This document shows positions 1-64,000 of a DNA stretch of 64,000 bases, in pieces. Every line of letters starts with the position of its first letter. Within the stretch, counting starts at the first letter, position 1. The notes beneath the pieces were generated by a model. That model saw nothing but the letters and a program-made list of their open reading frames with translations, was not told the origin of the DNA and did no database searches. The translations under genes were made by a program, and so were the position numbers. The DNA is from a gamma proteobacterium HdN1 (GTDB lineage Bacteria > Pseudomonadota > Gammaproteobacteria > Pseudomonadales > Ketobacteraceae). Location: positions 4,500,527 through 4,564,526 of the forward strand of contig FP929140.1 in assembly GCA_000198515.1 (NCBI GenBank), in the 5' to 3' direction.

Positions 1-198
1 CGCTACGCCCAACTACTCTTTATCGCCACGCGCCTGCTAGGCCGCGAAGGGCTGATGCCAAGCAGCCCCGACGCCATCCCCGCCGGCTTGATGGATGAAC
101 TCGGCCTAGACCCACAACGCGCCGAAGCCGCCCTGCAAAAGGTCCGTGAAAACGAGCAAGACCTGCAAGGCATCGCCCGCAATCTCGCCGGCCCCTAA
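1..198 (+). CDS. C-terminal end of an unidentified protein (partial)
   Basis: The first 65 codons are open from the window edge and stop with TAA at 196-198. The peptide is helical and acidic, with a Leu/Gly/Arg-rich start and a segment of the type LMDELGLDP. It vaguely recalls the tail of HDOD-domain signalling proteins, but too little is present to assign it. Codon use is GC-rich like the genes that follow. It reads toward yggS with a 176-base gap, so the two could have separate promoters. Confidence 0.5.
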   Translation, partial: RYAQLLFIATRLLGREGLMPSSPDAIPAGLMDELGLDPQRAEAALQKVRENEQDLQGIARNLAGP

Positions 199-374
199 AA
201 GCGCTGAACCGCCCTTAAACGCCACCACACAATTTTTGCGTTACCCGCAAAAATCCTTTAACATCGGTACAAATACACTTGAATTACAAGGCCTAGTTGT
301 ACACGCGCTTGCCACAAACGCTCCACAACTCCAAAAGCGCGCATCGCAAGGAAGCCGAATGTGCAGAAACCACC

Positions 375-1091
375 TTGAAACCTCTGTTAAATCGCCCTCT
401 CGGCGAGCGCTATAGCGCGCTTCTAGCCCAAATCCGCTCCGCCGCGCAACGCTACCAATGGCCTGCGCCGTTACTGCTCGCCGCCAGCAAAACCCGCAGC
501 GCCAGCGAAATCCGCGAGCTCTTCGAGGCAGGCTGCCGTGATTTTGGCGAGAGCTACCTGCAAGAAGCGCTCCCCAAAATGGAAGCCCTGCAGGATTTGC
601 CCATCACTTGGCACTTTATCGGCCCCCTGCAAAGCAACAAAACCCGTGGCATCGCCTCGCACTTTGACTGGGTACACAGCGTAGACAGCCTGCGCCTTGC
701 CGAGCGCCTCAGCGAGCAGCGCCCACCCACACTTGCACCGCTCAACGTGTGCCTGCAAATCAACCTCGACAACGAACCCACCAAATCCGGCGTTGCGCCC
801 GAATTTGCGCCACCGCTGGCAAACGCCATTGCCGCACTGCCCCATCTGCGTCTGCGCGGCCTGATGTGCGTGCCCGCCCCGCGAGAGCTGTTCTCCGAAC
901 AACGCCAGTCGGCAGCCGCACTGCGCGCACTCCTCTCTCACATCCAAGCCCACTGCCCACGCTGCCACCCAGCCCTAGACACCCTCTCCATCGGCATGAG
1001 CGACGATCTCGAAGCCGCCATTGCCGAAGGCAGCACCCTAGTGCGGGTAGGTTCTGCGCTGTTTGGCCCGCGCCCACCCAAAACACCCTAG
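375..1091 (+). CDS. yggS: YggS/PROSC family pyridoxal phosphate homeostasis protein
   Basis: A cytoplasmic PLP-binding protein that buffers pyridoxal phosphate and affects amino acid metabolism, with a fold like the N-terminal domain of alanine racemase. The PLP lysine lies in the motif AASKTR (about residue 39), followed by the family patterns FGESYLQEA, WHFIGPLQSNK, a CLQINLDNEPTKSG strand, GLMCVPAP and the C-terminal MSDDLEAAIAEGSTLVRVG phosphate-binding segment. No ATG fits. TTG at 375 gives 238 residues, the normal family length. TTG at 297, with AAGG just upstream, would add 26 residues not expected from homologues. It lies directly ahead of proC, as in many gammaproteobacteria. Confidence 0.93.
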   Translation: MKPLLNRPLGERYSALLAQIRSAAQRYQWPAPLLLAASKTRSASEIRELFEAGCRDFGESYLQEALPKMEALQDLPITWHFIGPLQSNKTRGIASHFDWVHSVDSLRLAERLSEQRPPTLAPLNVCLQINLDNEPTKSGVAPEFAPPLANAIAALPHLRLRGLMCVPAPRELFSEQRQSAAALRALLSHIQAHCPRCHPALDTLSIGMSDDLEAAIAEGSTLVRVGSALFGPRPPKTP

Positions 1092-1110
1092 CGCCCAAGG
1101 ATCCACCACC

Positions 1111-1923
1111 ATGAACCAACCTCACATCACCTTTGTCGGCGCTGGCAACATGGCCACAAGCCTTGCCGGTGGCCTGATCCAGCAAGGCACCGCCGCCAAC
1201 CAAATCACCCTGTGCGACATCAACCCAGAGGCGCTTGAACGCGCCGCACAAACGCTCGGCGTTCTCACCTCCCAAGATGCACAAGCCGCCTGCGCACACG
1301 CCGATGTCGTCGTGATCGCGGTTAAACCGCAGGTGGTTGCTAGCGTGGTGCCCGCATTAAAAACCGCAATCGCCACCCGCAACGCACTGGTGATCAGCAT
1401 CGTAGCCGGCACCCCGCTCAGCCGCTTTGCCGACTGGCTGGGCAGTGCCGCCGTGGTGCGCTGTATGCCCAACACCCCAGCGCTGGTCGGGCTTGGCGCC
1501 ACCGGCCTATGGGCCAACCCACAAGTAAGCACAGAACAGCGCGATCTTGCGCAGCGTATTCTCTCGGCGGTCGGTTGCGCGGTCTGGTTAGAGAGCGAAG
1601 CCCAGATCGACGCCATCACCGCCCTCTCCGGCAGCGGCCCCGCCTATTACTTTTTAGTGATGGAAGCCATGATCAGCGCAGGCATCGCCCTCGGCCTACC
1701 CGCACCCATCGCCCGCCAGATGACCCTGCAAACTGCCCTAGGCGCCGCACAAATGGCGATACAGAGCGACGTAGAACCCGATGAGCTGCGCCGCCGCGTA
1801 ACCTCCCCTGGCGGCACCACTCAGGCCGCACTGGAGCGCTTGGAACAGGGCGAGTTACGCAAACTCTTTGCCGATGCCCTCACCGCCGCCTGCGAACGCT
1901 CACGCGAGCTCGCCCGCAGCTAG
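1111..1923 (+). CDS. proC: Pyrroline-5-carboxylate reductase
   Basis: Catalyses the last step of proline synthesis, NAD(P)H-dependent reduction of 1-pyrroline-5-carboxylate, in the cytoplasm. The protein of 270 residues has the N-terminal Rossmann dinucleotide motif GAGNMA at residues 10-15, the strand VVIAVKPQ, the stretch VRCMPNTPALVG and the P5CR signature ALSGSGPAYYF, ending with the helical dimerisation domain containing RRRVTSPGGTT. The ATG at 1111 is preceded by AAGG at 1097-1100. An ATG at 1063 in the same frame lies inside yggS and adds no homologous sequence. Only 19 bases separate it from yggS, so the two are probably cotranscribed. Confidence 0.97.
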   Translation: MNQPHITFVGAGNMATSLAGGLIQQGTAANQITLCDINPEALERAAQTLGVLTSQDAQAACAHADVVVIAVKPQVVASVVPALKTAIATRNALVISIVAGTPLSRFADWLGSAAVVRCMPNTPALVGLGATGLWANPQVSTEQRDLAQRILSAVGCAVWLESEAQIDAITALSGSGPAYYFLVMEAMISAGIALGLPAPIARQMTLQTALGAAQMAIQSDVEPDELRRRVTSPGGTTQAALERLEQGELRKLFADALTAACERSRELARS

Positions 1924-2084
1924 GCTCCGCTTACGCCTAGAGCAATCAGCCGCGCAAACCACCCGCGCGGCAAGCCGCGTAAGCGCTAGTGATAACACTC
2001 ACAAAGCTGCTAGACTCGTGGTGGTAAACGCACGCCCGTTCGATTCTATTTGCTCAGACTCTATTGCTCAAAGGTAGCCCCCGC

Positions 2085-2630
2085 ATGGATTTTATTGGCA
2101 CGATCAACCTGCTCCTTACCTACGCTTTTGATGCCTACATCATGATCGTGATCGCCCGTTTTATGCTGCAAATGGTGCGGGCGGATTTTTACAACCCCTT
2201 ATCGCAGTTTGTCGTAAAAGCCACCAAGCCGCTAATCAACCCGCTGCGCCGTATGATTCCAGGGGTCGGCGGCATCGACTGGGCATCAGTGGTGCTCTTT
2301 GTGGCGGTGGTAGCGGTCAAAATCGGTGCGCTCATTGCGATTAACGGCGCAGTGTTCGACCCATTAGGTTTTGCGATTCTGACCCTTAAATCAGGCGTTG
2401 CGTCCATTCTCAACTTCTTCTTGATGGCGATTTTGATCGGCGCAATTCTCAGTTGGGTGGTGCAAGGCTACAACCCAATGGTGCAGGTGCTTTTTCAGGT
2501 GAGCGAGCCGGTGCTTGCACCCTTCCGCCGGCTGCTGCCTGCCATGGGAGGCATGGATTTCTCGCCACTGCTGGCGCTCTTGCTGCTACAAGCCATCAAG
2601 ACCTTGTTCCAACTCAATGGCGTGCCGTGA
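2085..2630 (+). CDS. yggT: YggT family membrane protein
   Basis: An inner-membrane protein of 181 residues with two copies of the YGGT domain. Each copy has hydrophobic helices and a proline-rich hairpin: residues around 35-60 hold NPLSQFVVKATKPLINPLRR, and the second half holds NPMVQVLFQVSEPVLAPFRR. The family has been linked to osmotic stress tolerance and ion uptake, but its biochemical role is unknown. The ATG at 2085 has AAAGGTAG as ribosome-binding site at 2070-2077. It follows proC after 161 bases and precedes yggU, the usual order for this block. Confidence 0.93.
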   Translation: MDFIGTINLLLTYAFDAYIMIVIARFMLQMVRADFYNPLSQFVVKATKPLINPLRRMIPGVGGIDWASVVLFVAVVAVKIGALIAINGAVFDPLGFAILTLKSGVASILNFFLMAILIGAILSWVVQGYNPMVQVLFQVSEPVLAPFRRLLPAMGGMDFSPLLALLLLQAIKTLFQLNGVP

Positions 2631-2677
2631 TTGGCTCACCGCCCCATTTTTAACGACACGCCTCATGGCCAGCCCGA

Positions 2678-3004
2678 ATGACGGCAAACCCCAACGCATG
2701 GTGGCAGTGGCAACAGCAGGATCTTTTGCTGCACTGCTACCTGCAACCCCGCGCTGCTAACGATGGCTTTGTGGGCGAACACGGCGGGCGGCTCAAGATC
2801 CGCATTACCGCGCCGCCAGTAGATGGCCAAGCCAACGCCCACCTGATTCGGTTTTTGGCCAAAGCCTTCGGCGTGCCCCAACAGCAGGTGCAGATCGAAC
2901 AGGGTGAGACTGGCCGCAGCAAGCGCATTCGTATCCGCACGCCAAGCAAAATCCCTCAGGAATTACGCGGCACAATCGCACCAGCAGGCACCGCCCATGA
3001 TTAA
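2678..3004 (+). CDS. yggU: DUF167 (YggU) family protein
   Basis: A small protein of 108 residues with the DUF167 pattern: a hydrophilic strand-rich start, then HGGRLKIRITAPPVDGQAN, then LIRFLAKAFGVPQQQVQIEQGETGRSK. The fold is known from E. coli YggU but no activity is established. It sits 47 bases after yggT. Its last eight bases overlap the start of the HAD phosphatase gene, which indicates translational coupling. Confidence 0.9.
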   Translation: MTANPNAWWQWQQQDLLLHCYLQPRAANDGFVGEHGGRLKIRITAPPVDGQANAHLIRFLAKAFGVPQQQVQIEQGETGRSKRIRIRTPSKIPQELRGTIAPAGTAHD

Positions 3005-3698
3005 GCTCGTTACCCTCGACCTCGACAACACGCTCTGGGATGCCGAGCCCACCATCCACCAAGCACATCGCGACATGGTGGCTTGGCTGGTCGCGCAGCG
3101 CCCTGAAAGCACCGAATTATTAACACCCAAGGTATGGGCAGGATTGCGCAGAACGCTACAGGCCCAGCAGCCGGAAATCCTCTACCACCCCACCGCCGTT
3201 CGCAAGGCCATGCTACAACTGGCGCTCGCCCCGCTCCAACTGCCGATCCCACAACAGCAAGACTTGGTAGAAGGCGCTTTTGAAGTCTTTTACGACGGCC
3301 GCAATCAGGTAAAGCCCTACCCAGAAGCCATTACCCTGCTAGAACACTTGGCTACGCGGGTGCCAGTGGTGGCGATCACCAACGGCAACGCCAATCTTGA
3401 GCGGATTGGGATTGATCAGTATTTCAAGGCGATTGTGAACGCCGAACGCGCCGGCGTAGCCAAGCCACATCCGGGGATTTTTCATCTAGCCCTAAGCCTT
3501 GGCGGCAACGTCTCCGCGCAAGATGCATTGCACGTGGGCGATCACGCTCTAGAGGATGTTGAGGCATCGAAAGCGCTAGGGTTTCAAACGGTGTGGCTAA
3601 AATCTGGGGCATTAGATACAACACAGCATTGCGAGCCTACGGCAACGGCGGAATCCATTAGCGAATTGGTCGCCATTATTCAGGCCATAGTGCCGTAA
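2997..3698 (+). CDS. HAD-IA family hydrolase, YigB-like phosphatase
   Basis: A cytoplasmic phosphatase of the haloacid dehalogenase superfamily, 233 residues. Motif I is LDLDNTLWD with the nucleophile Asp8 and Asp10. Motif II is the threonine in VAITNGN, motif III the lysine in GVAKPHPGIF and motif IV the acidic GDHALEDVEASKALG. The overall pattern is closest to YigB, for which FMN phosphatase activity (riboflavin pathway) is known in E. coli. The substrate here is inferred only. The ATG at 2997 overlaps the end of yggU by eight bases. Upstream codons in this frame belong to yggU sequence, so the longer reading is not used. Confidence 0.88.
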   Translation: MIKLVTLDLDNTLWDAEPTIHQAHRDMVAWLVAQRPESTELLTPKVWAGLRRTLQAQQPEILYHPTAVRKAMLQLALAPLQLPIPQQQDLVEGAFEVFYDGRNQVKPYPEAITLLEHLATRVPVVAITNGNANLERIGIDQYFKAIVNAERAGVAKPHPGIFHLALSLGGNVSAQDALHVGDHALEDVEASKALGFQTVWLKSGALDTTQHCEPTATAESISELVAIIQAIVP

Positions 3699-3699
3699 A

Positions 3700-3815
3700 A
3701 CCCGTTTGGTGGGTGTTTACGCAACGTGGCATCCCTCAAAACACGACCGTAGGGGCACGGCGTGCCGTGCCCGTGTATCAAAACGCACCAGATCGTCGCA
3801 AATGGGGGCCACCAT
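3700..3815. repeat. Dispersed palindromic repeat, copy 1
   Basis: Follows the HAD gene. It contains the tract ATCCCTCAAAACACGACCGTAG, then the GC-rich perfect palindrome GCACGGCGTGCCGTGC with GGG and CCC extensions (3752-3772), then a conserved right flank of the form ATCAAAACGCACCAGATCGTCGCAAA. The same order recurs at 5095, 6231, 7406, 8972 and in the blocks around the RAYT gene at 20400-21670. Confidence 0.85.
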
Positions 3816-3833
3816 TTTTCGTTACATACACGG

Positions 3834-4151
3834 TTATACGCCAGAAATTATAAAGTCCAACGCGGCAATGATTTCAGATCGAAACTGAGAAAAATCGCTG
3901 ATTTCTTTTCCAAGAGATTTTCTGTCTATACCTGCCATTTGCTGCGTAAGAGCAATGAAAGACTTTCCCTCTATTTCCAAAATTGGGCATAGCTTTGAAA
4001 TCGCAGCTTTTGGCGCAAGGCTGGTTGGGCATAGCGGGATAACGACAGTGGTTCGCAAATCGTCGAGCAGGTTGGATTGGATGTCTAAAAGGTATGGATA
4101 GGTTTTCTTGGTTGCCTTATTTGGGTTTTCATAAGCTTTAAACTGGGCCAT
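3834..4151 (-). CDS. ccdB: CcdB family type II toxin
   Basis: A DNA gyrase poison, the toxin of a CcdAB module. The protein of 105 residues follows CcdB along its length: QFKAYENPN at the start, then a DIQSNLLDDLRTTVVIPL core, a PILEIEGKSFIALTQQMAGI strand pair and an ISDFSQFRSEIIAALDFIISGV tail, with the terminal G-V/I end that contacts gyrase in the F-plasmid toxin. The ATG at 4149-4151 overlaps the antitoxin stop by one base (TGATG), the usual coupling. A chromosomal ccdAB can stabilise its own region. Confidence 0.93.
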   Translation of the reverse strand: MAQFKAYENPNKATKKTYPYLLDIQSNLLDDLRTTVVIPLCPTSLAPKAAISKLCPILEIEGKSFIALTQQMAGIDRKSLGKEISDFSQFRSEIIAALDFIISGV

Positions 4152-4402
4152 CAAAAGCTCCTCAGTTCGTCGCTAAAGGTTCCATGCTCATCTACCAGCT
4201 GGTTGTAGGCTTCGATAGCTGTTTTGTTTTCCCGCTTCCAAAGCTCGCGCTGCTTGGCATTTACTAATTCGATTAGGGCTGCTTCTAGGGTTGCTGATAA
4301 ATTGATCTTTAGCTCTTTGGCTTTTGCAAGCAAGTCACTGTTTATAGTGACATTTGTTGGTTTTTTTGGTGCCTGCGTATCAAAGGCTGGGTTCATGCGC
4401 AT
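4151..4402 (-). CDS. ccdA: CcdA family type II antitoxin
   Basis: The antitoxin partner of the downstream CcdB. Residues 10-45 form a ribbon-helix-helix DNA-binding domain (KKPTNVTINSDLLAKAKELKI and following), and the C-terminal part, with WKRENKTAIEAYNQLVDEHG, matches the CcdB-neutralising tail ending in a short acidic SDELRSF. The start is chosen at 4402 (MRMNPAF), 83 residues, as in F-plasmid CcdA of 72 residues. The frame is open further upstream but covers the operator and has no homology. Autoregulation through the palindrome at 4420-4440 is inferred. Confidence 0.92.
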   Translation of the reverse strand: MRMNPAFDTQAPKKPTNVTINSDLLAKAKELKINLSATLEAALIELVNAKQRELWKRENKTAIEAYNQLVDEHGTFSDELRSF

Positions 4403-4419
4403 ATTCTCAGCATAGTCAA

Positions 4420-4440
4420 TGCGCATATAGTATATGCACA
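4420..4440. promoter_or_regulatory. Putative ccdAB operator palindrome
   Basis: Two 10-base arms, TGCGCATATA and TATATGCACA, flank a central G and match at nine of ten positions. A further TGCGCAT half-site lies at 4395-4402. The palindrome is 18 bases upstream of the chosen ccdA start, where the CcdA ribbon-helix-helix dimer is expected to bind. The protein-DNA link is inference. Confidence 0.6.
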
Positions 4441-4475
4441 TTAGATGTGCAGCAAGGCGTATAGCAAGTTGTTCA

Positions 4476-4512
4476 AGCGGTGCCAAAGGAGCAATGGGTA
4501 CGGCTTGTTATG
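4476..4512. repeat. Degenerate fragment of the dispersed repeat
   Basis: The tract GCGGTGCCAAAGGAGCAATG followed by GGTACGGC matches CCGGTGCCAAAGGAACAATG plus GGCACGGC at 7408-7437. The palindromic core has decayed here. It lies between the divergent ccdAB and yefM-yoeB modules, so this cassette boundary also once carried the repeat. Confidence 0.6.
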
Positions 4513-4543
4513 GTTCGGCACTCTATTGACCTGAGGCGACCGG

Positions 4544-4568
4544 TACGTGTACAGTATAACGTACATGT
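4544..4568 (+). promoter_or_regulatory. yefM-yoeB promoter/operator
   Basis: A TGTACA hexamer at 4548-4553, the core recognised by YefM in E. coli, is followed by the related half-site GTACAT at 4561-4566. A TATAAC box at 4555-4560 sits between them. The ribosome-binding site GGAGG (4569-4573) follows before the ATG at 4580. This fits autorepression by the antitoxin-toxin complex. Confidence 0.55.
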
Positions 4569-4579
4569 TCGGAGGTTCT

Positions 4580-4831
4580 ATGGACGCTATCTCATATACC
4601 GCAGCTAGACAAAACCTAGCTAAAACAATGGACAAAGTATGCTTTGACCATGAGCCAATCATCATCACCCGCAACAATGAACAGTCCGTGGTAATGATGT
4701 CACTTGAAGACTACAAGGCACTAGAGGAAACTGCTTACTTGCTTCGTAGCCCTAAAAATGCTCGCCGCTTACTGGAATCTATTGCCCAGCTTGAAGGCAA
4801 TCAAGGAACGGTGCGGGAGCTTCTGGATTGA
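4580..4831 (+). CDS. yefM: YefM (Phd/YefM family) antitoxin
   Basis: An antitoxin of 83 residues. The N-terminal half is the DNA-binding Phd/YefM fold, with ISYTAARQNLAKTMDKV at the start, the EPIIITRNN strand and VVMMSLEDYKALEETAYLL. The acidic C-terminal half (RRLLESIAQLEG and following) should wrap YoeB. The start at 4580 has a good GGAGG. The earlier in-frame ATG at 4547 lies in the operator. The last four bases overlap the toxin start (TTGA). Confidence 0.95.
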   Translation: MDAISYTAARQNLAKTMDKVCFDHEPIIITRNNEQSVVMMSLEDYKALEETAYLLRSPKNARRLLESIAQLEGNQGTVRELLD

Positions 4832-5082
4832 AAATTACATTTTCCGAATCAGCTTGGGAAGACTACCTGTACTGGCAGAAAACCGATAAGAAACTACTCA
4901 CCAGAACAAATGAATTGATCAAAGCAATCATTCGAACGCCCTACGAAGGAATTGGGAAACCTGAACCGCTCAAACATGGGTTAGCGAGCTATTGGTCACG
5001 TCGCATTAACGATGAACACCGGTTGGTTTACAAAATACAAGACGACGCTGTGTTGATCGCTCAGTGCAGGTATCATTACTGA
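4828..5082 (+). CDS. yoeB: YoeB family toxin (ribosome-dependent mRNA endoribonuclease)
   Basis: A toxin of 84 residues that cleaves mRNA at the ribosomal A site. It matches E. coli YoeB nearly end to end: FSESAWEDYLYWQKTDKK, NELIKAIIRTPYEGIGKPEPLKH, YWSRRINDEHRLVYKI and the C-terminal CRYHY, which supplies the catalytic His and Tyr. The conserved Glu and Arg of the active site (RRINDEHRLVY) are present, so the toxin looks intact. It starts at TTG (4828-4830), which overlaps the yefM stop by four bases. The weak start codon keeps toxin translation low and coupled. Confidence 0.95.
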   Translation: MKITFSESAWEDYLYWQKTDKKLLTRTNELIKAIIRTPYEGIGKPEPLKHGLASYWSRRINDEHRLVYKIQDDAVLIAQCRYHY

Positions 5083-5094
5083 GTCATAACGAAA

Positions 5095-5262
5095 CTGTTG
5101 AAAAGACAAATGGGCACGGCATGCCGTGCCCATTTAGCCAAACGCACCGAATCATTGCAAACACGCGCCGGTGCGTTTTGAGGGGACCACCCCACCCCCT
5201 TTGGGGGCACCCATCCACGGAGGGGAATTTGGGGTGGTGCGGGGTGCTGTGCCCTTGTATCC
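5095..5262. repeat. Dispersed composite repeat, copy 2
   Basis: Two modules in series. The first is the palindrome GCACGGCATGCCGTGC (5114-5129) with its right flank of CAAACGCACCGAATCATTGCAA type. The second is a double hairpin at 5183-5233: ACCCCACCCCCTTTGGGGG pairs internally, as does CCATCCACGGAGGGG, ending in AATTTGGGG. The two are joined by the short GCCGGTGCGTTTTGAG linker. The same composite lies at 7406-7560 and, inverted in its second half, at 8972-9135. Confidence 0.85.
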
Positions 5263-6156
5263 TACAAAAAGCAGCTTTCCAAGCGCTCGGCGGAAATCAC
5301 TAGGCTTCCGATGGCGCCTAGCTGTTCGGCGGTGGCGGCCTCTAGCCTTGCTTTGGCCCAGTCGGGGAGCGGGCCAAAGCGTTGTTCAAGCAGTTTGTGG
5401 ATAAGGCCCTTTTGGAGCGCTCGCAACTCTTTGTTTTCGTCCTCTGCCTTTCTTACGCGGTTTTCCAGTGTTTTTTGGTCCAACAGCGCGATTTTTCGGT
5501 TTAGGTGGCGGCGGCGTTCTTCTTGGTCTTGGCTTATGTAGTTCAGCATATCTAGGGCCTCGGCTATCGCGGGTGAGGTGTGGCTCAGGTGTTCAAGCAA
5601 GCGGCGGTCTTGGGTGGTGATGAATTGCATCCACGCTTGTAAGGGCGGCGGAATGGGTTCACGGCCAAGCTTGGGGTAGTTCTAGGAAGTATACCTGCAT
5701 TAAGTCGGTTAGCGGGGCGTTGTCGTGGTGCTCTTTGAGTTGGTATAGGCTGATCATCCGCTTGCGGTCAAATAGTTTGAAGTCAAGCAGGTTGATGGTG
5801 ATGGTTTGACGTAAAACGTCGTAGTCTTCACCGGCGTGGAGGTTTTCTCCATACATCTCTGACCAGTAATACAGGGTGCGGTGGATGAAGCTGCCACTGT
5901 TGACTACTTGCATTTCGATGTTCAGGTCGCGCCCGTCGTCGGTTCGGGCGCGGATGTCGAGGATGGCGGTTTTATCGCCCACCATGTCGGGTTCGAGGGT
6001 GGGGTTTTGGATGTGTACGTGGGCTATTTTGGGTTGATTAAATGTGCTGAAAATGGCGTTTAATAAATCAATTAGCGGCACGGGGTGGTTTTGATCGCCA
6101 AAGATACGTTTGAACACGCTGTCGATGCGGCGGACGAGTAGGTCGAAGGTGGGCAT
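5262..6156 (-). pseudogene. Rpn family nuclease/putative transposase (PD-(D/E)XK), frameshifted
   Basis: A gene of the recombination-promoting nuclease (Rpn, transposase_31) family. The first part (6156-5659) has the start MPTFDLLVRRIDSVFKRIFG, the nuclease strand AILDIRARTDDGRDLNIEMQ with its Asp and Glu-x-Gln, and the YWSEMYGENLHAGEDY segment. The reading frame is lost at a run of four G (5673-5676). The paralogue at 8181-8954 has three G at this place and reads through. After the break the second frame (5630-5262) encodes the rest, including a coiled coil and the LLEQRFGPLPDWAKARLEAA tail. The intact product would be about 298 residues. One extra base is therefore enough to explain the defect. 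Confidence 0.85.
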
Positions 6157-6230
6157 GGGGCGTCCTTGCGGGGGTGAGGCTGGGAGCCTAGCAGGTGGGC
6201 GGAGGGCTGTAAGCTGGGAGTTTTACGGGT

Positions 6231-6290
6231 TTTGGGGTTGTGCATCCCTCAAAACACAACCGTAGGGGCACGGCGTGCTCTGGATCTTAT
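6231..6290. repeat. Dispersed repeat, truncated copy 3
   Basis: The tract TTTGGGGTTGTGCATCCCTC followed by AAAACACAACCGTAG leads into GGGGCACGGCGTGCTC, after which the palindrome is cut off. The left flank is nearly the same as that at 8973-9005, where it follows the truncated rpn copy directly. Confidence 0.8.
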
Positions 6291-6321
6291 GCGGAGCTGC
6301 TTTAGATCAAATCCATTTATT

Positions 6322-6350
6322 TTGTTTGTTTCGCATATTTCGTTTATGAT
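6322..6350 (+). promoter_or_regulatory. Putative promoter of the HTH-PIN pair
   Basis: TTGTTT (6322-6327) and TATGAT (6345-6350) are spaced by 17 bases, ahead of an ATG at 6387 with GGAAG upstream. The stretch is AT-rich compared with its surroundings and holds two TATTTCG/TTTCGCA-like direct repeats that could bind the antitoxin. Assigned by eye only. Confidence 0.4.
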
Positions 6351-6386
6351 CACTCATATCTGCCTCGTAACACCGGAAGAAATGAA

Positions 6387-6845
6387 ATGAGCGCACCCAA
6401 CAAACTCCAACTGCCTACCGACTTGGATATTGAACAAGCCAAAGTTTCGAGCCGAACCTTGTCTAAATATGCCAAGGTAGACCATGTGCAACTGTCGTTG
6501 CGGACACCAAACGGCGAAAGCGATGAAGTAATTTTACCAGGCATCGTCGTACAAATGTTGCTGGGCGTGTTATCCGAGGTATCCAAAGGCAATGCGGTAA
6601 GTATTATACCCCGTCACCAAGAAGTCAGCACTCAAGAAGCAGCCAACATACTAAACGTAAGTCGCCCCTTTTTCGTCGGCTTGCTTGAAAGTGGCGAAAT
6701 CCCGTTTCGCAAAGTTGGCGCGCATCGCCGAGTTTTGCTTTTAGATGTGCTTGAATACCAAAATTGCAACGCGCAGCGTCGCCATAACGTTTTAGATGAA
6801 TTAGCTGAATTATCACAGGCTGAAGACATGGGTTATTCGCTGTGA
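6387..6845 (+). CDS. HTH (excisionase-like) antitoxin of a PIN-toxin module
   Basis: A protein of 152 residues. The C-terminal half holds an excisionase/MerR-type helix-turn-helix: STQEAANILNVSRPFFVGLL followed by the wing GEIPFRKVGAHRRVLLLDVLEY. The N-terminal half (VQLSLRTPNGESDEVILPG and following) may bind the toxin. The gene overlaps the downstream PIN gene by four bases (GTGA), the classical arrangement for antitoxin-toxin pairs. It probably represses its own promoter at 6322-6350 and neutralises the PIN ribonuclease. The role is inferred from context and the HTH motif. Confidence 0.82.
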   Translation: MSAPNKLQLPTDLDIEQAKVSSRTLSKYAKVDHVQLSLRTPNGESDEVILPGIVVQMLLGVLSEVSKGNAVSIIPRHQEVSTQEAANILNVSRPFFVGLLESGEIPFRKVGAHRRVLLLDVLEYQNCNAQRRHNVLDELAELSQAEDMGYSL

Positions 6846-7405
6846 GCAAATTCGCTGTTGTCTATGACGCTTGCGTGCTGTATCCCGCACCTTTAAGGGA
6901 TTTGCTATTGCGCCTTGCGGTAACAAATTTATTTAAAGCGCACTGGACAGATAAAATCCACGACGAGTGGATTAATGCCTTACTTCGGCAAGGCAAATTT
7001 TCGAAAGAAAAACTAGAAAAAATTCGGCAGCTCATGGACGCTCACATTGTCGATGCCAAGGTAACTCGCTATGAAGGGTTGATTGACAGTTTAAGTCTAC
7101 CTGACCCAAATGATCGCCATGTATTAGCAGCAATCCGGTGCAATGCAGATGCGATCATTACGTTTAATTTGAAGGATTTTCCGCCTGAACAAACCCATAG
7201 GTACGGTGTTGACATTTTACACCCAGATGACTTTATTCATTACCAACTAGAGATGAGCCCTGCTTTGTGCTGTAGCGTAATCAGAAAGCAGCGTGCCGCA
7301 CTAAAAAATCCTCCCATAAACGTGCCTGATTTTTTATCTATTCTTCAACGGCAACAACTCCCACAAACCGTTTCTAAACTGGCTGAATACATGGCTTTTT
7401 TATAA
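6842..7405 (+). CDS. PIN domain toxin, probable ribonuclease
   Basis: A protein of 187 residues that begins at GTG (6842-6844), overlapping the antitoxin stop. The PIN fold (PF13470-like) shows the first acidic residue in VVYDACVLYPAPLRDLLLRL, the second in HDEWINALL, and the third and fourth in DPNDRHVLAAIRCNADAIITFNLKDFP. All acidic positions needed for metal binding are present. A C-terminal helical tail of about 60 residues follows the domain. It is expected to act as a metal-dependent RNase; the target RNA is unknown. Confidence 0.86.
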   Translation: MSKFAVVYDACVLYPAPLRDLLLRLAVTNLFKAHWTDKIHDEWINALLRQGKFSKEKLEKIRQLMDAHIVDAKVTRYEGLIDSLSLPDPNDRHVLAAIRCNADAIITFNLKDFPPEQTHRYGVDILHPDDFIHYQLEMSPALCCSVIRKQRAALKNPPINVPDFLSILQRQQLPQTVSKLAEYMAFL

Positions 7406-7560
7406 TCCCGGTGCCAAAGGAACAATGGGCACGGCGTGCCGTGCCCATGTATCCGAACGCACCGGATCATTCAAACGCCGGTGCGTTTTGAGGCGACCAC
7501 CCCACCCCTCCACGGAGGGGAATTTGGAGTGCGGTGCGGCGTGGATTATCCGGTGCCTTA
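7406..7560. repeat. Dispersed composite repeat, copy 4
   Basis: The palindrome GCACGGCGTGCCGTGC (7430-7445) is followed by the ATCCGAACGCACCGGATCAT flank, the GCCGGTGCGTTTTGAG linker and a shortened second module. Here the first of the two hairpins is missing: GACCACCCCACCCCTCCACG runs straight into GAGGGGAATTTGG. This points to deletion between the C-rich arms. The repeat ends against the stop codon of the DUF29 gene. Confidence 0.85.
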
Positions 7561-7992
7561 TTCTGGAAAGAACTCCTGAGAAAGGGCTTGTTCTACCGCC
7601 CAAGGCATATGTTCAGGGAATATATCTAAGCCTGTTTCTTCGATGGCCTTGGTTACGGCATCAGCCCAAACTGCGCTGAGCCAATCGCTGTTACCCAAGG
7701 ATGCTTTCAAACTTGGCGTTGCCTTGATGTGTAGGCCAATGGCCTTACGCTGCTCTTTGATCGTTCTTTGCCAGCTAGCCCCCCGTCTGCCTGGTTGAAA
7801 TTGCCATTTCAGAAGGTGGGTTAAAAGCACAGCCATTCGACTAGCTAATTCACGCTTTTCGCTTTTGCCCACGTCCTCTATTTCCTCCGCGAGATTTTCT
7901 ATATCTAGCGCATCAAAACGCCTAGAACGCAGCAATTTTGCCTGTTCTTGAGCCCATGCGATTACGTCTTTGTCGTAAGCGGTGTTTTCCAT
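7558..7992 (-). CDS. DUF29 domain protein
   Basis: A protein of 144 residues that matches the DUF29 family: YDKDVIAWAQEQAKLLRSRR at the start, then LDIENLAEEIEDVGKSEKRELASRMAVLLTHLLKWQFQP and a Trp-rich C-terminal part with DWLSAVWADAVTKAIEETGL. It is an all-helical protein of unknown function that is widespread in cyanobacteria and proteobacteria and often occurs near mobile elements. The ATG at 7992 is chosen because the family begins at this point. Both ends are bordered by copies of the dispersed repeat, so it behaves like a single-gene cassette. Confidence 0.85.
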   Translation of the reverse strand: MENTAYDKDVIAWAQEQAKLLRSRRFDALDIENLAEEIEDVGKSEKRELASRMAVLLTHLLKWQFQPGRRGASWQRTIKEQRKAIGLHIKATPSLKASLGNSDWLSAVWADAVTKAIEETGLDIFPEHMPWAVEQALSQEFFPE

Positions 7993-8057
7993 CGTTTTGC
8001 TCCGATTGCCAAGCAACCTGCGACCTGTTTCTGCAGCCATTTTTACATGCAAAAATG

Positions 8058-8190
8058 GCTACAACAAGCCCGTGCATCGGCAAACGCCGGTGCGTTTTGA
8101 GGCGACCACCCCACCCCCTTTGGGGGCACCCCTCCACGGAGGGGAATTTGGGGCGGTGCAGCACACCGTGCCCATCGGTCCTACAAAAAG
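8058..8190. repeat. Dispersed repeat, copy 5 (second module)
   Basis: GCCGGTGCGTTTTGAGGCGA leads into a complete double hairpin at 8104-8150 (ACCCCCTTTGGGGGCACC and CCTCCACGGAGGGG), then a decayed remnant of the first palindrome (CACCGTGCCC, 8165-8174). Positions 8175-8230 are then nearly identical to 5262-5315. The rpn copies were therefore duplicated together with this flank. Confidence 0.8.
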
Positions 8191-8954
8191 CAGTTTTCCA
8201 AGCGCTCGGCGGAAATCACTAGGCTTCCGATGGCGCCTAACTGTTCGGCGGTGGCGGCCTCTAGCCTTGCTTTTGCCCAGTCGGGGAGCGGGCCAAAGCG
8301 TTGTTCAAGCAGTTTATGGGTTACGCTTTTTAGACTATCCCGAAATACTCGCAACTCTTTGTTTTCATCCGATAAGCCTTTTGCGCGCTCCTCCAAGCCT
8401 TTCGCCCGCTCCTCTGCCTTTTTTACGCGGTTTTCCAGCGTTTTTTGGTCCAATAGGGCGATTTTTCGGCTTAGGTGCCGGCGGCGTTCTTCTTGGTCTT
8501 GGCTTATGTAGTTCAGCATATCTAGGGCCTCGGCGATCGCGGGTGAGGTGTGGCTCAGCTGTTCAAGCAAGCGGTGGTCTTGGGTGGTGAGGAACTGCAT
8601 CCACGCTTGTAAGGGCGGGGGGATGGGTTCACGGCCAAGTTTGGGTAGTTCTAGGAAGTATACCTGCATTAAGTCGGTTAGAGGGGCGTTGTCGTGGTGC
8701 TCTTTGAGTTGGTATAGGCTGATCATCCGCTTGCGGTCAAATAGTTTGAAGTCGAGCAGGTTGATGGTGATGGTTTGACGTAAGACGTCGTAGCCTTCGC
8801 CGGCGTGGAGGTTTTCTCCGTACATCTCAGACCAGTAATACAGGGTGCGGTGGATAAAGCTGCCGCTGTTAACTATCTGCATCTCGATGTTAAGGTCGCG
8901 GCCGTCGTCGGTTCGGGCGCGGATGTCGAGGATGGCGGTTTTATCGCCCACCAT
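8181..8954 (-). pseudogene. Rpn family nuclease/putative transposase, 5'-truncated copy
   Basis: A second copy of the 5262-6156 gene with a continuous frame of 257 codons from an internal Met (DMVGDKTAIL region). About 57 N-terminal residues are missing: the sequence leaves the gene at GGGTTTTGG (8971-8979) and continues in repeat flank. The acidic residues of the nuclease core remain, but the first helix does not, so activity is doubtful. Compared with copy 1 it has an extra coiled-coil stretch, with the heptad EERAKGL in two tandem copies, and reads through the position where copy 1 is frameshifted. Confidence 0.82.
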
Positions 8955-8971
8955 GTCGGGTTCGAGGGTGG

Positions 8972-9135
8972 GGTTTTGGGGTTATGCATCCTCAAAACAC
9001 AACCGTAGGGGCACGGCGTGCCGTGCCCCTGCATCCAAACGCACCGAATCGTCGCAAACACACCGAAGCCAAATTCCCCTCCTGTGGAGGGGTGCCCCCG
9101 AAGGGGGGGCAGGGTGGTCCCTCACGCCCCTCCGC
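8972..9135. repeat. Dispersed composite repeat, copy 6
   Basis: Begins at the truncated end of the rpn gene. Order: ATGCATCCTCAAAACACAAC, GTAG, the palindrome GCACGGCGTGCCGTGC (9011-9026), the CAAACGCACCGAATCGTCGC flank, then the double-hairpin module in reverse orientation (AAATTCCCCTCCTGTGGAGG, then GTGCCCCCGAAGGGGG, then GGGTGGTC). The reversed module shows that the two parts can combine in either orientation. Confidence 0.85.
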
Positions 9136-9141
9136 GCATAC

Positions 9142-9178
9142 AAAAAACCCACCGTAGGATCACCACGGTGGGTTTTTT
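9142..9178. terminator. Bidirectional intrinsic terminator
   Basis: AAAAAACCCACCGT (9142-9155) pairs perfectly with ACGGTGGGTTTTTT (9165-9178) across a nine-base loop. It lies 64 bases beyond the stop of the large lipoprotein gene on the - strand and would end its transcript. Confidence 0.88.
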
Positions 9179-9242
9179 GGGTTTGGAGATTTTGCTGTGG
9201 AAACCGAGCAGGCTTGTGGCTTGCTCGGTGTTTTTGGGCGCT

Positions 9243-12200
9243 TTAGTTGTGCGTGATAACCACCGACATGCCCACCGATTGCGAGGTGATCGTGCTTTGG
9301 AGCCAGGTGCCCACTGACGCAAGCACAGTGGTACCGTAGGTAATGGTTGCGCCGCCAACGTTTGCAGGGGCCTCACGCAAGCTTATTGCCAGTGTGCGGT
9401 CGCCATTGCTCAGAGACAGCGTGGTACCCGTTGCACCTGTTTGTACCGCAGCGCCCCCTACCGTCAAGCAACCTGCGCCCGCGAGTGTGCTGCTCGCGGC
9501 TGCGGTTCCTGCCGGGAAGGCAGCCGTGAGGTTACACGCGGCGTTGATAGTGGCTCTGTTTAACGGATGCGTAAAGTTCAAGGTTACCGTTACTAGACCA
9601 TCCGTATCCGCCGTACCATTAGTTGCACCCGCATTCTGCCCAGTCACTACCGGCGTGATCGTGAACGCACCTAGGAGGTTCGCTGCCAAGAACTTCGGCG
9701 TGTTGGTCATAGCCAGTCGAGGCTCAAGATTAACACCCCCGCCGACGTTACCAGCAGTAAATTCGGCCCAGCTTACGCCCCAGTTATGGCCAGCGGTAAC
9801 GTCTTTGACACCCCCAAAATCCAGTACCGCGTGACCGCGCAACGTGCTGCCTTCGTTAAAGTCGTAGGCGTCATCGGGCTGCGGTACACCGGCAACAATC
9901 TGCCCGTTACTGAACCGGCTCCAAACGTTGGTCAGGTTTACTCCGCCACCCGTGCGGTTGTTGTTCAGCGTTACGGTTCTGCCATCCGCAGAAAGACTTG
10001 CGTCCAGAGCAGCATAGCCTAGACCAGATAGCGGCCCTGTTGACAGGCCGTCGGGGCTGGTAAGCACCATCGCAAGAATGCTCGCGTAGTCTGTCGCGCC
10101 CGGCGCGCTGTGCGGCTGGATTGCCTCGTTAAAGGTAATGGTCAGCGCATCCTCCGAGAACGTAGCAGAAGTCACGAAAGGAGGAATGGCATCCGCAATC
10201 GCTACCGCAGCGCGGGATTCAGCGGTGGATACGTTACCTGCTGCATCCGTAACTGCACCGGTAAAGCTCATCTGGTTGGTGCTGGTACGGCCGTCCGCGG
10301 CAAGATCTAGCACTTTCGCAACATTGAAGGTCAAGCCGTCGAACTCGAAGCCATCGGCAATGGTGTCCGCGCTGCTTGACAAGATGCTATCATCCCAGTC
10401 CGTGTTCTTAGTGCTCAACGCCCCCCAGCCAGACAGTGCCGCAGTACCCGCCCATGCGGGAGCCGTTGCCGTTGGCGTAACCGCCTCGGTAAACGCAACG
10501 CCCACTTTTGCGTTTTGACTGGCTGCAGCGAAGGCCGTCCAGTTCGCGGCGGAGTAGAGTTGCGGGCTGCCGGTGATCCCTTGAGTCAAATTGCCGAACA
10601 CGCCCGCCTCGCCGCCCGTTGTCCACAGCGCATCAGAGCCTGCCAAAATACGCGGCGTCACGTACAGCAGCGGGCTGCCGACGGTAGCTGCGGTGCCAGG
10701 AATGGAGTTTTCACCACCATCACCAAACGATGTAGTGGACGTTACTACCAACGGCAAGGTTTGGCTTAGGCCATAAGACTCTTGCAGCGCTGTAGTAGCA
10801 GGCACTTTATCTGCGAGCGTCACCGTTACGTTTTGACCCACTTGTTCGTTGCCGAAGTCATCCAGCGGGATGAAGGTGACTACGTCGCCAGCCGTCAGTT
10901 GGTTAGCGGGAGTTGCGCCGATAACCGCTGGCAGGGCTGACGTGGGTAACAGGGGGATTAACGCAGGCTCGCTGCTAGCAAGGTAGATATCCGTTAACGG
11001 CGGCTGATTGCTGAGCGGACGATCATATGTATAAGTATTCGTATCGGTAGCAAGCACAGCACCTTCTGCGGTTACAAAGCTCACGTTCCTCACTTGGCTA
11101 TTCGCTTGGCGCACCTCAACCTTAAAGCCTTTGCCTGTGGTGAGCGCAACCGAGATGCGGGCAACGTCACCTCTTACCGTATTCGGTAGAGCTGGCGCGA
11201 CCGCCTCCTTGGCAAGACGCTTGTTCAGGCGCTCATCTGCAAGCACCGTCGTAAGCCCTGTGTTTGCCTTACGCGTGTTGAACTGTTGGTAGGTGTTGAT
11301 GAGGGTGGGGACGGGGGCGTCAGCTGGATTAAACAACGCCATCGTATCCTCAAACGCCGTCAACGCCGTCACCGTCGGATCCGTGCTCCAGTTTTGCTTG
11401 GCGGTCATCGCGGCGCTGGTGCTGGTTTCTTGGTAGCCTTGGATTCTTACCTGCGCGTAATCGTTGGTAGAACCGGCGGTGAAGCTCAAGTCAACCGGAG
11501 CTCCCAGCGAACCCGGCAGGCGCGGGTCGTACAGCTTCGCTGGCGCAAGTACAGATTCATTCAGTTCTAACGCGTTGCCGGCCAAGTCATGCAACTGCGA
11601 CTTCGGCATCAGGATTTGCACAACCTCACCTGCTGCAATCGGCTCTGCGAACGTTACGGTTACGCTAAAGCCATCAGCAGATTGTGCTACGTTAGCAATC
11701 GTTTTATACGCTTTTGTCGTTTCGCTATACGCAAAAACGCGGCTTTGTTCAAGCTGCTGCTTGAGCGATTCGGAGAACCGAATTGTAACACCGCCAGTAC
11801 CATTAACACCTGCGGCCAAAACTGCCGCATTTGCTGGCGCTACGCCGTTTACGTTAGGATTAGCCACCGGGCTTACACTATGCACGATTGGCGGCACAGC
11901 GTCGTTGCGTGTGTAGGGTTTACATACCACATCACCAAGCGTGTGTACGCTATCGTCAAACTCTGTATTCACAGTGCTTTCGCAGCGAGTATCGGCTAAT
12001 GCAGTGCCTAACGCCCAACCTTCCACAAAGAGTTTTAGGTTAGAATCCGCTGCGACGCTGGTAAACGTAAAGTTACCGTTCGCATCGGTAGTTGCTTTAA
12101 AGGTAGGCACACCTAAGGACACGGAGTTTTCCGCTTGGGTGTTGGTATCACCAGGCGTTGCGCCAGTTGCACCGGTTTGACCCAATACGCCGTTGAAATC

Positions 12201-12791
12201 CAGCACCACGCTTGCACCGGGCAGCGGCTGCCCAGTCGGCAGCACTAAGCGGCCAGTAACAGTAGATTCAAATTTCGGCAGAATTGCAGTGCCGGCTTGC
12301 GCAAGGAAGCCATCTACAAAGCTATGCTGGATGTTGTCTTGTCCGCCATCGTTTCCGTTACCATCGGTGCCACCTGAAGAGCCTTCCACTTGCGCAGAAG
12401 GTGATACTCGAACCGTGGCGTTGGCATAGCCGGCCACACTGATGGATACCACCAGATCTGGGCTAGTGACATCACCATCCGTACCGCGCACGTTCGTCAC
12501 CGGCACATCTGCAAAGGTGTAAGCACCATCTACCGAGGTAGAAAGCGTGCGGCCCGCCAAGGTTACGCGGGCGCCTTCAATGGCTTTACCATTGGTATCA
12601 AACACAAAACCCGTAACGGTGCCCTTCAGGTTATTAATCTGGTTCACCACAGGCTGGGTAGCATCGGTTTGGCTGGTTGAATTAGCGCGATCGCCATCCG
12701 ATCCACAGCCCGCCAAAGTGACAACCAACGCACCGGCCATTGCTGCTTTTACAGCAACTGACAGTACGGATTTCTTGAATTTATCGCTCAT
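9243..12791 (-). CDS. Large surface lipoprotein with carboxypeptidase-regulatory-like and Ig-like domains
   Basis: A protein of 1182 residues. The signal peptide ends in the lipobox LAGC with Cys29. Two domains of the carboxypeptidase-regulatory (beta-sandwich) type follow, near residues 55-130 (GFVFDTNGKAIEGARVTLAG) and 180-265 (GRLVLPTGQPLPGASVVLDF, then DANGNFTFTSV). A Big_5/SbsA-like Ig domain lies near 300-420 (VTIRFSESLKQ, ILMPKSQLHDLAGN). Further beta-rich repeats occupy the rest, with a second Ig-like TFSEDALTITFNEAI near 900. There are no catalytic motifs and few cysteines. It is probably anchored in the outer membrane and may act in adhesion or sugar binding, which is inference. The ATG at 12791 has GGAG eight bases upstream. 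It sits inside the repeat-bounded island. Confidence 0.85.
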   Translation of the reverse strand: MSDKFKKSVLSVAVKAAMAGALVVTLAGCGSDGDRANSTSQTDATQPVVNQINNLKGTVTGFVFDTNGKAIEGARVTLAGRTLSTSVDGAYTFADVPVTNVRGTDGDVTSPDLVVSISVAGYANATVRVSPSAQVEGSSGGTDGNGNDGGQDNIQHSFVDGFLAQAGTAILPKFESTVTGRLVLPTGQPLPGASVVLDFNGVLGQTGATGATPGDTNTQAENSVSLGVPTFKATTDANGNFTFTSVAADSNLKLFVEGWALGTALADTRCESTVNTEFDDSVHTLGDVVCKPYTRNDAVPPIVHSVSPVANPNVNGVAPANAAVLAAGVNGTGGVTIRFSESLKQQLEQSRVFAYSETTKAYKTIANVAQSADGFSVTVTFAEPIAAGEVVQILMPKSQLHDLAGNALELNESVLAPAKLYDPRLPGSLGAPVDLSFTAGSTNDYAQVRIQGYQETSTSAAMTAKQNWSTDPTVTALTAFEDTMALFNPADAPVPTLINTYQQFNTRKANTGLTTVLADERLNKRLAKEAVAPALPNTVRGDVARISVALTTGKGFKVEVRQANSQVRNVSFVTAEGAVLATDTNTYTYDRPLSNQPPLTDIYLASSEPALIPLLPTSALPAVIGATPANQLTAGDVVTFIPLDDFGNEQVGQNVTVTLADKVPATTALQESYGLSQTLPLVVTSTTSFGDGGENSIPGTAATVGSPLLYVTPRILAGSDALWTTGGEAGVFGNLTQGITGSPQLYSAANWTAFAAASQNAKVGVAFTEAVTPTATAPAWAGTAALSGWGALSTKNTDWDDSILSSSADTIADGFEFDGLTFNVAKVLDLAADGRTSTNQMSFTGAVTDAAGNVSTAESRAAVAIADAIPPFVTSATFSEDALTITFNEAIQPHSAPGATDYASILAMVLTSPDGLSTGPLSGLGYAALDASLSADGRTVTLNNNRTGGGVNLTNVWSRFSNGQIVAGVPQPDDAYDFNEGSTLRGHAVLDFGGVKDVTAGHNWGVSWAEFTAGNVGGGVNLEPRLAMTNTPKFLAANLLGAFTITPVVTGQNAGATNGTADTDGLVTVTLNFTHPLNRATINAACNLTAAFPAGTAAASSTLAGAGCLTVGGAAVQTGATGTTLSLSNGDRTLAISLREAPANVGGATITYGTTVLASVGTWLQSTITSQSVGMSVVITHN

Positions 12792-13279
12792 GACAAAATC
12801 TCCATTTACCTAGAAAAATGCTGATGCACCAAGAGAAGATCTCCCGTGAAACACTGCCCAGCTTGTTTTGCTTGCTAACAAATCAAACGCAACCAGTGCA
12901 TGTATGCGTAAAACCATCGCAACAAAGCACTGCCCCGATTTTCAAAGTAGAAGAAACCCGTAGGTTGTCAATCCACTGACGGGTTCCACTTTCGCTTTTA
13001 TCTGCCTGTACCCAAAGGAACATTTAACATCGGCAAGAGTGGAATCCTTACAAAGCGTAAGTGAGGTTTGCGTTTTTTCAAGGAAGGAGGGCGTTTTTTT
13101 ATAAAAAATGATTTAGGAAACTAAAAACGTATAAAAGAGCGAGGGAGAATAGCATCTAGTTATTTGCCACTTAGCAGAATCGTGATCAATTAGATCTATA
13201 AAATTTGAAATATCAAGGCGATTGGTATTTTATTAAAAAATTAATTTATCTATAGCGGCTAAAAATTTCGTTAGGAATT
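12792..13279. other. Leader and AT-rich non-coding stretch
   Basis: No gene seen. The part next to 12791 is the presumed 5' leader of the lipoprotein gene. It contains a hairpin at 12954-12986 (GAAACCCGT paired with ACGGGTTCC, eight of nine positions), which might be a leader structure or an upstream terminator. Positions 13060-13279 are clearly AT-rich with poly-A/T runs, unlike the surrounding sequence. Confidence 0.5.
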
Positions 13280-13475
13280 TTCGGTGCGTTTTGAGATGAC
13301 CACCCCACCCCCTTCGGGGGCACCCCTCCACAGGAGGGGAATTTGTGGTGCTGTATCCAAACGTCGGCGGGTTTGGAAGCGACCACCCCAAATCACTCCA
13401 AACACACCGAAGCCCAATTCCCCTCCGTGGAGGGGTGCCCCCGAAGGGGGTGGGGTGGTCATCTCGAATCACTCC
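13280..13475. repeat. Inverted pair of double-hairpin repeats, copy 7
   Basis: The module at 13283-13347 (GGTGCGTTTTGAGATGACCA, CCCCCTTCGGGGGCACCCC, TCCACAGGAGGGGAATTTG) is followed by its inverted partner at 13398-13464 (AATTCCCCTCCGTGGAGG, GTGCCCCCGAAGGGGG, TGGGGTGGTCATCT). The whole can fold as one long inverted repeat with a loop of about 50 bases. It separates the lipoprotein gene from the AbiE pair. Confidence 0.85.
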
Positions 13476-13659
13476 GACGTTTAGATGCATACAGAGCAGC
13501 CAAACAATATCTTTCGAGTACCTCATAATTTAGATGATGGAAGTTTTTGTTTTGTTTATTTTAATCTATTGATATATAAAGAAAATACGCTGTTGAAATG
13601 ATCATTGTAGTGTCGTATATTTGTTTCGTTTAGATGTCGCAAATATGCCGAGGTTTGCC

Positions 13660-14073
13660 ATGGCGCTTAACTCACTGAAAAGCAAGGTGAAATACCGGAT
13701 TAGTCGCAGCAAGGGGGCAGTGTTTACCCCTAGGGATTTCTTTGACTTATCGGATCGTGACCAAGTGGGCCGGGCATTGCGGCAGTTGGTGAGCGATGAA
13801 ACGCTGATCAAATTTGGCCAGGGCCTGTACGCCAAGGCTAAACGTTCGTCTTTGACCGGCAAGTTAATCCCTGTCAAGCCGCTGCCCGAACTGGCTGCGG
13901 AAGCCCTTAGCGAGAAGCTGAGCGTCAAAGTGGTACCGGCCACCGATCTGGAGCGCTACAACAATGGCCAAACCACTCAGGTGCCAACGGGACGGGTGAT
14001 TGCGGTTAAAGGGCGGGTATCCCGCAAAATGTCATACGACGGCAAGTCGATAAAGTATCAGTATGTCCCTTGA
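13660..14073 (+). CDS. AbiEi-like antitoxin (DUF6088)
   Basis: A protein of 137 residues. It has the winged-helix start seen in DUF6088/AbiEi antitoxins (SKVKYRISRSKGAVFTPRDF, then VGRALRQLVSDETLIKFGQGLYAKAK) and a basic second half ending VKGRVSRKMSYDGKSIKYQYV. It should repress its own operon and counter the nucleotidyltransferase toxin downstream (type IV system in AbiE). ATG 13660 is chosen because GAGG lies six bases upstream. In-frame starts at 13645 (ATG) and 13621 (TTG) are also possible. Its last 11 bases overlap the toxin gene. Confidence 0.83.
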   Translation: MALNSLKSKVKYRISRSKGAVFTPRDFFDLSDRDQVGRALRQLVSDETLIKFGQGLYAKAKRSSLTGKLIPVKPLPELAAEALSEKLSVKVVPATDLERYNNGQTTQVPTGRVIAVKGRVSRKMSYDGKSIKYQYVP

Positions 14074-14977
14074 TCTCAAAGTCGTCGAAGAGATCGCTGC
14101 CGAGTTGGGTATAACCCCTGCTTTTGTGGAAAAGGATTGGTATTCCGTACAAGTACTGAAGGCGGTTGCCGAGCATCAAAGTGAAGCCATCGAAACGCTG
14201 TTTGCTGGTGGCACTAGTCTTTCAAAGGGGTATGGCCTGATACAGCGTTTTTCCGAGGATCTGGACTTCCGTTGTCGATACATCACATCCGACTCGGGCA
14301 ATCAAAACAAAAAAATACGCAGTGCTTATCGTTCGAGCATGGTTAGCTGTATTCAGGCTATTGAACATCTTGATCTGGATGAATCAAAAGTCGCTGTGGC
14401 AAGCAACTATATCAAGTTCCCCTTGGGCTACCTGCAGCAGTACGCTGTCCACACCCCTCTGCGCCCCAATCTCGAAGTGGAGTTCAGCTTTACCCAGCCT
14501 CGTTTGGCTCCACAGCGAAAACCAATCCAGTCATTGATTTCCACGTTTACAGGTGGTTTTCCAGAAACAGAGATATTGTGTTTGTCTCCGATTGAAACCG
14601 GTGCAGATAAACTCAGCGCATTGACGTGGCGGATACTGAGGCGGAAACGAAGTGACCCGTCTGATGATCCAGCTCTAATCAGGCATCTGCATGATTTATG
14701 CGCATTGAACTCCATCCTTGAGCAGGAACAGGCGTTGTTCATTGATGCCGCGCACGCATCCTTTAATGGCGATCAGAAAGCCGGTAAGCGTGAGACAAAT
14801 GCGGCGTTTTATCCATCCCTGCAATCGGCCTTGGTGCAATTACGGGGCGATGCGTTATACCGGCAGGAGTATCAACAATTCGTAGACGCCATGTCTTACG
14901 CTGATGACGAAGACGCCATCAGTTTTGATCGTGCGGTAGCCAGTTTTGAGGCGATGACTGCGCTGTTTGAAACCTGA
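14063..14977 (+). CDS. AbiEii/AbiGii family nucleotidyltransferase toxin
   Basis: A protein of 304 residues. Near residues 45-75 it has the nucleotidyltransferase motif GGTSLSKGYGLIQRFSEDLDF, with the G-S core and the two aspartates that bind metal. The third acidic strand is probably LEVEFSFTQ, and the region ETGADKLSALTWRILRRKRS matches the family's later conserved Lys motif. AbiEii-type toxins transfer nucleotides and act in phage abortive infection or growth control. It is coupled to the antitoxin by an 11-base overlap and appears intact. Confidence 0.88.
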   Translation: MSLDLKVVEEIAAELGITPAFVEKDWYSVQVLKAVAEHQSEAIETLFAGGTSLSKGYGLIQRFSEDLDFRCRYITSDSGNQNKKIRSAYRSSMVSCIQAIEHLDLDESKVAVASNYIKFPLGYLQQYAVHTPLRPNLEVEFSFTQPRLAPQRKPIQSLISTFTGGFPETEILCLSPIETGADKLSALTWRILRRKRSDPSDDPALIRHLHDLCALNSILEQEQALFIDAAHASFNGDQKAGKRETNAAFYPSLQSALVQLRGDALYRQEYQQFVDAMSYADDEDAISFDRAVASFEAMTALFET

Positions 14978-15019
14978 GTAGAGCGGATACCCAAATGAGG
15001 GCCGGATGCCAGATTGCCG

Positions 15020-15246
15020 CATCGGGCTTTGGGGGCACCCCTCCATGGGAGGGGAATTTATGGTGCTGTATCCAAACGTCGGTGCGCTTTGACACGACCA
15101 CCCCACCCCCTTCGGGGGCACCCCTCCATGGGAGGGGAATTTGTAACAGCCCCCTCAAACCACACCAAATCACTCCAAACACACCGAAGCCCAATTCCCC
15201 TCCTGTGGAGGGGTGCCCCCGAAGGGGGTGGGGTGGTCATGTCAAA
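15020..15246. repeat. Cluster of three double-hairpin repeats, copy 8
   Basis: A first partial unit at 15028-15061 (TTTGGGGGCACCCCTCCATG, then GGAGGGGAATTTA), a full unit at 15081-15142 in the same orientation, and an inverted unit at 15178-15242 (CACACCGAAGCCCAATTCCC on to GGGGTGGTCATGTC). The spacer CCAAACGTCGGTGC and the CAAATCACTCCAAACACACC flank are the same as in the 13280-13475 pair. The AbiE operon is therefore bracketed by near-identical blocks. Confidence 0.85.
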
Positions 15247-15253
15247 ACGCCCC

Positions 15254-16150
15254 CTACAGAACCGGCGGCACTCCCCGTACCAATATTGACTGTGTGCAAC
15301 GCCCCACCAAACCACGTTCGTCAAAAATCCGTGCGCTGGCTAGGCCCGCGCCTAAATCATCCAGCGCCGAGAGCGATTGCAAACCAATCCACTCGCCTTC
15401 TGCTGGGCGAATTAAATTGATTGTGGTGTCGGGGTTAATCGCAAAAAACGCATCTTTGCCAAAGTGTGTGCCGGTTTTTAAGTGATGGGTGAGCACCGGC
15501 ACCGAATACGTCCAATCTGCCGCCAGTGCAACCCGCGCCAAAGGCGAAGTCGCCCGCCCCTCCACCACCGGCTGGCGCAGGCGCATCCACAAAATCGCTG
15601 GGCTGGCCTCGATATCAACGCGCAGCTCGATCGCTAAATGCAGGCCATCCCGCGCCCGCGCATGCACAAAAGGATCAAAACCCAGCGGCGGGGGCAACTT
15701 GGGCGCTTGGCCTGCCGCGCATCCATGCCAAGACGCATCTACCGGCAAATCCTCGCAGCGAAAGCGCAACACGCTGGCCCGGATGCAGCGCTCGCCGTCG
15801 GCCTGCATGTCGATCTCCAGCAGCTCCACACTGCGGCCCTCCTTTATAATGCGCGTCACCACCTCCACCGGCTGTACCGGCGCCGCACGCATCATATCTA
15901 CCGTCATCCGCACCACTTGCCGTGGGTTTGGCTTTTGGTTTGGCGAAAGCCGCTCGGCAAACTCCCACTGCTCCACCGCCAAGGCCACCATCGCCAGCAT
16001 TGCGCTACCGTGCTGCGTGTTTGGGTACCACGGCCCCGCCGTTAAACTGGTGGGCAACAAAAAACTGCCCTCTTGGCGAAACAATGGAAAATCCGCTGGG
16101 TGCTGGATGGGCGGTTTAGCGGGCGTTGCGGGTGGCGTGGCGGGCGTCAT
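15254..16150 (-). CDS. Acyl-CoA thioesterase family protein (double hotdog)
   Basis: A protein of 298 residues of the TesB-like/4HBT_3 thioesterase type. It has two hotdog halves, with GPWYPNTQHGSAMLAMVALAV and the VVRMTVDMMRAAPVQPVEV strand in the first and SVPVLTHHLKTGTHFGKDAF with GEWIGLQSLSALDDLGAGLA in the second. The C-terminal ARIFDERGLVGRCTQSILVR is the normal end of the family. It probably hydrolyses acyl-CoA; the chain length is unknown. The start at 16150 (MTPATPPATPAKPP) is chosen because the frame further upstream lacks homology. It is divergent from uup, 214 bases away. Confidence 0.8.
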   Translation of the reverse strand: MTPATPPATPAKPPIQHPADFPLFRQEGSFLLPTSLTAGPWYPNTQHGSAMLAMVALAVEQWEFAERLSPNQKPNPRQVVRMTVDMMRAAPVQPVEVVTRIIKEGRSVELLEIDMQADGERCIRASVLRFRCEDLPVDASWHGCAAGQAPKLPPPLGFDPFVHARARDGLHLAIELRVDIEASPAILWMRLRQPVVEGRATSPLARVALAADWTYSVPVLTHHLKTGTHFGKDAFFAINPDTTINLIRPAEGEWIGLQSLSALDDLGAGLASARIFDERGLVGRCTQSILVRGVPPVL

Positions 16151-16364
16151 GATGCACCTTACTCTGGGCGATAAAACCCTAACGTTATTACACACCGCCC
16201 AAAACCACAAACCGCATTGGAGCTGCTCAAACCCTCCACGATGGCGGGGTGCGGCGATTTTGTGCCAACCGAGAAGCAAGTGCGCCACGCCGCGCTCCAA
16301 CGGTGGTGCGTGTGGCGACGGTACGCGGTATAATCCGCCGTCATTTTTTGGATGGATGGGTTGT

Positions 16365-18260
16365 ATGGCACTGATTACCCTGCGGCAAGTTTCAATCGCA
16401 TTTGGCGGGCCATCCCTACTGGATCACGTCGATCTAGGCATCGAAACCAACGAACGCATTGCAATCGTCGGCCGCAACGGCGAGGGCAAATCCACCCTTC
16501 TCAAACTGCTGGATGGCACGCTAAAAGCCGACGACGGCGAAATCATCCGCAAATCTGCCCTCAAAGTTGCCACCCTACAGCAAGAAGTGCCCGAAGCATC
16601 CGGCAGCGCCACCGTGTTCGACATTGTGGCGGAAGGCTTTGGCCCTGCCGCCGCCCTCCTGCGCGACTACGAGGCCGCCACCGAATCCGGCGATCTTAAC
16701 TTGTTAAGCCAACTCCAAGAGCGCCTAGAGGCCGTGGGCGGCTGGCAGATGCATGGGCAGGTAACCCACTGGCTCTCGCGCTTGGGGCTCGACCCGCACG
16801 AAGCCTTTGCGCCTCTCTCTGGCGGGCGCAAACGCCGCGTATTGCTGGCGCGCGCCCTCGTCACCGAGCCGGATTTGCTGCTGCTCGATGAGCCCACCAA
16901 CCATCTGGACATCGCCAGCATCGACTGGCTGGAAAAATTCCTGCGCGATTATCGCGGTAGCTTGGTCTTTATCAGCCACGACCGCGCGTTTTTATCCGCG
17001 CTCGCCACCCGCATCGTCGAGCTCGACCGAGGCCGCCTGTTTGATCACCCCGGCAGCTACGAAAAATACCTCGAAAACCGCGCCAGCCGCTTTGCGGTTG
17101 AGGGCAAAGTCAACTCCGAGTTCGACAAGCGTCTCTCCCAAGAAGAAAAGTGGATCCGCAAAGGCGTTGAAGCCCGCCGCACCCGCAACGAAGGCCGCGT
17201 ACGCGCCCTGATTGCCATGCGCCGCGAGCACGCCGAGCGCCGCGAGCGGGTGGGCAAGGTCAAACTCGCCATCGGTGAGGCCGAGAAATCCGGCAAGCGC
17301 GTATTGGAAGCACAAAACCTCTCCTACTCGGTCAAAGCCGCCGGCGCTCGTGAGCCACGCTGCCTGATCCGCGATTTTTCCACCACTTTATGGCGCGGCG
17401 ACCGCGTAGGCTTGGTCGGCGAAAACGGGGTTGGCAAAACTACGCTGGTACGCCTGCTGTTAGGCCAGATCGCACCCACCTCCGGCCACGTGGAACACGG
17501 CACCAAGCTCGAAGTTGCCTACTTCGACCAGCTCCGCGCCGCACTCGATGAAGAAAAAACCGTTTTTGAGAACGTAGTCGAAGGCTCCGACTGGGTAGAG
17601 ATCAACGGCCAGAAAAAACACGCGCTGGGCTATCTGCAAGACTTTTTATTCTCACCCGCCCGCGCCCGCACCCCAGTAAAAGCGCTCTCCGGCGGCGAAC
17701 GCAACCGCCTGCTGCTCGCTAAACTCTTTACCCGCCCCGCCAACCTGCTGGTACTCGACGAGCCCACCAACGATCTCGATCTCGAAACGCTGGAGCTTTT
17801 AGAAGAAGTACTGATGACGTACAGCGGCACCCTGCTGCTAATCTCGCACGACCGCGCCTTTTTAGACAACGTGGTGACCGAAGTGTGGGTCTTTGATGGC
17901 CAAGGCGGGGTGGACGAATATGTTGGCGGCTATCAAGACTATCTGCGCCAGCGGCCTGCAGCCTCTATACAACAAGCCAGTCAAGCCTCCACACAAGAAG
18001 CTGCGGCTGCGCCAGCGCCCACCGCCAAACCCACCGAACCGCGCAAACGCCTAAGCTACAAAGAACAGCGGGAGCTGGAACAGATCCCCGCGCAAATCGA
18101 CGCGCTGGAACAAGAACAAGCCCGCCTCGAAGCGCAACTCCAAGATCCCGACTTTTTTGTGCGCGCCCCGCAAGAGGCCAGCAACGCCACCGCTCGCTTG
18201 GGCGAAATCGAAACCGCACTGATGGAGCTATTGGAGCGCTGGGATAGCCTAGGCGGTTAA
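16365..18260 (+). CDS. uup: ABC-F family ATPase Uup
   Basis: A cytoplasmic ABC-F protein of 631 residues (E. coli Uup has 635) that acts on ribosomes and influences transposon excision. First ABC domain: Walker A GRNGEGKST, signature LSGGRKRR, Walker B LLLLDEPTNHLD, switch His in VFISHD. Second domain: GENGVGKTT, LSGGERNR, LLVLDEPTNDLD and LLISHD. The interdomain linker is rich in Arg/Glu. The C-terminal coiled coil after residue 550 (RLSYKEQRELEQIPAQIDAL) is the Uup DNA-binding region. ATG 16365 is chosen; the open frame extends to 15489 only as a shadow of the opposite thioesterase gene. Confidence 0.96.
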   Translation: MALITLRQVSIAFGGPSLLDHVDLGIETNERIAIVGRNGEGKSTLLKLLDGTLKADDGEIIRKSALKVATLQQEVPEASGSATVFDIVAEGFGPAAALLRDYEAATESGDLNLLSQLQERLEAVGGWQMHGQVTHWLSRLGLDPHEAFAPLSGGRKRRVLLARALVTEPDLLLLDEPTNHLDIASIDWLEKFLRDYRGSLVFISHDRAFLSALATRIVELDRGRLFDHPGSYEKYLENRASRFAVEGKVNSEFDKRLSQEEKWIRKGVEARRTRNEGRVRALIAMRREHAERRERVGKVKLAIGEAEKSGKRVLEAQNLSYSVKAAGAREPRCLIRDFSTTLWRGDRVGLVGENGVGKTTLVRLLLGQIAPTSGHVEHGTKLEVAYFDQLRAALDEEKTVFENVVEGSDWVEINGQKKHALGYLQDFLFSPARARTPVKALSGGERNRLLLAKLFTRPANLLVLDEPTNDLDLETLELLEEVLMTYSGTLLLISHDRAFLDNVVTEVWVFDGQGGVDEYVGGYQDYLRQRPAASIQQASQASTQEAAAAPAPTAKPTEPRKRLSYKEQRELEQIPAQIDALEQEQARLEAQLQDPDFFVRAPQEASNATARLGEIETALMELLERWDSLGG

Positions 18261-18283
18261 CATCGACGGTTAACGTCGCCCGC

Positions 18284-18646
18284 TCAATACTGGCCGGTTC
18301 GCAACATCACCAGCGTGCAACCCTCCACCACTTCAACGCCGCTGGCCTGCAGCGCATCGGCCAGCCGCTTGGATTCGGTGCCGGGGTTCATGATCACGCG
18401 CTTTGGGTGCAGCGCCAACATTTCCGCCAGCAGCGGCTCGCCTCGATCAGGGCCAACGTACAGCGTGAGGGTATCTACCTCTCCTTGCACATCGCTTAGG
18501 GTTTTCGCCGTGGGCAGGCCCTCAATTTCTGCAAAGGCGGGGTTTACCGGCACCACCTCATGGCCATACTTTTGCAACAAGCGAATGGCTTGATTGGAAT
18601 AGCGTTCTGCCTTTGGGCTGGCGCCTAAAACAACCGTTCGACTCAT
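18284..18646 (-). CDS. CoA-binding protein, YccU-like
   Basis: A small Rossmann-type protein of 120 residues (CoA_binding_2 family). It has the start SRTVVLGASPKAERYSNQAI, then KYGHEVVPVNPAFAEIEGLP, DTLTLYVGPD and VIMNPGTESKRLADAL, ending VEVVEGCTLVMLRTGQY. The family binds CoA or nucleotides; its physiological role is not settled. The ATG at 18646 has GGAG seven bases upstream. Extending the frame upstream adds 40 residues without homology. It converges with uup, 23 bases apart. Confidence 0.88.
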   Translation of the reverse strand: MSRTVVLGASPKAERYSNQAIRLLQKYGHEVVPVNPAFAEIEGLPTAKTLSDVQGEVDTLTLYVGPDRGEPLLAEMLALHPKRVIMNPGTESKRLADALQASGVEVVEGCTLVMLRTGQY

Positions 18647-18925
18647 AACAAATCTCCGAAATTCAATAACGTGCAGAGAGAGTGACGTAACATTTCTTAG
18701 TAAGCCGTTAAAACTAATGTTTTGATTATCTGCAAAAAAATTTCTTTTACAAGAAAAGCGCGGCACTAAGGTTCTGTATTCGTGCGGCTATTCCCCTCCA
18801 CTTTCCAATTCTGTGCAGCATTTCACGCTTCCCCGAAGGCACGCTCCACGATCCACCCCTATACTGAACAAGAATCTTTCGTCGGCAAATTTATACGACC
18901 CACACTGCCAGCCAAGGGGGCCGCC

Positions 18926-20392
18926 ATGCATAATCGTAGAACATTTTTGCAACACACCATCGGTTTGCTTGGCACCCTCGCGGTTGCGCCGCCACTACCG
19001 CCACGCTTACTGGGCGCAAACGAAACACCACCGCTCCGCAACACTGGCGCATTTCAGCTCAGCACATCAACACCTGTGCCGCGCTATAAAGGTTATTGCA
19101 TCGGCCTTGAAACCTATGATCGCAATCAGTTTGATCTAAACGCGGTGCTGCCTGCACTCAAGAAAATGCCAGTATCGCGCGCGCGTCTCCAATCCGGCTG
19201 GGCGCGCTGCGAACCTGAAGCAGGGCGTTATGATTTTGACTGGCTAGATGGCATTATCAACGCGGTACGTAATATCAATATCGAACCGTGGCTTAGCTTG
19301 GGCTTTGGAAATCCCGTCTACATGCCGGAATGCACCGATCCTGCGGGCGTAGGCTGGGTACCGCTCTACAATAAAGCAGCAATGGCTGCGTGGATCAACT
19401 ACGTCAAAGAGGTCGCTCGCCGCTATCGTGGCAAAATCGTTTGGTACGAAATCTGGAACGAACCGTGGAACGAGCAATTCTGGATTAACGGGCCACGTTC
19501 AGGGCAAGAGTATGCGCGCTTTGCAATTCCCACCATGCAGGCAATCCGCGAAATCGACCCCAACGCTAAATTCGTGGTAGGTTCGATTACGCTTAGCTCC
19601 GCATCGCAGCAGTATGCCCGCGACTTTTTCAACGCAGGGGTAGCTGACTACGCCGATGCGCTCTGCTATCACCAATATGCACGTGTGGTAGACGACTACT
19701 ATGTTTCGAAAGTTCAAAAGCTGCGCGCCCTAGTGGCAGAATACCCACGCCCCATGGAAATTTGGCAAGGCGAAAGCGGCGCCCCCTCCACCAACGAAAC
19801 CATCGGCGTGCTTAGTAACTACTATTGGGATGACCAGCTCCAAGCGAAGTGGACCATGCGCCGCGAAGTTGTAGAGGCCTATGCGCAAATTGATCTAGGC
19901 TCCCAGTTTCACCTGATCGACCTTGCCGCACGCGGCAAAACCGGCGCAATTTTAGGGAAACCCAACTACAAGGGCCTGCTCAACCTCGACGCCACCCCCA
20001 AACCCGCCTTCGACGCTTTCAACACAATGATTTTCTTGCTACAAGGGAAATTCCCCCAAGCAAGCAAGGTGGGCGACCTACGCCTTACCACAACGGCCGA
20101 TGCGACATTTTACAACTTCACCCCACAGGCAAACTCCACTGCAACCTCCATGATTGCCTACTGGCAACGCGGCGAATTCTTTGCCAACAACCAAAAACCC
20201 AAAGAAGTCGAAATGACCTTTGCCGCCGGCAACGCCGGAATGCTGGCTGACTGGGCGCTGTTCGACCCACTAACGCACAGCGTCTACCGCTTTAATCCTG
20301 ACGTAACCACCTTAACCGTACCGTTAAAGGATTACCCGTTATTCATCCTAAAACGCAGCCAATTAGAGGCCATTGGGCAAATCGTCTCGTAA
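18926..20392 (+). CDS. Tat-exported glycoside hydrolase, GH39-like clan A
   Basis: A protein of 488 residues. Residues 3-9 (NRRTFLQ) with the following hydrophobic stretch form a twin-arginine signal peptide. The (beta/alpha)8 barrel begins about residue 55. The acid/base Glu is E179 in YEIWNEPW, and the nucleophile is probably E283 in EIWQGESGAP, on strands 4 and 7 as in clan A enzymes. The ARLQSGWARCEPEAGRYDF segment is typical of GH39/GH5-like barrels. The substrate cannot be told. A beta-sandwich-like tail follows residue 400. The ATG at 18926 follows AAGGGGG (18914-18920). An in-frame upstream extension to 18782 lacks a signal. Confidence 0.82.
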   Translation: MHNRRTFLQHTIGLLGTLAVAPPLPPRLLGANETPPLRNTGAFQLSTSTPVPRYKGYCIGLETYDRNQFDLNAVLPALKKMPVSRARLQSGWARCEPEAGRYDFDWLDGIINAVRNINIEPWLSLGFGNPVYMPECTDPAGVGWVPLYNKAAMAAWINYVKEVARRYRGKIVWYEIWNEPWNEQFWINGPRSGQEYARFAIPTMQAIREIDPNAKFVVGSITLSSASQQYARDFFNAGVADYADALCYHQYARVVDDYYVSKVQKLRALVAEYPRPMEIWQGESGAPSTNETIGVLSNYYWDDQLQAKWTMRREVVEAYAQIDLGSQFHLIDLAARGKTGAILGKPNYKGLLNLDATPKPAFDAFNTMIFLLQGKFPQASKVGDLRLTTTADATFYNFTPQANSTATSMIAYWQRGEFFANNQKPKEVEMTFAAGNAGMLADWALFDPLTHSVYRFNPDVTTLTVPLKDYPLFILKRSQLEAIGQIVS

Positions 20393-20399
20393 AACGCGC

Positions 20400-20800
20400 C
20401 ACCATCAAAACGTCGGTGCGTTTTGAGACAACCACCCCACCCGTTTGACGGGTGATTACGCAACACAACATCGCCAAAACACACCCGTAGGGGCACGGCG
20501 TGCCGTGCCCACCCATCAAACCGCACAGGCAAATCCCACGGCGTGCCGTGCCCACGCATTTGGTGGGTGAATACACGCCGTGGCGGCGCCAAACACATAC
20601 CGTAGGGGCACGGCGTGCCGTGCCCACCCATCAAACCGCACCGACAAATCCCACGGCGCAACGGGAACCGACGGGGGCCAACCGACAAAGGGCACGGCAC
20701 GCCGTGCCCCTACGGGTGCCACATCACATGATTTGATCGTGCCATGCCCACCGGTCAAACCGCACAGCAAATCCCACGGCACGCCGTGCCCCTACGGTAC
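20400..20800. repeat. Palindromic REP-like repeat block, left of the RAYT gene
   Basis: Five or more copies of the palindrome GCACGGCGTGCCGTGC or its complement form, near 20493, 20540, 20608, 20690 and 20780, with flanks of CCCACCCATCAAACCGCACC and GCAAATCCCACGGC type. The left edge (20413-20450) is a decayed double-hairpin module (CGGTGCGTTTTGAGACAACC). Positions about 20585-20744 recur almost unchanged at about 21407-21570, so the transposase gene lies between direct repeats of about 160 bases. Confidence 0.88.
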
Positions 20801-21289
20801 GGTGGGATTGTGCTGGATATATTGTCGGGTGTACTGCAATTCATCATGATCGCGGATAACTCGCTCCCAATAACCCCGCTGCCATACGATCCCTCCGGGC
20901 GTCCCGCGCTGGCAATTAACGCGCCTTGTTACCGCCGACTTGAATGATCGAATGATCGTCGGAATGGAACCGGCCACCGGCTGGCCAAATTTTTCATCAC
21001 TTGGCGGCTGACGAAACATCCTTATATTCTGCCCATTCAAGATCACGATTGCGTGAAAATGATCAGGCATCACCACCCATTCATCCAGAATCACCCCAGA
21101 GCGCTGCTTGCTCGTTCTACGCCATTCTTCAGCAGCAATCTCGCCGAGCACACTTAGTTGCACAGACCCATGCTGCAAACAACCAAATATATTTTTGCGA
21201 CCTTGAACACAGATGGTTATGAAATAAGCCCCTGGTCGAGAATAATCGTACCCGGCTAGACGTATCGACCCGCGATTTAGCGTACGCAT
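20792..21289 (-). CDS. REP-associated tyrosine transposase (RAYT, Y1 family)
   Basis: A protein of 165 residues of the IS200/IS605-like TnpA-REP family. The start RGSIRLAGYDYSRPGAYFIT leads to the HUH motif MPDHFHAIVILNG with both histidines. The middle holds IIRSFKSAVTRRV, and the C-terminal YTRQYIQHNP carries the catalytic Tyr on the last helix. These proteins nick single-stranded REP hairpins and are thought to spread REP elements. The ORF ends inside the adjacent repeat, which encodes the last three residues. The ATG at 21289 is the start used by homologues. It is flanked on both sides by matching palindromic repeats. Confidence 0.92.
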   Translation of the reverse strand: MRTLNRGSIRLAGYDYSRPGAYFITICVQGRKNIFGCLQHGSVQLSVLGEIAAEEWRRTSKQRSGVILDEWVVMPDHFHAIVILNGQNIRMFRQPPSDEKFGQPVAGSIPTIIRSFKSAVTRRVNCQRGTPGGIVWQRGYWERVIRDHDELQYTRQYIQHNPTVP

Positions 21290-21354
21290 ATAAATGGTGT
21301 GCACCCTACAATTCAGACGTGAAAATGAACATAGACTGGATGCACAGCATTTAT

Positions 21355-21670
21355 TCAATATTCCCCCGTAGGGGCACGGCGTGCCGTGCCCACACATTTA
21401 GCAACGCGGCACCGCCAAAACACACACCGTAGGGGCACGGCGTGCCGTGCCCATCCATCAAACCGGACCGGCAAATCCCACGGTGCAATGGGAACCGTCC
21501 GGTGCCAACCGGCAAAGGGCACGGCACGCCGTGCCCCTACGGGGGGCGCATCACATGATTTGATCGTGCCGTGCCCACGCATCAAACCGCACCGACAAAC
21601 CCCACGGCGTAACGGGAACCGTCCGGTGCCAACCGGCAAAGGGCACGGCACGCCGTGCCCCTACGAGGCA
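21355..21670. repeat. Palindromic REP-like repeat block, right of the RAYT gene
   Basis: Four main palindromes near 21372, 21435, 21520 and 21640 in both orientations, separated by ATCAAACCGGACCGGCAAAT, GGGAACCGTCCGGTGCCAAC and TGATTTGATCGTGCC type spacers. The GGGAACCGTCCGGTGCCAAC spacer with its palindrome appears twice within the block (21489 and 21616). The block runs directly into the stop codon of nosL. Confidence 0.88.
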
Positions 21671-22213
21671 TCACATCATCTGATCGTGCAATGCGCCGCC
21701 GTCTAACTGGCTCATATCTTCGGTGATTTCGCTAAACGGATGCACATGGCCGCCAAACTCGGCGGCAAATTTTTCTGCGGCCTCTTTGCTTGAAAAGCTG
21801 CCAATCGTGGGGCCCATCGAACCGTGGCGGCTGCTACCGACTACATAAAACGCGGTTTTTGCATCAATCCACGCGCCGTGCGGCTCATCCCAATCGGTTT
21901 GCGCCATGTCTTGAACGTAAATCGCCTTCACTTTGCGCTGCTGTTCCGGCTTTAACACCACGTTAAACAGTTCCGTGGTATCGCAAAAAAACAGCGGCTG
22001 GCCGATCTCATCCACGTAATGCAATTGCGCTTTCGGGCCGGGGTATTCGGAGAGCACCATACCATCCAGATCGCACGGCGTATGATCAGTGATCTCAACC
22101 GGCCCCTGCGTAGTGCTCGCAGGGGAACACGCCACGAGCGTCGCCAATAACGGCGCCAACAAGGGCGTCAATGACAACCGCGAAAATGCGGGCTTTTTCA
22201 ATGGTGCCGTCAT
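21671..22213 (-). CDS. nosL: NosL copper chaperone lipoprotein
   Basis: A membrane-anchored protein of 180 residues that delivers Cu(I) for maturation of N2O reductase. The lipobox is LVAC with Cys29. The family pattern follows: CDLDGMVLSEYPGPKAQLHY with the Cys and Met of the copper-binding strand, FFCDTTELF, IYVQDMAQTDW, and the GAWIDAKTAFYVVGSSRHGSMG segment with the His/Met region. The last codons (HDQMM) and the TGA at 21671 lie in sequence that resembles the adjacent repeats. Its start overlaps the nosY stop by four bases, so it ends the nosR-D-F-Y-L part of the cluster. Confidence 0.93.
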   Translation of the reverse strand: MTAPLKKPAFSRLSLTPLLAPLLATLVACSPASTTQGPVEITDHTPCDLDGMVLSEYPGPKAQLHYVDEIGQPLFFCDTTELFNVVLKPEQQRKVKAIYVQDMAQTDWDEPHGAWIDAKTAFYVVGSSRHGSMGPTIGSFSSKEAAEKFAAEFGGHVHPFSEITEDMSQLDGGALHDQMM

Positions 22214-23025
22214 TCTTTAAATCTCCAAGTAGCAATCGCAAGAGGGGCCGCAATCCACAGCAACATCACGGCCATCAATAAACCCGGCTGCGATAACGCA
22301 GGTGGCAATACGGTTGCCAATCCGAACATCGCTCGCACATCTTCCAGCGCAAATAAATTCAGAATCCGAAAAACATCCGTAGGGTTCAGCAACAATAACG
22401 CCGGGAGCCACTCGCCCGTAACGTTACCGCCGCTCGCCACCAAACCGCCCATCAAGATCAAATCAAAAATTAACACAAAGAAAAACCACGCCCCAATCGC
22501 AAGGCCAGATGCCTGTGTTCGCTCCTGAGAAACCACCGACACCAACAGCGCAAGGCTTATAAAAATAAGCCCCAGCACAATCGAACTCACAATAAACCCG
22601 AAAAACTGCATAAATTCTGCGGGAGTAAGATACGGAAGCAACACCAGCGCAACCAACCCAAACCCTACGAGCGTAGAAAGCGCCAGCGCAGCCGAAAGCC
22701 CTGCAAACTTGCCCATCAGCAATTCAAAACGCGTAATTGGCATCGCCAGCAACAGCCCCAGCGAACCACGCTCCCGTTCACCCACAATCGCATCAAAACC
22801 CAAAATCAACGCAATCAGTGGAATTAGGTAAATCACCAGACTCACCAAACTTGCAATCACCACACCAATCGACTGAAATCCAACCGAACCCTGCTGCGCA
22901 CCGCCCATATAGGCAATGACCAGCGCAAACAGCGCAAAAATCATCGCCACCACCAACACCCAACGATTCCGAATCCGATCACGAAACTCTTTTGCCGCAA
23001 CCGTGATAATTTGCCGAATCTGCAT
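22210..23025 (-). CDS. nosY: NosY ABC transporter permease
   Basis: Membrane subunit (271 residues) of the NosDFY complex required to assemble the CuZ sulfide centre. It has six predicted helices: about 20-45, 55-80, 105-130, 140-165, 175-195 and 240-265. The conserved GFDAIVGERERGSLGLLLAMP loop that contacts the ATPase lies after helix 2. The ATG at 23025 (MQIRQIITVAAKEF) is chosen because the family starts here; the longer frame to 23094 overlaps nosF. The gene is 25 bases downstream of nosF and overlaps nosL by four bases. Confidence 0.94.
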   Translation of the reverse strand: MQIRQIITVAAKEFRDRIRNRWVLVVAMIFALFALVIAYMGGAQQGSVGFQSIGVVIASLVSLVIYLIPLIALILGFDAIVGERERGSLGLLLAMPITRFELLMGKFAGLSAALALSTLVGFGLVALVLLPYLTPAEFMQFFGFIVSSIVLGLIFISLALLVSVVSQERTQASGLAIGAWFFFVLIFDLILMGGLVASGGNVTGEWLPALLLLNPTDVFRILNLFALEDVRAMFGLATVLPPALSQPGLLMAVMLLWIAAPLAIATWRFKE

Positions 23026-23050
23026 ATTTCTATCCCAAAAATCGAGCCGC

Positions 23051-23977
23051 TCAGTGCGAAAGCCCGAAGAACACATCCTCAAGCGAGGGTTCATGAATAT
23101 CCAGATCTGCCAACTGCGGGCCCATTTGCGAAAGCAGGCTCAAAGTCTCCATCTTCGCAGCGCGTTGACAAGTAACTTCCAACACCCCATCCGCATGAAG
23201 CTCCACCGCAAGCCCTCGGGCACGAAGACGCTCGATCGCCGGCGGGGTTCCGCCCTCAAAATCCGCTTGTTCGCCAAGTTGAATGCGGATCTGCACAGGG
23301 AGCGCAATGCGCTCGCGCAACTCCTGCAAACTCCCCTGCGCCTGAATTTTTCCGGCAGCCATAATTGCCAAGCGGCTTACCCGCTGCTGAATTTCCGCCA
23401 GAATATGCGAGGTGATCACCAGCGTAACGCCTTCACTCTGCAATTCTGCCAGCATTTTATAAAACTCACGAATCGCCTCTGGATCTAAGCCATTGGTGGG
23501 CTCATCCAAAAACAAAATCTGCGGCTTGCCCAATAATGCCTGCGCAAACCCCAAACGCTGGCGCATCCCCTTTGAATATCCGTTCACGCGCCGATGAATC
23601 GCCTTGGCCAAACCCACTCGCTCTAAAACTCGAATGCAGTCTCTACGATCCACCCCTTTCAAGCGCGCAAAAAACTGCACTGTTTCCAAGCCTGTCAGGT
23701 TGTCATAAAGAACTACGTTCTCCGGCACATAGCCAACCCTACGCCGCACATCACGAAATCCACGGCTGCCAATCAAGGTGCCCTCTACCAGAATCTCGCC
23801 GCTGCTTACTGGAATCAAGCCCAGCATCATTTTGAACAAGGTGCTCTTACCCGCGCCGTTATGCCCGATCAAGCCGAGCATCTCACCACGAGCCACCTGC
23901 AGATCAACAAGCTCCACCGCCTGTATCGCGCCAAAACGCTTGCTTACCTGGCGAACCTCAATGGCATGTTCAGTCAT
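23051..23977 (-). CDS. nosF: NosF ABC transporter ATPase
   Basis: ATP-binding subunit of NosDFY, 308 residues. Walker A is GHNGAGKST near residue 40, the Q-loop is in GYVPENVVLYDN, the signature is YSKGMRQRLG, Walker B is ILFLDEPTNGLDP and the switch His is in VITSHI. The last 90 residues form the family's C-terminal extension (ALPVQIRIQLGEQ and following). It energises sulfur-species transfer to the periplasm. It follows nosD with a 76-base gap that holds an 18-base tandem repeat, a wider spacing than elsewhere in the cluster. Confidence 0.95.
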   Translation of the reverse strand: MTEHAIEVRQVSKRFGAIQAVELVDLQVARGEMLGLIGHNGAGKSTLFKMMLGLIPVSSGEILVEGTLIGSRGFRDVRRRVGYVPENVVLYDNLTGLETVQFFARLKGVDRRDCIRVLERVGLAKAIHRRVNGYSKGMRQRLGFAQALLGKPQILFLDEPTNGLDPEAIREFYKMLAELQSEGVTLVITSHILAEIQQRVSRLAIMAAGKIQAQGSLQELRERIALPVQIRIQLGEQADFEGGTPPAIERLRARGLAVELHADGVLEVTCQRAAKMETLSLLSQMGPQLADLDIHEPSLEDVFFGLSH

Positions 23978-24013
23978 GCGTTCTACGCTCTCTCCACGCT
24001 CAATTCAAAAACA

Positions 24014-24070
24014 CAAATCAAAGTCGACTCTCAAATCAAAGTCGATTTTCAAATCAAAGTCGATTCTCAA
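24014..24070. repeat. 18-base tandem repeat at the nosD 3' end
   Basis: Three head-to-tail copies of CAAATCAAAGTCGACTCT (24014-24031, 24032-24049, 24050-24067), each differing by one to three bases, plus a partial CAAAAT. The third copy contains the nosD TGA (24054-24056) and encodes the last residues ENRL. Copy-number change would alter the spacing of nosD and nosF. Confidence 0.9.
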
Positions 24071-25400
24071 AATACCGGCCCATCCAGCCGCGCCATTCTT
24101 GATGCGTTGGCTGCATTCGTGGCGCTGCATCTACAATGCTTGGGGCGCGCAACATCGGAAACTGCTGGCTCACAAAACGCAGAGTTTGCACTGCGGGGCT
24201 TGCCATTAATAATTTCATCAACGGAAATTGCCAAGTAAGGCGATCTACCATATCGTTCGCCTCATAGGGAATATCACCACGGCCATTGCCATCCCGATCC
24301 CAACCGGAATAATTGCTCCAGTAGTTCCCAGTTTTTTCGCCCCAGGCAATATCCTTGGATGCAACATAGCGCACCTGATCTCGGTTGCTAATAAAATCGT
24401 TGCCTTCCACTTCGTTCTTGATCGACCCGGCCCACAGATGTACGCCCATACGATTATCAACAATCAAATTGTCGCGCAGAATGTTGTCTTCGGCATCGTA
24501 AATAAAAAACCCACGGTGATTTCCAGCAACGATGTTGCCGGTCACCTCCGCATTTTGAATCGTTCTCAACATGATGCCGTGATCTGAATTGCCCCAAGCA
24601 CGGTTGTTTCTCACCGTTTGAAAACGCACTTCCATCAACGCGAGACCGCCGCGATTATAGTAGCTATCGTTGTCTTCCCAGAGGTTATGCCAGGAATTCA
24701 TGTAGTGCGTTCCATAACGGCTATGGTGCAGTTTATTGCCAACAAAGCGCGCCCGATGCGAGACATCCACATAAATCGCATCACGCACAAAGCTTATATC
24801 GTTATGCTCGATAATGGCACCGGTGGTGTTATAAAGCTGTATGCCATTGCCGCGCATCGCAGAACGATAATTGCGTTTTCCGGTAATTCGATTATGCGTT
24901 ACGGTTGCGTCGTTTGCCTTTTCGATCCAAAGGCCAAACAAGTTATAGGTCAGGTCGCAGTAGCGCACCACACCACGGTGTGCGCTAGGCATAAAATAAA
25001 TGCCCGCGTTTTGCTTCAAAAGACTATCGCCGGAATCCCGAATGATCAGCTTTTCAATCACCACATCCGCCACATCCACGCGAATCGTATGATCCCGCTG
25101 ACCACCCGAAATCGTGGGGCGACGGCCATTGCTGGTAAGCGTTATTGGCTTATCAATGATTAAGTTTTCAGGATACAGGCCGTAAGCAATCACGATTCGA
25201 TCGCCAGCCACTGCACGATCAATGGCTGGCTGGATTTTCTGGCCCGCCGCCACCGCGATATCCGCTGCGTTGGTTGCCGTTGCGCAGAAAATCAGGCTCA
25301 GGCTGCAAATGAGTCGCAAAAATATGCGCTTGCTCGTATAAAAAAGGCGCCAGCGGGCGCAAACCTCGCTGGCGATATTAACGGATAGAACGCTAATCAA
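24054..25400 (-). CDS. nosD: NosD periplasmic beta-helix protein
   Basis: Periplasmic component of the CuZ assembly system, 448 residues. After a signal region (LRLICSLSLIFCATATNAAD, near residue 45) comes a right-handed parallel beta-helix of carbohydrate-binding/PbH1 repeats, such as GIYFMPSAHRGVVRYCDLTY, YNLFGLWIEKANDATVTHNR, NSDHGIMLRTIQNAEVTGN and NRMGVHLWAGSIKNEVEGN. The C-terminal YWSNYSGWDRDGNGRGDIPY is a typical NosD end. The start at 25400 overlaps the nosR stop (ATGA). It begins about 30 residues before the signal core, so a later start is possible. Confidence 0.93.
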   Translation of the reverse strand: MISVLSVNIASEVCARWRLFYTSKRIFLRLICSLSLIFCATATNAADIAVAAGQKIQPAIDRAVAGDRIVIAYGLYPENLIIDKPITLTSNGRRPTISGGQRDHTIRVDVADVVIEKLIIRDSGDSLLKQNAGIYFMPSAHRGVVRYCDLTYNLFGLWIEKANDATVTHNRITGKRNYRSAMRGNGIQLYNTTGAIIEHNDISFVRDAIYVDVSHRARFVGNKLHHSRYGTHYMNSWHNLWEDNDSYYNRGGLALMEVRFQTVRNNRAWGNSDHGIMLRTIQNAEVTGNIVAGNHRGFFIYDAEDNILRDNLIVDNRMGVHLWAGSIKNEVEGNDFISNRDQVRYVASKDIAWGEKTGNYWSNYSGWDRDGNGRGDIPYEANDMVDRLTWQFPLMKLLMASPAVQTLRFVSQQFPMLRAPSIVDAAPRMQPTHQEWRGWMGRYFENRL

Positions 25401-28165
25401 CTAATCCCCCATTCAATGATTCCCATGTATTTAAGCACCAAGAACACCGTAGCACCGGCCAACAGGTTTTTGAAGCCTACATAGCTGATCATATCCATCG
25501 TAGTCGCCTTGCGGTAGTGATGCTGCCACCACGGGCCTTCTTTCACATAAGGCTTGGAACCCATACGAATAATCACCTCAAACAAACACCACGCACTCCA
25601 GCCGCCGATCATCATACCGGCCTGCACATTGCCCGCTAGCGCAAGCCCGCCGCCAAATACAATGGCAGGAACCAGCGCCATCAACAGGCCGCCCAAAAAG
25701 CGGCTACGGTCAAAGCTGCGCCAAGGCCAGACGTGGTCGATAAACTCAGCCCACAGCATCGCAATCGCACTTCCACCCAAGGGGTAAGGCGGATGCGCTG
25801 GTGGGCTTGGCATTCTTGGGTCACGCGCTTCCACCATTGGAATGCGCGCACGCTTGGGCTTTAAGACCACACCCGCAGGGATTTGATTGGCAGGCACCGG
25901 CTCAAAATAACCATCTACGTTAATGGCCGTCATCGGCAGCCCTGCTTTAGTACGCACTTTGCGTTCGGAAGCAAGCGGCGGGCAAGCTTCATCATCGGTG
26001 TACAGCACCAAGCAATCTAGGCACAACAAGCACTCACGCGGATCAATCCGGCCAATGTCGTCAATTGCCAGCGAACCGCAGCCTTTACCGCACGCCTTGC
26101 AGGTATTGCATTCCTCTTTACGCGGCAACCCAAACCAGCGGAAAGTAGAGGGAATTGCTAACGACGCGCCCAAGGGGCACAGATATTTGCAGAAAGGCCG
26201 TTCAATAAACAGAGACAGCCCCAATAACGCAGCAGCATAAGCCGCATAAGGGCCACCTCGCTCCAATATCCCGATCAAAAATGTGGTCTTGAACGGCTCA
26301 ATCTCGGCAAGCTGTTCGGCGAGCTCCATCGAAAACAGCGATACCCCCAACAGCCCGAAGAATATGCCGTATTTGACCCATTTCAGGCGATCATGCCATT
26401 TCACCGACAACTTGGTCTGAAAACGTTTCAGCCCCGTTAGCCGCGCAAGCTTATACAGCAACTCCGAAGCCGATCCGAACGGACACAGCCAGCCGCAAAA
26501 CAGCCCTCGCCCCCACAAGAACACCGTGGCGATGATAAAAATCCAGAAAATAAAGATAAATGGGTCGGACAAGAACAAGTCCCACGTCCACTGAAACAGA
26601 AGCGAGTGGAACCAGGTGAGCACTTGCGTAATGGACGGCTGCGCCATCAAAAAGCCGCCCACAAAGAAAATACTGATCACCCAGCCGGTATACTTGAACG
26701 CATTGACGGGATAATGCTTCTTATGCGTGGATGCGCGGGTTAAACGGTGCCGCTGACTATAAACAACACCAATCACCAGCAAAAACGCCGTGAACAAACC
26801 AATTTCCAGCGCCCGACTGCGCCAAATTTTTTCCCAGCGCGCCATTTCGCGCTCGATCTTGGGATGGCCACCTGCCATGTATTCCGCCGGCAACCAGTAG
26901 TTCGCCATAAAATTGCGGAACGTACGCGCGCCGGTTTCGCGATCGACCTTGTTCCCCATGAACACAAAGTTCCACGGATACGCCGCCGAAAACGCGGGGG
27001 ATCGAATGATAAAAATCCCCGACTCGTTATAGTGCGGCGCACCCTCGGCGTGAATCCCATATAAATTCAAGGAATCTTTATCGCGAAACGTGAACATGTC
27101 GTGGCCTTGACGCACCTGAATGCGATCAAACAAACCACCACGCACAAAACCCGAGCCCTTAAACGACTCCTTCCCCGCCGTCCGAACCACAAACAGAGCA
27201 TGTTCGCCAGGCTTGAGCTGTTTCATCAGGTGATCGTAGCTCATATCGCCCAGAATCGCGCGCCCTACATCCGGCGCGTTAAGATAGCCAAACCAAAGTT
27301 CAATAAAGGTGTCGCGGCCATTCGGCAAACCGACTTCACGGTTCGTTACCTGAAGGCGCTGGACGCTGCCCTCTTTGACTAACGTCGCCCAATCCAACGT
27401 TTTGCTTAGCGTTAGCAACTCGGCTTGCGCGCGATCATCCGGCTGAATAATTCCCGCCTGCCGCGCAACCGCCATGCCCGACGTCGTAAGCACCTGATTT
27501 TCTGCAATTACGGTAACCGTAGCGCCGCTAATACCATCTATCGTAGTAGCACCGGAACTGCTATTACCAATCTCGATTTCATCGCCTACAAACTTGCCCG
27601 TGTATTGATCCAAAAATTGGGTAAGTGCGGATTCTGGAATTCCCAACAGCAAGATCGGCTCCGAGTGCTTCAGCACTTTGGCGCCAGTGAAATTGCCTTT
27701 CGTATCCATACCAATCAGCGTAATCACCGGTTTACCAGAATACGCAGGCGTATCGGTAATGTCGGTGGAGAGCATCACGTAGCCTTTCAGTACCGCATTG
27801 GCACCTTCACCGTCCCAGCCCTCGACATAAGGCGGCTGCCCCTTACGAACAGTAAAACGCGTAGCGCCGGGAAGCACCTCTTGACAAGAAGTATAACGAC
27901 ACATATCAGGGTCGCTAAACAATTCAGGCGCAAGCTTTGCTTCATACGCTCCTGCGTAGGCAAAGTTTGACAAAAAAAACATCGAAAGCACGAGCGCCAC
28001 AAGCCACGCAGCCGCGATGTTCATCGGTGAGAAACGAACCTGCCGCACGAAAGCCGCTGGAAGTCGAGCCCCTGAATGATAATCACGATCGCGGGATTGC
28101 TGGATGGAATAATCTACTTGGGCGAATGCATCGACGTGCAAGTGTTGCAGAGTCTGAACACTCAT
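25397..28165 (-). CDS. nosR: NosR, membrane flavoprotein for N2O reductase
   Basis: Polytopic flavo-iron-sulfur protein of 922 residues needed for nos expression and for electron supply to NosZ. The periplasmic part binds FMN covalently at the threonine of DGISGAT. The membrane part has two CxxxCP motifs (GLFCGWLCPFG and PFCKYLCPLG) of the NapH/NosR type. The C-terminal CNTCKACGKGCGS and CLLCLDCLVLY hold two 4Fe-4S centres. ATG 28165 is chosen because GAGGGGG lies nine bases upstream, which leaves about 47 residues ahead of the signal peptide; ATG 28024 would start at the signal itself but lacks a good site. A hairpin separates it from nosZ. Confidence 0.94.
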   Translation of the reverse strand: MSVQTLQHLHVDAFAQVDYSIQQSRDRDYHSGARLPAAFVRQVRFSPMNIAAAWLVALVLSMFFLSNFAYAGAYEAKLAPELFSDPDMCRYTSCQEVLPGATRFTVRKGQPPYVEGWDGEGANAVLKGYVMLSTDITDTPAYSGKPVITLIGMDTKGNFTGAKVLKHSEPILLLGIPESALTQFLDQYTGKFVGDEIEIGNSSSGATTIDGISGATVTVIAENQVLTTSGMAVARQAGIIQPDDRAQAELLTLSKTLDWATLVKEGSVQRLQVTNREVGLPNGRDTFIELWFGYLNAPDVGRAILGDMSYDHLMKQLKPGEHALFVVRTAGKESFKGSGFVRGGLFDRIQVRQGHDMFTFRDKDSLNLYGIHAEGAPHYNESGIFIIRSPAFSAAYPWNFVFMGNKVDRETGARTFRNFMANYWLPAEYMAGGHPKIEREMARWEKIWRSRALEIGLFTAFLLVIGVVYSQRHRLTRASTHKKHYPVNAFKYTGWVISIFFVGGFLMAQPSITQVLTWFHSLLFQWTWDLFLSDPFIFIFWIFIIATVFLWGRGLFCGWLCPFGSASELLYKLARLTGLKRFQTKLSVKWHDRLKWVKYGIFFGLLGVSLFSMELAEQLAEIEPFKTTFLIGILERGGPYAAYAAALLGLSLFIERPFCKYLCPLGASLAIPSTFRWFGLPRKEECNTCKACGKGCGSLAIDDIGRIDPRECLLCLDCLVLYTDDEACPPLASERKVRTKAGLPMTAINVDGYFEPVPANQIPAGVVLKPKRARIPMVEARDPRMPSPPAHPPYPLGGSAIAMLWAEFIDHVWPWRSFDRSRFLGGLLMALVPAIVFGGGLALAGNVQAGMMIGGWSAWCLFEVIIRMGSKPYVKEGPWWQHHYRKATTMDMISYVGFKNLLAGATVFLVLKYMGIIEWGIS

Positions 28166-28253
28166 GACGCCACCCCCTCTATTTAGAAGCCGAGACGAAC
28201 GCTTCGGCATGGTTACAACAATGGCCGGTACCAAGAAGGGCCGTTACTACAAA

Positions 28254-28280
28254 AGGCTGCTACGCAATACGCAGCAGCCT
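28254..28280 (-). terminator. Intrinsic terminator/attenuator between nosZ and nosR
   Basis: On the - strand AGGCTGCT pairs with AGCAGCCT around a GCGTATTGCGT loop and is followed by TTTTG. It lies 59 bases after the nosZ stop and would end most nosZ transcripts, leaving nosR-D-F-Y-L to read-through or to a promoter in the 28166-28253 gap. Confidence 0.7.
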
Positions 28281-28338
28281 AGAGAAAATCAAGCCAGCAC
28301 CACATTGAAAGGTGGCAACTGGCCCTGTATCACCGGAA

Positions 28339-30303
28339 TCAAGCCGGTTCAACAATCATCCGCAAACGCATTTCAAGGTGCAATGCGTGGCAGAAGTGAG
28401 TGCAGTACGCCCAGTACACGCCAGGCTTATCTGCCACAAACGTAACCGACTTGGTTTCCTGCGGGTTCACAATAAAGTTGATGTTATAGCGGTGAATCGC
28501 AAAGCCGTGGGTCAAGTCTTCGATGGTGTCGATGTTGGTGAGGATAATCGTCACCTCGTCGCCCTGCTTGACGCGGAATTCCGTCATACTAAAGGTCGGC
28601 GCTTGCGACGCCAGACGCACGGTGACTTTTTTGCCATCCCGCGTAATGCCCGAATCGCCAAAGCTCTTCACGGCCAGCGGGAACTCATCCATATTGTAGG
28701 TTTGACGAGTGCTGATGATTTCACGACGCATAATCACAAAATCATGAGGCTCAGGGCGCACAGGGTGCTCCGAAACCAAGCGCATCTTCTCACCAGAAAT
28801 ATCCACAATCTGCTCGTTCTCCGCATGCAGCGGGCCTACCGGCAAATAGCGGTCTTTCGAGAACTTGCAGCCCACCGCTAGCCACTGGCCGTCGGCCTTC
28901 ATGGTTTCAGAATGAGTCGCGTTGATATGGCCGGGCTGGTAGTGAACGTCTAGGCGATCTACCACGTATTTTGCAGTGTTATCACCACCGTGGAAGCGAA
29001 TCGCAGCGTCTACGTTCCATTTCACGATCTGGCTGTCCAAGAACAGCGTAGTATAGGCGTTACCGCGACCATCGAACGCCGTATGTAGGGGCCCAAGTCC
29101 GATTTCAACTTCGGCAACAATGGCATCGTCGATATTCGGCAGGCTGCCATCGAACCACGCGAGTACTTTATCCAGCTGAATTACGGTAGCGGTAGGCGAG
29201 AGTTTGCCTGCGCAGATAAAGTACTTTCCATCGGGACTCGCGTTCACACCGTGCGGGTTTTTCGGCACGGAAACGTAGGCCGTAAGTGCCGTTTTGGGAT
29301 CGGTGTTCGATGCGCGAGTACCGTCTACCACCGGCACTTTTGAATCGCCAATAGTGGTGAACTTACCCGCTTTTACTGCTTCTTCGATACGCGCAATGTT
29401 AAAGAAAATACACGCATCACGTTCTGCCGACATCATCTCGGCAAAAACCGCACCATTTTCAACGTTGTACTGGTTAGAGGCAGCAAGCTTGCCATCAAAC
29501 GAGGTTGCAACGAGGTCGCAGTTACCGTCGATCAGGGCCTGCCAGCGCACTTCCATCGACTCGATATCTAAGCAGCTGAACAACACTCGATAAGCAGCAA
29601 CGTCATCCAGACCGTGGCCATCATTCGGCATCGGCTGATGGAATTCGCCACCGGCAAATAGGCGCGTGCTGTAATTTATGTCTGGATTTACTGCATCGCG
29701 CTTGTCAGGAAAAATCCCGTGAAAACCCTGCACGTTCGGCAGTTCGGTGATTTTGTCACAGATAAAGTAATCCAAGCGGATGCGCGCAACCCGCGAGTTG
29801 ATTTTATCGTTGATAAACGCATAACGGCCATCGTAGTTGCCGTCTTTATAGGTTGCATGAACGTGGTGGGTATCCGCAACCGTATATTTCAGCGTGCCAT
29901 CAGCCTTGGTGCCCATGACTTCTTTGGATTCATTGGTAATCCCCCAGCCCACCAGCACGTCTGGCACAAAGCAGGGAATCCGGTGCAGTTCACGGCCTGA
30001 AGGGAAGCCCAGAATCCGCATATCCCCCGTATGGCCACCGCTCCACAGGCCGTAATAGGTATCCAGCTCACCCGGATGTGGGTGCAGCATTTCTTCTTTC
30101 GCGGCAGCGGCAGCAGAGGTAGCAGATACCGGTGCAGCAGCACCCGCTGTCGCACCTGCAGCAGGCTCTTCTTTTTTACAGCCGGCCAAACCAAGCGTAA
30201 CCCCGGCGGCACCGGCCGCCCCTGCAAGGGCAACGGTCTGGTTCAAAAATTGGCGACGGCTGCTGTTGACGGGTTCCTGATCGGAAGTTGGGTCATGACT
30301 CAT
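28339..30303 (-). CDS. nosZ: Nitrous oxide reductase NosZ (Tat type, clade I-like)
   Basis: Copper enzyme of 654 residues that reduces N2O to N2 in the periplasm. A twin-arginine motif (SSRRQFL, residues 14-20) starts the signal. The seven-bladed propeller holds the CuZ histidines, for example in ADTHHVHATY, FHGIFP, DVHYQPGHINATHSE and AEPHD-like EPHDFVIMRR. The C-terminal CuA domain has C634-x3-C638-x3-H642-x2-M645 within YCTHFCHALHLEM. The domain set matches Tat-dependent clade I enzymes. An LAGC lipobox (Cys42) follows the Tat motif, so the protein may be lipid-anchored. It is the first gene of the cluster, upstream of nosR. Confidence 0.96.
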   Translation of the reverse strand: MSHDPTSDQEPVNSSRRQFLNQTVALAGAAGAAGVTLGLAGCKKEEPAAGATAGAAAPVSATSAAAAAKEEMLHPHPGELDTYYGLWSGGHTGDMRILGFPSGRELHRIPCFVPDVLVGWGITNESKEVMGTKADGTLKYTVADTHHVHATYKDGNYDGRYAFINDKINSRVARIRLDYFICDKITELPNVQGFHGIFPDKRDAVNPDINYSTRLFAGGEFHQPMPNDGHGLDDVAAYRVLFSCLDIESMEVRWQALIDGNCDLVATSFDGKLAASNQYNVENGAVFAEMMSAERDACIFFNIARIEEAVKAGKFTTIGDSKVPVVDGTRASNTDPKTALTAYVSVPKNPHGVNASPDGKYFICAGKLSPTATVIQLDKVLAWFDGSLPNIDDAIVAEVEIGLGPLHTAFDGRGNAYTTLFLDSQIVKWNVDAAIRFHGGDNTAKYVVDRLDVHYQPGHINATHSETMKADGQWLAVGCKFSKDRYLPVGPLHAENEQIVDISGEKMRLVSEHPVRPEPHDFVIMRREIISTRQTYNMDEFPLAVKSFGDSGITRDGKKVTVRLASQAPTFSMTEFRVKQGDEVTIILTNIDTIEDLTHGFAIHRYNINFIVNPQETKSVTFVADKPGVYWAYCTHFCHALHLEMRLRMIVEPA

Positions 30304-30680
30304 ATTTAAGGCTCCATGGAGTTAATTTTTTACAGCACAGATACCAAAGCGCACCTGCGACGCGCGGGCGGCCGGAAATATACACAAGAATAGGGGGTGG
30401 GGCGACGCACCACGTCAGACACTCGATGCTTTTGTACCACTATCTCACCATCTCTTGACCTAGGGCAGTTTACGTAAGCATAAACCTGACAGCGTATACG
30501 GCTTTTTCAGTATTGCAAGCTTGCTTAGTTCACCATAAGCGACCGATCAAAAAGGGTTAGAACCCACTCTGCGCTGTTTTCGGCGTGTTTTCGCATTTGC
30601 TATGATCGGCAACGTGACTCCCCATTCAACCTCGAAAAACCATTTTTATTATTGGAAAATCCGTCTCTGGAGTTTGCGCC
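30304..30680. other. Divergent promoter region of nosZ and the dehydrogenase
   Basis: No gene seen in this 377-base gap. It must carry the nosZ promoter and the dehydrogenase promoter. A TTGAC-type half-site (TTGACCTAGGGCAG, about 30456-30469) recalls FNR/NNR boxes, but its second half is poor. A TTTGCTATGATCGGC near 30597 could be a -10 region for the + strand gene. Nothing decisive. Confidence 0.4.
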
Positions 30681-31847
30681 ATGACCGACGAACTGCACTT
30701 TCGCATCCCCCTGATCTCCCCCTACCTAACCCGCGCCAACGAACATATCCGCTGGAACCTCAAACGCGCGCTCAACGCAGACAAAGCCCTGCGCGACCGA
30801 GTGCAAGGCAAAGTCGTGCTAATTACCGGCGCAAGCTCTGGAATCGGCGCAAGAGTTGCGGGAGAGCTTACCGATGCCGGCGCCACGGTACTGCTGGTTG
30901 CGCGCAGCCAAGACAAACTGGAAGCCCTCGCCACCACACTCTGCGAACGTGGCGGCAAAGCGTATGCCCTACCCGGCAATATTGCCAATATGGAAGACTG
31001 CGACCGCGTTTGCGAACAGGCACTTCACGATCACGGTCGAGTAGACATCCTGATTAACAACGCAGGGCGCTCCATTCGCCGCTCGATTAAATTTTCGTTT
31101 GAACGCTTTCATGATTTTGAGCGCACCATGCAGCTCAACTATTTCGGCGCAATTCGCATGGCGATGAACCTATTGCCTTCCATGCTCGAGCGCAATGAAG
31201 GCCACATCATCAACGTATCCACAGTAGGCGTGCAGGCAAACCCAGCGCGATTTTCTGCCTATCTCGGCTCAAAATGGGCGCTTGAAGGCTGGACGTGGGC
31301 GGCTGCCAACGAATTTGCACACACCGGCGTGCGCTTTTCAACCCTCAACTACCCGCTGGTGCGCACCCCCATGATTGCACCCACGCGGATTTACGATTAC
31401 ACGCCGGCAATGTCTCCACAAAAAGCAGTGGAATGGATGCTGGACATCGTAACCACACAAAATAAAAGAAAAGTAACACCCACCGGTTTATTTGCATTGA
31501 GCATGTACTATCTATTGCCCAAAACTGCGGAATCCGTAGTCAATTTGGGCTATCAAACCGTTTACGAACAGCCGCCGGAAAACTATCAATCACACCACAC
31601 CAAAAGCCAAAATTCCGAAGAAAATCAAGAAGAGCCAAGTGAGCCAGCGGCCGCCAATTACGCCCCGCACCCGCAGACATCCACCCACAAAAAAACAGGC
31701 CGAACCGGCAGAAATAGCCTGCAAAAGCCTACGAACAACATCACCCTATTCCGCAAGCACAGCCAAAAAAAGGCCGCCCCCAACAGGGAAAATCCCAATA
31801 GGAAGCACGAACATTTTCCGGTCAAATGGTCTCTGAACCAGCGCTGA
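30681..31847 (+). CDS. Short-chain dehydrogenase/reductase
   Basis: NAD(P)-dependent oxidoreductase of 388 residues. After a 40-residue N-terminal extension come the cofactor motif TGASSGIG (residues 49-56), the NNAG strand in ILINNAGRSI, and the catalytic Ser-Tyr-Lys set in NVSTVGVQANPARFSAYLGSK. The pattern is close to SDRs that occur with acyl-CoA reductases and lipid genes. After about residue 300 the protein turns into a polar, low-complexity tail (Asn/Gln/Lys/Pro-rich), absent from typical family members, which might result from a frame change near the 3' end. It is divergent from nosZ and likely not part of N2O metabolism. Confidence 0.85.
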   Translation: MTDELHFRIPLISPYLTRANEHIRWNLKRALNADKALRDRVQGKVVLITGASSGIGARVAGELTDAGATVLLVARSQDKLEALATTLCERGGKAYALPGNIANMEDCDRVCEQALHDHGRVDILINNAGRSIRRSIKFSFERFHDFERTMQLNYFGAIRMAMNLLPSMLERNEGHIINVSTVGVQANPARFSAYLGSKWALEGWTWAAANEFAHTGVRFSTLNYPLVRTPMIAPTRIYDYTPAMSPQKAVEWMLDIVTTQNKRKVTPTGLFALSMYYLLPKTAESVVNLGYQTVYEQPPENYQSHHTKSQNSEENQEEPSEPAAANYAPHPQTSTHKKTGRTGRNSLQKPTNNITLFRKHSQKKAAPNRENPNRKHEHFPVKWSLNQR

Positions 31848-31909
31848 CAATCGTCGGCGCTTTTTATCCACCCGGTACACCCGGCAATAAAGATCAGGGA
31901 CTTGATAAC

Positions 31910-33004
31910 ATGAGTAGCATTAGCGCCAAATTCGGGCCTTCCGAAGCCCAAAGCAACGAACAATTCCGCGCCGCCGCCAGCGACGCACTCAATAAAACCG
32001 AATGCTGCAGCAAGGAAGCGCTCAAAGCAGCGCTGGAAAACACCCCGCTCCACACCCTCTCCAAACAAGAACGCACCGCACTTCTCACTGCACTACGCCA
32101 AGCCGCCAGCGACGGCGGAGTCAATCAAGAAGAAGTAGAAACGCTTATCCAGATGCTTAAATCGTTCACGAGCAACGATGCCGGCTATAAGCAGTCACAA
32201 AACGCTCTTGAGCGATATTCCGATGGCGGTCGTCGTTTCAACAAAGACATGGACAAAACCCTCAACCAAGTCGGCGGCGAGAACGCCGATCTGGTGAAGG
32301 CCGCACTTAAAACCGTAAACGCCCACTACCTTACCCACGCAGAGCGCTCTACCATACTCACCACCCTAAAAGGCTTTATCCAAGACGGTGATTTGAGCGC
32401 ATCGGAAGCAAAATCTCTGATTAAAATGCTCCAAGATTTCGACGACACCGGCAAGGCACTGCCCCCCGGCCAATTTCCGATCCAAGGCGTCTGCCCCGAA
32501 AAATTGCCCGGCAACCCCATTTGCAACGACATCATCGCAAAACTAGGCTGCGACCATACGCCGCGGGAATGCAATATCGGCTGCCACCCTCCTCGCAATG
32601 ACTACCATGATCACAATCCCAGCCGCGACCCGGGCTTGAATCAGATCGGTATGCCAGTGATTCGCCGCAATTGCCTTCACACTACGGACATGAGGCCCGA
32701 AGACACGATTAACAGCGCAATCAAGTCCGAAATTTATGGTTATCTAAAGAACTGCCCGCCTAGTGCCGGTCGTGATGCTCTAATAGACGGCTTTTCCAAA
32801 ACGCACACAAGAGATATGAGCACGGAGCAGTGGAAAGATTTCAAAATGATGGTGATGGTGGGCTCCGCTGATGGCAATATCGGCTGCCAAGAAGCGCGCT
32901 CGATCTACGAAGAATTGCTCAAAGCTCCCGGCAACCGCGACTCCAGCGTGCCGCCCCCCCCCCGTACCGAATCAGCCTCCCTCACAACCCTGGCACGCCC
33001 GTAA
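31910..33004 (+). CDS. EF-hand-like N-terminal part of a DUF1521 protein (frame ends after poly-C)
   Basis: 364 codons from ATG 31910, with AGGGA at 31896-31900. Residues 41-86 and 131-176 are two homologous helical repeats (LSKQERTALLTALRQAASDG, LTHAERSTILTTLKGFIQDG) each containing an EF-hand-like loop: ASDGGVNQEEV and QDGDLSASEA. A third, SADGNIGCQEARSIY, lies near residue 345. The middle is Cys/His-rich (CDHTPRECNIGCHPPRNDYH). The frame passes a run of ten C (32954-32963) and then stops at 33002-33004 after unrelated residues. One inserted C, or a -1 slip, would join it to the DUF1521 region. The function is unknown; calcium binding is inferred. Confidence 0.75.
   Translation: MSSISAKFGPSEAQSNEQFRAAASDALNKTECCSKEALKAALENTPLHTLSKQERTALLTALRQAASDGGVNQEEVETLIQMLKSFTSNDAGYKQSQNALERYSDGGRRFNKDMDKTLNQVGGENADLVKAALKTVNAHYLTHAERSTILTTLKGFIQDGDLSASEAKSLIKMLQDFDDTGKALPPGQFPIQGVCPEKLPGNPICNDIIAKLGCDHTPRECNIGCHPPRNDYHDHNPSRDPGLNQIGMPVIRRNCLHTTDMRPEDTINSAIKSEIYGYLKNCPPSAGRDALIDGFSKTHTRDMSTEQWKDFKMMVMVGSADGNIGCQEARSIYEELLKAPGNRDSSVPPPPRTESASLTTLARP
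32954..32963 (+). repeat. Homopolymeric C10 tract inside a coding region
   Basis: Ten C in a proline-rich linker. It separates the frame of the EF-hand-like part from the frame of the DUF1521 part. Downstream, the second frame is continuous from here through a PxxP linker (SPSNPSDPTAPAAPA) into the domain. A tract of this kind is a typical site of slipped-strand variation or of sequencing error. Confidence 0.85.
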
Positions 33005-33111
33005 GCCCAAGCAATCCAAGCGACCCCACCGCTCCAGCGGCACCCGCTCAGCAGTGGACCATCAACCAAGTTGGCAACGGAAAAGCCCAGATCGACCTTG
33101 GCAACTACACC

Positions 33112-33693
33112 TTGGCGCTGGATGAAAACAGCTCCGAACTGATCCTGACCAACAAAGCCACAGGCGAAAAATCCCGTATCTGGGGTGACCCACACTTCGA
33201 TACCACGGGCGATGGCAAAAACATGGTGGATTTCAAAGGCACCGCCACGTTGAACCTCGAAGACGGCACCAAAATCACAATCAATACCCGGCCTGACCCA
33301 AACAACCCCAACGTAACCTATGCAAGCCAGCTCACCATTACCAACGGCCACAACGCAATTTCCGTGAACGGCCTCGACGCAATCACGAAAGGCGATTTAG
33401 AAATCCAGCAGCACCAAGCAGGCGCGATTTTGGACCTGATCACCCCAGACGGTGTGAGCCTTTACGAAAACGACAAAGGCCCAGGCTGGCTGATACGCGA
33501 TAGCTACTGGATGCGTGAAGTCCCACTCACCCAAGATGGTATGAACCGCGCCGAAGAAATCAACAATAAAAAGCCTGAAGACCCCATGGCAGGTTTGCGT
33601 AGAATGATGCTAAACGAGCTGGCCGCCAGCGGTACGCTTAACGAGAAATTAGTAGAGCTCTTTGAAAAGACAGCTGCCCCGCAGTCTGCTTAA
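33112..33693 (+). CDS. DUF1521 self-cleaving domain (C-terminal part of the split gene)
   Basis: 193 codons from ATG 33112, but the frame is open back to the C10 tract at 32953 and probably continues the preceding gene. The domain has WGDPHFDTTGDGKNMVDFKG, matching the GDPH motif at which calcium triggers Asp-Pro cleavage in NopE1-type (MIIA) proteins, then TKITINTRPDPNNPNVTYAS, LTITNGHNAISVNGLDAITK and LDLITPDGVSLYEN. The family includes a rhizobial type III effector and marine Vibrio proteins. No ribosome-binding site precedes 33112, which supports the split-gene view. A terminator follows at 33721. Confidence 0.82.
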   Translation: MALDENSSELILTNKATGEKSRIWGDPHFDTTGDGKNMVDFKGTATLNLEDGTKITINTRPDPNNPNVTYASQLTITNGHNAISVNGLDAITKGDLEIQQHQAGAILDLITPDGVSLYENDKGPGWLIRDSYWMREVPLTQDGMNRAEEINNKKPEDPMAGLRRMMLNELAASGTLNEKLVELFEKTAAPQSA

Positions 33694-33720
33694 GTTGAAA
33701 AGAAAGGTTAAAGGAAACGC

Positions 33721-33748
33721 AAAAAGACCCGCAAATGCGGGCCTTTTT
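33721..33748. terminator. Bidirectional intrinsic terminator
   Basis: CCCGC (33728-33732) and GCGGG (33737-33741) pair, with GA and CC extensions, flanked by A5 on the left and T5 on the right. It separates the convergent DUF1521 and TULIP-like genes. Confidence 0.88.
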
Positions 33749-33762
33749 GTTCTCTGCTTCGG

Positions 33763-36039
33763 TCAGCTTCCTTTTATTTGTACATGCACCGTCGCACACT
33801 CGTCCGAGGGCACCAATTGTGCCGTGCGCGCGCAGATTTCAATGGTATGCAGCCCTGCATTCAAACCGTACAGCTCAATCGACTCCCGCTCACGCCACAC
33901 CGAGAACGGCGCACCGTCCACACGATAGCGGTATTGCAGATCACCGGCGGCCAAATCGGGGTTGTAGCCATTCAGCGCGATCGTTACGACATTGCCCTCT
34001 ACGGTCACGGCATTCGCTGCACGAGCGCTCCTGACGCCACTTACCGACGCCGTTGTGCCATTTTCTACATAAGCGCTCAGGTGAGGCGCAGCGCGTGCGG
34101 CTTTTCCTTGCGCGCGTATCATGCTGGCCACTAGACCGATGTAATTCGCGCTTTCATCGGTCACCCAGATTTCTCCAACGCTCAGGTTATAACCCTCAAA
34201 GCTAGGCAGAGGAATCGCACCGATCATACCCAATACAACCGGCACGACTTTCGGAGTAAGCTCATTGATGAAGGACTGCGCTAGATTATTACCCAGCACG
34301 AGGGTGCTCGCAGGATCCATTGCACGAATTTTAATGCGGGGCGATCCTGCAAATTCTACCGACAAGGCATTTTGATCGGTCATCCCCAAGTTGGCGGTCG
34401 CTTCAATATCGACAGTGGCACCCATTACGGTTCTCATCGTGCCCTTTTTATCAATGGCTGCATCCAATCCCAAATACACATCATGCATACGGAAAGTCGC
34501 CAAACCACGGCTGGATTTCACCAATTCCAAACTCGGGGCAGAGGCTGCATTCAAGCGCACTCGCACGCTCTCGGCAGAGCCTGCACCATTGATGTCTTTC
34601 AGGCCGGGAATGTCTTTATCCGTCATAGAAACGGTGAGCATTCCAGAAGTCGTGACCGCCGCAAGCGCCTGGTTGATCATATTCTGAGAAATCACAATTC
34701 CAATATCGCGCACCGCACCCTTAGGCGAGACGTTGCTGGCAGCAGGAACTGCGGCGATTTCTTTCCAAGGATAGCCGACAATCGCGGGGCCTTTATGGGT
34801 GATTGCATTGATACGCGCACCCAAGCCAATTACCAAGCCATTTTCCGGCGTTGCGATGCTGGCGGGCAGAATTTCCGGGCTAATTTGATTGCCGTTAATG
34901 TCAATCACAATATTGCGCGGAAAGGTATCGACCATTTCGGCCATCTTCGCCGGTAGAATGGCTTTTAACTGGCCTTCCAGAATCCACACCACGATGCCTT
35001 TGAACGCATTCAGGAAGGGATCCACCAGCCAGCTCGGAAGAATGCTAACATCAGCACTCAGCTTACCAAGGCTCAGCGACAGATTTTCTAAGGATACTTT
35101 TAGCTGGTTACCCGCACCTACGCTTACTTTCGCGGTGGTTGAGAAAGTGATCTTGTCTACCGAAGCCGCTACTGGAATCCGAGTCGTCCAGCCAATCAGG
35201 GGGTCGAGGCGCACTTCTGCATCGGCCCAAAAACCGCTCAGCGTGCCGCTCACATCCAAGCGTCCATCGGCGCTATTTTTTACTGCCAGATTAAGCTTGT
35301 TATCGGCAATTGTTGCATCATTTACGTTGATGCGATAGCAGCTGCCTAAAATGCACTCTTCTTTTAGCGGATTCATGCCTTTTAGCAAGCCGCCAAGAGC
35401 CGAGGTTTTCAGCAGGCTCTCAAGCTCACCTTTGATAAAATTCAGGCCGGCGCTGCTTACCCGTACACTCAAGCTATTGGCAACGCTCACCGTTGGGCGC
35501 GCAAATTTTTGAACACGAACACGGCCAATGCGGTCGGTCGCGGTAAAGGTAATAAAATTTGCGTTGGCAACTTGCGCTTCAAACTGGTTGCTCGCATTCA
35601 GGCTGACGGCGCTGCCGTTCACCTGCACGGATTGCACACCGGATGGATCTTCCGCATAGCCACGCACGACGAGCGTGCTGCCCTCGGTCACTTGCGTGAT
35701 GTGCACCACAGGGCCAGCAGCATCGTAGAGGAATTTGACCGTGGGGGTCGCTGGCGTTACGACGCGCAAAAAGTTTTCACCATCGACAAGATAATCCGCA
35801 ATGCTCGCGCCAGCCGCAAGCGCGCCTTCAGCCTGGATTACAAATAGGCTGGTAATATCTTGATCATTAAGGGTAATCTTAAGCGTTGCGGGCTGCCCTT
35901 TGGTAAAGCTAAGGGCAATGTCGGGAGGCGTGGTATAAACCTCACCACCCACAGGATTGGTCACAGTGACCGCTTTACAAGCGGTAAGAAACACGGCGAA
36001 CAGCGTCACCAAGAAGAGGTTGCGCACATCAATTCGCAT
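33763..36039 (-). CDS. Large lipoprotein with a BPI/TULIP-like lipid-binding fold
   Basis: A protein of 758 residues with lipobox LTAC (Cys21). The first 180 residues are Ig-like. Residues about 190-430 and 430-650 resemble the two halves of BPI/LBP-type proteins: each has a long amphipathic helix next to strands, e.g. WLVDPFLNAFKGIVVWILEG and LKAILPAKMAEM in the first, and IVISQNMINQALAAVTTSGM, then LAQSFINELTPKVVPVVLGM and IPLPSFEGYNLSVGEIWV in the second. The last pattern is close to the PLP-x-Y-L end of the BPI C-terminal domain. A C-terminal Ig-like part ends with two Cys (EICARTAQLVPSDECATV). Lipid binding is inferred. GGAGG precedes the ATG at 36039 by eight bases. Confidence 0.7.
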   Translation of the reverse strand: MRIDVRNLFLVTLFAVFLTACKAVTVTNPVGGEVYTTPPDIALSFTKGQPATLKITLNDQDITSLFVIQAEGALAAGASIADYLVDGENFLRVVTPATPTVKFLYDAAGPVVHITQVTEGSTLVVRGYAEDPSGVQSVQVNGSAVSLNASNQFEAQVANANFITFTATDRIGRVRVQKFARPTVSVANSLSVRVSSAGLNFIKGELESLLKTSALGGLLKGMNPLKEECILGSCYRINVNDATIADNKLNLAVKNSADGRLDVSGTLSGFWADAEVRLDPLIGWTTRIPVAASVDKITFSTTAKVSVGAGNQLKVSLENLSLSLGKLSADVSILPSWLVDPFLNAFKGIVVWILEGQLKAILPAKMAEMVDTFPRNIVIDINGNQISPEILPASIATPENGLVIGLGARINAITHKGPAIVGYPWKEIAAVPAASNVSPKGAVRDIGIVISQNMINQALAAVTTSGMLTVSMTDKDIPGLKDINGAGSAESVRVRLNAASAPSLELVKSSRGLATFRMHDVYLGLDAAIDKKGTMRTVMGATVDIEATANLGMTDQNALSVEFAGSPRIKIRAMDPASTLVLGNNLAQSFINELTPKVVPVVLGMIGAIPLPSFEGYNLSVGEIWVTDESANYIGLVASMIRAQGKAARAAPHLSAYVENGTTASVSGVRSARAANAVTVEGNVVTIALNGYNPDLAAGDLQYRYRVDGAPFSVWRERESIELYGLNAGLHTIEICARTAQLVPSDECATVHVQIKGS

Positions 36040-36304
36040 CGAAAAGCCTCCGGCAGGACAAAACAACAAAAGCCGACAAAAAACACCGTGCGCCTAGAAG
36101 CAATGGTTCACCACAAGGAGACTGTTGCTCAGGCGCAATGGCTGACCCAGTGCCGGTCAAAAATTGATCACCCCTTATAAGTTGCATAGTAGGCTACATA
36201 ACCGCCTAATGCAATTCATGCACGAGTGGTTCACAAAATTCACACAAAGTGTTACAACCAACAGACGGCGCAACAAAACGCCCTTCACAGGACTCTGGTA
36301 TCGA

Positions 36305-37036
36305 ATGCAGCTCCCTTTGCGCCGCTATCCAAGCACCCTCACCGTTCACCGCAGCTTGCCCACGAACTTGGCTGGGCGGGATTTTTTCGTGGGCGATACG
36401 CATGGACATTACACGCATTTATTCCAACAGTTGGCTCGGGCAGGATTCGATGCAAGCGTGGATCGCCTGATCGCCACGGGCGATTTAATCGACCGTGGCG
36501 ATCAGAGCATGGCGATGCTGGAATTGCTTGAGCAGCCGTGGTTTTTCTCGGTGCTCGGCAACCATGAGATTATGTTTTTGGAAGGGATGCTCAACGAAGA
36601 CCGTCACTACATTGCGATGCAACTGCAGAACGGCGGCCAGTGGCTGCAAACTTTCAATGAAGACGATCTACGCCATCAGGCACGCCAGATTGCAAAATAC
36701 TGCCCCTTGGCGATCACCGTGGAAACCACTGGCTATAAGGTCGGTATCTGTCACACCGACCCGCTACTGGAGAATTGGTCAGCCATGCAGAAGCTGCCGT
36801 TGAAGGCGTTTTATCCTGAACTTGCTTGCCTTTGGTCGCGCAGTCGCTATCAAAAAGCCCGCACCGGCAAACCGCAAAAACCAATTGCCAATATTGACAT
36901 TGTGATCTCTGGGCACGTCGCTTGTGATGCGCCTACTTGGGCAGCGAATCAGGTGTTTATTGATACTTTCCATCGCGGTGGCGCGCTCACGGTATCAACC
37001 CTAAGCGCGCTTTTGAACCCGACAACCATCGCGTAA
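36305..37036 (+). CDS. PPP family serine/threonine or bis(5'-nucleosyl) phosphatase
   Basis: A metallophosphatase of 243 residues. Motifs in order: GDTHGHY (residue 30 on), GDLIDRG (near 60), GNHE (near 85), and the later ISGHVACDAP with its metal-binding His. This places it with PrpA/PrpB-like and ApaH-related enzymes; the substrate is unknown. The start is set at ATG 36305 (MQLPLRRYP) because the motif spacing fits the family. An ATG at 36164 in frame would add 47 basic residues. It is convergent with the LysM gene. Confidence 0.86.
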   Translation: MQLPLRRYPSTLTVHRSLPTNLAGRDFFVGDTHGHYTHLFQQLARAGFDASVDRLIATGDLIDRGDQSMAMLELLEQPWFFSVLGNHEIMFLEGMLNEDRHYIAMQLQNGGQWLQTFNEDDLRHQARQIAKYCPLAITVETTGYKVGICHTDPLLENWSAMQKLPLKAFYPELACLWSRSRYQKARTGKPQKPIANIDIVISGHVACDAPTWAANQVFIDTFHRGGALTVSTLSALLNPTTIA

Positions 37037-37061
37037 CGCAATCCTTGCGAATCCGGCCTTG

Positions 37062-38093
37062 CTAATCCGGATTCTCCACCAAATCACCCACCCGAATCGG
37101 GCTTAATGCGCGCAAGATCAGGCCGTAGCTTACTTTTTCGAAGGTGCGGAACAAGATCACCGTTCCACGGCGCTCATTCGGCAGCTTTACAAGATCACCA
37201 CGCAGGCCGTCTTTGACGGTTTCTCCCAAGCCCTTAATGGCCAGCACATCGCCCACACGCAAGCGCTCGCGCTCGCCACGATTGATGACGATCACATCAT
37301 ACTGACTGGCGTTACGCACGCCCGAAAATGCATGGATAATGTGGCCTTTGATCTGCTGCTCAGGGGAGCGCGGATAAAAGGTTGAATCCAGCTTGCGTTC
37401 CTCGGATTGCAATAAGCGATCGTTGGTGCGCACATCCTGCGTTGTGGTAAGCAGGCGCATCCGGGCGACGCCAGCTTCCGCGTCTTCGAAGCGGGCAGAA
37501 CCTAGATCGACAACGCCAAAGCCTAGGTATTCCTTGGTTTCAGGATCAACAAAATCTACGCCCTCGCGGTAAACGCCGTACACTTTTGTGGGGTTCGCCC
37601 AATCTCCCCGCGCGTAAATCAAATCGCCCACGCCCATGATGATATGCTTTTCATCCCCCGCCAGCACATAGGGCGCAGACTTGGCTTCTTCTGGCGAGAT
37701 TACGCGATTGCCCACCAGAAAGGAGCTGATCGCATCTAGGGGAATGGCCGGAATAGGGGATTCCAAGGCCGTAACGCGCACCTTTGGACTAAGTTTGACG
37801 GTGCCCGCTGCAGCGCCACGACCAATCCGTAAGCGCGGCTGGCCGTCTACATAGACCAGCGTAAGCTCATCTCCAGGATAAATTAGGTGTGGGTTTGCAA
37901 TTTGCGGATTTGCCTGCCAAAGTTCTGGCCAATGCCAAGGTTTTTGCAGGAATTTGCCGGAAATATCCCAAAGCGTATCGCCCCGTTTGACCACATAGGT
38001 ATTAGGGTGATCCGGCCTTAGATCTAGGCCAAACGCTTGCAAGCTAAACGCCAGCGCGCACACGCCGATACCACGGAGAAATGTTTTGATCAT
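37062..38093 (-). CDS. LysM domain periplasmic protein
   Basis: A protein of 343 residues with a signal peptide (MIKTFLRGIGVCALAFSLQA). A LysM domain lies at about 32-82 (YVVKRGDTLWDISGKFLQKP to NPHLIYPGDEL), which binds peptidoglycan. The rest is beta-rich with no enzyme motif. Proteins of this type are encoded next to def and dprA in many gammaproteobacteria. It is divergent from def, 398 bases away. The ATG at 38093 is the one directly before the signal peptide; the upstream extension to 38174 is not secreted-like. A role in envelope maintenance is inferred. Confidence 0.88.
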   Translation of the reverse strand: MIKTFLRGIGVCALAFSLQAFGLDLRPDHPNTYVVKRGDTLWDISGKFLQKPWHWPELWQANPQIANPHLIYPGDELTLVYVDGQPRLRIGRGAAAGTVKLSPKVRVTALESPIPAIPLDAISSFLVGNRVISPEEAKSAPYVLAGDEKHIIMGVGDLIYARGDWANPTKVYGVYREGVDFVDPETKEYLGFGVVDLGSARFEDAEAGVARMRLLTTTQDVRTNDRLLQSEERKLDSTFYPRSPEQQIKGHIIHAFSGVRNASQYDVIVINRGERERLRVGDVLAIKGLGETVKDGLRGDLVKLPNERRGTVILFRTFEKVSYGLILRALSPIRVGDLVENPD

Positions 38094-38491
38094 CACACGA
38101 ATCCCTTTATCATTACTTGCTTGTGACGCTGCAAAAACCTTCGGCGCTGGCCCGATCAGTGGCTTGTAGCGCAAGGCTGCGTACTAAAATGGTGCCAAAA
38201 CGATGCTACAGTTAGCACTCAGTTCTAAAACTATAGCCGCTTTCACAACATCAAGAGGCTTTCGTATCGTTAATCCTAGCCATAAACGCAAATAGCGCTT
38301 TTGTAGCCCTGCTTTGGCGGTTGCATTCCCAAAAGACAGCATTGTGCGGCTTTTGGAATCCTCAATTCACAAACGCTTACCGCCAGACCCCTAACGGTAT
38401 TTGGTAAACTCAACCTAGCAAACTATAGACCCTTTCCCTCCGGTTCGGATGCGTTTTTGCGTTTACGCTCTTTTCATACGGTAAAAATACA
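38094..38491. other. Divergent promoter region LysM-def
   Basis: No gene in this gap of 398 bases. It contains an imperfect hairpin at 38323-38359 (ATTCCCAAAAG paired with CTTTTGGAAT) and several TATAAT-like boxes, e.g. AACTATAGCC near 38228 and CTATAGACC near 38421, that could serve def. No operator is recognised. Confidence 0.45.
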
Positions 38492-39004
38492 ATGGCTTTA
38501 TTGGATATTCTTGAATTCCCCGACCCACGGCTTCGCACCCAAGCAAAGCCTGTCACCCAGTTCGATGCGGCGCTACGCAAGTTGACGGAAGACATGCTAG
38601 AAACCATGTACGATGCCCCCGGTATCGGGCTTGCGGCTACGCAGATCAACGTCCATCAGCAGGTCATCGTCATGGACGTTTCGGAAGACAAATCGCAGCC
38701 CATGGTGTTTATCAACCCCCAGATCACCGTCGTAGGCGGCGAGAAGGAATACGAAGAAGGCTGTCTATCGGTGCCTGGGTTCCACGAAAACGTCGTTCGG
38801 CCCGACGTTATTCATGTGAAAGCCCTGAACGCGCAGGGCGAAGCCTTCGAACTGCAGGCAGATGGCTTGCTTTCCGTTTGCTTGCAACACGAGATGGATC
38901 ACCTGAACGGTGTGCTGTTCGTCGATCATATTTCCCGCCTCAAGCGCGACCGCATTCGCCGCAAGCTGGAAAAACAGCATAAAGTGGCCGCGCCACGCAG
39001 CTAG
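38492..39004 (+). CDS. def: Peptide deformylase
   Basis: Removes the formyl group from nascent N-termini. It has 170 residues with motif 1 GIGLAATQ (44-51), motif 2 EEGCLSVPG with the metal ligand Cys91, and motif 3 QHEMDHLNG with His133, Glu134 and His137. All catalytic residues are present. The ATG at 38492 gives the standard start [15 protein letters not shown]. It is followed by fmt after 43 bases, which forms the usual def-fmt operon for formylation and deformylation. Confidence 0.98.
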
Positions 39005-39047
39005 AACGAGCCTGAACTCACGAATGATGGAACCGTCTGCGACACCT

Positions 39048-40052
39048 ATGCCACTTAAAATCGTTTTCGCCGGCACCCCCGACTTTGCTGCGACCATTTT
39101 GGAAGCCTTGCTTACCCAAGTGCCCGCAAGCAACCCCATCATCGCATGTTACACCCAGCCGGATCGCCCGGCGGGGCGCGGCCGCAAACTCTCTGCAAGC
39201 CCGGTCAAGGTGCTCGCAGAAAGCCACCAGATCCCAGTTTTTCAGCCGCTCAATTTCCGCGATCCAGCCGCCATTGATGCGCTTGCAGAACTACAGCCAG
39301 ACCTAATGATCGTCGTGGCCTATGGGCTAATTTTGCCGCAGCGGGTGTTGGATATCCCCCGTTACGGCTGCATCAACGTGCACGCATCGCTGCTCCCACG
39401 CTGGCGCGGCGCCGCACCGATTCAGCGAGCGCTGATGGCGGGGGATGCCGAAACCGGCGTCACGCTGATGCAAATGGAAGCAGGGCTCGACACCGGCCCC
39501 ATGCTCAGCAAAGTCCACACGCCGATCCTCGACACCGACACCAGCGCCAGCCTGCATGATCGGTTAGCCACCTTAGGCGCGCAGGCCATGGTAGATCTGC
39601 TGAAGAACTTTCCGGAGAGCGGCATCTTCGCGGCAACCCGACAAAACGATCATGAAGCCTGCTATGCCCAAAAGCTCCACAAAGACGAAAGCCTACTGGA
39701 CTGGACGCAACCCGCAAGCGCTTTATGCCAGCAGATTCGCGGCCTAAACCCATGGCCCGTAGCAGGCTCGCAGCTCGGCGGCGAGACCGTGCGAATTTGG
39801 AATGCCACAGCGAAACCCGAAACCAGCCGCGCACCGCAAGCTCCCGGCACAATCCTGCAAGCGGACGCTTCAGGCATTGAGGTGAGCACCGGAGAAGGCA
39901 GTCTAGTGCTCACCGAACTTCAGCTCCCCGGCGGCAAAGCATTATCAGCAGCCCAGCTGCTCAATAGCCGCTCAGCACTGTTCGCGCCCGGCCAATGCTT
40001 TGAGTCGCGCAAAGCCGCACTGCCCCAAAGCACCACGCCGACTAAAAACTAA
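39048..40052 (+). CDS. fmt: Methionyl-tRNA formyltransferase
   Basis: Formylates Met-tRNA(fMet) using 10-formyltetrahydrofolate. The protein of 334 residues (E. coli 315) has the start LKIVFAGTPDFAATILEALL, the formyl-transfer motif NVHASLLPRWRGAAPIQRAL with the Asn, His and later Asp, and the LDTGPMLSKV segment. The C-terminal OB-like domain (GLNPWPVAGSQLGGETVRIW) binds tRNA. The start is set at ATG 39048; ATG 39024 or 39027 would add seven or eight residues and cannot be excluded. It is followed by rsmB after 17 bases. Confidence 0.97.
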   Translation: MPLKIVFAGTPDFAATILEALLTQVPASNPIIACYTQPDRPAGRGRKLSASPVKVLAESHQIPVFQPLNFRDPAAIDALAELQPDLMIVVAYGLILPQRVLDIPRYGCINVHASLLPRWRGAAPIQRALMAGDAETGVTLMQMEAGLDTGPMLSKVHTPILDTDTSASLHDRLATLGAQAMVDLLKNFPESGIFAATRQNDHEACYAQKLHKDESLLDWTQPASALCQQIRGLNPWPVAGSQLGGETVRIWNATAKPETSRAPQAPGTILQADASGIEVSTGEGSLVLTELQLPGGKALSAAQLLNSRSALFAPGQCFESRKAALPQSTTPTKN

Positions 40053-40069
40053 AATAAGGTTTTCCCCTG

Positions 40070-41548
40070 ATGACACAAGCGGCCCACGTGCGCGCCACAC
40101 TCGCACAAGTCTTATCACAAGTACTGCCTCTAGGACGTCAGCAAGCGGAATCCCTGCGCGCACTCAACGACCTCCTGCCAAGCGCTCAAGAACGCTTGCC
40201 TGAAGCCGAACGCAAACTCGCCCAAGAAATAGCCTACGGCGTTTGTCGCTGGTTTACCCGTTTGGACAAACTGCTCAACCCATTATTGGAACACCCGCTG
40301 AAAGCACGCGATCGCGATCTGCACGCGCTACTCCTCGTTGGACTCTACCAACTGTATTACACCCGCATCCCCGACCACGCCGCGATTAGCGAAACGGTTG
40401 AAGCCACGCGCCAGCTTGAAAAACCTTGGGCCTCTCGCCTCGTCAACGGAATCCTGCGCCGCGTTCAGCGCGAAAAATCACAGCTTGAAACCGCCCTACC
40501 CGATAGCGACGCCATCCGCAGCGCACATCCTCAGTGGCTGGTCGACAAACTCAAGGCCGCCTGGCCTGACCACTATGCAGCAATGCTGGAAGCCAACAAC
40601 CAGCAAGCCCCACTCACGCTGCGCGTAAATCTCCGCAAACAAAGTCGCGAGCAATATCTTACCGAACTGCGCGCAAAGAACATCAACGCAAGCCCTTGCA
40701 GCCTCTCTCCAGCAGGCATCCGCCTTGAACGCTCCGCCAACGTCGTCGAACTACCGGGTTATGCCGAAGGCTGGTTCTCTGTACAAGACGAAGCCGCCCA
40801 ACTCGCCGCTCAACTCCTCGCCCCGCACACCGGCGAGCGCGTATTGGATGCCTGTGCAGCCCCCGGCGGAAAAACCACCCATCTGCTCGAACACGCAGAC
40901 ATCCATTGTGTCGCGATCGACGCGGATCCCCGGCGATGTGAGCGCATCCACCAAAATCTTGAACGCCTCCAACTCAGCGCCGAAGTTCACGCACTCGACC
41001 TGCAAAGCTACGCCACCCAGCCCGAAGTCATGCCGTTCGACCGCATTCTGCTGGATGCACCCTGTTCGGCCACAGGCATCATCCGCCGCCACCCAGACAT
41101 TAAATGGCTGCGCCGCCAAAGCGATATTAACGCCCTCGCCGAACAGCAGCTATCGCTTCTCAAAACCGCCTTTGCACTTCTAAAAGAGGGCGGCACGCTG
41201 CTATACGCCACATGCTCCGTGCTCCCACAAGAGAACGACCGAATTGTGGCGCGTTTTCTTGCAGAAACGCCTGCGGCAATTCTGCAAGCCTTGCAGTTTC
41301 CTTCGCAAATTCCTCCGGCAAACGGCATCCCCACCCCAACCGGATTTCAGCTTTTGCCAACCGTACAGGGGCACGACGGCTTTTTCTATGCCATGCTCCG
41401 CCGCGAAACACCTAGTGGAGAGGGATCAGAATCAGGCTGTGCGGTTCAAGCAAAAATCAACGCCCCACGGCACCCCAATCACACCCTTGGCGCCAGCGAT
41501 GGCAGCATAGAAGCAGCCTTCGCGACGGACGGCCATTTAATCGCCTGA
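40070..41548 (+). CDS. rsmB: 16S rRNA m5C967 methyltransferase
   Basis: Methylates C967 of 16S rRNA with S-adenosylmethionine. The N-terminal NusB-like helical domain (residues 1-140, ending WASRLVNGILRRVQ) is followed by the SAM-binding motif DACAAPGGKTTHLLE, the catalytic DAPCSATG and the second Cys in YATCSVLPQEN. The protein has 492 residues against about 430 in E. coli. The extra part is a C-terminal tail after GFFYAMLRRE, poorly conserved and Ala/His-rich. It ends the def-fmt-rsmB operon. Confidence 0.97.
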   Translation: MTQAAHVRATLAQVLSQVLPLGRQQAESLRALNDLLPSAQERLPEAERKLAQEIAYGVCRWFTRLDKLLNPLLEHPLKARDRDLHALLLVGLYQLYYTRIPDHAAISETVEATRQLEKPWASRLVNGILRRVQREKSQLETALPDSDAIRSAHPQWLVDKLKAAWPDHYAAMLEANNQQAPLTLRVNLRKQSREQYLTELRAKNINASPCSLSPAGIRLERSANVVELPGYAEGWFSVQDEAAQLAAQLLAPHTGERVLDACAAPGGKTTHLLEHADIHCVAIDADPRRCERIHQNLERLQLSAEVHALDLQSYATQPEVMPFDRILLDAPCSATGIIRRHPDIKWLRRQSDINALAEQQLSLLKTAFALLKEGGTLLYATCSVLPQENDRIVARFLAETPAAILQALQFPSQIPPANGIPTPTGFQLLPTVQGHDGFFYAMLRRETPSGEGSESGCAVQAKINAPRHPNHTLGASDGSIEAAFATDGHLIA

Positions 41549-41742
41549 ATTGGCTGTAAAACAAGGGGATTAGGCGGCTCGCTCACCCGACTAGGCAGTC
41601 ATGGCTTATTTATTGTTCAACCAACATTCACAAAACGCTACGTTTTAAGACTCACGTTCAAACTGTGATCTCGTTTAGGATCGGGTTAATAACCCTGATG
41701 GCCATGTACCATCTCCACGTAACCAATAAAAAACGGGTTCTC

Positions 41743-43023
41743 ATGAAAAAAGTCCTTGCTGTTTCTGTCGCCGCTCTCACCCTCGCAGCCTGCACCAAAA
41801 CAGTGCTCTGGAAGTCTTTTATCGACAACGCCGAGCTGGCTACTGCGCCGCTCGCAATAGACACCGATGCCACGAGCGCAACGTGGCAGCTCTACCCGAC
41901 AGACACAGGACTTTCGCTGCGTAAACTGGACGCAAAAGGCGTAACGCTATGGAGCGCCGAAGTCGCTGGCGACGTCCAAGCCTATACAGGCAAAGCACCC
42001 GAGCTAAAAACCACCAGCACTGGCGCAGTCGTTGCGTACAACACCGGCACCGGAGTTTTTGTAAAATCGTTTGATGCCAACGGCAGTCTTCTTTGGATGA
42101 GCGATATTGGCGAACACACATCCGAAACCGTAGCCGCCATGGTCGTTGGCGCAGACGATAGCGTTAGTCTCACCATTAAAACGACTGGCTCCAAAACCAA
42201 CACGCTTCGCTTGGACACCACCGGCAACGTGGTGTGGGATAAAACCATGCCAACCTGCACATTGATCGGCGCAGCGACTTGCGCACCATCGCTTGCTATC
42301 AATAGCGACGGTTTGCTGGTGCAGGTCAACGCCACTTTGGGCAACGCGGCTACCTATGTGATCGACAGCGCCGGCAACACGGTTTGGTCAAAATTGCGCT
42401 CCACCGGTGTAGGCACCAGCGGCATTAAAGCCGATCCGATCACCTTTACCACAAATGGCATCGTAGTCACCAACGCGTTTGCAACGTGGGAATACGACAT
42501 GAGCGGCAACCAACGCTGGAGCGTAGGCTTTGGTGGCACGGCACCCGTCGCGGTAGACGCCACCGGCAACCTGTTTGTGGCCAATGGCACCAAGATTAAG
42601 AAACTGGATGCCAACGGCGTAGCACTCACCAAGCTCGACAGCGAAGGTGTCGAAGTTGCCGACGAGATCGACCTCGACGGCCAGCTAGCGATCAGCCAAT
42701 TGGAATGGAGCGAAGCCGATCAGCGCCTGATCGTGTTGAGCACCTACAGCAACTCAACCAGCGTAATTATCGGAAAAGTAACGCTTAACGTCGGCACCAG
42801 CTTGTGGTACTTTGACGCAACCGGCAAGAAAATAGCGAAGTATGCTAGCAAGCCGACCGTCATCACCATGGATGCCTGTGCAGCCGTGCCGAACTGCCCT
42901 ATTGACAGCACGGTGTACGGGGATAAGTGGACTCAGTTCTCGACCACCAGCAACAAGATGGTCGTCATGACAGGCAACGTAGAAAACGAATCGCGCTACG
43001 CTGTTTCTTATAAGCTGCGCTAG
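41743..43023 (+). CDS. Lipoprotein with a PQQ-like beta-propeller
   Basis: A protein of 426 residues with lipobox LAAC (Cys17). The mature part is a run of beta-propeller blades with the recurring G-N-x-x-W pattern: SGNVVWDKTM-like NVVWDKTMPTC, AGNTVWSKL, SGNQRWSVGF, ATGNLFVANGTK. Blades of this sort occur in PQQ-dependent enzymes and in BamB, but no catalytic residues are visible. It may be a periplasmic scaffold or sensor. The ATG at 41743 (MKKVLAVSVAAL) is the lipoprotein start; the upstream extension to 41665 is hydrophilic. No operon partner is seen. Confidence 0.82.
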   Translation: MKKVLAVSVAALTLAACTKTVLWKSFIDNAELATAPLAIDTDATSATWQLYPTDTGLSLRKLDAKGVTLWSAEVAGDVQAYTGKAPELKTTSTGAVVAYNTGTGVFVKSFDANGSLLWMSDIGEHTSETVAAMVVGADDSVSLTIKTTGSKTNTLRLDTTGNVVWDKTMPTCTLIGAATCAPSLAINSDGLLVQVNATLGNAATYVIDSAGNTVWSKLRSTGVGTSGIKADPITFTTNGIVVTNAFATWEYDMSGNQRWSVGFGGTAPVAVDATGNLFVANGTKIKKLDANGVALTKLDSEGVEVADEIDLDGQLAISQLEWSEADQRLIVLSTYSNSTSVIIGKVTLNVGTSLWYFDATGKKIAKYASKPTVITMDACAAVPNCPIDSTVYGDKWTQFSTTSNKMVVMTGNVENESRYAVSYKLR

Positions 43024-43047
43024 GCGATATTTCCGCAAGAAACTATA

Positions 43048-43129
43048 CTCCGAACGATTGATCCGTTCGGAGCCCGCTTCGCTCGACAAGGACGTCTATC
43101 TCTCTCCGCCAATGACGAGTTCATTGGCG
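43048..43129. other. Two adjacent perfect hairpins between convergent genes
   Basis: CTCCGAACG (43048-43056) pairs with CGTTCGGAG (43064-43072). CGCCAATGA (43107-43115) pairs with TCATTGGCG (43121-43129) across a five-base loop. Both stems have nine base pairs and no T-tract on either side. They lie between the convergent propeller and NamZ-like genes and may stabilise 3' ends or stop transcription with Rho. Confidence 0.65.
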
Positions 43130-43162
43130 AATCGGCCACTTCTTCGCCAATCGTCAAGCTCA

Positions 43163-44452
43163 TCAGCGATACAGCAAATACGCCTCCGATTGCTCACGCC
43201 AGCTTTTTTCGTCCTTCGCCAAAAACGCCTCCAGATCGCCCAACCTTGCCTGTGCGTCATCCACCCAAGTACGTAGCGTTTCGCAGCCGGTAATCACGTC
43301 AATCGCCAAACGGTCGTAGACATATTCATACGCAAAATCGCGCCACAGCGGGTAATCTGGATAGAGTTGGCGCAGCGCCTTGAACGCCAGCGCTTGCAAG
43401 CGGTAGGGCTTGAATGCTTCCGGGCGGTAGCCGGCGTGATCCACATGAAACTGAATCCCGCTACAAAGCTTGCCTTGGTGCTTGTAGAAGGTGGGTTCAA
43501 AAAAGAAGGGCCGCAGCAAGCATCCACCCATCCACGCAGCAGGCGTGCCGGAAAGCCCAGAAGCCTCATGCAGGCGGTGCATTTCTTTCAAGATCGCTGC
43601 GCCGCTGACATCCGGCGCACCAAACCCCTCTAAGGGCCGCGTCGTACCGCGCCCTTCGGATAAGGTCGTGCCTTCCAACATCACAGTGCCCGCATAACAG
43701 CGTACGCCGGAGAGAGTGGGCAGATTCGGGCTTGGGTTTACCCACGAACGCACCTCTAAGGGCCAACCATAGCCGGGGCTCGTGCTGGCGGAATAGCCTT
43801 CCATCGGAATCACGCGCAAATCCAGCGAGAGCTTCCACTGTTCACGAATCCACAGCGCCATCTCCCCCAAAGTCAGGCCGTGCCGCATGATCACCGGCCC
43901 CATTCCGACAAAGCTTTCATTCCCCGCTCGCAGAATGCTGCCTTCGACCGCACGCCCAGCCGGATTCGGCCGATCCAGCACCCACAGGAATTTTCCTTCC
44001 GCCGCGCAGGCTTCCATCATGTACAGCAAGGTGGTGAGATAAGTGTAAATCCGGCAGCCCACGTCCTGCAGGTCAAACAGAATGCCGTCGCACAAGGAGA
44101 GCTGTTCCGCGGTCGGGCGGCGGTGTTCACCGTACAAGCTAAACACCGGAATTCCATACACAGGATCGAGCTCGTCCTCGCTCTCCACCATGTTGTACTG
44201 CTTATCACCCTTCATGCCATGCTGCGGGCCAAACGCACAGCGCAAGCCATCGCCCAACAGAGCCGCGAGGGCGTCTACAGAGTGCACCATGTCGGCCGTC
44301 ACCGAAGCGGGATGAGCCACAAGTCCAATCCGCTTGCCAGCCAAGAAACGTGCCAATTCCTGCTCAGTTAAAAGACGATCAATACCAAACCGAGGCGTCG
44401 CGGTAGGGGAAGGCAACAAAGCAGAATCCTCAAGGGTGAACGGGGTGGGCAT
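43163..44452 (-). CDS. DUF1343 exo-beta-N-acetylmuramidase (NamZ-like)
   Basis: A protein of 429 residues of the DUF1343 family. NamZ of Bacteroidetes cleaves N-acetylmuramic acid from peptidoglycan ends. Seen here: LVAHPASVTADMVHSVDAL, FGPQHGMKGDKQYNMVES, the IPVFSLYGEHRRPT loop, ILFDLQDVGCRIYTYLTTLLYMMEA, VLDRPNPAGRAVEG and MLEGTTLSEGRGTTRPLE. These cover the family's conserved core, so the enzyme should be active. There is no signal peptide in the chosen frame, so a cytoplasmic recycling role is likely. It overlaps the upstream DOMON-like gene by 23 bases. Confidence 0.9.
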   Translation of the reverse strand: MPTPFTLEDSALLPSPTATPRFGIDRLLTEQELARFLAGKRIGLVAHPASVTADMVHSVDALAALLGDGLRCAFGPQHGMKGDKQYNMVESEDELDPVYGIPVFSLYGEHRRPTAEQLSLCDGILFDLQDVGCRIYTYLTTLLYMMEACAAEGKFLWVLDRPNPAGRAVEGSILRAGNESFVGMGPVIMRHGLTLGEMALWIREQWKLSLDLRVIPMEGYSASTSPGYGWPLEVRSWVNPSPNLPTLSGVRCYAGTVMLEGTTLSEGRGTTRPLEGFGAPDVSGAAILKEMHRLHEASGLSGTPAAWMGGCLLRPFFFEPTFYKHQGKLCSGIQFHVDHAGYRPEAFKPYRLQALAFKALRQLYPDYPLWRDFAYEYVYDRLAIDVITGCETLRTWVDDAQARLGDLEAFLAKDEKSWREQSEAYLLYR

Positions 44453-45089
44453 CGCTAAGCGCGGCAATCGCATCATCAAGTGCGATCACAAAACTTTCCC
44501 GACGATGAAAATCAGGTACAGAACCCGCGTGCTCTAACGCCCAGTAGCTTATGAGCTGCCGTTCAGGTTTCGCTGCCAAATCTGAATGAGGCGCACGTGG
44601 CCATGGGGCCAATACTGCCGTAATGGATACGTCGGAAAGCGCTTCCGCGCCAAAGGTCGGAATCCACCACTCTATCAAAAGCGTAGAGGCTTTCGAAGCA
44701 GCGGAATCCACGGAATTGAATTGCCATTGCTGGCGAAGCAACTCAGGCGGGCGTGACAGCGCAACCGCGGTCATCTGTGTACGATAGCCATCAAACCGAT
44801 AGAGCGCCCAATCCCCTTCTGGGCTAGCGTTGAACTCATAGTAGGCAGTCTGGCCACGCACGCCAAAAAAGGCTTCAAGACAAGTTTGCTTCCATAGCTC
44901 GTCGCGGCGCTGCCCACCGATCGGCATCGAGTGCTCGGAAAGCGCAGGCAGACAGGCGGCGACTCCCTCTCCCGCAAGACGGAATGACAAGTAAAACCCA
45001 TCGGCAGACGGGGTGAGGGCGGCGTCAATCGTGACTTCCGCCCACTCCCTCGGTAAGGAATGAAACGCCTTAAGCGGCCGCCAGTTCAA
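44430..45089 (-). CDS. DOMON-like domain protein
   Basis: A protein of 219 residues with a beta-rich core like the DOMON/MurB-associated type: YLSFRLAGEGVAACLPALSE, then the conserved GQRRDELWKQTCLEAFFG, YYEFNASPEGDWALYRFDGY and the ISYWALEHAGSVPDFHRRES end. DOMON-like domains bind sugar or haem. The start is TTG 45087-45089, with a GGGGGG site five bases upstream; no ATG fits. It overlaps the NamZ-like gene downstream and likely supports the same cell-wall recycling task, which is inference. Confidence 0.78.
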   Translation of the reverse strand: MNWRPLKAFHSLPREWAEVTIDAALTPSADGFYLSFRLAGEGVAACLPALSEHSMPIGGQRRDELWKQTCLEAFFGVRGQTAYYEFNASPEGDWALYRFDGYRTQMTAVALSRPPELLRQQWQFNSVDSAASKASTLLIEWWIPTFGAEALSDVSITAVLAPWPRAPHSDLAAKPERQLISYWALEHAGSVPDFHRRESFVIALDDAIAALSDAHPVHP

Positions 45090-45103
45090 GCTTACCCCCC
45101 TTG

Positions 45104-45502
45104 CTAGTTCTTTTTCTTTTTGCGCTCCGGCGGCAAGTGGCGCGCCACGCCCATGAACCACATCAGCACGGAAGCATCCCCGCGCACGGAAATGTCCTGC
45201 TTTTGCATGCCGGTCATAAAGAGCATGGGATTCTTACCCGACCCCAGCAGCACCATCATGGCATACTCCGCATCTTTGAATTCGACGCTGGCGGAAGGCT
45301 TTTCGTGAGCACCACCGCTTGGATACACGCGCTCGTTCTTCACCGTGTAGTGGCGAACGATTCCGCCATCACGGGTTTGCAGCTGCAATACCAAGTCTTT
45401 GTTCACCAACAATTGGCGGAATTTTTCGCTCCGCCACGCCAGCCACGCCATGCGTAGCCCCAGCACCCATAAAAGTAACCAGAATTTAATCTTTGGCCCC
45501 AT
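45104..45502 (-). CDS. Small membrane-anchored SCP2-like protein
   Basis: A protein of 132 residues. An N-terminal helix (IKFWLLLWVLGLRMAWLAW) anchors it in the membrane. The rest (ASVEFKDAEYAMMVLLGSGK, ISVRGDASVLMWFMGVARHL) fits an SCP2/sterol-transfer-like small fold, and the end is a Lys run. The function is unknown. AAGGG precedes the ATG at 45502. It lies 14 bases before the DOMON-like gene, so the three - strand genes 45104, 44430 and 43163 form one operon. Confidence 0.7.
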   Translation of the reverse strand: MGPKIKFWLLLWVLGLRMAWLAWRSEKFRQLLVNKDLVLQLQTRDGGIVRHYTVKNERVYPSGGAHEKPSASVEFKDAEYAMMVLLGSGKNPMLFMTGMQKQDISVRGDASVLMWFMGVARHLPPERKKKKN

Positions 45503-45830
45503 TGGATTCCCTTATCATCGGCGCACCGCATCCTTCAATGCTTGGCTCGCCCTAAAATGTACACGATTGCTGGTCGGTATGGACACGGCGCGTCCGTTTG
45601 CAAATTGCATCCGACGCGCGCTTTGCACCGCAAACGGCGAAAGCACCAAAACCTGCCAGCACGACCGGCTTCCCACGGCTCAGGGGGCAAGAGTCACCTC
45701 ATCCAGAATCGCGTTAAGCACTTCCTTGGCTGGTTTTCTACTGATTTTTAATTGTTATGCCAGCGCGTCTCAAGCTCGGTTTTCATCGTTCTTGTTCTTA
45801 ACCGGCGATTGAGCGCGCCATTCTACCGAT
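45503..45830. other. Gap without a recognised gene
   Basis: The sequence holds some open frames on the + strand, but they lack ribosome-binding sites, conserved motifs and the codon bias of the neighbours. Nothing else seen apart from the presumed promoter of the SCP2-like gene next to 45502. Confidence 0.5.
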
Positions 45831-45837
45831 TTTCTGC

Positions 45838-45890
45838 CAAAAAAAAACAGCAACAAAGTATCGCCGCGCAAATGCGCGGCGATACTTTGT
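45838..45890 (-). terminator. Strong intrinsic terminator after the rubredoxin gene
   Basis: ACAAAGTATCGCCGCGCA (45853-45870) pairs perfectly over 18 bases with its complement at 45873-45890. On the - strand the stem is followed by TTGCTG and nine T (45840-45847 region). It lies 56 bases after the rubredoxin stop. Confidence 0.9.
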
Positions 45891-45945
45891 AAAAGCAATG
45901 TAAGCAACTAGTGAGGCAGAGCTCAGAGCGACGGGTTGCGCAAAA

Positions 45946-46110
45946 TTAGATCTGTACCATTTCAAAATCGTCTTTACCTACGCCGCAATCCGGGCAAACC
46001 CAGTCTGCTGGCACGTCTTCCCACTTGGTGCCGGGTGGAATGCCTTCTTCCGGTAGACCTTTGGCCTCGTCATAGATAAAACCACAAACGATACATTCCC
46101 ACTTATTCAT
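45946..46110 (-). CDS. Rubredoxin
   Basis: A single-iron electron carrier of 54 residues. Both CxxC pairs are present, CIVC (residues 6-9) and CPDC (39-42), with the standard [14 protein letters not shown] and the aromatic Trp4 and Tyr13. It is the minimal rubredoxin type of Pseudomonas alkane hydroxylases and many anaerobes. The ATG is at 46108-46110 and the TAA at 45946-45948. It lies alone, with its own terminator, and has no alkane hydroxylase or rubredoxin reductase beside it. Its redox partner is unknown. Confidence 0.97.
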
Positions 46111-46440
46111 GAATACACCTTGAAAAACACAGTTTGAAAACGTCCGAGGAAGTCGACTACATTGAACGATGTGGTTGGCCGCTACAATTTAACAATGTTG
46201 CACGTTAAAAATATTGCGTTGCGCGACCCAACACTAGCTCAAAAGAACCGCTCAAGACGACAGCGAGTGCCGTGTTACCGCTGCGAATTGCTATGAAACA
46301 CAACACGCCGCGAGAACGGCAACGAAAGATTAGCAACATCGTCGCCATCGGTCACTGATACGTTAATGCAAATTGCCACCTCTGCCAACAGAAATAACCC
46401 CTAAGAGGCATGGCAAACCGTGGATTCGCAGCGAGGCAAA
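46111..46440. other. Divergent regulatory gap
   Basis: 330 bases between the rubredoxin gene and the next + strand gene. It is more AT-rich near 46180-46210. No ORF with a convincing start and no repeat or RNA gene is seen. Confidence 0.45.
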
Positions 46441-47049
46441 ATGAAACTCTTCATTCGACTGATGATGTTCGTGGTGGTGCTTGCACTGGCGGGGCCATTT
46501 TTTCTGAAGGGGCCGAATGGTAAACCGCTGTTTACACTGCCGTCGCTCAATCTCAACGACTGGAACCCCATGAAGTTACTGAATCGCGAGGCTGGGGCTC
46601 AAACGCCAATGAACAACGAGCAGGTGGGCGGCACGATTCAGTGGGCCAAGGAAGACGTTGCACGCAAAGGCTTTATTCCAGAACCAACGCGCCAGTACCA
46701 CAAGCAGCCCAACGTTTACTACCGCTACAAGGGCGCGGAGGGTAGCTGGGAGTTTTCCGATCTACCAAAACGAGGAGTAGTCAATTACGCCGCCACTGTA
46801 GATCCAAATGCCAATATATTGCAGTCGCTCCCAAAGGCGAAAGCGCCTGCTCAAGCGACAAACGAGCTCGTTACCCATCAAGGGGATGGAAAAGCAAAAC
46901 CGAACCGATTGACCCAAACGGCACCCGACAACCAAGCGTCTACACCACTCCCAGGCACACTCTCACCCGCCGGAGTCTCCGACTTGATCAAGCAGGCACA
47001 AGGCGTCGTTCAGCAAAGCAAAGAGCGTGAGAAAGCGCTGGCGCAGTAA
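46441..47049 (+). CDS. Membrane-anchored hypothetical protein, DUF4124-like
   Basis: A protein of 202 residues. Residues 1-22 (KLFIRLMMFVVVLALAGPFF) form a signal anchor. The central YYRYKGAEGSWEFSDLPKRG is of the DUF4124 kind, a small domain of unknown function at the bacterial cell surface. The tail is polar with a coiled end (IKQAQGVVQQSKEREKALAQ). GAGG lies six bases before the ATG at 46441. The next gene begins 213 bases later, so no operon partner is clear. Confidence 0.7.
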   Translation: MKLFIRLMMFVVVLALAGPFFLKGPNGKPLFTLPSLNLNDWNPMKLLNREAGAQTPMNNEQVGGTIQWAKEDVARKGFIPEPTRQYHKQPNVYYRYKGAEGSWEFSDLPKRGVVNYAATVDPNANILQSLPKAKAPAQATNELVTHQGDGKAKPNRLTQTAPDNQASTPLPGTLSPAGVSDLIKQAQGVVQQSKEREKALAQ

Positions 47050-47262
47050 GACGACCCTATTCAAAACCCCGCCGCTAATCGACGCGCATCTCGGCCAAAT
47101 GCCGCTCTTTCCTACACACGACATACGCAAAAGGATACATCGTGTTATCCCCCCCTTGGGCGGTAGGCAGCCCTGACCACGCGGTTTATCCTGAACGTTC
47201 CGCGCACGCTCCACGCGTACGCGATATTCTGCCGTTTGGCGACTTGGATAAGGAGATTTTGC

Positions 47263-48651
47263 ATGCGTGACGTGTACGTAGTCGGGGCGCATACCCTGAA
47301 GTTCGGGAAATACGCCCATAAGAGCATCAAAGACTTAACCGCTGAAACCTTTCGGGGTGTGCTGGCGGATGCGGGCATTGATCAACAGCAACTGCAGTCT
47401 GCGTGGTTTGCGAATGCTGCATGGGGCCTGCAAGGTTATCAGCACTGCATTCGCGGCCAAGTTGCATTGCGCCCACTAGGGATTGACGCCATTCCGATCA
47501 CCAACGTTGAAAACGCCTGCGCAGGCGGTAGCACTGCATTTCACGGCGCGTGGAAGGACATCGCCGGTGGTTTCTGTGATGTTTCTCTGGCCATTGGCGC
47601 GGAAAAAATCTTTCAGCCCAACCGCTTCGCGGTATTCGCAAGCTTTTTAGCCGGTACCGACGTTGCCGAAGCCCTCAATGAAGCCAAACGCATCCAAGCG
47701 ACGCTTCCGCCTGCCGCAAAAGAAGCTTTGCCAACGGCAACCACCGCCAGCGCCGGTAAAACCAAGAAGCGAGCGCGCAAAACCTTACGCGATCGCCTGC
47801 GCGATTTGCGCGACCAAGCCGTAGTGGGCGTAGAGCTAGGGGAGGCATTGGGCTACAACACCGTGCGCCAACTGGCGGCCTTCGGCAGTGGCGACCACTC
47901 CCCCTTTATGGATATCTACGGCTTCGCTGCGCGGGAACACATGCGCAAGTACGGCAGCACACCAGAGCAGCTAGCGATCATCGCATCCAAAAACCATTGG
48001 CATTCCAGCTTTAATCCCAATGCTCAATACCAGTTTGAGGTTTCCGTAGAGTCCGTTCTTAATGATCGCCCAGTAGCATGGCCACTCACTCGCGCCATGT
48101 GCGCACCGATTGGCGATGGTGCTGCCTCTGCGATCTTAATGAGCGGGGACATGGTCAAGAAACTCGGGCTAGAGGAGCGCGCTGTAAAAGTACGTGCGTC
48201 GATCTTAGGTTCTGGCCGTGCCCGTGGCGATGACGAGGCGGATATTGGCCAACGGCTATCCAAAATCGCCTATGAGCAGGCAGGCGTAAGCCCACAGGAC
48301 TTGAGCTGCGTAGAGCTGCACGATGCAACCGCTTATGGCGAACTTCATCAGACCGAAGCCTTGGGGCTGTTTGCAAAAGGGGAAGGCGGCGCGGCGGCAG
48401 AGCGCGGGGATACCAAGCTGGGCGGCAAAATACCGGTGAACACCTCCGGCGGTCTACTTTCGCGTGGTCATCCCATCGGCGCATCGGGCCTCGCTCAGAT
48501 CCATGAACTGGTCACCCAGCTGCGCGGTGAAGCCGGCAAACGCCAAGTCGCGGGCGCACGCTTGGGCTTAGCAGAAAACGGCGGCGGCGCACTCGGCCAA
48601 GAAGAAGCTGCGATGTGTATCCATATACTGGAAGGCCGGCAACCTGCGTAA
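47263..48651 (+). CDS. Thiolase family protein, SCPx type
   Basis: A protein of 462 residues of the thiolase superfamily, close to sterol-carrier-protein-x/lipid-transfer thiolases. The reactive Cys86 lies in NVENACAGGS. The later catalytic elements are the His of CVELHDATAYGE, SRGHPIGASGLAQ and the C-terminal ENGGGALGQEEAAMCIHIL. An insertion at about 160-190 is rich in Lys and Arg (KTKKRARKTLRDRLRDLRD), which is unusual for the family. It probably cleaves or forms beta-ketoacyl-CoA in side-chain or fatty acid degradation. AAGGAG precedes the ATG at 47263. Confidence 0.88.
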   Translation: MRDVYVVGAHTLKFGKYAHKSIKDLTAETFRGVLADAGIDQQQLQSAWFANAAWGLQGYQHCIRGQVALRPLGIDAIPITNVENACAGGSTAFHGAWKDIAGGFCDVSLAIGAEKIFQPNRFAVFASFLAGTDVAEALNEAKRIQATLPPAAKEALPTATTASAGKTKKRARKTLRDRLRDLRDQAVVGVELGEALGYNTVRQLAAFGSGDHSPFMDIYGFAAREHMRKYGSTPEQLAIIASKNHWHSSFNPNAQYQFEVSVESVLNDRPVAWPLTRAMCAPIGDGAASAILMSGDMVKKLGLEERAVKVRASILGSGRARGDDEADIGQRLSKIAYEQAGVSPQDLSCVELHDATAYGELHQTEALGLFAKGEGGAAAERGDTKLGGKIPVNTSGGLLSRGHPIGASGLAQIHELVTQLRGEAGKRQVAGARLGLAENGGGALGQEEAAMCIHILEGRQPA

Positions 48652-48750
48652 GCGATTGGCCAGAAGGATTTAGAACCATTCCTCTCAGGCCATAAGAATC
48701 AGGCGCACGAAACCACTGCGCCTGATCTGTTTGAAAAAATGAGTTGCAGA

Positions 48751-48780
48751 TTGCGTCTAATTGCGTCTAATTGCGTCTAA
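48751..48780. repeat. Triplicated decamer at the end of the flgP-like gene
   Basis: TTGCGTCTAA is repeated three times head to tail (48751-48760, 48761-48770, 48771-48780). On the - strand each copy gives TAG, in three different frames. The last copy contains the stop of the flgP-like gene (48777-48779). Confidence 0.9.
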
Positions 48781-49280
48781 AGGCTAGGGGACGTAGACGC
48801 ACCTGTTCCACGCTCCCCGTTATAGGAATAGTCCCCACCGTACGGGAAAATCGTCTTGCTGTGGTTACGCCGCGAATCCATCAAGGATTCAAAAAAATAC
48901 TCGGTAAGCTGTAGGCTTACAATGGTTTCATAACGCCCATCAGGAAGCTTGGTTTGCGACATCACGCGGGCGCCGCGCAAATATGCATTTACGGAAAGCC
49001 TCACCGCGTCGGACGATCCCATCAAGGTATCCACCGATGTGGTGCCAAATACGTTTACACCTTTTACCCGCTCCACCAAATTGCGATACGCATCCACACG
49101 AGAGGCTCGCAATCCCATTAAATCGCGCTGTGCAGTGTCGCGAAACCGCGCATCTGCGGTGCCATATCCCGACACCATCAATAGCTCGTTTTTACGAGAT
49201 ACCTTCTCAAGGCCATGGCAGCCCGCCAGCAAAAGGATCATCGGAACCATCAGTAAAAACCGCCAGCTGCTGTTACGCAT
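48777..49280 (-). CDS. FlgP-like LPP20 family lipoprotein
   Basis: A lipoprotein of 167 residues with lipobox LAGC (Cys21). It has the LPP20 pattern: SGYGTADARFRDTAQRDLMG, RASRVDAYRNLVERVKGVNV and VMSQTKLPDGRYETIVSLQL. FlgP is an outer-membrane lipoprotein that supports the sheathed or polar flagellum in Vibrio and relatives. The adjacent flgT-like gene upstream, 75 bases away, makes this pair the likely equivalent of flgT-flgP. No other flagellar gene is in the window, so a different surface role is possible. Confidence 0.78.
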   Translation of the reverse strand: MRNSSWRFLLMVPMILLLAGCHGLEKVSRKNELLMVSGYGTADARFRDTAQRDLMGLRASRVDAYRNLVERVKGVNVFGTTSVDTLMGSSDAVRLSVNAYLRGARVMSQTKLPDGRYETIVSLQLTEYFFESLMDSRRNHSKTIFPYGGDYSYNGERGTGASTSPSL

Positions 49281-49355
49281 CGGCTTTTAACTCCTCAAAC
49301 CAAGCACACAAAACTCATCCCCTCGCTGTAGGATTCGGCAGACACTGAATTTTCT

Positions 49356-50621
49356 TTAATGGCTTTGCACAGGCACCACCGCAACGTTTAGATTATTCGA
49401 GTTGATGCCTGGGTCCTTCGCGACGCTGTACTCAGGGAAAATCTCTGTAATCTCAATCGACTTGCCTTCTTTTACCAAGCGAGGAATCATACGAGGCCCG
49501 CCTTTACTGTCATAGCGCGTGCCCACTCCCGGCACATCGTTCCATTGCACGAAATAGATCTCCATACGGTCGCCACGCTGAAGGCCGCTGTTCGCACCGG
49601 CATGAATAAACAAGTTGCCCTCTTTGCCGCGCTCCATTGCCGCAATAAACGGTTGAGCATCCACCTTCTGGCTAATGTCTGCTGCCACCTGATTCAGCAC
49701 ACGCTCTGCCATTTTTCCATATGCCATGCTATTAAAACGGGCGCTGCCATAGCCGGTTTTTTCGGTGTAATCACCTTCCCACTCGGCTTCATTGCGATAG
49801 GTTCTATCGAAAATAACGCCGCCACTAAAGCCGTCGTACACCTGCACGCGAAGCCCGAAATTACGCTGCAGGTGATTGCGGTTTTCTTTCCCCGAAACAG
49901 ACTCCACCCACGCACTCGGAGTTTTACCAAACACGGTACTTGCCGTTGTTTTTTTTCGAAATTCCTCTGGATCGACCAGAGCAAGCGCCTGAATCTCGCC
50001 AGTCACAATAAACTGCACCCCCCGCGTTTCCGCTAATTGGCGCAACATGTCCGGATCGGGAGATGTCTCACTGGCGGTATCCAGCAAATTTACATCCACT
50101 TGTTGGAGTGTTTTCAAACAATCAAGCTTTACACGCTGGGCAAGAACTTTTGGCACCTGAATATCCGCATCAAACAGCGCGCCTACAGAAGCATCTTCTG
50201 GTTTTTGCAAAGGAAAGCGGGTGAACAAAACCGACTTATAAGGTGCCTGCCGCCCAGTACAGTCCAATCCTGGCCGCGCGCTGGCATCTGCTGCAATGGT
50301 GACTCGATAAATCCCCTCATCCAAGGTTTCCCCTAGAATCCGCACCTTGCCGAGCGACCCAGACACGGAAAGCTGTGTATTGTCGTACTGAAGCATGCCG
50401 TTATGGACCACCATCGTACTATCCACCGCGACGCCCGATTGAAGCAGCGCATTGCGATAGGCGTCTTTGAGTGCAGCCTCACGCGCAAGCGCTCGATTGC
50501 CATTGACACTTGCGAGCGCGCTCTCCCCCGTTGCGATAATTTCATCTGCAAATGTCGGCATGCCGCACAGCGCACCGATCATCAGCAATCCTATAGAAAA
50601 GAGCGCACTACGCCACGCCAT
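49356..50621 (-). CDS. FlgT-like flagellar assembly protein
   Basis: A secreted protein of 421 residues with a signal peptide ending GMPTFADE. The N-terminal part (ATGESALASVNGNRALAREA, KDAYRNALLQSGVAVDS) matches the FlgT N-domain. The middle part (LAETRGVQFIVTGEIQAL) resembles the TolB-N-like FlgT-M domain, and the end (GLQRGDRMEIYFVQWNDVPG) resembles FlgT-C. In Vibrio FlgT forms the H-ring around the motor. The ATG at 50621 is chosen because it directly precedes the signal peptide and has GGGAGA upstream; a long in-frame extension to 51035 is antisense to the next gene. Confidence 0.8.
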   Translation of the reverse strand: MAWRSALFSIGLLMIGALCGMPTFADEIIATGESALASVNGNRALAREAALKDAYRNALLQSGVAVDSTMVVHNGMLQYDNTQLSVSGSLGKVRILGETLDEGIYRVTIAADASARPGLDCTGRQAPYKSVLFTRFPLQKPEDASVGALFDADIQVPKVLAQRVKLDCLKTLQQVDVNLLDTASETSPDPDMLRQLAETRGVQFIVTGEIQALALVDPEEFRKKTTASTVFGKTPSAWVESVSGKENRNHLQRNFGLRVQVYDGFSGGVIFDRTYRNEAEWEGDYTEKTGYGSARFNSMAYGKMAERVLNQVAADISQKVDAQPFIAAMERGKEGNLFIHAGANSGLQRGDRMEIYFVQWNDVPGVGTRYDSKGGPRMIPRLVKEGKSIEITEIFPEYSVAKDPGINSNNLNVAVVPVQSH

Positions 50622-50700
50622 CCGGACATCTCCCGATATTGAACGTCTGATTGCAAGACTAGCCCCTGCTATCTTGCTGTCAACCATGCGAATAACGCGC

Positions 50701-50716
50701 ACATTGTGTACAATGT
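50701..50716. promoter_or_regulatory. Palindromic site in the flgT-yciA gap
   Basis: ACATTG (50701-50706) and CAATGT (50711-50716) are complementary arms around TGTA. The palindrome lies midway between two divergent genes. TACAAT (50709-50714) could be a -10 box for the + strand gene. A binding protein is not known. Confidence 0.5.
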
Positions 50717-50826
50717 ACTCTACGCCTCGGTTAGCCCTGATAGAAATCAAAGCTTGGCCCTGATAAAAATCAAAATCTCTTTTTACCTTTGCGCCACCCT
50801 GCATTACCCTTTGTGGAATAACAAAA

Positions 50827-51237
50827 ATGAATCGCGAAACCGGCCAAGCCGACCCAGACGACATCCCAAGCCCGATCGGCACCTTGACCACACAAACCAT
50901 AGCGCTCCCTTGCGATACCAATGCAGATGGAGACATCAACGGCGGCTGGGTGGTCAACCAGATGGATCTTGCCGGCGCAAGCGTCGCGCAGCGAATCGCG
51001 GGCGGCCGAGTTGCTACCGTTGCGATGGACACCATGGTATTTTTGCGCCCGATCTTGCCTGGATCAACCGTAAGCTGTTATTGCAAGGTCGGAACGATCG
51101 GCCGAAGCTCCATCACCATACACGTAGACGTATGGGCGTGCGGCGCAACTGAATCGGAACGAAAAAAAATTACCGACGGCCAGTTTACCTTCGTCGCCAT
51201 CGACGCAAACCGCCACACACGAGCGATTGTTCGGTAA
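50827..51237 (+). CDS. Acyl-CoA thioesterase, YciA-like
   Basis: A single hotdog-domain thioesterase of 136 residues. It has TQTIALPCDTNADGDINGGW with the family's conserved N-x-x-G-D-x-x-G-G pattern, then VNQMDLAGASVAQRIAGGRV, TVAMDTMVFLRPILPGSTV and VGTIGRSSITIHVDVWA. This is the YciA/BACH class that hydrolyses short to medium acyl-CoA. The ATG at 50827 gives a normal start. It is convergent with uvrD, 17 bases apart. Confidence 0.92.
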   Translation: MNRETGQADPDDIPSPIGTLTTQTIALPCDTNADGDINGGWVVNQMDLAGASVAQRIAGGRVATVAMDTMVFLRPILPGSTVSCYCKVGTIGRSSITIHVDVWACGATESERKKITDGQFTFVAIDANRHTRAIVR

Positions 51238-51254
51238 CATACGGGCACGTAAAG

Positions 51255-53471
51255 CTAATTAGGAAGCGCCTGCAAATTCGCATACTGTAGCATCAGCTCC
51301 TTGCGGCCCGCTGTACGAAAATTTACTTCAACACGTGCACTCGCGCCGTTGCCGGCCGTTTGGATCACCACTCCTTCGCCAAATTTCGCATGGGCTACCC
51401 GCTGCCCCAACTGAAAAGGCGCACTGCTATCCACGATCTTCGGTGCGCTTGTTCCACTCGCTGTAGAATTAGCGCCACCCCCAAACCGCGTATTTCCAGA
51501 GGTCGGGCGAGTAATGCTGGTGTAAGAGCGAACCTCCTGCATCACCTCGGCGGGAATTTCACGCAGAAAGCGCGACGGCGCATGAATCTGATCACTTCCA
51601 TATAACCGCCGGCATTCCGCGTATGTCATATAAAGTTTTTTCATCGCGCGGGTAATGCCCACATAGCAAAGCCTGCGCTCTTCCTCCAACCGCGATGGAT
51701 CTTCATTGGATTGCGTTGAAGGGAATAAACCTTCCTCCACGCCCACCATAAATACCAAGGGGAATTCCAGACCTTTGGCCGCATGCAGCGTCATCAGCTG
51801 TACCGCCTCTTCTGTATCCGTACTGCCATCCCCAGCTTCTAGCGCGGCGCGCGAAATAAATTCCTGCAGCGGGCTTTGGGCGATCTCATCTTCTACCTCA
51901 AACTCACGGGCCGCGTTAATTAGTTCACGCAAGTTTTCAGTGCGAACTTCGCCACGATCGCCTTTTTCCTTCTCGTGATACTCATACAAGCCGCTGGCAT
52001 TTACCACATGGTCGATCAAATCCGCGAGCGATAATTCGAGGGTTTCTTGATGCATGTGTTCGATCAGACCAAGAAATGCGCGCAATGCGTTCCCCGCGCG
52101 CGCACTTAAGCCACGGTATTCCAGCAGAGACAAAGATGCAATCCACATGGATTGGCCGAGGCGGCGCGCTTCTTCGCGAATCTGCTCCACCGTGCGCTCA
52201 CCAATGCCGCGTGGCGGCACATTCAGCACCCGCTCAAATGCCGCATCGTCGTGGCGATAGTTGATTAAGCGCATATAAGCAAGCGCGTTACGAATTTCGA
52301 GGCGATCAAAAAAGCGCTGGCCACCATAAATTCTATAAGGGACACCCGCCTTCATCAGCGCCTCTTCCAACAAGCGCGATTGAGCGTTAGAGCGATACAG
52401 AATCGCAATATCTCGATAGCTGAAGCTCTCATGCAAATGTTGTTGAATGCGCTCCACCACAAACCGCGCCTCATCCAGATCGTTAAAAGCCGGATAAACT
52501 GAAATCGGCTCCCCAGGCTTTCCCTCAGTCCAAAGCTGCTTGCCCAAACGCTCACGGTTGCACCCAATCACGGCATTGGCTGCATTGAGAATATTGGCCG
52601 TCGAACGGTAGTTCTGCTCTAAGCGAACCGTCTCTGCGCCACCAAAATCTTCGGAAAAACGCTGAATATTCTCAACCTTTGCGCCCCTCCAGCCGTAAAT
52701 CGACTGGTCATCATCCCCCACAATGGTGATTCCCTGCTCCTGCCCCACCAACACACGAAGCCACGCATACTGAACGCCATTGGTATCCTGGAACTCGTCC
52801 ACCAATACATGCCGAAAACGCTGCTGGTAGTGCCGCAATAACTCAGGGTGATGCAGCCACAGCTCATGCGAACGCAGCAGAAGTTCGGCAAAATCCACCA
52901 AGCCGCCCACCTCACAAGCCGCCTGATAGCGCTCGTAAACCTCCACCATTGTGCGGTTATAAACATCCCCAAAGTGTTGGATATGAGCGGGACGCTTGCC
53001 TTCATCTTTATGGGAATTGATATAAGACTGCGCCTGACGCACCGGCCAACGCGCCTCTTCCAGCTGCATCTCACGCATCACGCGCTTCAATACGCGCTGC
53101 TGATCATCACTATCCATCACCTGAAACTGCTCTGGCAGCTTCGCTTCCTGCCAGTGAAGCCGCAGCAAACGGTGCGCAATCCCATGGAATGTGCCCACCC
53201 ACATCGCCCCTTGAGGGATTTGCAACAGCGTTTGCAAACGGTGGCGCATTTCTGCAGCCGCCTTGTTGGTAAACGTAACCGCAAGGATTCCGCGTGGCGA
53301 CAGCCCTCGGGCGATAACCAGCCATGCAATCCGGTGTACCAACACCCGTGTTTTGCCGCTTCCTGCGCCAGCGAGCACTAACAAACGGTTGGCATCACTT
53401 GATACGGCTTGCCGTTGGGCGGGGTTCAAGGAATCGAGCAAAGAAGCAGGGGTTAACGCGGAACGGTTCAT
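51255..53471 (-). CDS. uvrD: DNA helicase II UvrD
   Basis: A 3'-5' superfamily 1A helicase of 738 residues for mismatch and excision repair. Motifs in order: Q motif LNPAQRQAV, Walker A AGAGSGKTR, Ia VTFTNKAAAEM, II VDEFQDTN, III GDDDQSIYGWRGA, IV EQNYRST, V TLHAAKGLEF and VI YVGITRA. Start MNRSALTPASLLDSLNPAQR and length are standard (E. coli 720). The C-terminal KFGEGVVIQTAGNGASARVEVNF matches the UvrD/PcrA Tudor-like domain for RNA polymerase contact. It is divergent from the DUF1302 gene. Confidence 0.97.
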   Translation of the reverse strand: MNRSALTPASLLDSLNPAQRQAVSSDANRLLVLAGAGSGKTRVLVHRIAWLVIARGLSPRGILAVTFTNKAAAEMRHRLQTLLQIPQGAMWVGTFHGIAHRLLRLHWQEAKLPEQFQVMDSDDQQRVLKRVMREMQLEEARWPVRQAQSYINSHKDEGKRPAHIQHFGDVYNRTMVEVYERYQAACEVGGLVDFAELLLRSHELWLHHPELLRHYQQRFRHVLVDEFQDTNGVQYAWLRVLVGQEQGITIVGDDDQSIYGWRGAKVENIQRFSEDFGGAETVRLEQNYRSTANILNAANAVIGCNRERLGKQLWTEGKPGEPISVYPAFNDLDEARFVVERIQQHLHESFSYRDIAILYRSNAQSRLLEEALMKAGVPYRIYGGQRFFDRLEIRNALAYMRLINYRHDDAAFERVLNVPPRGIGERTVEQIREEARRLGQSMWIASLSLLEYRGLSARAGNALRAFLGLIEHMHQETLELSLADLIDHVVNASGLYEYHEKEKGDRGEVRTENLRELINAAREFEVEDEIAQSPLQEFISRAALEAGDGSTDTEEAVQLMTLHAAKGLEFPLVFMVGVEEGLFPSTQSNEDPSRLEEERRLCYVGITRAMKKLYMTYAECRRLYGSDQIHAPSRFLREIPAEVMQEVRSYTSITRPTSGNTRFGGGANSTASGTSAPKIVDSSAPFQLGQRVAHAKFGEGVVIQTAGNGASARVEVNFRTAGRKELMLQYANLQALPN

Positions 53472-53775
53472 TGTTGCTGATCGTTTATCCAGTTGTTTGG
53501 CAAAAATATGGATTCGAGCTTACCGGATATTTCCGAGTTTCGAAAATAGTTTCCCTATGGCGCCGTGAAAATTTCACGAGTTGCGGTTTTACTACTACAT
53601 TTCTAAGTACCGCCTATTGCAGTTGCGCCTATTTGCTTTGCGTTTTCGGCTGCGGGGTTCCGAAAAAGTAGTTTTTACGAAATTTACAACTACGAAATTT
53701 ACAAGAAAGGTATCTGAAGGCTCGACTGCTAGCGATTGAGCCGCTCAACACCACTCGTCATGGAGTTTTACTCGA
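53472..53775. other. Divergent gap with a 15-base tandem repeat
   Basis: No gene in these 304 bases. TACGAAATTTACAAC (53676-53690) is followed by TACGAAATTTACAAG (53691-53705). The pair lies 71 bases before the DUF1302 start and might be an activator site. A purine tract GAAAGG follows. Confidence 0.45.
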
Positions 53776-55791
53776 ATGAGCAAGCGTTTCCACTACAGAC
53801 TAACGGCCTTGGCCGCTGCCCTCGCGGGCACTGGCGCCGCTTTGAGCCTACCTGCGCAGGCCCTCCAAGTGCTACAACAGGGGGATCTCAACGTTAACGT
53901 AGACACTACGCTTTCCGTGGGCGCAGCCTTTCGTGCCTCCAAAGTGAACTATGAAAACATCGGACGCTATAACGCTGCGGCGCTGCAAGGAATTGATGCG
54001 TCCACACTGGACGTGCTCAACACCGCTGGCGATAATTTCAAAAAGCATAAACACGGTTCCAGCACTTATGACGATGGCGATCTCCGCTGGCGGCGCGACA
54101 AGCCGTTCTCAGAAATGATCAAGGCCACCATTGATATGCAGGCCGACTATAAAGACTACGGCGCCTTTGTACGCGGCCGCGCATTCTATGACAACGCAAT
54201 TGTCAAAGATGAAGGCGGTACGATGACTCCGCCGTACTATTCAGCCGACGCCAACGGACAACCCATAGGTCCCGCTCAAAAGATTGGCCGTCGCGCCAAG
54301 ATTCTCGATGCATTTGTCTACGGTAACTGGTCGCTAGGTGGAAAAGCGCTGAACGTACGCGCCGGCCAACAGGTCGTCAACTGGGGCGAAGGCGTACTGT
54401 TCGCCAACGGCATCAATACCATAAACCCGGTGGACGTCGCTGCGTTGCTCGCCCCCGGCGCCGAGGTAAAAGAGGCCCTCATCCCTGTAAAAATGCTCTA
54501 CGGCTCACTGAGCTTAAGCGATGCGCTGAGCGTAGAAGCGTTCTATCAGTTCCAGTGGAAAAAAACCGTTGTACCCGATTGCAGCACGTTTTTTAGCACC
54601 ATTGACGTAGTGGGCGACCACTGCGCCAGTGGCTACATGCCCTTTGGCATGGAGCTGAACGCACCTGTTAGCACCGCTGGTGGCTTGATCAAACTGAACC
54701 CCGCAGAATTCAATGTTCGCTACGCCAAAGACAGCGAACCCGACAACGGCGGCGAATATGGCTTAGCGATGCGCTATTACGTTGACGCCATCCAAACCGA
54801 ATTTGGCGCCTACTACATCAACTATCATTCGCGCCTGCCTATCCTCAGTGGGTACGCACCTACCTTGGCGGCCATGCAGAACAGCAACATCCTTAACGCG
54901 ATTGGAACTCGCTTGAGTACAGCCCAAATCTCATTGGAATATCCGGAAGATATTCACCTGTTCGGTGCCAGCTTTAACACTAACCTGAACCTTGGCCTGC
55001 CGGGTGGCGAATCTGCAGTGGCGGGCGAAATCAGCCTACGCAAAAATCAGCCTTTCCAGGTGGAGGACTCCGTCCTTGTAACGGGCCTACTGGGTGCACC
55101 CTCACAGATCTGCGTGACCAAAGACAACCCCTACGGCCTCTGTTATAACAGCTATATGCCCGATGAATTTATTTCAGGCGGCATACGAAAGGATTTTTAT
55201 CAGGCGGAAGTCTCGCTGATCCACTTCTTTGATCAGCTTCTGGGCGCAGATCGCTGGACAGTGCTAGTAGACATGGCTTACAACTATGCGGATATTCCCG
55301 ACAAGGGTGAGCTGCTGCTCAACAGTGGCTATAACGCGGACATTCGGCCTGCGTGGTCGAGCCTACTTTCCCCAGCAGACTCAATAAACCTGCCAGGCGC
55401 AAGCGCTCTCATGGGCGGTGGCGTCGACCCCGTGGTTCAAACCCTCAACAATATGTTATACACCAGCAAGTCGGCGACGCAGGAATCCCGCTACTACCCT
55501 ACCCGTAGTTCTTGGGGCTACAAACTGCGCATCTCCGGTGAATACAGCAACGTCTTTGCAGGCATCAACTTAACGCCGACATTCAGCTTTAGTCATGATG
55601 TCAATGGCGTAACGCCAGGCCCCGTCTCCAACTTCTTGGAACACCGCAAAGCCGCCGGTTTCTCACTTGAAGGTGTCTACCTGAACATGTACAAAATGGA
55701 GGTTGCCTACACCAACTTTTTCGGTGCAGAACCCTACAACCAGCTGAACGACCGTGACTACTACTCCATCAGCGCTGCTGTATCGTTCTAA
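53776..55791 (+). CDS. DUF1302 family outer-membrane protein
   Basis: A protein of 671 residues with a signal peptide (LTALAAALAGTGAALSLPAQA). The mature part is a beta-barrel of the DUF1302 family: it has NVNVDTTLSVGAAFRASKVN at the start, VRAGQQVVNWGEGVLFANGI with the conserved W-G-E, the LSVEAFYQFQWKKTVVPDC strand and a terminal Phe typical of barrels (YYSISAAVSF). DUF1302 and DUF1329 proteins are commonly paired near RND-type transporters and steroid or aromatic degradation genes. The role in uptake or export is inferred. GGAG lies ten bases before the ATG. Confidence 0.87.
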   Translation: MSKRFHYRLTALAAALAGTGAALSLPAQALQVLQQGDLNVNVDTTLSVGAAFRASKVNYENIGRYNAAALQGIDASTLDVLNTAGDNFKKHKHGSSTYDDGDLRWRRDKPFSEMIKATIDMQADYKDYGAFVRGRAFYDNAIVKDEGGTMTPPYYSADANGQPIGPAQKIGRRAKILDAFVYGNWSLGGKALNVRAGQQVVNWGEGVLFANGINTINPVDVAALLAPGAEVKEALIPVKMLYGSLSLSDALSVEAFYQFQWKKTVVPDCSTFFSTIDVVGDHCASGYMPFGMELNAPVSTAGGLIKLNPAEFNVRYAKDSEPDNGGEYGLAMRYYVDAIQTEFGAYYINYHSRLPILSGYAPTLAAMQNSNILNAIGTRLSTAQISLEYPEDIHLFGASFNTNLNLGLPGGESAVAGEISLRKNQPFQVEDSVLVTGLLGAPSQICVTKDNPYGLCYNSYMPDEFISGGIRKDFYQAEVSLIHFFDQLLGADRWTVLVDMAYNYADIPDKGELLLNSGYNADIRPAWSSLLSPADSINLPGASALMGGGVDPVVQTLNNMLYTSKSATQESRYYPTRSSWGYKLRISGEYSNVFAGINLTPTFSFSHDVNGVTPGPVSNFLEHRKAAGFSLEGVYLNMYKMEVAYTNFFGAEPYNQLNDRDYYSISAAVSF

Positions 55792-55807
55792 TCGGGACCA
55801 TCTGACC

Positions 55808-57193
55808 ATGAAGAAAATCAATACTATGAGAACAACCAAACCGCTGATGGGCCTCGCCGTACTGATCGCGGCCCTTGCAAGCGCCCCCGTATTCGCCAAG
55901 GTCGGCGCCGATGAAGCCGCCAAACTCGGCAAAACCCTCACCCCCAACGGTGCTGAAAAGGCCGGCAACGCCGATGGCAGCATCCCCGCATGGGATGGCG
56001 GCCTCACCAAAGCGCCCGCGTGTTTCAAACCCGGCGATTCCTTCCGCTGCGACCCCTTCCCAGACGATAAGCCACTGTTTGTCATCACCAACGAAAACAA
56101 AGGCCAATACAAAGACAAACTCAGCGTGGGCTTACTCGCCATGCTGGAAAAATACCCCACCACCTTCAAAATCCCAGTCTACCAAACCCGCAGAACTGCT
56201 GCATTTCCGCCAGCAATCGACGCCTGCACGCTGAAAAACGCCACCACCACAGAACTAACGGGCGGCGGCAATGGCGTGACCGGTATGGAGTGCGGAACCC
56301 CCTTTCCAATCCCAAAGGATCCGCACGAATACATCTGGAACCACATCCTGCGCTACCGTGGCGATGGCGCGTACAGGGTTACCGGACAGGTAACGCCACA
56401 ACCCAACGGCGCATTTTCGTTGGTACTGTTCCACGATATGGCCGCCTTCCGCACCGGGCTCACCGATTTTGACCCAGCGCAAGACGCCAACATCCTGTTT
56501 TATTTCAAACAGGAGATCGTAGCGCCAGCGCGCCTCGCGGGGAACGTATTGCTCGTTCACGAAACCATCGACCAAGTCAAAGAGCCACGCCGCGCCTGGA
56601 TCTACAACGCCGGCCAGCGCCGCGTACGGCGCGCGCCTCAGGTCGCATACGACGGCCCAGGCACCGCGGCTGACGGGATGCGCACCGCTGACAACTTCGA
56701 CATGTATAACGGCGCACCCGACCGTTACAACTGGGAAGTCATCGGCAAAAAAGAAATGTACATCCCCTACAACAGCTACAAAATGGACGATCGTACCGCA
56801 AAATACAAAGACATCGTCAAGCCGGGCCACTTAAACCCTGATTACACGCGTTTTGAACTGCACCGCGTCTGGGTAGTTGACGCAAAACTAAAACCAGGTA
56901 CGCGCCACATTTATGCGCGACGTACCTTCTACATCGACGAGGACACTTGGCAAGCCGGACTGATCGACCATTACGACGGCCGCGGCAACCTCTGGCGTGT
57001 TGGGCAAGCCTATGAAATGCAATATTACGATGCCAACGTACCTTGGATGTCCGTGGAAGCACTTTATGATCTCAACGCCAGCCGGTACATCGCCATTGGC
57101 CCAAAAAACGAGGAAAAACAAGGCGTTATATTCAAGAAATTCAAGAAAGAAGATTTCAGCCCGAACTCCCTACGCGCCACAGGGGTTCGCTGA
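55808..57193 (+). CDS. DUF1329 family protein
   Basis: A protein of 461 residues with a signal peptide (PLMGLAVLIAALASAPVFA). The family pattern is LGKTLTPNGAEKAGNADGSI, PAWDGGLTKAP, then IPKDPHEYIWNHILRYRGDG, ERRTFYIDEDTWQAGLIDHY-like RRTFYIDEDTWQAGLIDHYD and YDLNASRYIAIG. DUF1329 is related to the LolA/LolB lipoprotein-carrier fold. It follows the DUF1302 gene by 16 bases and ends at a strong terminator, so the two form an operon of two genes. The start is set at ATG 55808; ATG 55829 is a close alternative. Confidence 0.88.
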   Translation: MKKINTMRTTKPLMGLAVLIAALASAPVFAKVGADEAAKLGKTLTPNGAEKAGNADGSIPAWDGGLTKAPACFKPGDSFRCDPFPDDKPLFVITNENKGQYKDKLSVGLLAMLEKYPTTFKIPVYQTRRTAAFPPAIDACTLKNATTTELTGGGNGVTGMECGTPFPIPKDPHEYIWNHILRYRGDGAYRVTGQVTPQPNGAFSLVLFHDMAAFRTGLTDFDPAQDANILFYFKQEIVAPARLAGNVLLVHETIDQVKEPRRAWIYNAGQRRVRRAPQVAYDGPGTAADGMRTADNFDMYNGAPDRYNWEVIGKKEMYIPYNSYKMDDRTAKYKDIVKPGHLNPDYTRFELHRVWVVDAKLKPGTRHIYARRTFYIDEDTWQAGLIDHYDGRGNLWRVGQAYEMQYYDANVPWMSVEALYDLNASRYIAIGPKNEEKQGVIFKKFKKEDFSPNSLRATGVR

Positions 57194-57552
57194 TCACACC
57201 AAGTATTCCTCCATACGGCCACGAAACCGTTAACAGGATCACTTGAGTAACAAAAAAGCCGCGTATCAACCTCCTTGGTACGCGGTTTTTTTTGTTTCGA
57301 CCGAATGCACGACACTCCTTTCACAGGAGGAAAATGAGCGCAGGTGGGTATACAAAACAGGTACATTTTGGCAATAGTCAGTAACCGCCAACTATGAGAC
57401 GATGGGCACAATCACACTATCGGATGCTTGCATCCCAGCGAGAAGCTTTTTATCCTGCGGAAAGCACCCGCAGCTTTACCCGGTCCTAGCAGGCGCAGAT
57501 TCGCGATCCGCCTGCACAGATCGAAACGTATCCACCGTAAGGGCGCGTTGGT
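57194..57552. other. Gap with terminator, otherwise empty
   Basis: After the terminator at 57252-57294 the sequence 57295-57552 has no convincing ORF, RNA gene or repeat. It should contain the promoter of the coiled-coil protein gene. Confidence 0.45.
57252..57294 (+). terminator. Intrinsic terminator after DUF1329
   Basis: CCGCGTA (57259-57265) pairs with TACGCGG (57279-57285), extended by AA/TT next to the loop, with A6 before and T8 after. It also looks suitable for the opposite direction. Confidence 0.9.
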
Positions 57553-59244
57553 ATGTCAAATAACCATAACAAAAACACTGACCATCACCAGATTGCTCAA
57601 CAGAAGAAGTCCACAGTGAAGCGCCACGATACCCCCCTAAATCGCATCGCGTCGATCAATCGCCGCTCGCCGGACACTGTTCTTGGCAACCTGTCGCGCC
57701 GCTGGCTACCTAGCGGAGCTTTGGTATGCTTGCAAGCCGTATTCCTGCAGCTCATCATTTTTTCTATCAGCGCACCCTCCGCTCACGCGGCAGCCGCAAC
57801 CATTGACTCCCAGATCGCCCAGATTCGCCAAAACCTGAACCGCAACGATGCCGCCGCAAGCGAACTCGAAAGTGACCTTCAACGCTTAGACACAAACCTG
57901 CAATCAACGCGGCAAACGATTCGGGAAGAGCGCGATAACAGCTATCGAAGCCTTCATACTGCGCGCCGAGACATCGCTCGCCAGAAGTTTGAACTCGAAC
58001 GCATCCAGCAAAGCATCAACCTACTGGATCAGCAAATCGACCTACTCAAAACCGACTCCGACCGTAGCATCGCTCGGCACGAATCCCTAAACGCACTAAA
58101 ACGCTCGCTCGAAGCAACGGAGCACACGCGCCGGCTGCAAAACAACACCAACCGCATGACGGCACTGGAGCGTGATAAACAACCGTTGCTAAAAAAACTC
58201 GACGACGCTCGCCAAAAAGTGAAGGCACTCATTTCGCAAATTCCAGAGAGCAGCGCTCCAGAAGTGAATGTGGATGACCACCCCGCGATGATGAAGCTGC
58301 TTCAACAAAGAGCCGAGAAAGCCGCCAAACTAAAGCAGGTTCGCCAACAGCAGCGCATCCAGCGTGCAACCCTTGCGCAAGCGGAAGAACAAAAGCGTGC
58401 CATCCTCGCAAGAGCACAAGAATCTCGTCAGAAACAGCCAGTCACCGCCAGTGCTCGTACCGATACGACCACGGTTGCTGCCAATAGCGTCGGAAACCTC
58501 GTCGTTTTCGACCCACCGCCCGCAGCGGGCATTAAAGCAAACACCAAAGCACACGTCTTTGTGATCTCCGGCAAAGCAGACCCCAGTATTGAACAGGTTC
58601 TCAACCTAAAAGCATGGGTTGAATCCTACGGCGCCCGATATTACGAAGCGCACTGGAACGGGTTTGGCCCAACCACAAGCACCGACTCCACACTATTCCG
58701 CGAGCAATTTGCTCAGTATTTGCGGCAAATCCCTGCCAGCGCCCGCATCATCCTCATTGGACATGGTCTCGGCGGCGGCGCAGCCATAGAAGCCGCCACC
58801 CAAACCGCCTACAGCATGGGCCGCACCATCGACTTTCTCGCAGTGCTTGATCCCATCGGCCTTAACAACCTGCGCGCCAACATCGTCTACCGCAATCACC
58901 CCTGCCAAGGCTTCGAAGCGGAAGATAAGCGTGCGGTGGATGCATACATCAATTGCGTCCAACAAGCGACGCCACTGGCTATCACCAGTAACGTAAAACA
59001 TTTCTATAACCGTTGGCAAAAAGAAGGGCGCGGCCCAGCTGACGGCGCGCGGAGCTATTCAATTACGCTACAGAACGGCGAAATCCGCCAATCACCCACT
59101 GCGACGGGTCGCTTTAAACTTGCCGACAACATCCAAGCGGATCAAATGCGGGTGTTTTTCAGCAACACGCAAGATGCCCACATGGCGCTCCTGCAGCAGG
59201 AATCGCGCAATCTACCCAACCTGCTCGTAAAACACTTGCGCTGA
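57553..59244 (+). CDS. Secreted coiled-coil protein with a serine-less alpha/beta-hydrolase-like domain
   Basis: A protein of 563 residues. A hydrophobic segment at 55-78 (LVCLQAVFLQLIIFSISAPS) ending AHA looks like a signal peptide placed late, so the true start may be downstream of 57553. Residues 80-300 form a long coiled coil (QIAQIRQNLNRND, ELERIQQSINLLDQQIDLLK). Residues 330-560 resemble an alpha/beta-hydrolase: IILIGHGLGGGAA at 400-411 has the elbow GHGLGG, where Ser of GxSxG is replaced by Gly405, then LAVLDPIGLNN. It may therefore bind rather than hydrolyse. It is followed nine bases later by a second secreted protein gene. Confidence 0.75.
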   Translation: MSNNHNKNTDHHQIAQQKKSTVKRHDTPLNRIASINRRSPDTVLGNLSRRWLPSGALVCLQAVFLQLIIFSISAPSAHAAAATIDSQIAQIRQNLNRNDAAASELESDLQRLDTNLQSTRQTIREERDNSYRSLHTARRDIARQKFELERIQQSINLLDQQIDLLKTDSDRSIARHESLNALKRSLEATEHTRRLQNNTNRMTALERDKQPLLKKLDDARQKVKALISQIPESSAPEVNVDDHPAMMKLLQQRAEKAAKLKQVRQQQRIQRATLAQAEEQKRAILARAQESRQKQPVTASARTDTTTVAANSVGNLVVFDPPPAAGIKANTKAHVFVISGKADPSIEQVLNLKAWVESYGARYYEAHWNGFGPTTSTDSTLFREQFAQYLRQIPASARIILIGHGLGGGAAIEAATQTAYSMGRTIDFLAVLDPIGLNNLRANIVYRNHPCQGFEAEDKRAVDAYINCVQQATPLAITSNVKHFYNRWQKEGRGPADGARSYSITLQNGEIRQSPTATGRFKLADNIQADQMRVFFSNTQDAHMALLQQESRNLPNLLVKHLR

Positions 59245-59253
59245 GGGAACAGC

Positions 59254-59775
59254 ATGAGATTCCGCCCTGAGTCTATCGCGCTAATCGCCCTACTCGGAGC
59301 CAGCACATTGCTGTGTGCGCAGCGATTGCACGCGGAAACCACAATCAAGATCCCTCGGGAGAACGGCGCGCTACACCAAGAGTTCCGCAACCTACTGGCT
59401 AATAAAATCAAGGAATTCAAAACCGGTGTCGGGCGAATGTCACTACTAGGCAACGCGGATAAAGGTAGCTGCGTCGCCAACTTCTTTATCAATACCGATA
59501 CCACGTTCGTCACGATGGAAATCAGCAAAGCTCACTACTACACAGAGTTTTACATCGACCATCCGACGCAATCCTTCCGCAACGTCTTATTTCAAAGCTT
59601 ACTCTTAGGTGACGACGGCGCGGAACTCACCGTCACCAAGCGTGATGGCGATTACTCCATTCAAACCGACGGCCAGCAATTAATTCTCTCGACACGCGCC
59701 CCTCGCGCCAAAGACCCAATCCGCTGCACCTTCGATCTCAGCACCGCACAGATGTTTGATGGCGAAACCGAATAA
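59254..59775 (+). CDS. Secreted protein of unknown function
   Basis: A protein of 173 residues. The signal peptide ends about residue 28 (ASTLLCAQRLHAE). The mature part is mixed alpha/beta with two Cys (GSCVANFFI and IRCTFDL) that could form a disulfide, and a FYIDHPTQSFRNVLFQSLLLG core. No family recognised. The nine-base gap to the coiled-coil gene upstream implies cotranscription and joint function. It converges with the 59814 gene across a hairpin. Confidence 0.65.
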   Translation: MRFRPESIALIALLGASTLLCAQRLHAETTIKIPRENGALHQEFRNLLANKIKEFKTGVGRMSLLGNADKGSCVANFFINTDTTFVTMEISKAHYYTEFYIDHPTQSFRNVLFQSLLLGDDGAELTVTKRDGDYSIQTDGQQLILSTRAPRAKDPIRCTFDLSTAQMFDGETE

Positions 59776-59803
59776 CCAAACCGCCGCTGCGCACGGTTTG
59801 GTT
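59774..59803. terminator. Hairpin between convergent genes
   Basis: AACCAAACCG (59774-59783) pairs perfectly with CGGTTTGGTT (59794-59803) with a ten-base loop. There is a short TTTAT on the + strand side. It overlaps the stop of the 59254 gene and lies ten bases from the end of the opposite gene. Confidence 0.75.
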
Positions 59804-59813
59804 TATATCTCCC

Positions 59814-61190
59814 TCAACGCATATCCAGTACACGAATCGCTGGAATACTTCGCGCAGCCTCCGTAAATTTCTCGGGATCACCCTCGTAACCTTCGCTTAA
59901 ATACACGCTGACAATAAACCCAAAAAATCCAGACGCAGGAATCCGATCAATTCGATAACCCGCTTGCGGCAATGCGCCCTTAAAACGTTCTGGCGGATCA
60001 GAAACGTCTGCATTGTCGTCATACACAATCGACAGCGGTTCTCTTGTATTTCCTAAATAATCGAAGAAAGCCAGCACGTCCATATCACGGTGGCTTGAAA
60101 GCCAAATCCAATTACGATCCGGCTCTAAGGGAGTATTGAGCATGCCCTTCTCGTTACTGGAAAGGCGACCATCCACAGCCGCTGGTTCGATCGGGCCAAT
60201 GGCGGTTTTTACGGTGCTGCCAATCAGATTATTCGCATCCAGCGAAATCGACAGTTTCGGATCCGAGAGAATCTTGCGGCGCACTTCCGGCATAACGATT
60301 CGGACATCGTACAACATTGACTTTGGATAATGGTGCGCCTGATAAGACACATCCATAATAGGCAAATTAAATAACCAGATCATCACCTTCATCTGCGAAG
60401 TGGTGCGGATTGGGCCCACATGCTCACCAATTGGCGTCGCAATAAAGTTCTTATTGTTTAAGGTAATGCTGGTAAGGTCGGTAAGCAGCCCTCCGGTCAT
60501 ACGAATTTTCATCGTATCAAGAGGCAACTCACCCTTAAATGCACCGTAAGAAAAGTCGTCCCAATTCAACTGGTTTTCACGGTTATAGACTAACGAATAA
60601 AAATCCGTCTCCACTTGACCGACGTCGGTGCTGTAGCGCACATATTGTTCCTCTGAACGCAATCGAGAGCCTTCTACAAGGTACACATAGCGCAAGTTAC
60701 CATAGGTGTCTTCAAGCTCAATCTCCGCCAGCATCCGACCATCGCTCAACTGATCCCCAGTGCGACGATCCCCTGCATCCTTCATCAGAAACAATAATTT
60801 GTCATTTACATCCATCACGCCTTCCGTGCCGTCAATCGGCACACCCAGCGCCTTGAAGTAAACGGCACCACCGGTATTGTATTCATCAATCTGGAAGGGA
60901 ATCGCCTCCATCTCGCCGTCCACAACCGCCTGCAACGAAATATCGTGTAGCTGCTTCCCCAGAGCCTCCGGTAAGGCCTCGCCAGCCAGCAAGATCGGCT
61001 TATACTCATCAAGCTGAGAATCTAGGGGCTCGTTTGCTGCCCACGCCAGCGGAGCTTGCAGAAGATGCGCAAACAGAGCGATCGCAGAAATCTGTTTGCA
61101 CAAACGCTGCCCACGATCTTGAGTTAGGCTTCGATATAGCTTTTTCCAACCGTATTGAAACGGCGCACAATCCGTGATGTCTTTTTTCAT
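59814..61190 (-). CDS. Secreted protein of unknown function, next to L,D-transpeptidases
   Basis: A protein of 458 residues. The signal segment (ISAIALFAHLLQAPLAWAAN) lies near residues 34-52. The mature part is beta-rich: YKPILLAGEALPEALGKQ, VVDGEMEAIPFQIDEYNTGG, LLFLMKDAGDR and GFFGFIVSVYLSEGYEGDPE at the end. I do not recognise the family. The 66-base spacing after the L,D-transpeptidase gene upstream suggests one transcript. A role in the cell envelope is inferred from context alone. ATG 61190 is chosen; the frame continues upstream to 61259 without a signal. Confidence 0.68.
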   Translation of the reverse strand: MKKDITDCAPFQYGWKKLYRSLTQDRGQRLCKQISAIALFAHLLQAPLAWAANEPLDSQLDEYKPILLAGEALPEALGKQLHDISLQAVVDGEMEAIPFQIDEYNTGGAVYFKALGVPIDGTEGVMDVNDKLLFLMKDAGDRRTGDQLSDGRMLAEIELEDTYGNLRYVYLVEGSRLRSEEQYVRYSTDVGQVETDFYSLVYNRENQLNWDDFSYGAFKGELPLDTMKIRMTGGLLTDLTSITLNNKNFIATPIGEHVGPIRTTSQMKVMIWLFNLPIMDVSYQAHHYPKSMLYDVRIVMPEVRRKILSDPKLSISLDANNLIGSTVKTAIGPIEPAAVDGRLSSNEKGMLNTPLEPDRNWIWLSSHRDMDVLAFFDYLGNTREPLSIVYDDNADVSDPPERFKGALPQAGYRIDRIPASGFFGFIVSVYLSEGYEGDPEKFTEAARSIPAIRVLDMR

Positions 61191-61255
61191 AGTCGTTCTT
61201 TTTATGGGTTTTGAATCGTATATAGCGCTCAAATTTCGCCAACCCGAAACCGCAA

Positions 61256-62401
61256 TCAATCTCCCGGCGGAGTGGCGTCGTTAGCATCCATACCATACGG
61301 GGGATAATCATACAAATCCGGCTGAATCTTATCCAGCACCTCTGCCAGCGACTTTCCCTTTGGATCAATCGACACAGGAATCACCTGTGGTTTTGACGTT
61401 TGCGCCATCACCTTCGACCAGTCGATCGGATACACCGGCAATGGCGCAGCTTCACTCGCCTTACGCGGCTGATTCTTGGCGGGAGTATGCAACTCTCCGC
61501 GCGGTGCGGCCGCAGACTGCAAATAAGGTTCCAACGCAAGCGCCGCACGAGTCATCATATTGTGCGTCGAGCCGTACTCCGACACCGGATCATACACCAC
61601 AAGGTGCAACTGCCCATTGAGTACACCAGCCACCACCGGCTCGTCAATCACGCGCACCGGCACACCCGCCTTCAACTGCGGGAAGATGTTGGCAGCATCT
61701 TCCGGGTAGAGATGCAAGCAACCGTGACTTGTACGCATCCCAACACCCCACGGCCGATTCGTACCGTGGATAAAAATCCCAGGAAAGCCTAACTGAATCG
61801 CTAACATTCCCATAGGGTTGTTCGGGCCCGGTGGAAAATAAGTTGGGAACTCCACCTCGCCTGCTGCTTTATGCTCCTCTTGAATGCTCTTCGGCACAAA
61901 CCAAGCCGGATCTTTGAAAAGGCCCGTGACCTTGGTTGTTCCTAACGGCGTCGCCCAATTCTCCCGCGCAATACTCACCGGAAACGTAACCACCTTCGCC
62001 GCCTTTCCCTTGGCTGGCGCCGGAAAATAAAAAAGGCGGCGCTGCGAAATATTCAACACAATGCCCACCCAAGGCTTAGGTGGAAGCACATACAGAGCGG
62101 GCACAACGACCTTCGCATTTTTCTCTGGCACCCAGACGTCAATGCCAGGATTTGCCAAGGTGATCTCGTGATAGCCCACGTCTGTTTGGCGCGCAATATC
62201 CAGCAACGTGTTATCCTGCGTAGGGATTACAACGCGCAGCTTTCCAACGATCGTACTGCCGTCTGTCGGAAGATCAAATGTTTCCGCCTGTGTAGATAGG
62301 CTCCAAATGCTTGGCAGCAACACCACTATTAATAAAAGGATTGCTCGCCTGCGTTGTTCCACAAATCTAGACACCAACGCCTTTCGCCCACCACCACTCA
62401 T
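61256..62401 (-). CDS. L,D-transpeptidase (YkuD family, ErfK/YbiS-like)
   Basis: A periplasmic transpeptidase of 381 residues. The signal anchor is AILLLIVVLLPSIWSLSTQA. A LysM-like segment (LDIARQTDVGYHEITLANPG) follows, then the YkuD domain with IFIHGTNRPWGVGMRTSHGC: His of FIHGT, and the catalytic His226-Gly-Cys228 in SHGCLHLYPEDA. This is the type that links the Lpp C-terminal lysine to peptidoglycan in E. coli. The Pro/Lys-rich tail after residue 290 is unusual. It is divergent from the second YkuD gene, 12 bases apart. Confidence 0.93.
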   Translation of the reverse strand: MSGGGRKALVSRFVEQRRRAILLLIVVLLPSIWSLSTQAETFDLPTDGSTIVGKLRVVIPTQDNTLLDIARQTDVGYHEITLANPGIDVWVPEKNAKVVVPALYVLPPKPWVGIVLNISQRRLFYFPAPAKGKAAKVVTFPVSIARENWATPLGTTKVTGLFKDPAWFVPKSIQEEHKAAGEVEFPTYFPPGPNNPMGMLAIQLGFPGIFIHGTNRPWGVGMRTSHGCLHLYPEDAANIFPQLKAGVPVRVIDEPVVAGVLNGQLHLVVYDPVSEYGSTHNMMTRAALALEPYLQSAAAPRGELHTPAKNQPRKASEAAPLPVYPIDWSKVMAQTSKPQVIPVSIDPKGKSLAEVLDKIQPDLYDYPPYGMDANDATPPGD

Positions 62402-62413
62402 ACATGATCACCT

Positions 62414-63160
62414 ATGGACACTGTTCGTTTCCCAACCGCCTACTCGTTTCTGCAACCGAGGCTCCTGCAACCGAGTGCGCTATTCGCGGCGCTGGCTTTT
62501 CTGATCGCACTATTTTTAAGCAATTCTATTCGGGCAGAGGTGCAATTTACCACTTCCATACGCTACACACCTCAAACACCGCCCCCCGTTCAGCATACAG
62601 ATGCGGCTCAATCATCAACGCCCCCTCAAACATCCCAGCAGGCGCCAGAGGCTCAGCCGCTGCCGTGGGTATCGCCTCATCAGCGCTGGCTGCTCGTGGA
62701 TGCCTCATCACAAACACTCAGCGTCATGCGTGGAGCACAAGCGGTCAAGCGTTTTGACAACGTGTCACTCGGTCGACGCGGCACCCAGCCTATCCATTAT
62801 CAAGGTGACACCAGCACACCCCTCGGCGAAATGTACATCGACGACATCCGAAAGAGCTCGAATTATACCCTGTTCTTTAGCCTAAACTACCCGACCGCAA
62901 AACATGCGCTGATCGCACTCAAGGCTGGGAAAATTACCACACTCGATTATCTCGATATTTTTAACGCGGAACGAGAAGGGCGCAAACCACCCTACCGCAC
63001 TCCTTTAGGGGGAGAGATCGGTATTCATGGCCTCGGCCATGCCAAGCAGGAAATGCACCGTGAGTTCAACTGGACACGCGGTTGCGTTGCGCTTGATAAC
63101 CAACAAATTCGAACGCTAGCGCACTATGTGTTCAAAGGAATGCTGGTGGTGATCCGATAA
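62414..63160 (+). CDS. L,D-transpeptidase (YkuD family), second copy
   Basis: A protein of 248 residues with a signal region (LFAALAFLIALFLSNSIRAE) and a Pro/Gln-rich linker to residue 90. The YkuD domain has LLVDASSQTLSVMRGAQAV, STPLGEMYIDDIRKSSNYTL, the His in IGIHGLGHAKQ and Cys224 in NWTRGCVALDNQQIRTL. It differs clearly from the 61256 enzyme, and lacks its LysM-like part. It may act on muropeptide crosslinks or on lipoprotein attachment. The divergent starts share a 12-base gap, so their promoters overlap each other's coding region. Confidence 0.92.
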   Translation: MDTVRFPTAYSFLQPRLLQPSALFAALAFLIALFLSNSIRAEVQFTTSIRYTPQTPPPVQHTDAAQSSTPPQTSQQAPEAQPLPWVSPHQRWLLVDASSQTLSVMRGAQAVKRFDNVSLGRRGTQPIHYQGDTSTPLGEMYIDDIRKSSNYTLFFSLNYPTAKHALIALKAGKITTLDYLDIFNAEREGRKPPYRTPLGGEIGIHGLGHAKQEMHREFNWTRGCVALDNQQIRTLAHYVFKGMLVVIR

Positions 63161-63341
63161 GATGGATTTCTCCGTTCGACATTGCCCCGCTCACGACCTC
63201 GCGCTGTTTGATTACTAAGCAAACGATTCTCGTTGCATGCCCAGAAAAATCATGATAAACAACTATTTTATTGAGCAACTATTGGTCGATATGCTCGGCT
63301 TTTGTCACTTTCAATAAGTGCTATAAAAAAGCTGGACAAAC

Positions 63342-63368
63342 AAAAAAGCACCAATCGCTTGGTGCTTT
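63342..63368. terminator. Intrinsic terminator of the Lpp-like gene
   Basis: AAGCACCAA (63346-63354) pairs with TTGGTGCTT (63359-63367) across a four-base loop, with AAAAAA before and TTTT after. On the - strand it follows the lipoprotein stop by 28 bases. Confidence 0.9.
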
Positions 63369-63396
63369 TCACAAAACGACTTTTCGGATCAAAAGA

Positions 63397-63672
63397 TCAC
63401 TTCATCATCGTCTTTTTGAACATACGGTCGATTTTCTCATCAACTTGATTGGCGGTTGCTTGTGCTGCATCAGCCTTCGCAGACGCGGCATTGGCAGTGC
63501 TTACCGCAGAATCTGCGCGTTGTTGTGCTGATTCAGCGGCGGAAAGAGCACGATCAGCAGTTTGTTGCGCTTGTTCAATCTGGGCGCGAACATCAGACAG
63601 CTCGGAGTTGCTTGCGCAGCCAGCCAAGCCAGCAGCAGCCAAAACCAACGCGATGGCGACGTGTTTTTTCAT
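63397..63672 (-). CDS. Lpp/OprI-like murein lipoprotein
   Basis: A small lipoprotein of 91 residues with lipobox LAGC (Cys19). The mature part is an Ala-rich coiled coil (alanine-zipper pattern: QTADRALSAAESAQQRADSA, TANAASAKADAAQATANQVD), like OprI of Pseudomonas and Lpp of E. coli. The C-terminal residue is Lys91 in FKKTMMK, the position used for covalent attachment to peptidoglycan. Two L,D-transpeptidase genes are within 2.5 kb. The ATG at 63672 is preceded by AAGGATTCC (AAGGAT), a usable site. It ends at a strong terminator. Confidence 0.93.
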   Translation of the reverse strand: MKKHVAIALVLAAAGLAGCASNSELSDVRAQIEQAQQTADRALSAAESAQQRADSAVSTANAASAKADAAQATANQVDEKIDRMFKKTMMK

Positions 63673-63865
63673 GACTAGGAATCCTTCTATGGATGAATGA
63701 ACAACAAATTGCCGGCGCAGAGTACCACTCTTACCGGTGAGAAATACAGTATACGCATGATGTCATTAACAAAAAATTAACCGCATAAACTGCTCTCAGC
63801 GCGGTCTTGAGTGAAGTCGACGAGCAACTTTCGACTACGGTACAACATGGACGTTGCAATAAAAA

Positions 63866-64000
63866 ATGAATAACTCAACGCACAAAGCGAGCGCAAATAG
63901 CAGCACAGTGGCATTCGTATGGCCACACTTGTTCACATGCATACCCATATTTTCAACTTGGCTATTCCTATGCATGGGAATCGTAGGTTGCGGAGGTGGT
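63866..64000 (+). CDS. Start of a probable lipoprotein (partial)
   Basis: 45 codons from ATG 63866-63868 to the window edge without a stop. A polar start (NNSTHKASANSSTVAFVW) is followed by a hydrophobic segment and a lipobox-like IVGC before GGG. The rest lies outside. A poly-A stretch precedes the ATG, but no clear GGAG. The family cannot be told. Confidence 0.5.
   Translation, partial: MNNSTHKASANSSTVAFVWPHLFTCIPIFSTWLFLCMGIVGCGGG

Follow-up and report, generated by a model that had tools for sequence, protein, structure and literature searches.

Is the product of one lipoprotein gene in the 64,000-nucleotide stretch of DNA analysed here (the window) a bacterial relative of the BPI/LBP/CETP proteins, which carry lipids in human immunity and blood, and, if it is, what might such a protein do for the cell that makes it? 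A sequence-only reading had proposed a BPI/LBP-like lipoprotein at 33763–36039, and we examined the gene, its predicted product and its relatives accordingly.

The gene and the predicted architecture of its product

The open reading frame lies on the minus strand exactly where it had been placed, with an ATG at 36039, a stop that ends at 33763 and a translation of 758 aa. Its product begins with MRIDVRNLFLVTLFAVFLTAC, a type II signal with the lipobox LTAC and a lipobox cysteine at residue 21, and the lipoprotein nature claimed for it is borne out. The signal peptide MRIDVRNLFLVTLFAVFLTA (residues 1–20; 35980..36039, minus strand), helical in the model at residues 5–19, precedes the putative lipid-bearing Cys21 (35977..35979, minus strand), which is at least 90% conserved in family alignments A1 and A4. 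The residue at +2 is Lys which, under the E. coli sorting rule, denotes the outer-membrane type (Lol route), and Lys after Cys21 thus makes an outer-membrane site likely; across 35 family members this position is most often K (10) or S (7). A regular expression recovered a lipobox in 62 of the 70 distinct family ORFs of at least 550 aa, one of the 62 (L095) being doubtful. Four of the eight misses are cut at the start of a contig or region, one has an over-long start, one has a lipobox that the pattern missed, and two (L100 and L145) have a signal without a lipobox.

Just 3′ of the gene is a terminator-like hairpin with a 13-pair stem and a T-rich tail (33720..33749, minus strand), detected in a scan that found 6 sites compared with 3.9 in shuffled sequence. 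The flanking ORFs are both on the plus strand; one is convergent (33112–33693; it presumably resembles DUF1521-type proteins) and the other divergent (36164–37036), so the gene looks like a single-gene unit.

We modelled the protein with AlphaFold2, without templates and with the 30-row family alignment as input (pLDDT 82.4, pTM 0.77). The predicted layout, encoded throughout on the minus strand, consists of a lipid anchor, two Ig-like domains, TULIP-N, TULIP-C and an Ig-like tail. TULIP-N (about residues 186–412; 34804..35484) comprises a strand at 186–194, a helix at 196–212, long strands and a long helix at 336–370; TULIP-C (about residues 429–645; 34105..34755) has a strand at 446–451, a helix at 452–465, further strands, a long helix at 584–606 and final strands. 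The remainder of the model forms beta-sandwich domains. The first Ig-like domain (residues 22–106; 35722..35976) resembles part of the Deinococcus HPI S-layer protein (VIA, residues 21–106, Z 8.2), the second (residues 107–185; 35485..35721) has a weak, sub-threshold Pfam likeness to Glucodextran_B (E 0.0098) and Big_7 (E 0.83), and the C-terminal Ig/FN3-like domain (residues 647–757; 33769..34101), with conserved Cys736 and Cys748, matches the end of BT4663 (VIA, Z 10.2, 105 residues, rmsd 2.7).

The five best PDB chains in a Foldseek search with this model were BPI, BPI, LBP, LBP and CETP (E 1.8e-22 to 2.2e-18), followed in sixth place by a chain of the OrfX1–OrfX3 complex (E 2.3e-8). By VIA, the best match is human BPI (Z 19.1, rmsd 5.1, 426/456 residues), with model residues 186–643 lying on chain residues 1–456; CETP gives Z 15.5 (rmsd 3.3 Å, 415/472 residues), and chains of the OrfX complex, P47 and YceB give Z 8.2–8.6. 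A second AlphaFold2 target, a member from Thalassolituus maritimus, matches BPI with Z 19.9 (rmsd 4.7, 436/456). The sequence-only reading had seen a BPI layout in two consecutive regions and had named a structure model as a way to check it; the predicted structure has that layout as TULIP-N and TULIP-C, both with a curved sheet and a long helix against it, and can be superposed on almost the whole of BPI. Two tandem helix-in-curved-sheet domains are predicted in both members modelled, and along the predicted strands hydrophobic residues alternate unevenly. Because the structures on which AlphaFold2 was trained include BPI, these models are not independent of BPI; the sequence search is.

Sequence kinship to BPI and LBP

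We searched 177,635 distinct PDB sequences with profiles of the family (hmmsearch). The full 30-row profile finds human BPI (2.3e-8 and 4e-8) and LBP (1e-6), and beyond these it matches, up to E 10, only four sequences, all of them Far1, at 0.24 or worse. The three top matches of a 35-row profile restricted to the TULIP domains are BPI (2.2e-8 and 5.1e-8) and LBP (1.7e-5). With TULIP-N alone (profile A5), BPI (2e-5 and 6e-5) and LBP (2.4e-5) are again found, followed by the TULIP protein SPLUNC2B at 0.3. The profile of TULIP-C alone finds no TULIP among the PDB sequences at E ≤ 1, which leaves TULIP-N as the main basis of the sequence link; a control profile of the Ig region likewise finds none at this threshold. 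Profile-level searching therefore supports the proposed kinship, as the family profile reaches both BPI and LBP by sequence.

Single sequences and curated models see little of this. With the window sequence as a single query, phmmer finds no TULIP, its sole match being an acetyltransferase (E 0.0077). In Pfam, the window protein scores 13.5 bits against PF01273, for which the gathering cut-off is 28.8, and PF02886 (cut-off 23 bits) is not listed for it. Among 30 members, 5 match PF02886 weakly and 2 touch the N-terminal Pfam domain; the best PF02886 match (E 0.0012) should fall under 23 bits, judging from a match at 1.5e-7 that corresponds to 31.6 bits. The L003 paralogue, at 15.4 bits, is below the curated LBP_BPI_CETP and LBP_BPI_CETP_C cut-offs, and NCBIfam has nothing near its cut-off.

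Within the alignments, the clearest motif is ISQNMINQALAAVTTSG at the start of TULIP-C (residues 450–466; 34642..34692, minus strand), in which N456, Q457 and G466 are identical in all of 35 members and which hmmsearch pairs with BPI LSDYFFNTAGLVYQEAG. The first reading had instead pointed to short motifs repeated in both regions. S-G-x-L does occur in both halves (264 and 465), but VVP (598) and PLP...YNL (610–619) occur once each, in the second half only, and the spacing from PLP to YNL is four residues rather than three. In the region of the VVP helix end and the PLPSFEGYNL strand (residues 598–619; 34183..34248, minus strand), the family profile aligns to BPI 389–435 in a further segment that, taken alone, lacks significance (hmmsearch). 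Chance is thus an unlikely explanation of the resemblance on account of the profile matches to BPI/LBP among PDB sequences, and not on account of the short motifs. We regard as real a paralogous, unannotated bacterial family with, by prediction, the two-barrel design of BPI and with detectable sequence kinship to BPI/LBP.

The family, its neighbourhoods and its possible roles

Four copies of the family are present in the genome that contains the window (4.59 Mb, one contig). Matches occur in 17 of 57 genomes, this one included, which are 14 of the 15 genomes of the same taxonomic family and three others of the order; two genomes (G003 and G006) have nine matched places each, some of which are fragments of a single gene. 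When 390 genomes of the order were sampled, the 30-row profile matched 32; in 28 the match reaches the TULIP domains, the other four (G507, G632, G702 and G718), which match in the Ig-like part only, having been dropped. Two ORFs of this Ig-only kind look caspase-like by eye. Copy numbers in the order-wide scan are minima, as at most two candidates were scored per genome. In a phylum sample of 398 genomes, long matches occur in the own genome only, together with one partial match to the Ig region. A pattern-based scan of named genomes returned 18 loci, including Ketobacter, Thalassolituus maritimus DSM 24913, an Oceanobacter MAG and other Gammaproteobacteria, and plasmid records contained no family match. 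The single window protein, used as query against genome contigs, finds no relative; scans with the Pfam models give no match to PF01273 in 249 genomes and a match to PF02886 in 1 of 299. In a tree of 67 ORFs, the 70 distinct ones less three fragments (a quick method, with many long branches), the window protein groups with four orthologues from another genus of its family (SH-aLRT 100). Divergent members retain both TULIP domains (alignment A7). Searches of open-licence PMC articles turned up no report of the family.

The reading that we consider probable is that of a two-domain TULIP (tubular lipid-binding) lipoprotein of BPI/LBP/CETP architecture, anchored in the outer membrane and carrying lipid-like ligands. 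The protein would be exported, would receive its lipid at Cys21 and would stand on two Ig-like domains at the outer membrane, where its tandem TULIP barrels, arranged as in BPI, should each hold a hydrophobic pocket. Lipid-like hydrophobic molecules could then be picked up and passed between the outer membrane and another acceptor, for which an inner-membrane partner, a transporter, and extracellular lipid or oil are candidates; paralogues would differ in ligand or place. Lipid binding is what the predicted fold suggests; the activity would be lipid transfer between membranes.

Which lipids would be carried, and on which face of the membrane, is where explanations diverge. Among the rivals, the one we rate highest, while giving it clearly less than an even chance, is a periplasm-facing shuttle that would move envelope lipids (phospholipid, lipid A, sterol- or hopanoid-like molecules) between both membranes in a YceB-like role; the accessible part of one study proposes that YceB shuttles envelope lipids between membranes (PMC5507252). 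Lys at +2 in the window protein, and K and S as the commonest +2 residues in the family, fit the Lol outer-membrane route, and one member adjoins MMPL permeases, one of them an MMPL–LolA_like fusion. However, the patchy spread described above (28 of 390 genomes in the order and, of 398 in the phylum, the own genome alone) is unlike that of a housekeeping role, and the tails of several paralogues point outward. Two paralogues in the own genome end in five Cys-rich repeats of about 40 residues each instead of an Ig-like domain (L003:3493–4158, which is own genome C1:983504–984169, and own genome C1:1631900–1632562). These repeats mostly end in GYxGVGPVCW, and GPVCW occurs in 9 of the 70 distinct family ORFs; the Cys-rich tail has no match in 248 other genomes of the phylum (E ≤ 1e-5), being found in the own genome only, and matches no PDB sequence. 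A member of 1,281 aa (L098:6704–10546) carries TSP3 repeats (E 9.1e-16) and a weak, sub-threshold ricin-B-like stretch after its TULIP domains. Such endings, TSP3/lectin-like or Cys-rich repeats in some paralogues, tip the balance slightly towards surface display.

An outward-facing alternative, which we hold to be possible but doubtful, is the surface binding of hydrophobic growth substrates (alkanes, wax esters, triacylglycerol) that would be handed to FadL- or MMPL-linked uptake. The carriers include Ketobacter, Thalassolituus and Oceanobacter, genera with hydrocarbon degraders, and we take the T18/T64 bins to be of oil origin. Two neighbourhoods speak for such a role. In one (L092:8818–18439), a gene for an MMPL–LolA_like fusion, DUF1302 and an MMPL gene lie on one strand directly upstream of a family member, in a genome that shares its genus code with the Ketobacter record L038; in the other (L045), the member adjoins a FadL/TodX-family gene, with a P450 and an MMPL gene nearby. 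The available sections of a proteomic study of T. oleivorans, of a genus with hydrocarbon degraders, report that growth on n-C28 raised an MMPL/LolA-like protein 42-fold and a FadL homologue ninefold, and that a porin beside the MMPL/LolA-like protein was expressed only on n-C28 (PMC6304351). By analogy, the L092 gene set recalls this n-C28-induced MMPL/LolA-like protein and its neighbouring porin; the same sections make no mention of the family studied here, which counts against the idea (PMC6304351).

The wider neighbourhoods also weaken it. Across 39 compared loci, in which the family cluster contains 42 ORFs in 36 loci, gene order is conserved within genera only. Neighbour clusters c1, c2, c3, c16, c17, c19 and c38 recur between genera without a fixed place; by eye we take them to be common families, such as ABC ATPases and short-chain dehydrogenases, with c3 a presumed carboxylesterase, and c38 is MMPL. 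In the Ketobacter-type loci L038, L039 and L091, a c3 ORF directly adjoins the member; in three loci of genus g4 (L087, L088 and L090) it lies elsewhere. In 78 fetched neighbourhoods, some regions being represented twice, phmmer (E 1e-8, few query proteins) finds MMPL in 7, P450 in 3 and FadL in 3. MMPL is nevertheless abundant in carrier genomes (9 matches in the own genome and 17–38 in 11 others), and its proximity is therefore not counted as above chance. The window copy has no MMPL, P450 or FadL neighbour, by eye or by phmmer, and no fixed partner emerges from the gene neighbourhoods.

A further alternative, which we think improbable, is an adhesin or structural protein that keeps the TULIP fold without transferring lipid; Ig-like domains on both sides and the TSP3/lectin-like or Cys-rich tails of paralogues would suit it, but a pure adhesin would not need the two TULIP domains that divergent members retain. 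Charge bears on the last. The N-terminal TULIP tip of BPI is cationic and binds LPS, whereas the net charge of TULIP-N is negative in 35 of 35 rows of the family, and the cationic tip feature of the BPI/LBP branch is absent. The values for the window protein are close to neutral (TULIP-N pI 5.9, net −1; TULIP-C pI 6.8, net 0), with the other 34 of 35 members at pI 4.1–4.8 for TULIP-N and 4.1–5.3 for TULIP-C; a BPI-type attack on LPS is unlikely because these relatives are acidic, an argument that is weaker for the near-neutral window protein. The binding of LPS as by BPI/LBP, whether for its transport or against other bacteria, is the least credible explanation. In its favour, BPI and LBP are the closest relatives in structure and sequence, and charge alone does not exclude LPS for the window protein; against it, the TULIP domains of the other members are acidic, opposite to the tip of BPI, and the protein is anchored in its producer.

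Relation to known TULIP systems

The outer-membrane lipid carrier that we favour can be set beside several known systems. It was fair of the sequence-only reading to remark that there are few bacterial TULIP proteins, although an earlier prediction of a two-domain, BPI-like family in bacteria exists: according to the accessible part of a 2019 survey, DUF4403 (PF14356) is a bacterial pseudo-dimeric TULIP with a full two-TULIP BPI layout by prediction (Levine 2019, PMC6791001). Because of this earlier prediction, the layout is not without precedent, and in being bacterial and in its predicted layout DUF4403 is like the family described here. DUF4403 is not among the 19 Pfam families matched by any of 30 members at E ≤ 1, has no match in the own genome at E ≤ 1e-10, and was found in 4 of 60 sampled genomes. 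Its profile, aligned to ours by hhalign, gives E 0.072 and probability 0.8, at low power (4 versus 35 rows), and a search of PDB sequences with the 4-row profile comes back empty at E ≤ 10. This comparison, an uneven contest between 4 and 35 rows, shows only that the two families appear not to be close.

YceB (DUF1439) is also a TULIP lipoprotein and matches model residues 429–639 (VIA, Z 8.2), but it is a single-domain protein without Ig-like domains, and its match, which covers one domain of the fold, is far weaker than that of BPI; DUF1439 is not listed in Pfam searches of 30 members. P47 and OrfX are bacterial TULIP proteins that match over both domains (Z 7.8–8.6 with two models), but they belong to neurotoxin gene clusters and, at rmsd 8.5–14.2 Å, are far below BPI. 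An orphan ORF of 594 aa from another proteobacterial class (L083:817–2598) exceeds the PF02886 cut-off at 31.6 bits. Its phmmer matches to LBP and BPI are weak (E 0.0009–0.005), the family profile aligns to it over the same TULIP-C motif (hhalign E 0.0033, probability only 9.6), and it occurs in 1 of 61 genomes of its own family.

In the accessible part of the 2019 systematic search, homology between bacterial and eukaryotic TULIPs was weak, the best case being the pair of DUF4403-N and BPI-N, to which HHsearch gave a probability of 63% (PMC6791001). With simple profile searching of PDB sequences, a bacterial family is now tied to BPI/LBP at E 2e-5 to 2e-8. This family is predicted to be a multi-copy, probably outer-membrane lipid carrier in culturable bacteria, for example Thalassolituus maritimus DSM 24913, and the bacterial side of the BPI/LBP/CETP lipid-carrier superfamily is thereby opened to direct testing. 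Bacterial origin or transfer of the two-domain BPI form can therefore be addressed by a tree to which eukaryotic sequences are added. A bolder proposal, which we consider unlikely, is that the animal BPI/LBP/CETP line has its bacterial source (or a transferred copy) in or next to these lipoproteins, which in oil-eating gammaproteobacteria would have multiplied into a means of capturing single alkane or neutral-lipid molecules at the surface and passing them to FadL- or MMPL–LolA-type machinery. If true, bacteria would have an LBP-like lipid presentation step.

Compared with BPI/LBP/CETP (PF01273 + PF02886), the family differs in being composed of bacterial lipoproteins, with Ig-like domains before and after the TULIP pair, that are mostly acidic. 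Identity to the window protein in the structural alignment is about 14%, and the window protein falls under the Pfam cut-off. Vertebrate BPI/LBP/CETP have a conserved disulphide in TULIP-N, unlike the family described here, the TULIP-N alignment of which contains no conserved cysteine column. What the two share is a pair of tandem TULIP domains, superposable along almost the entire chain, an N-x(9)-G motif where TULIP-C starts and a sequence match at the level of profiles.
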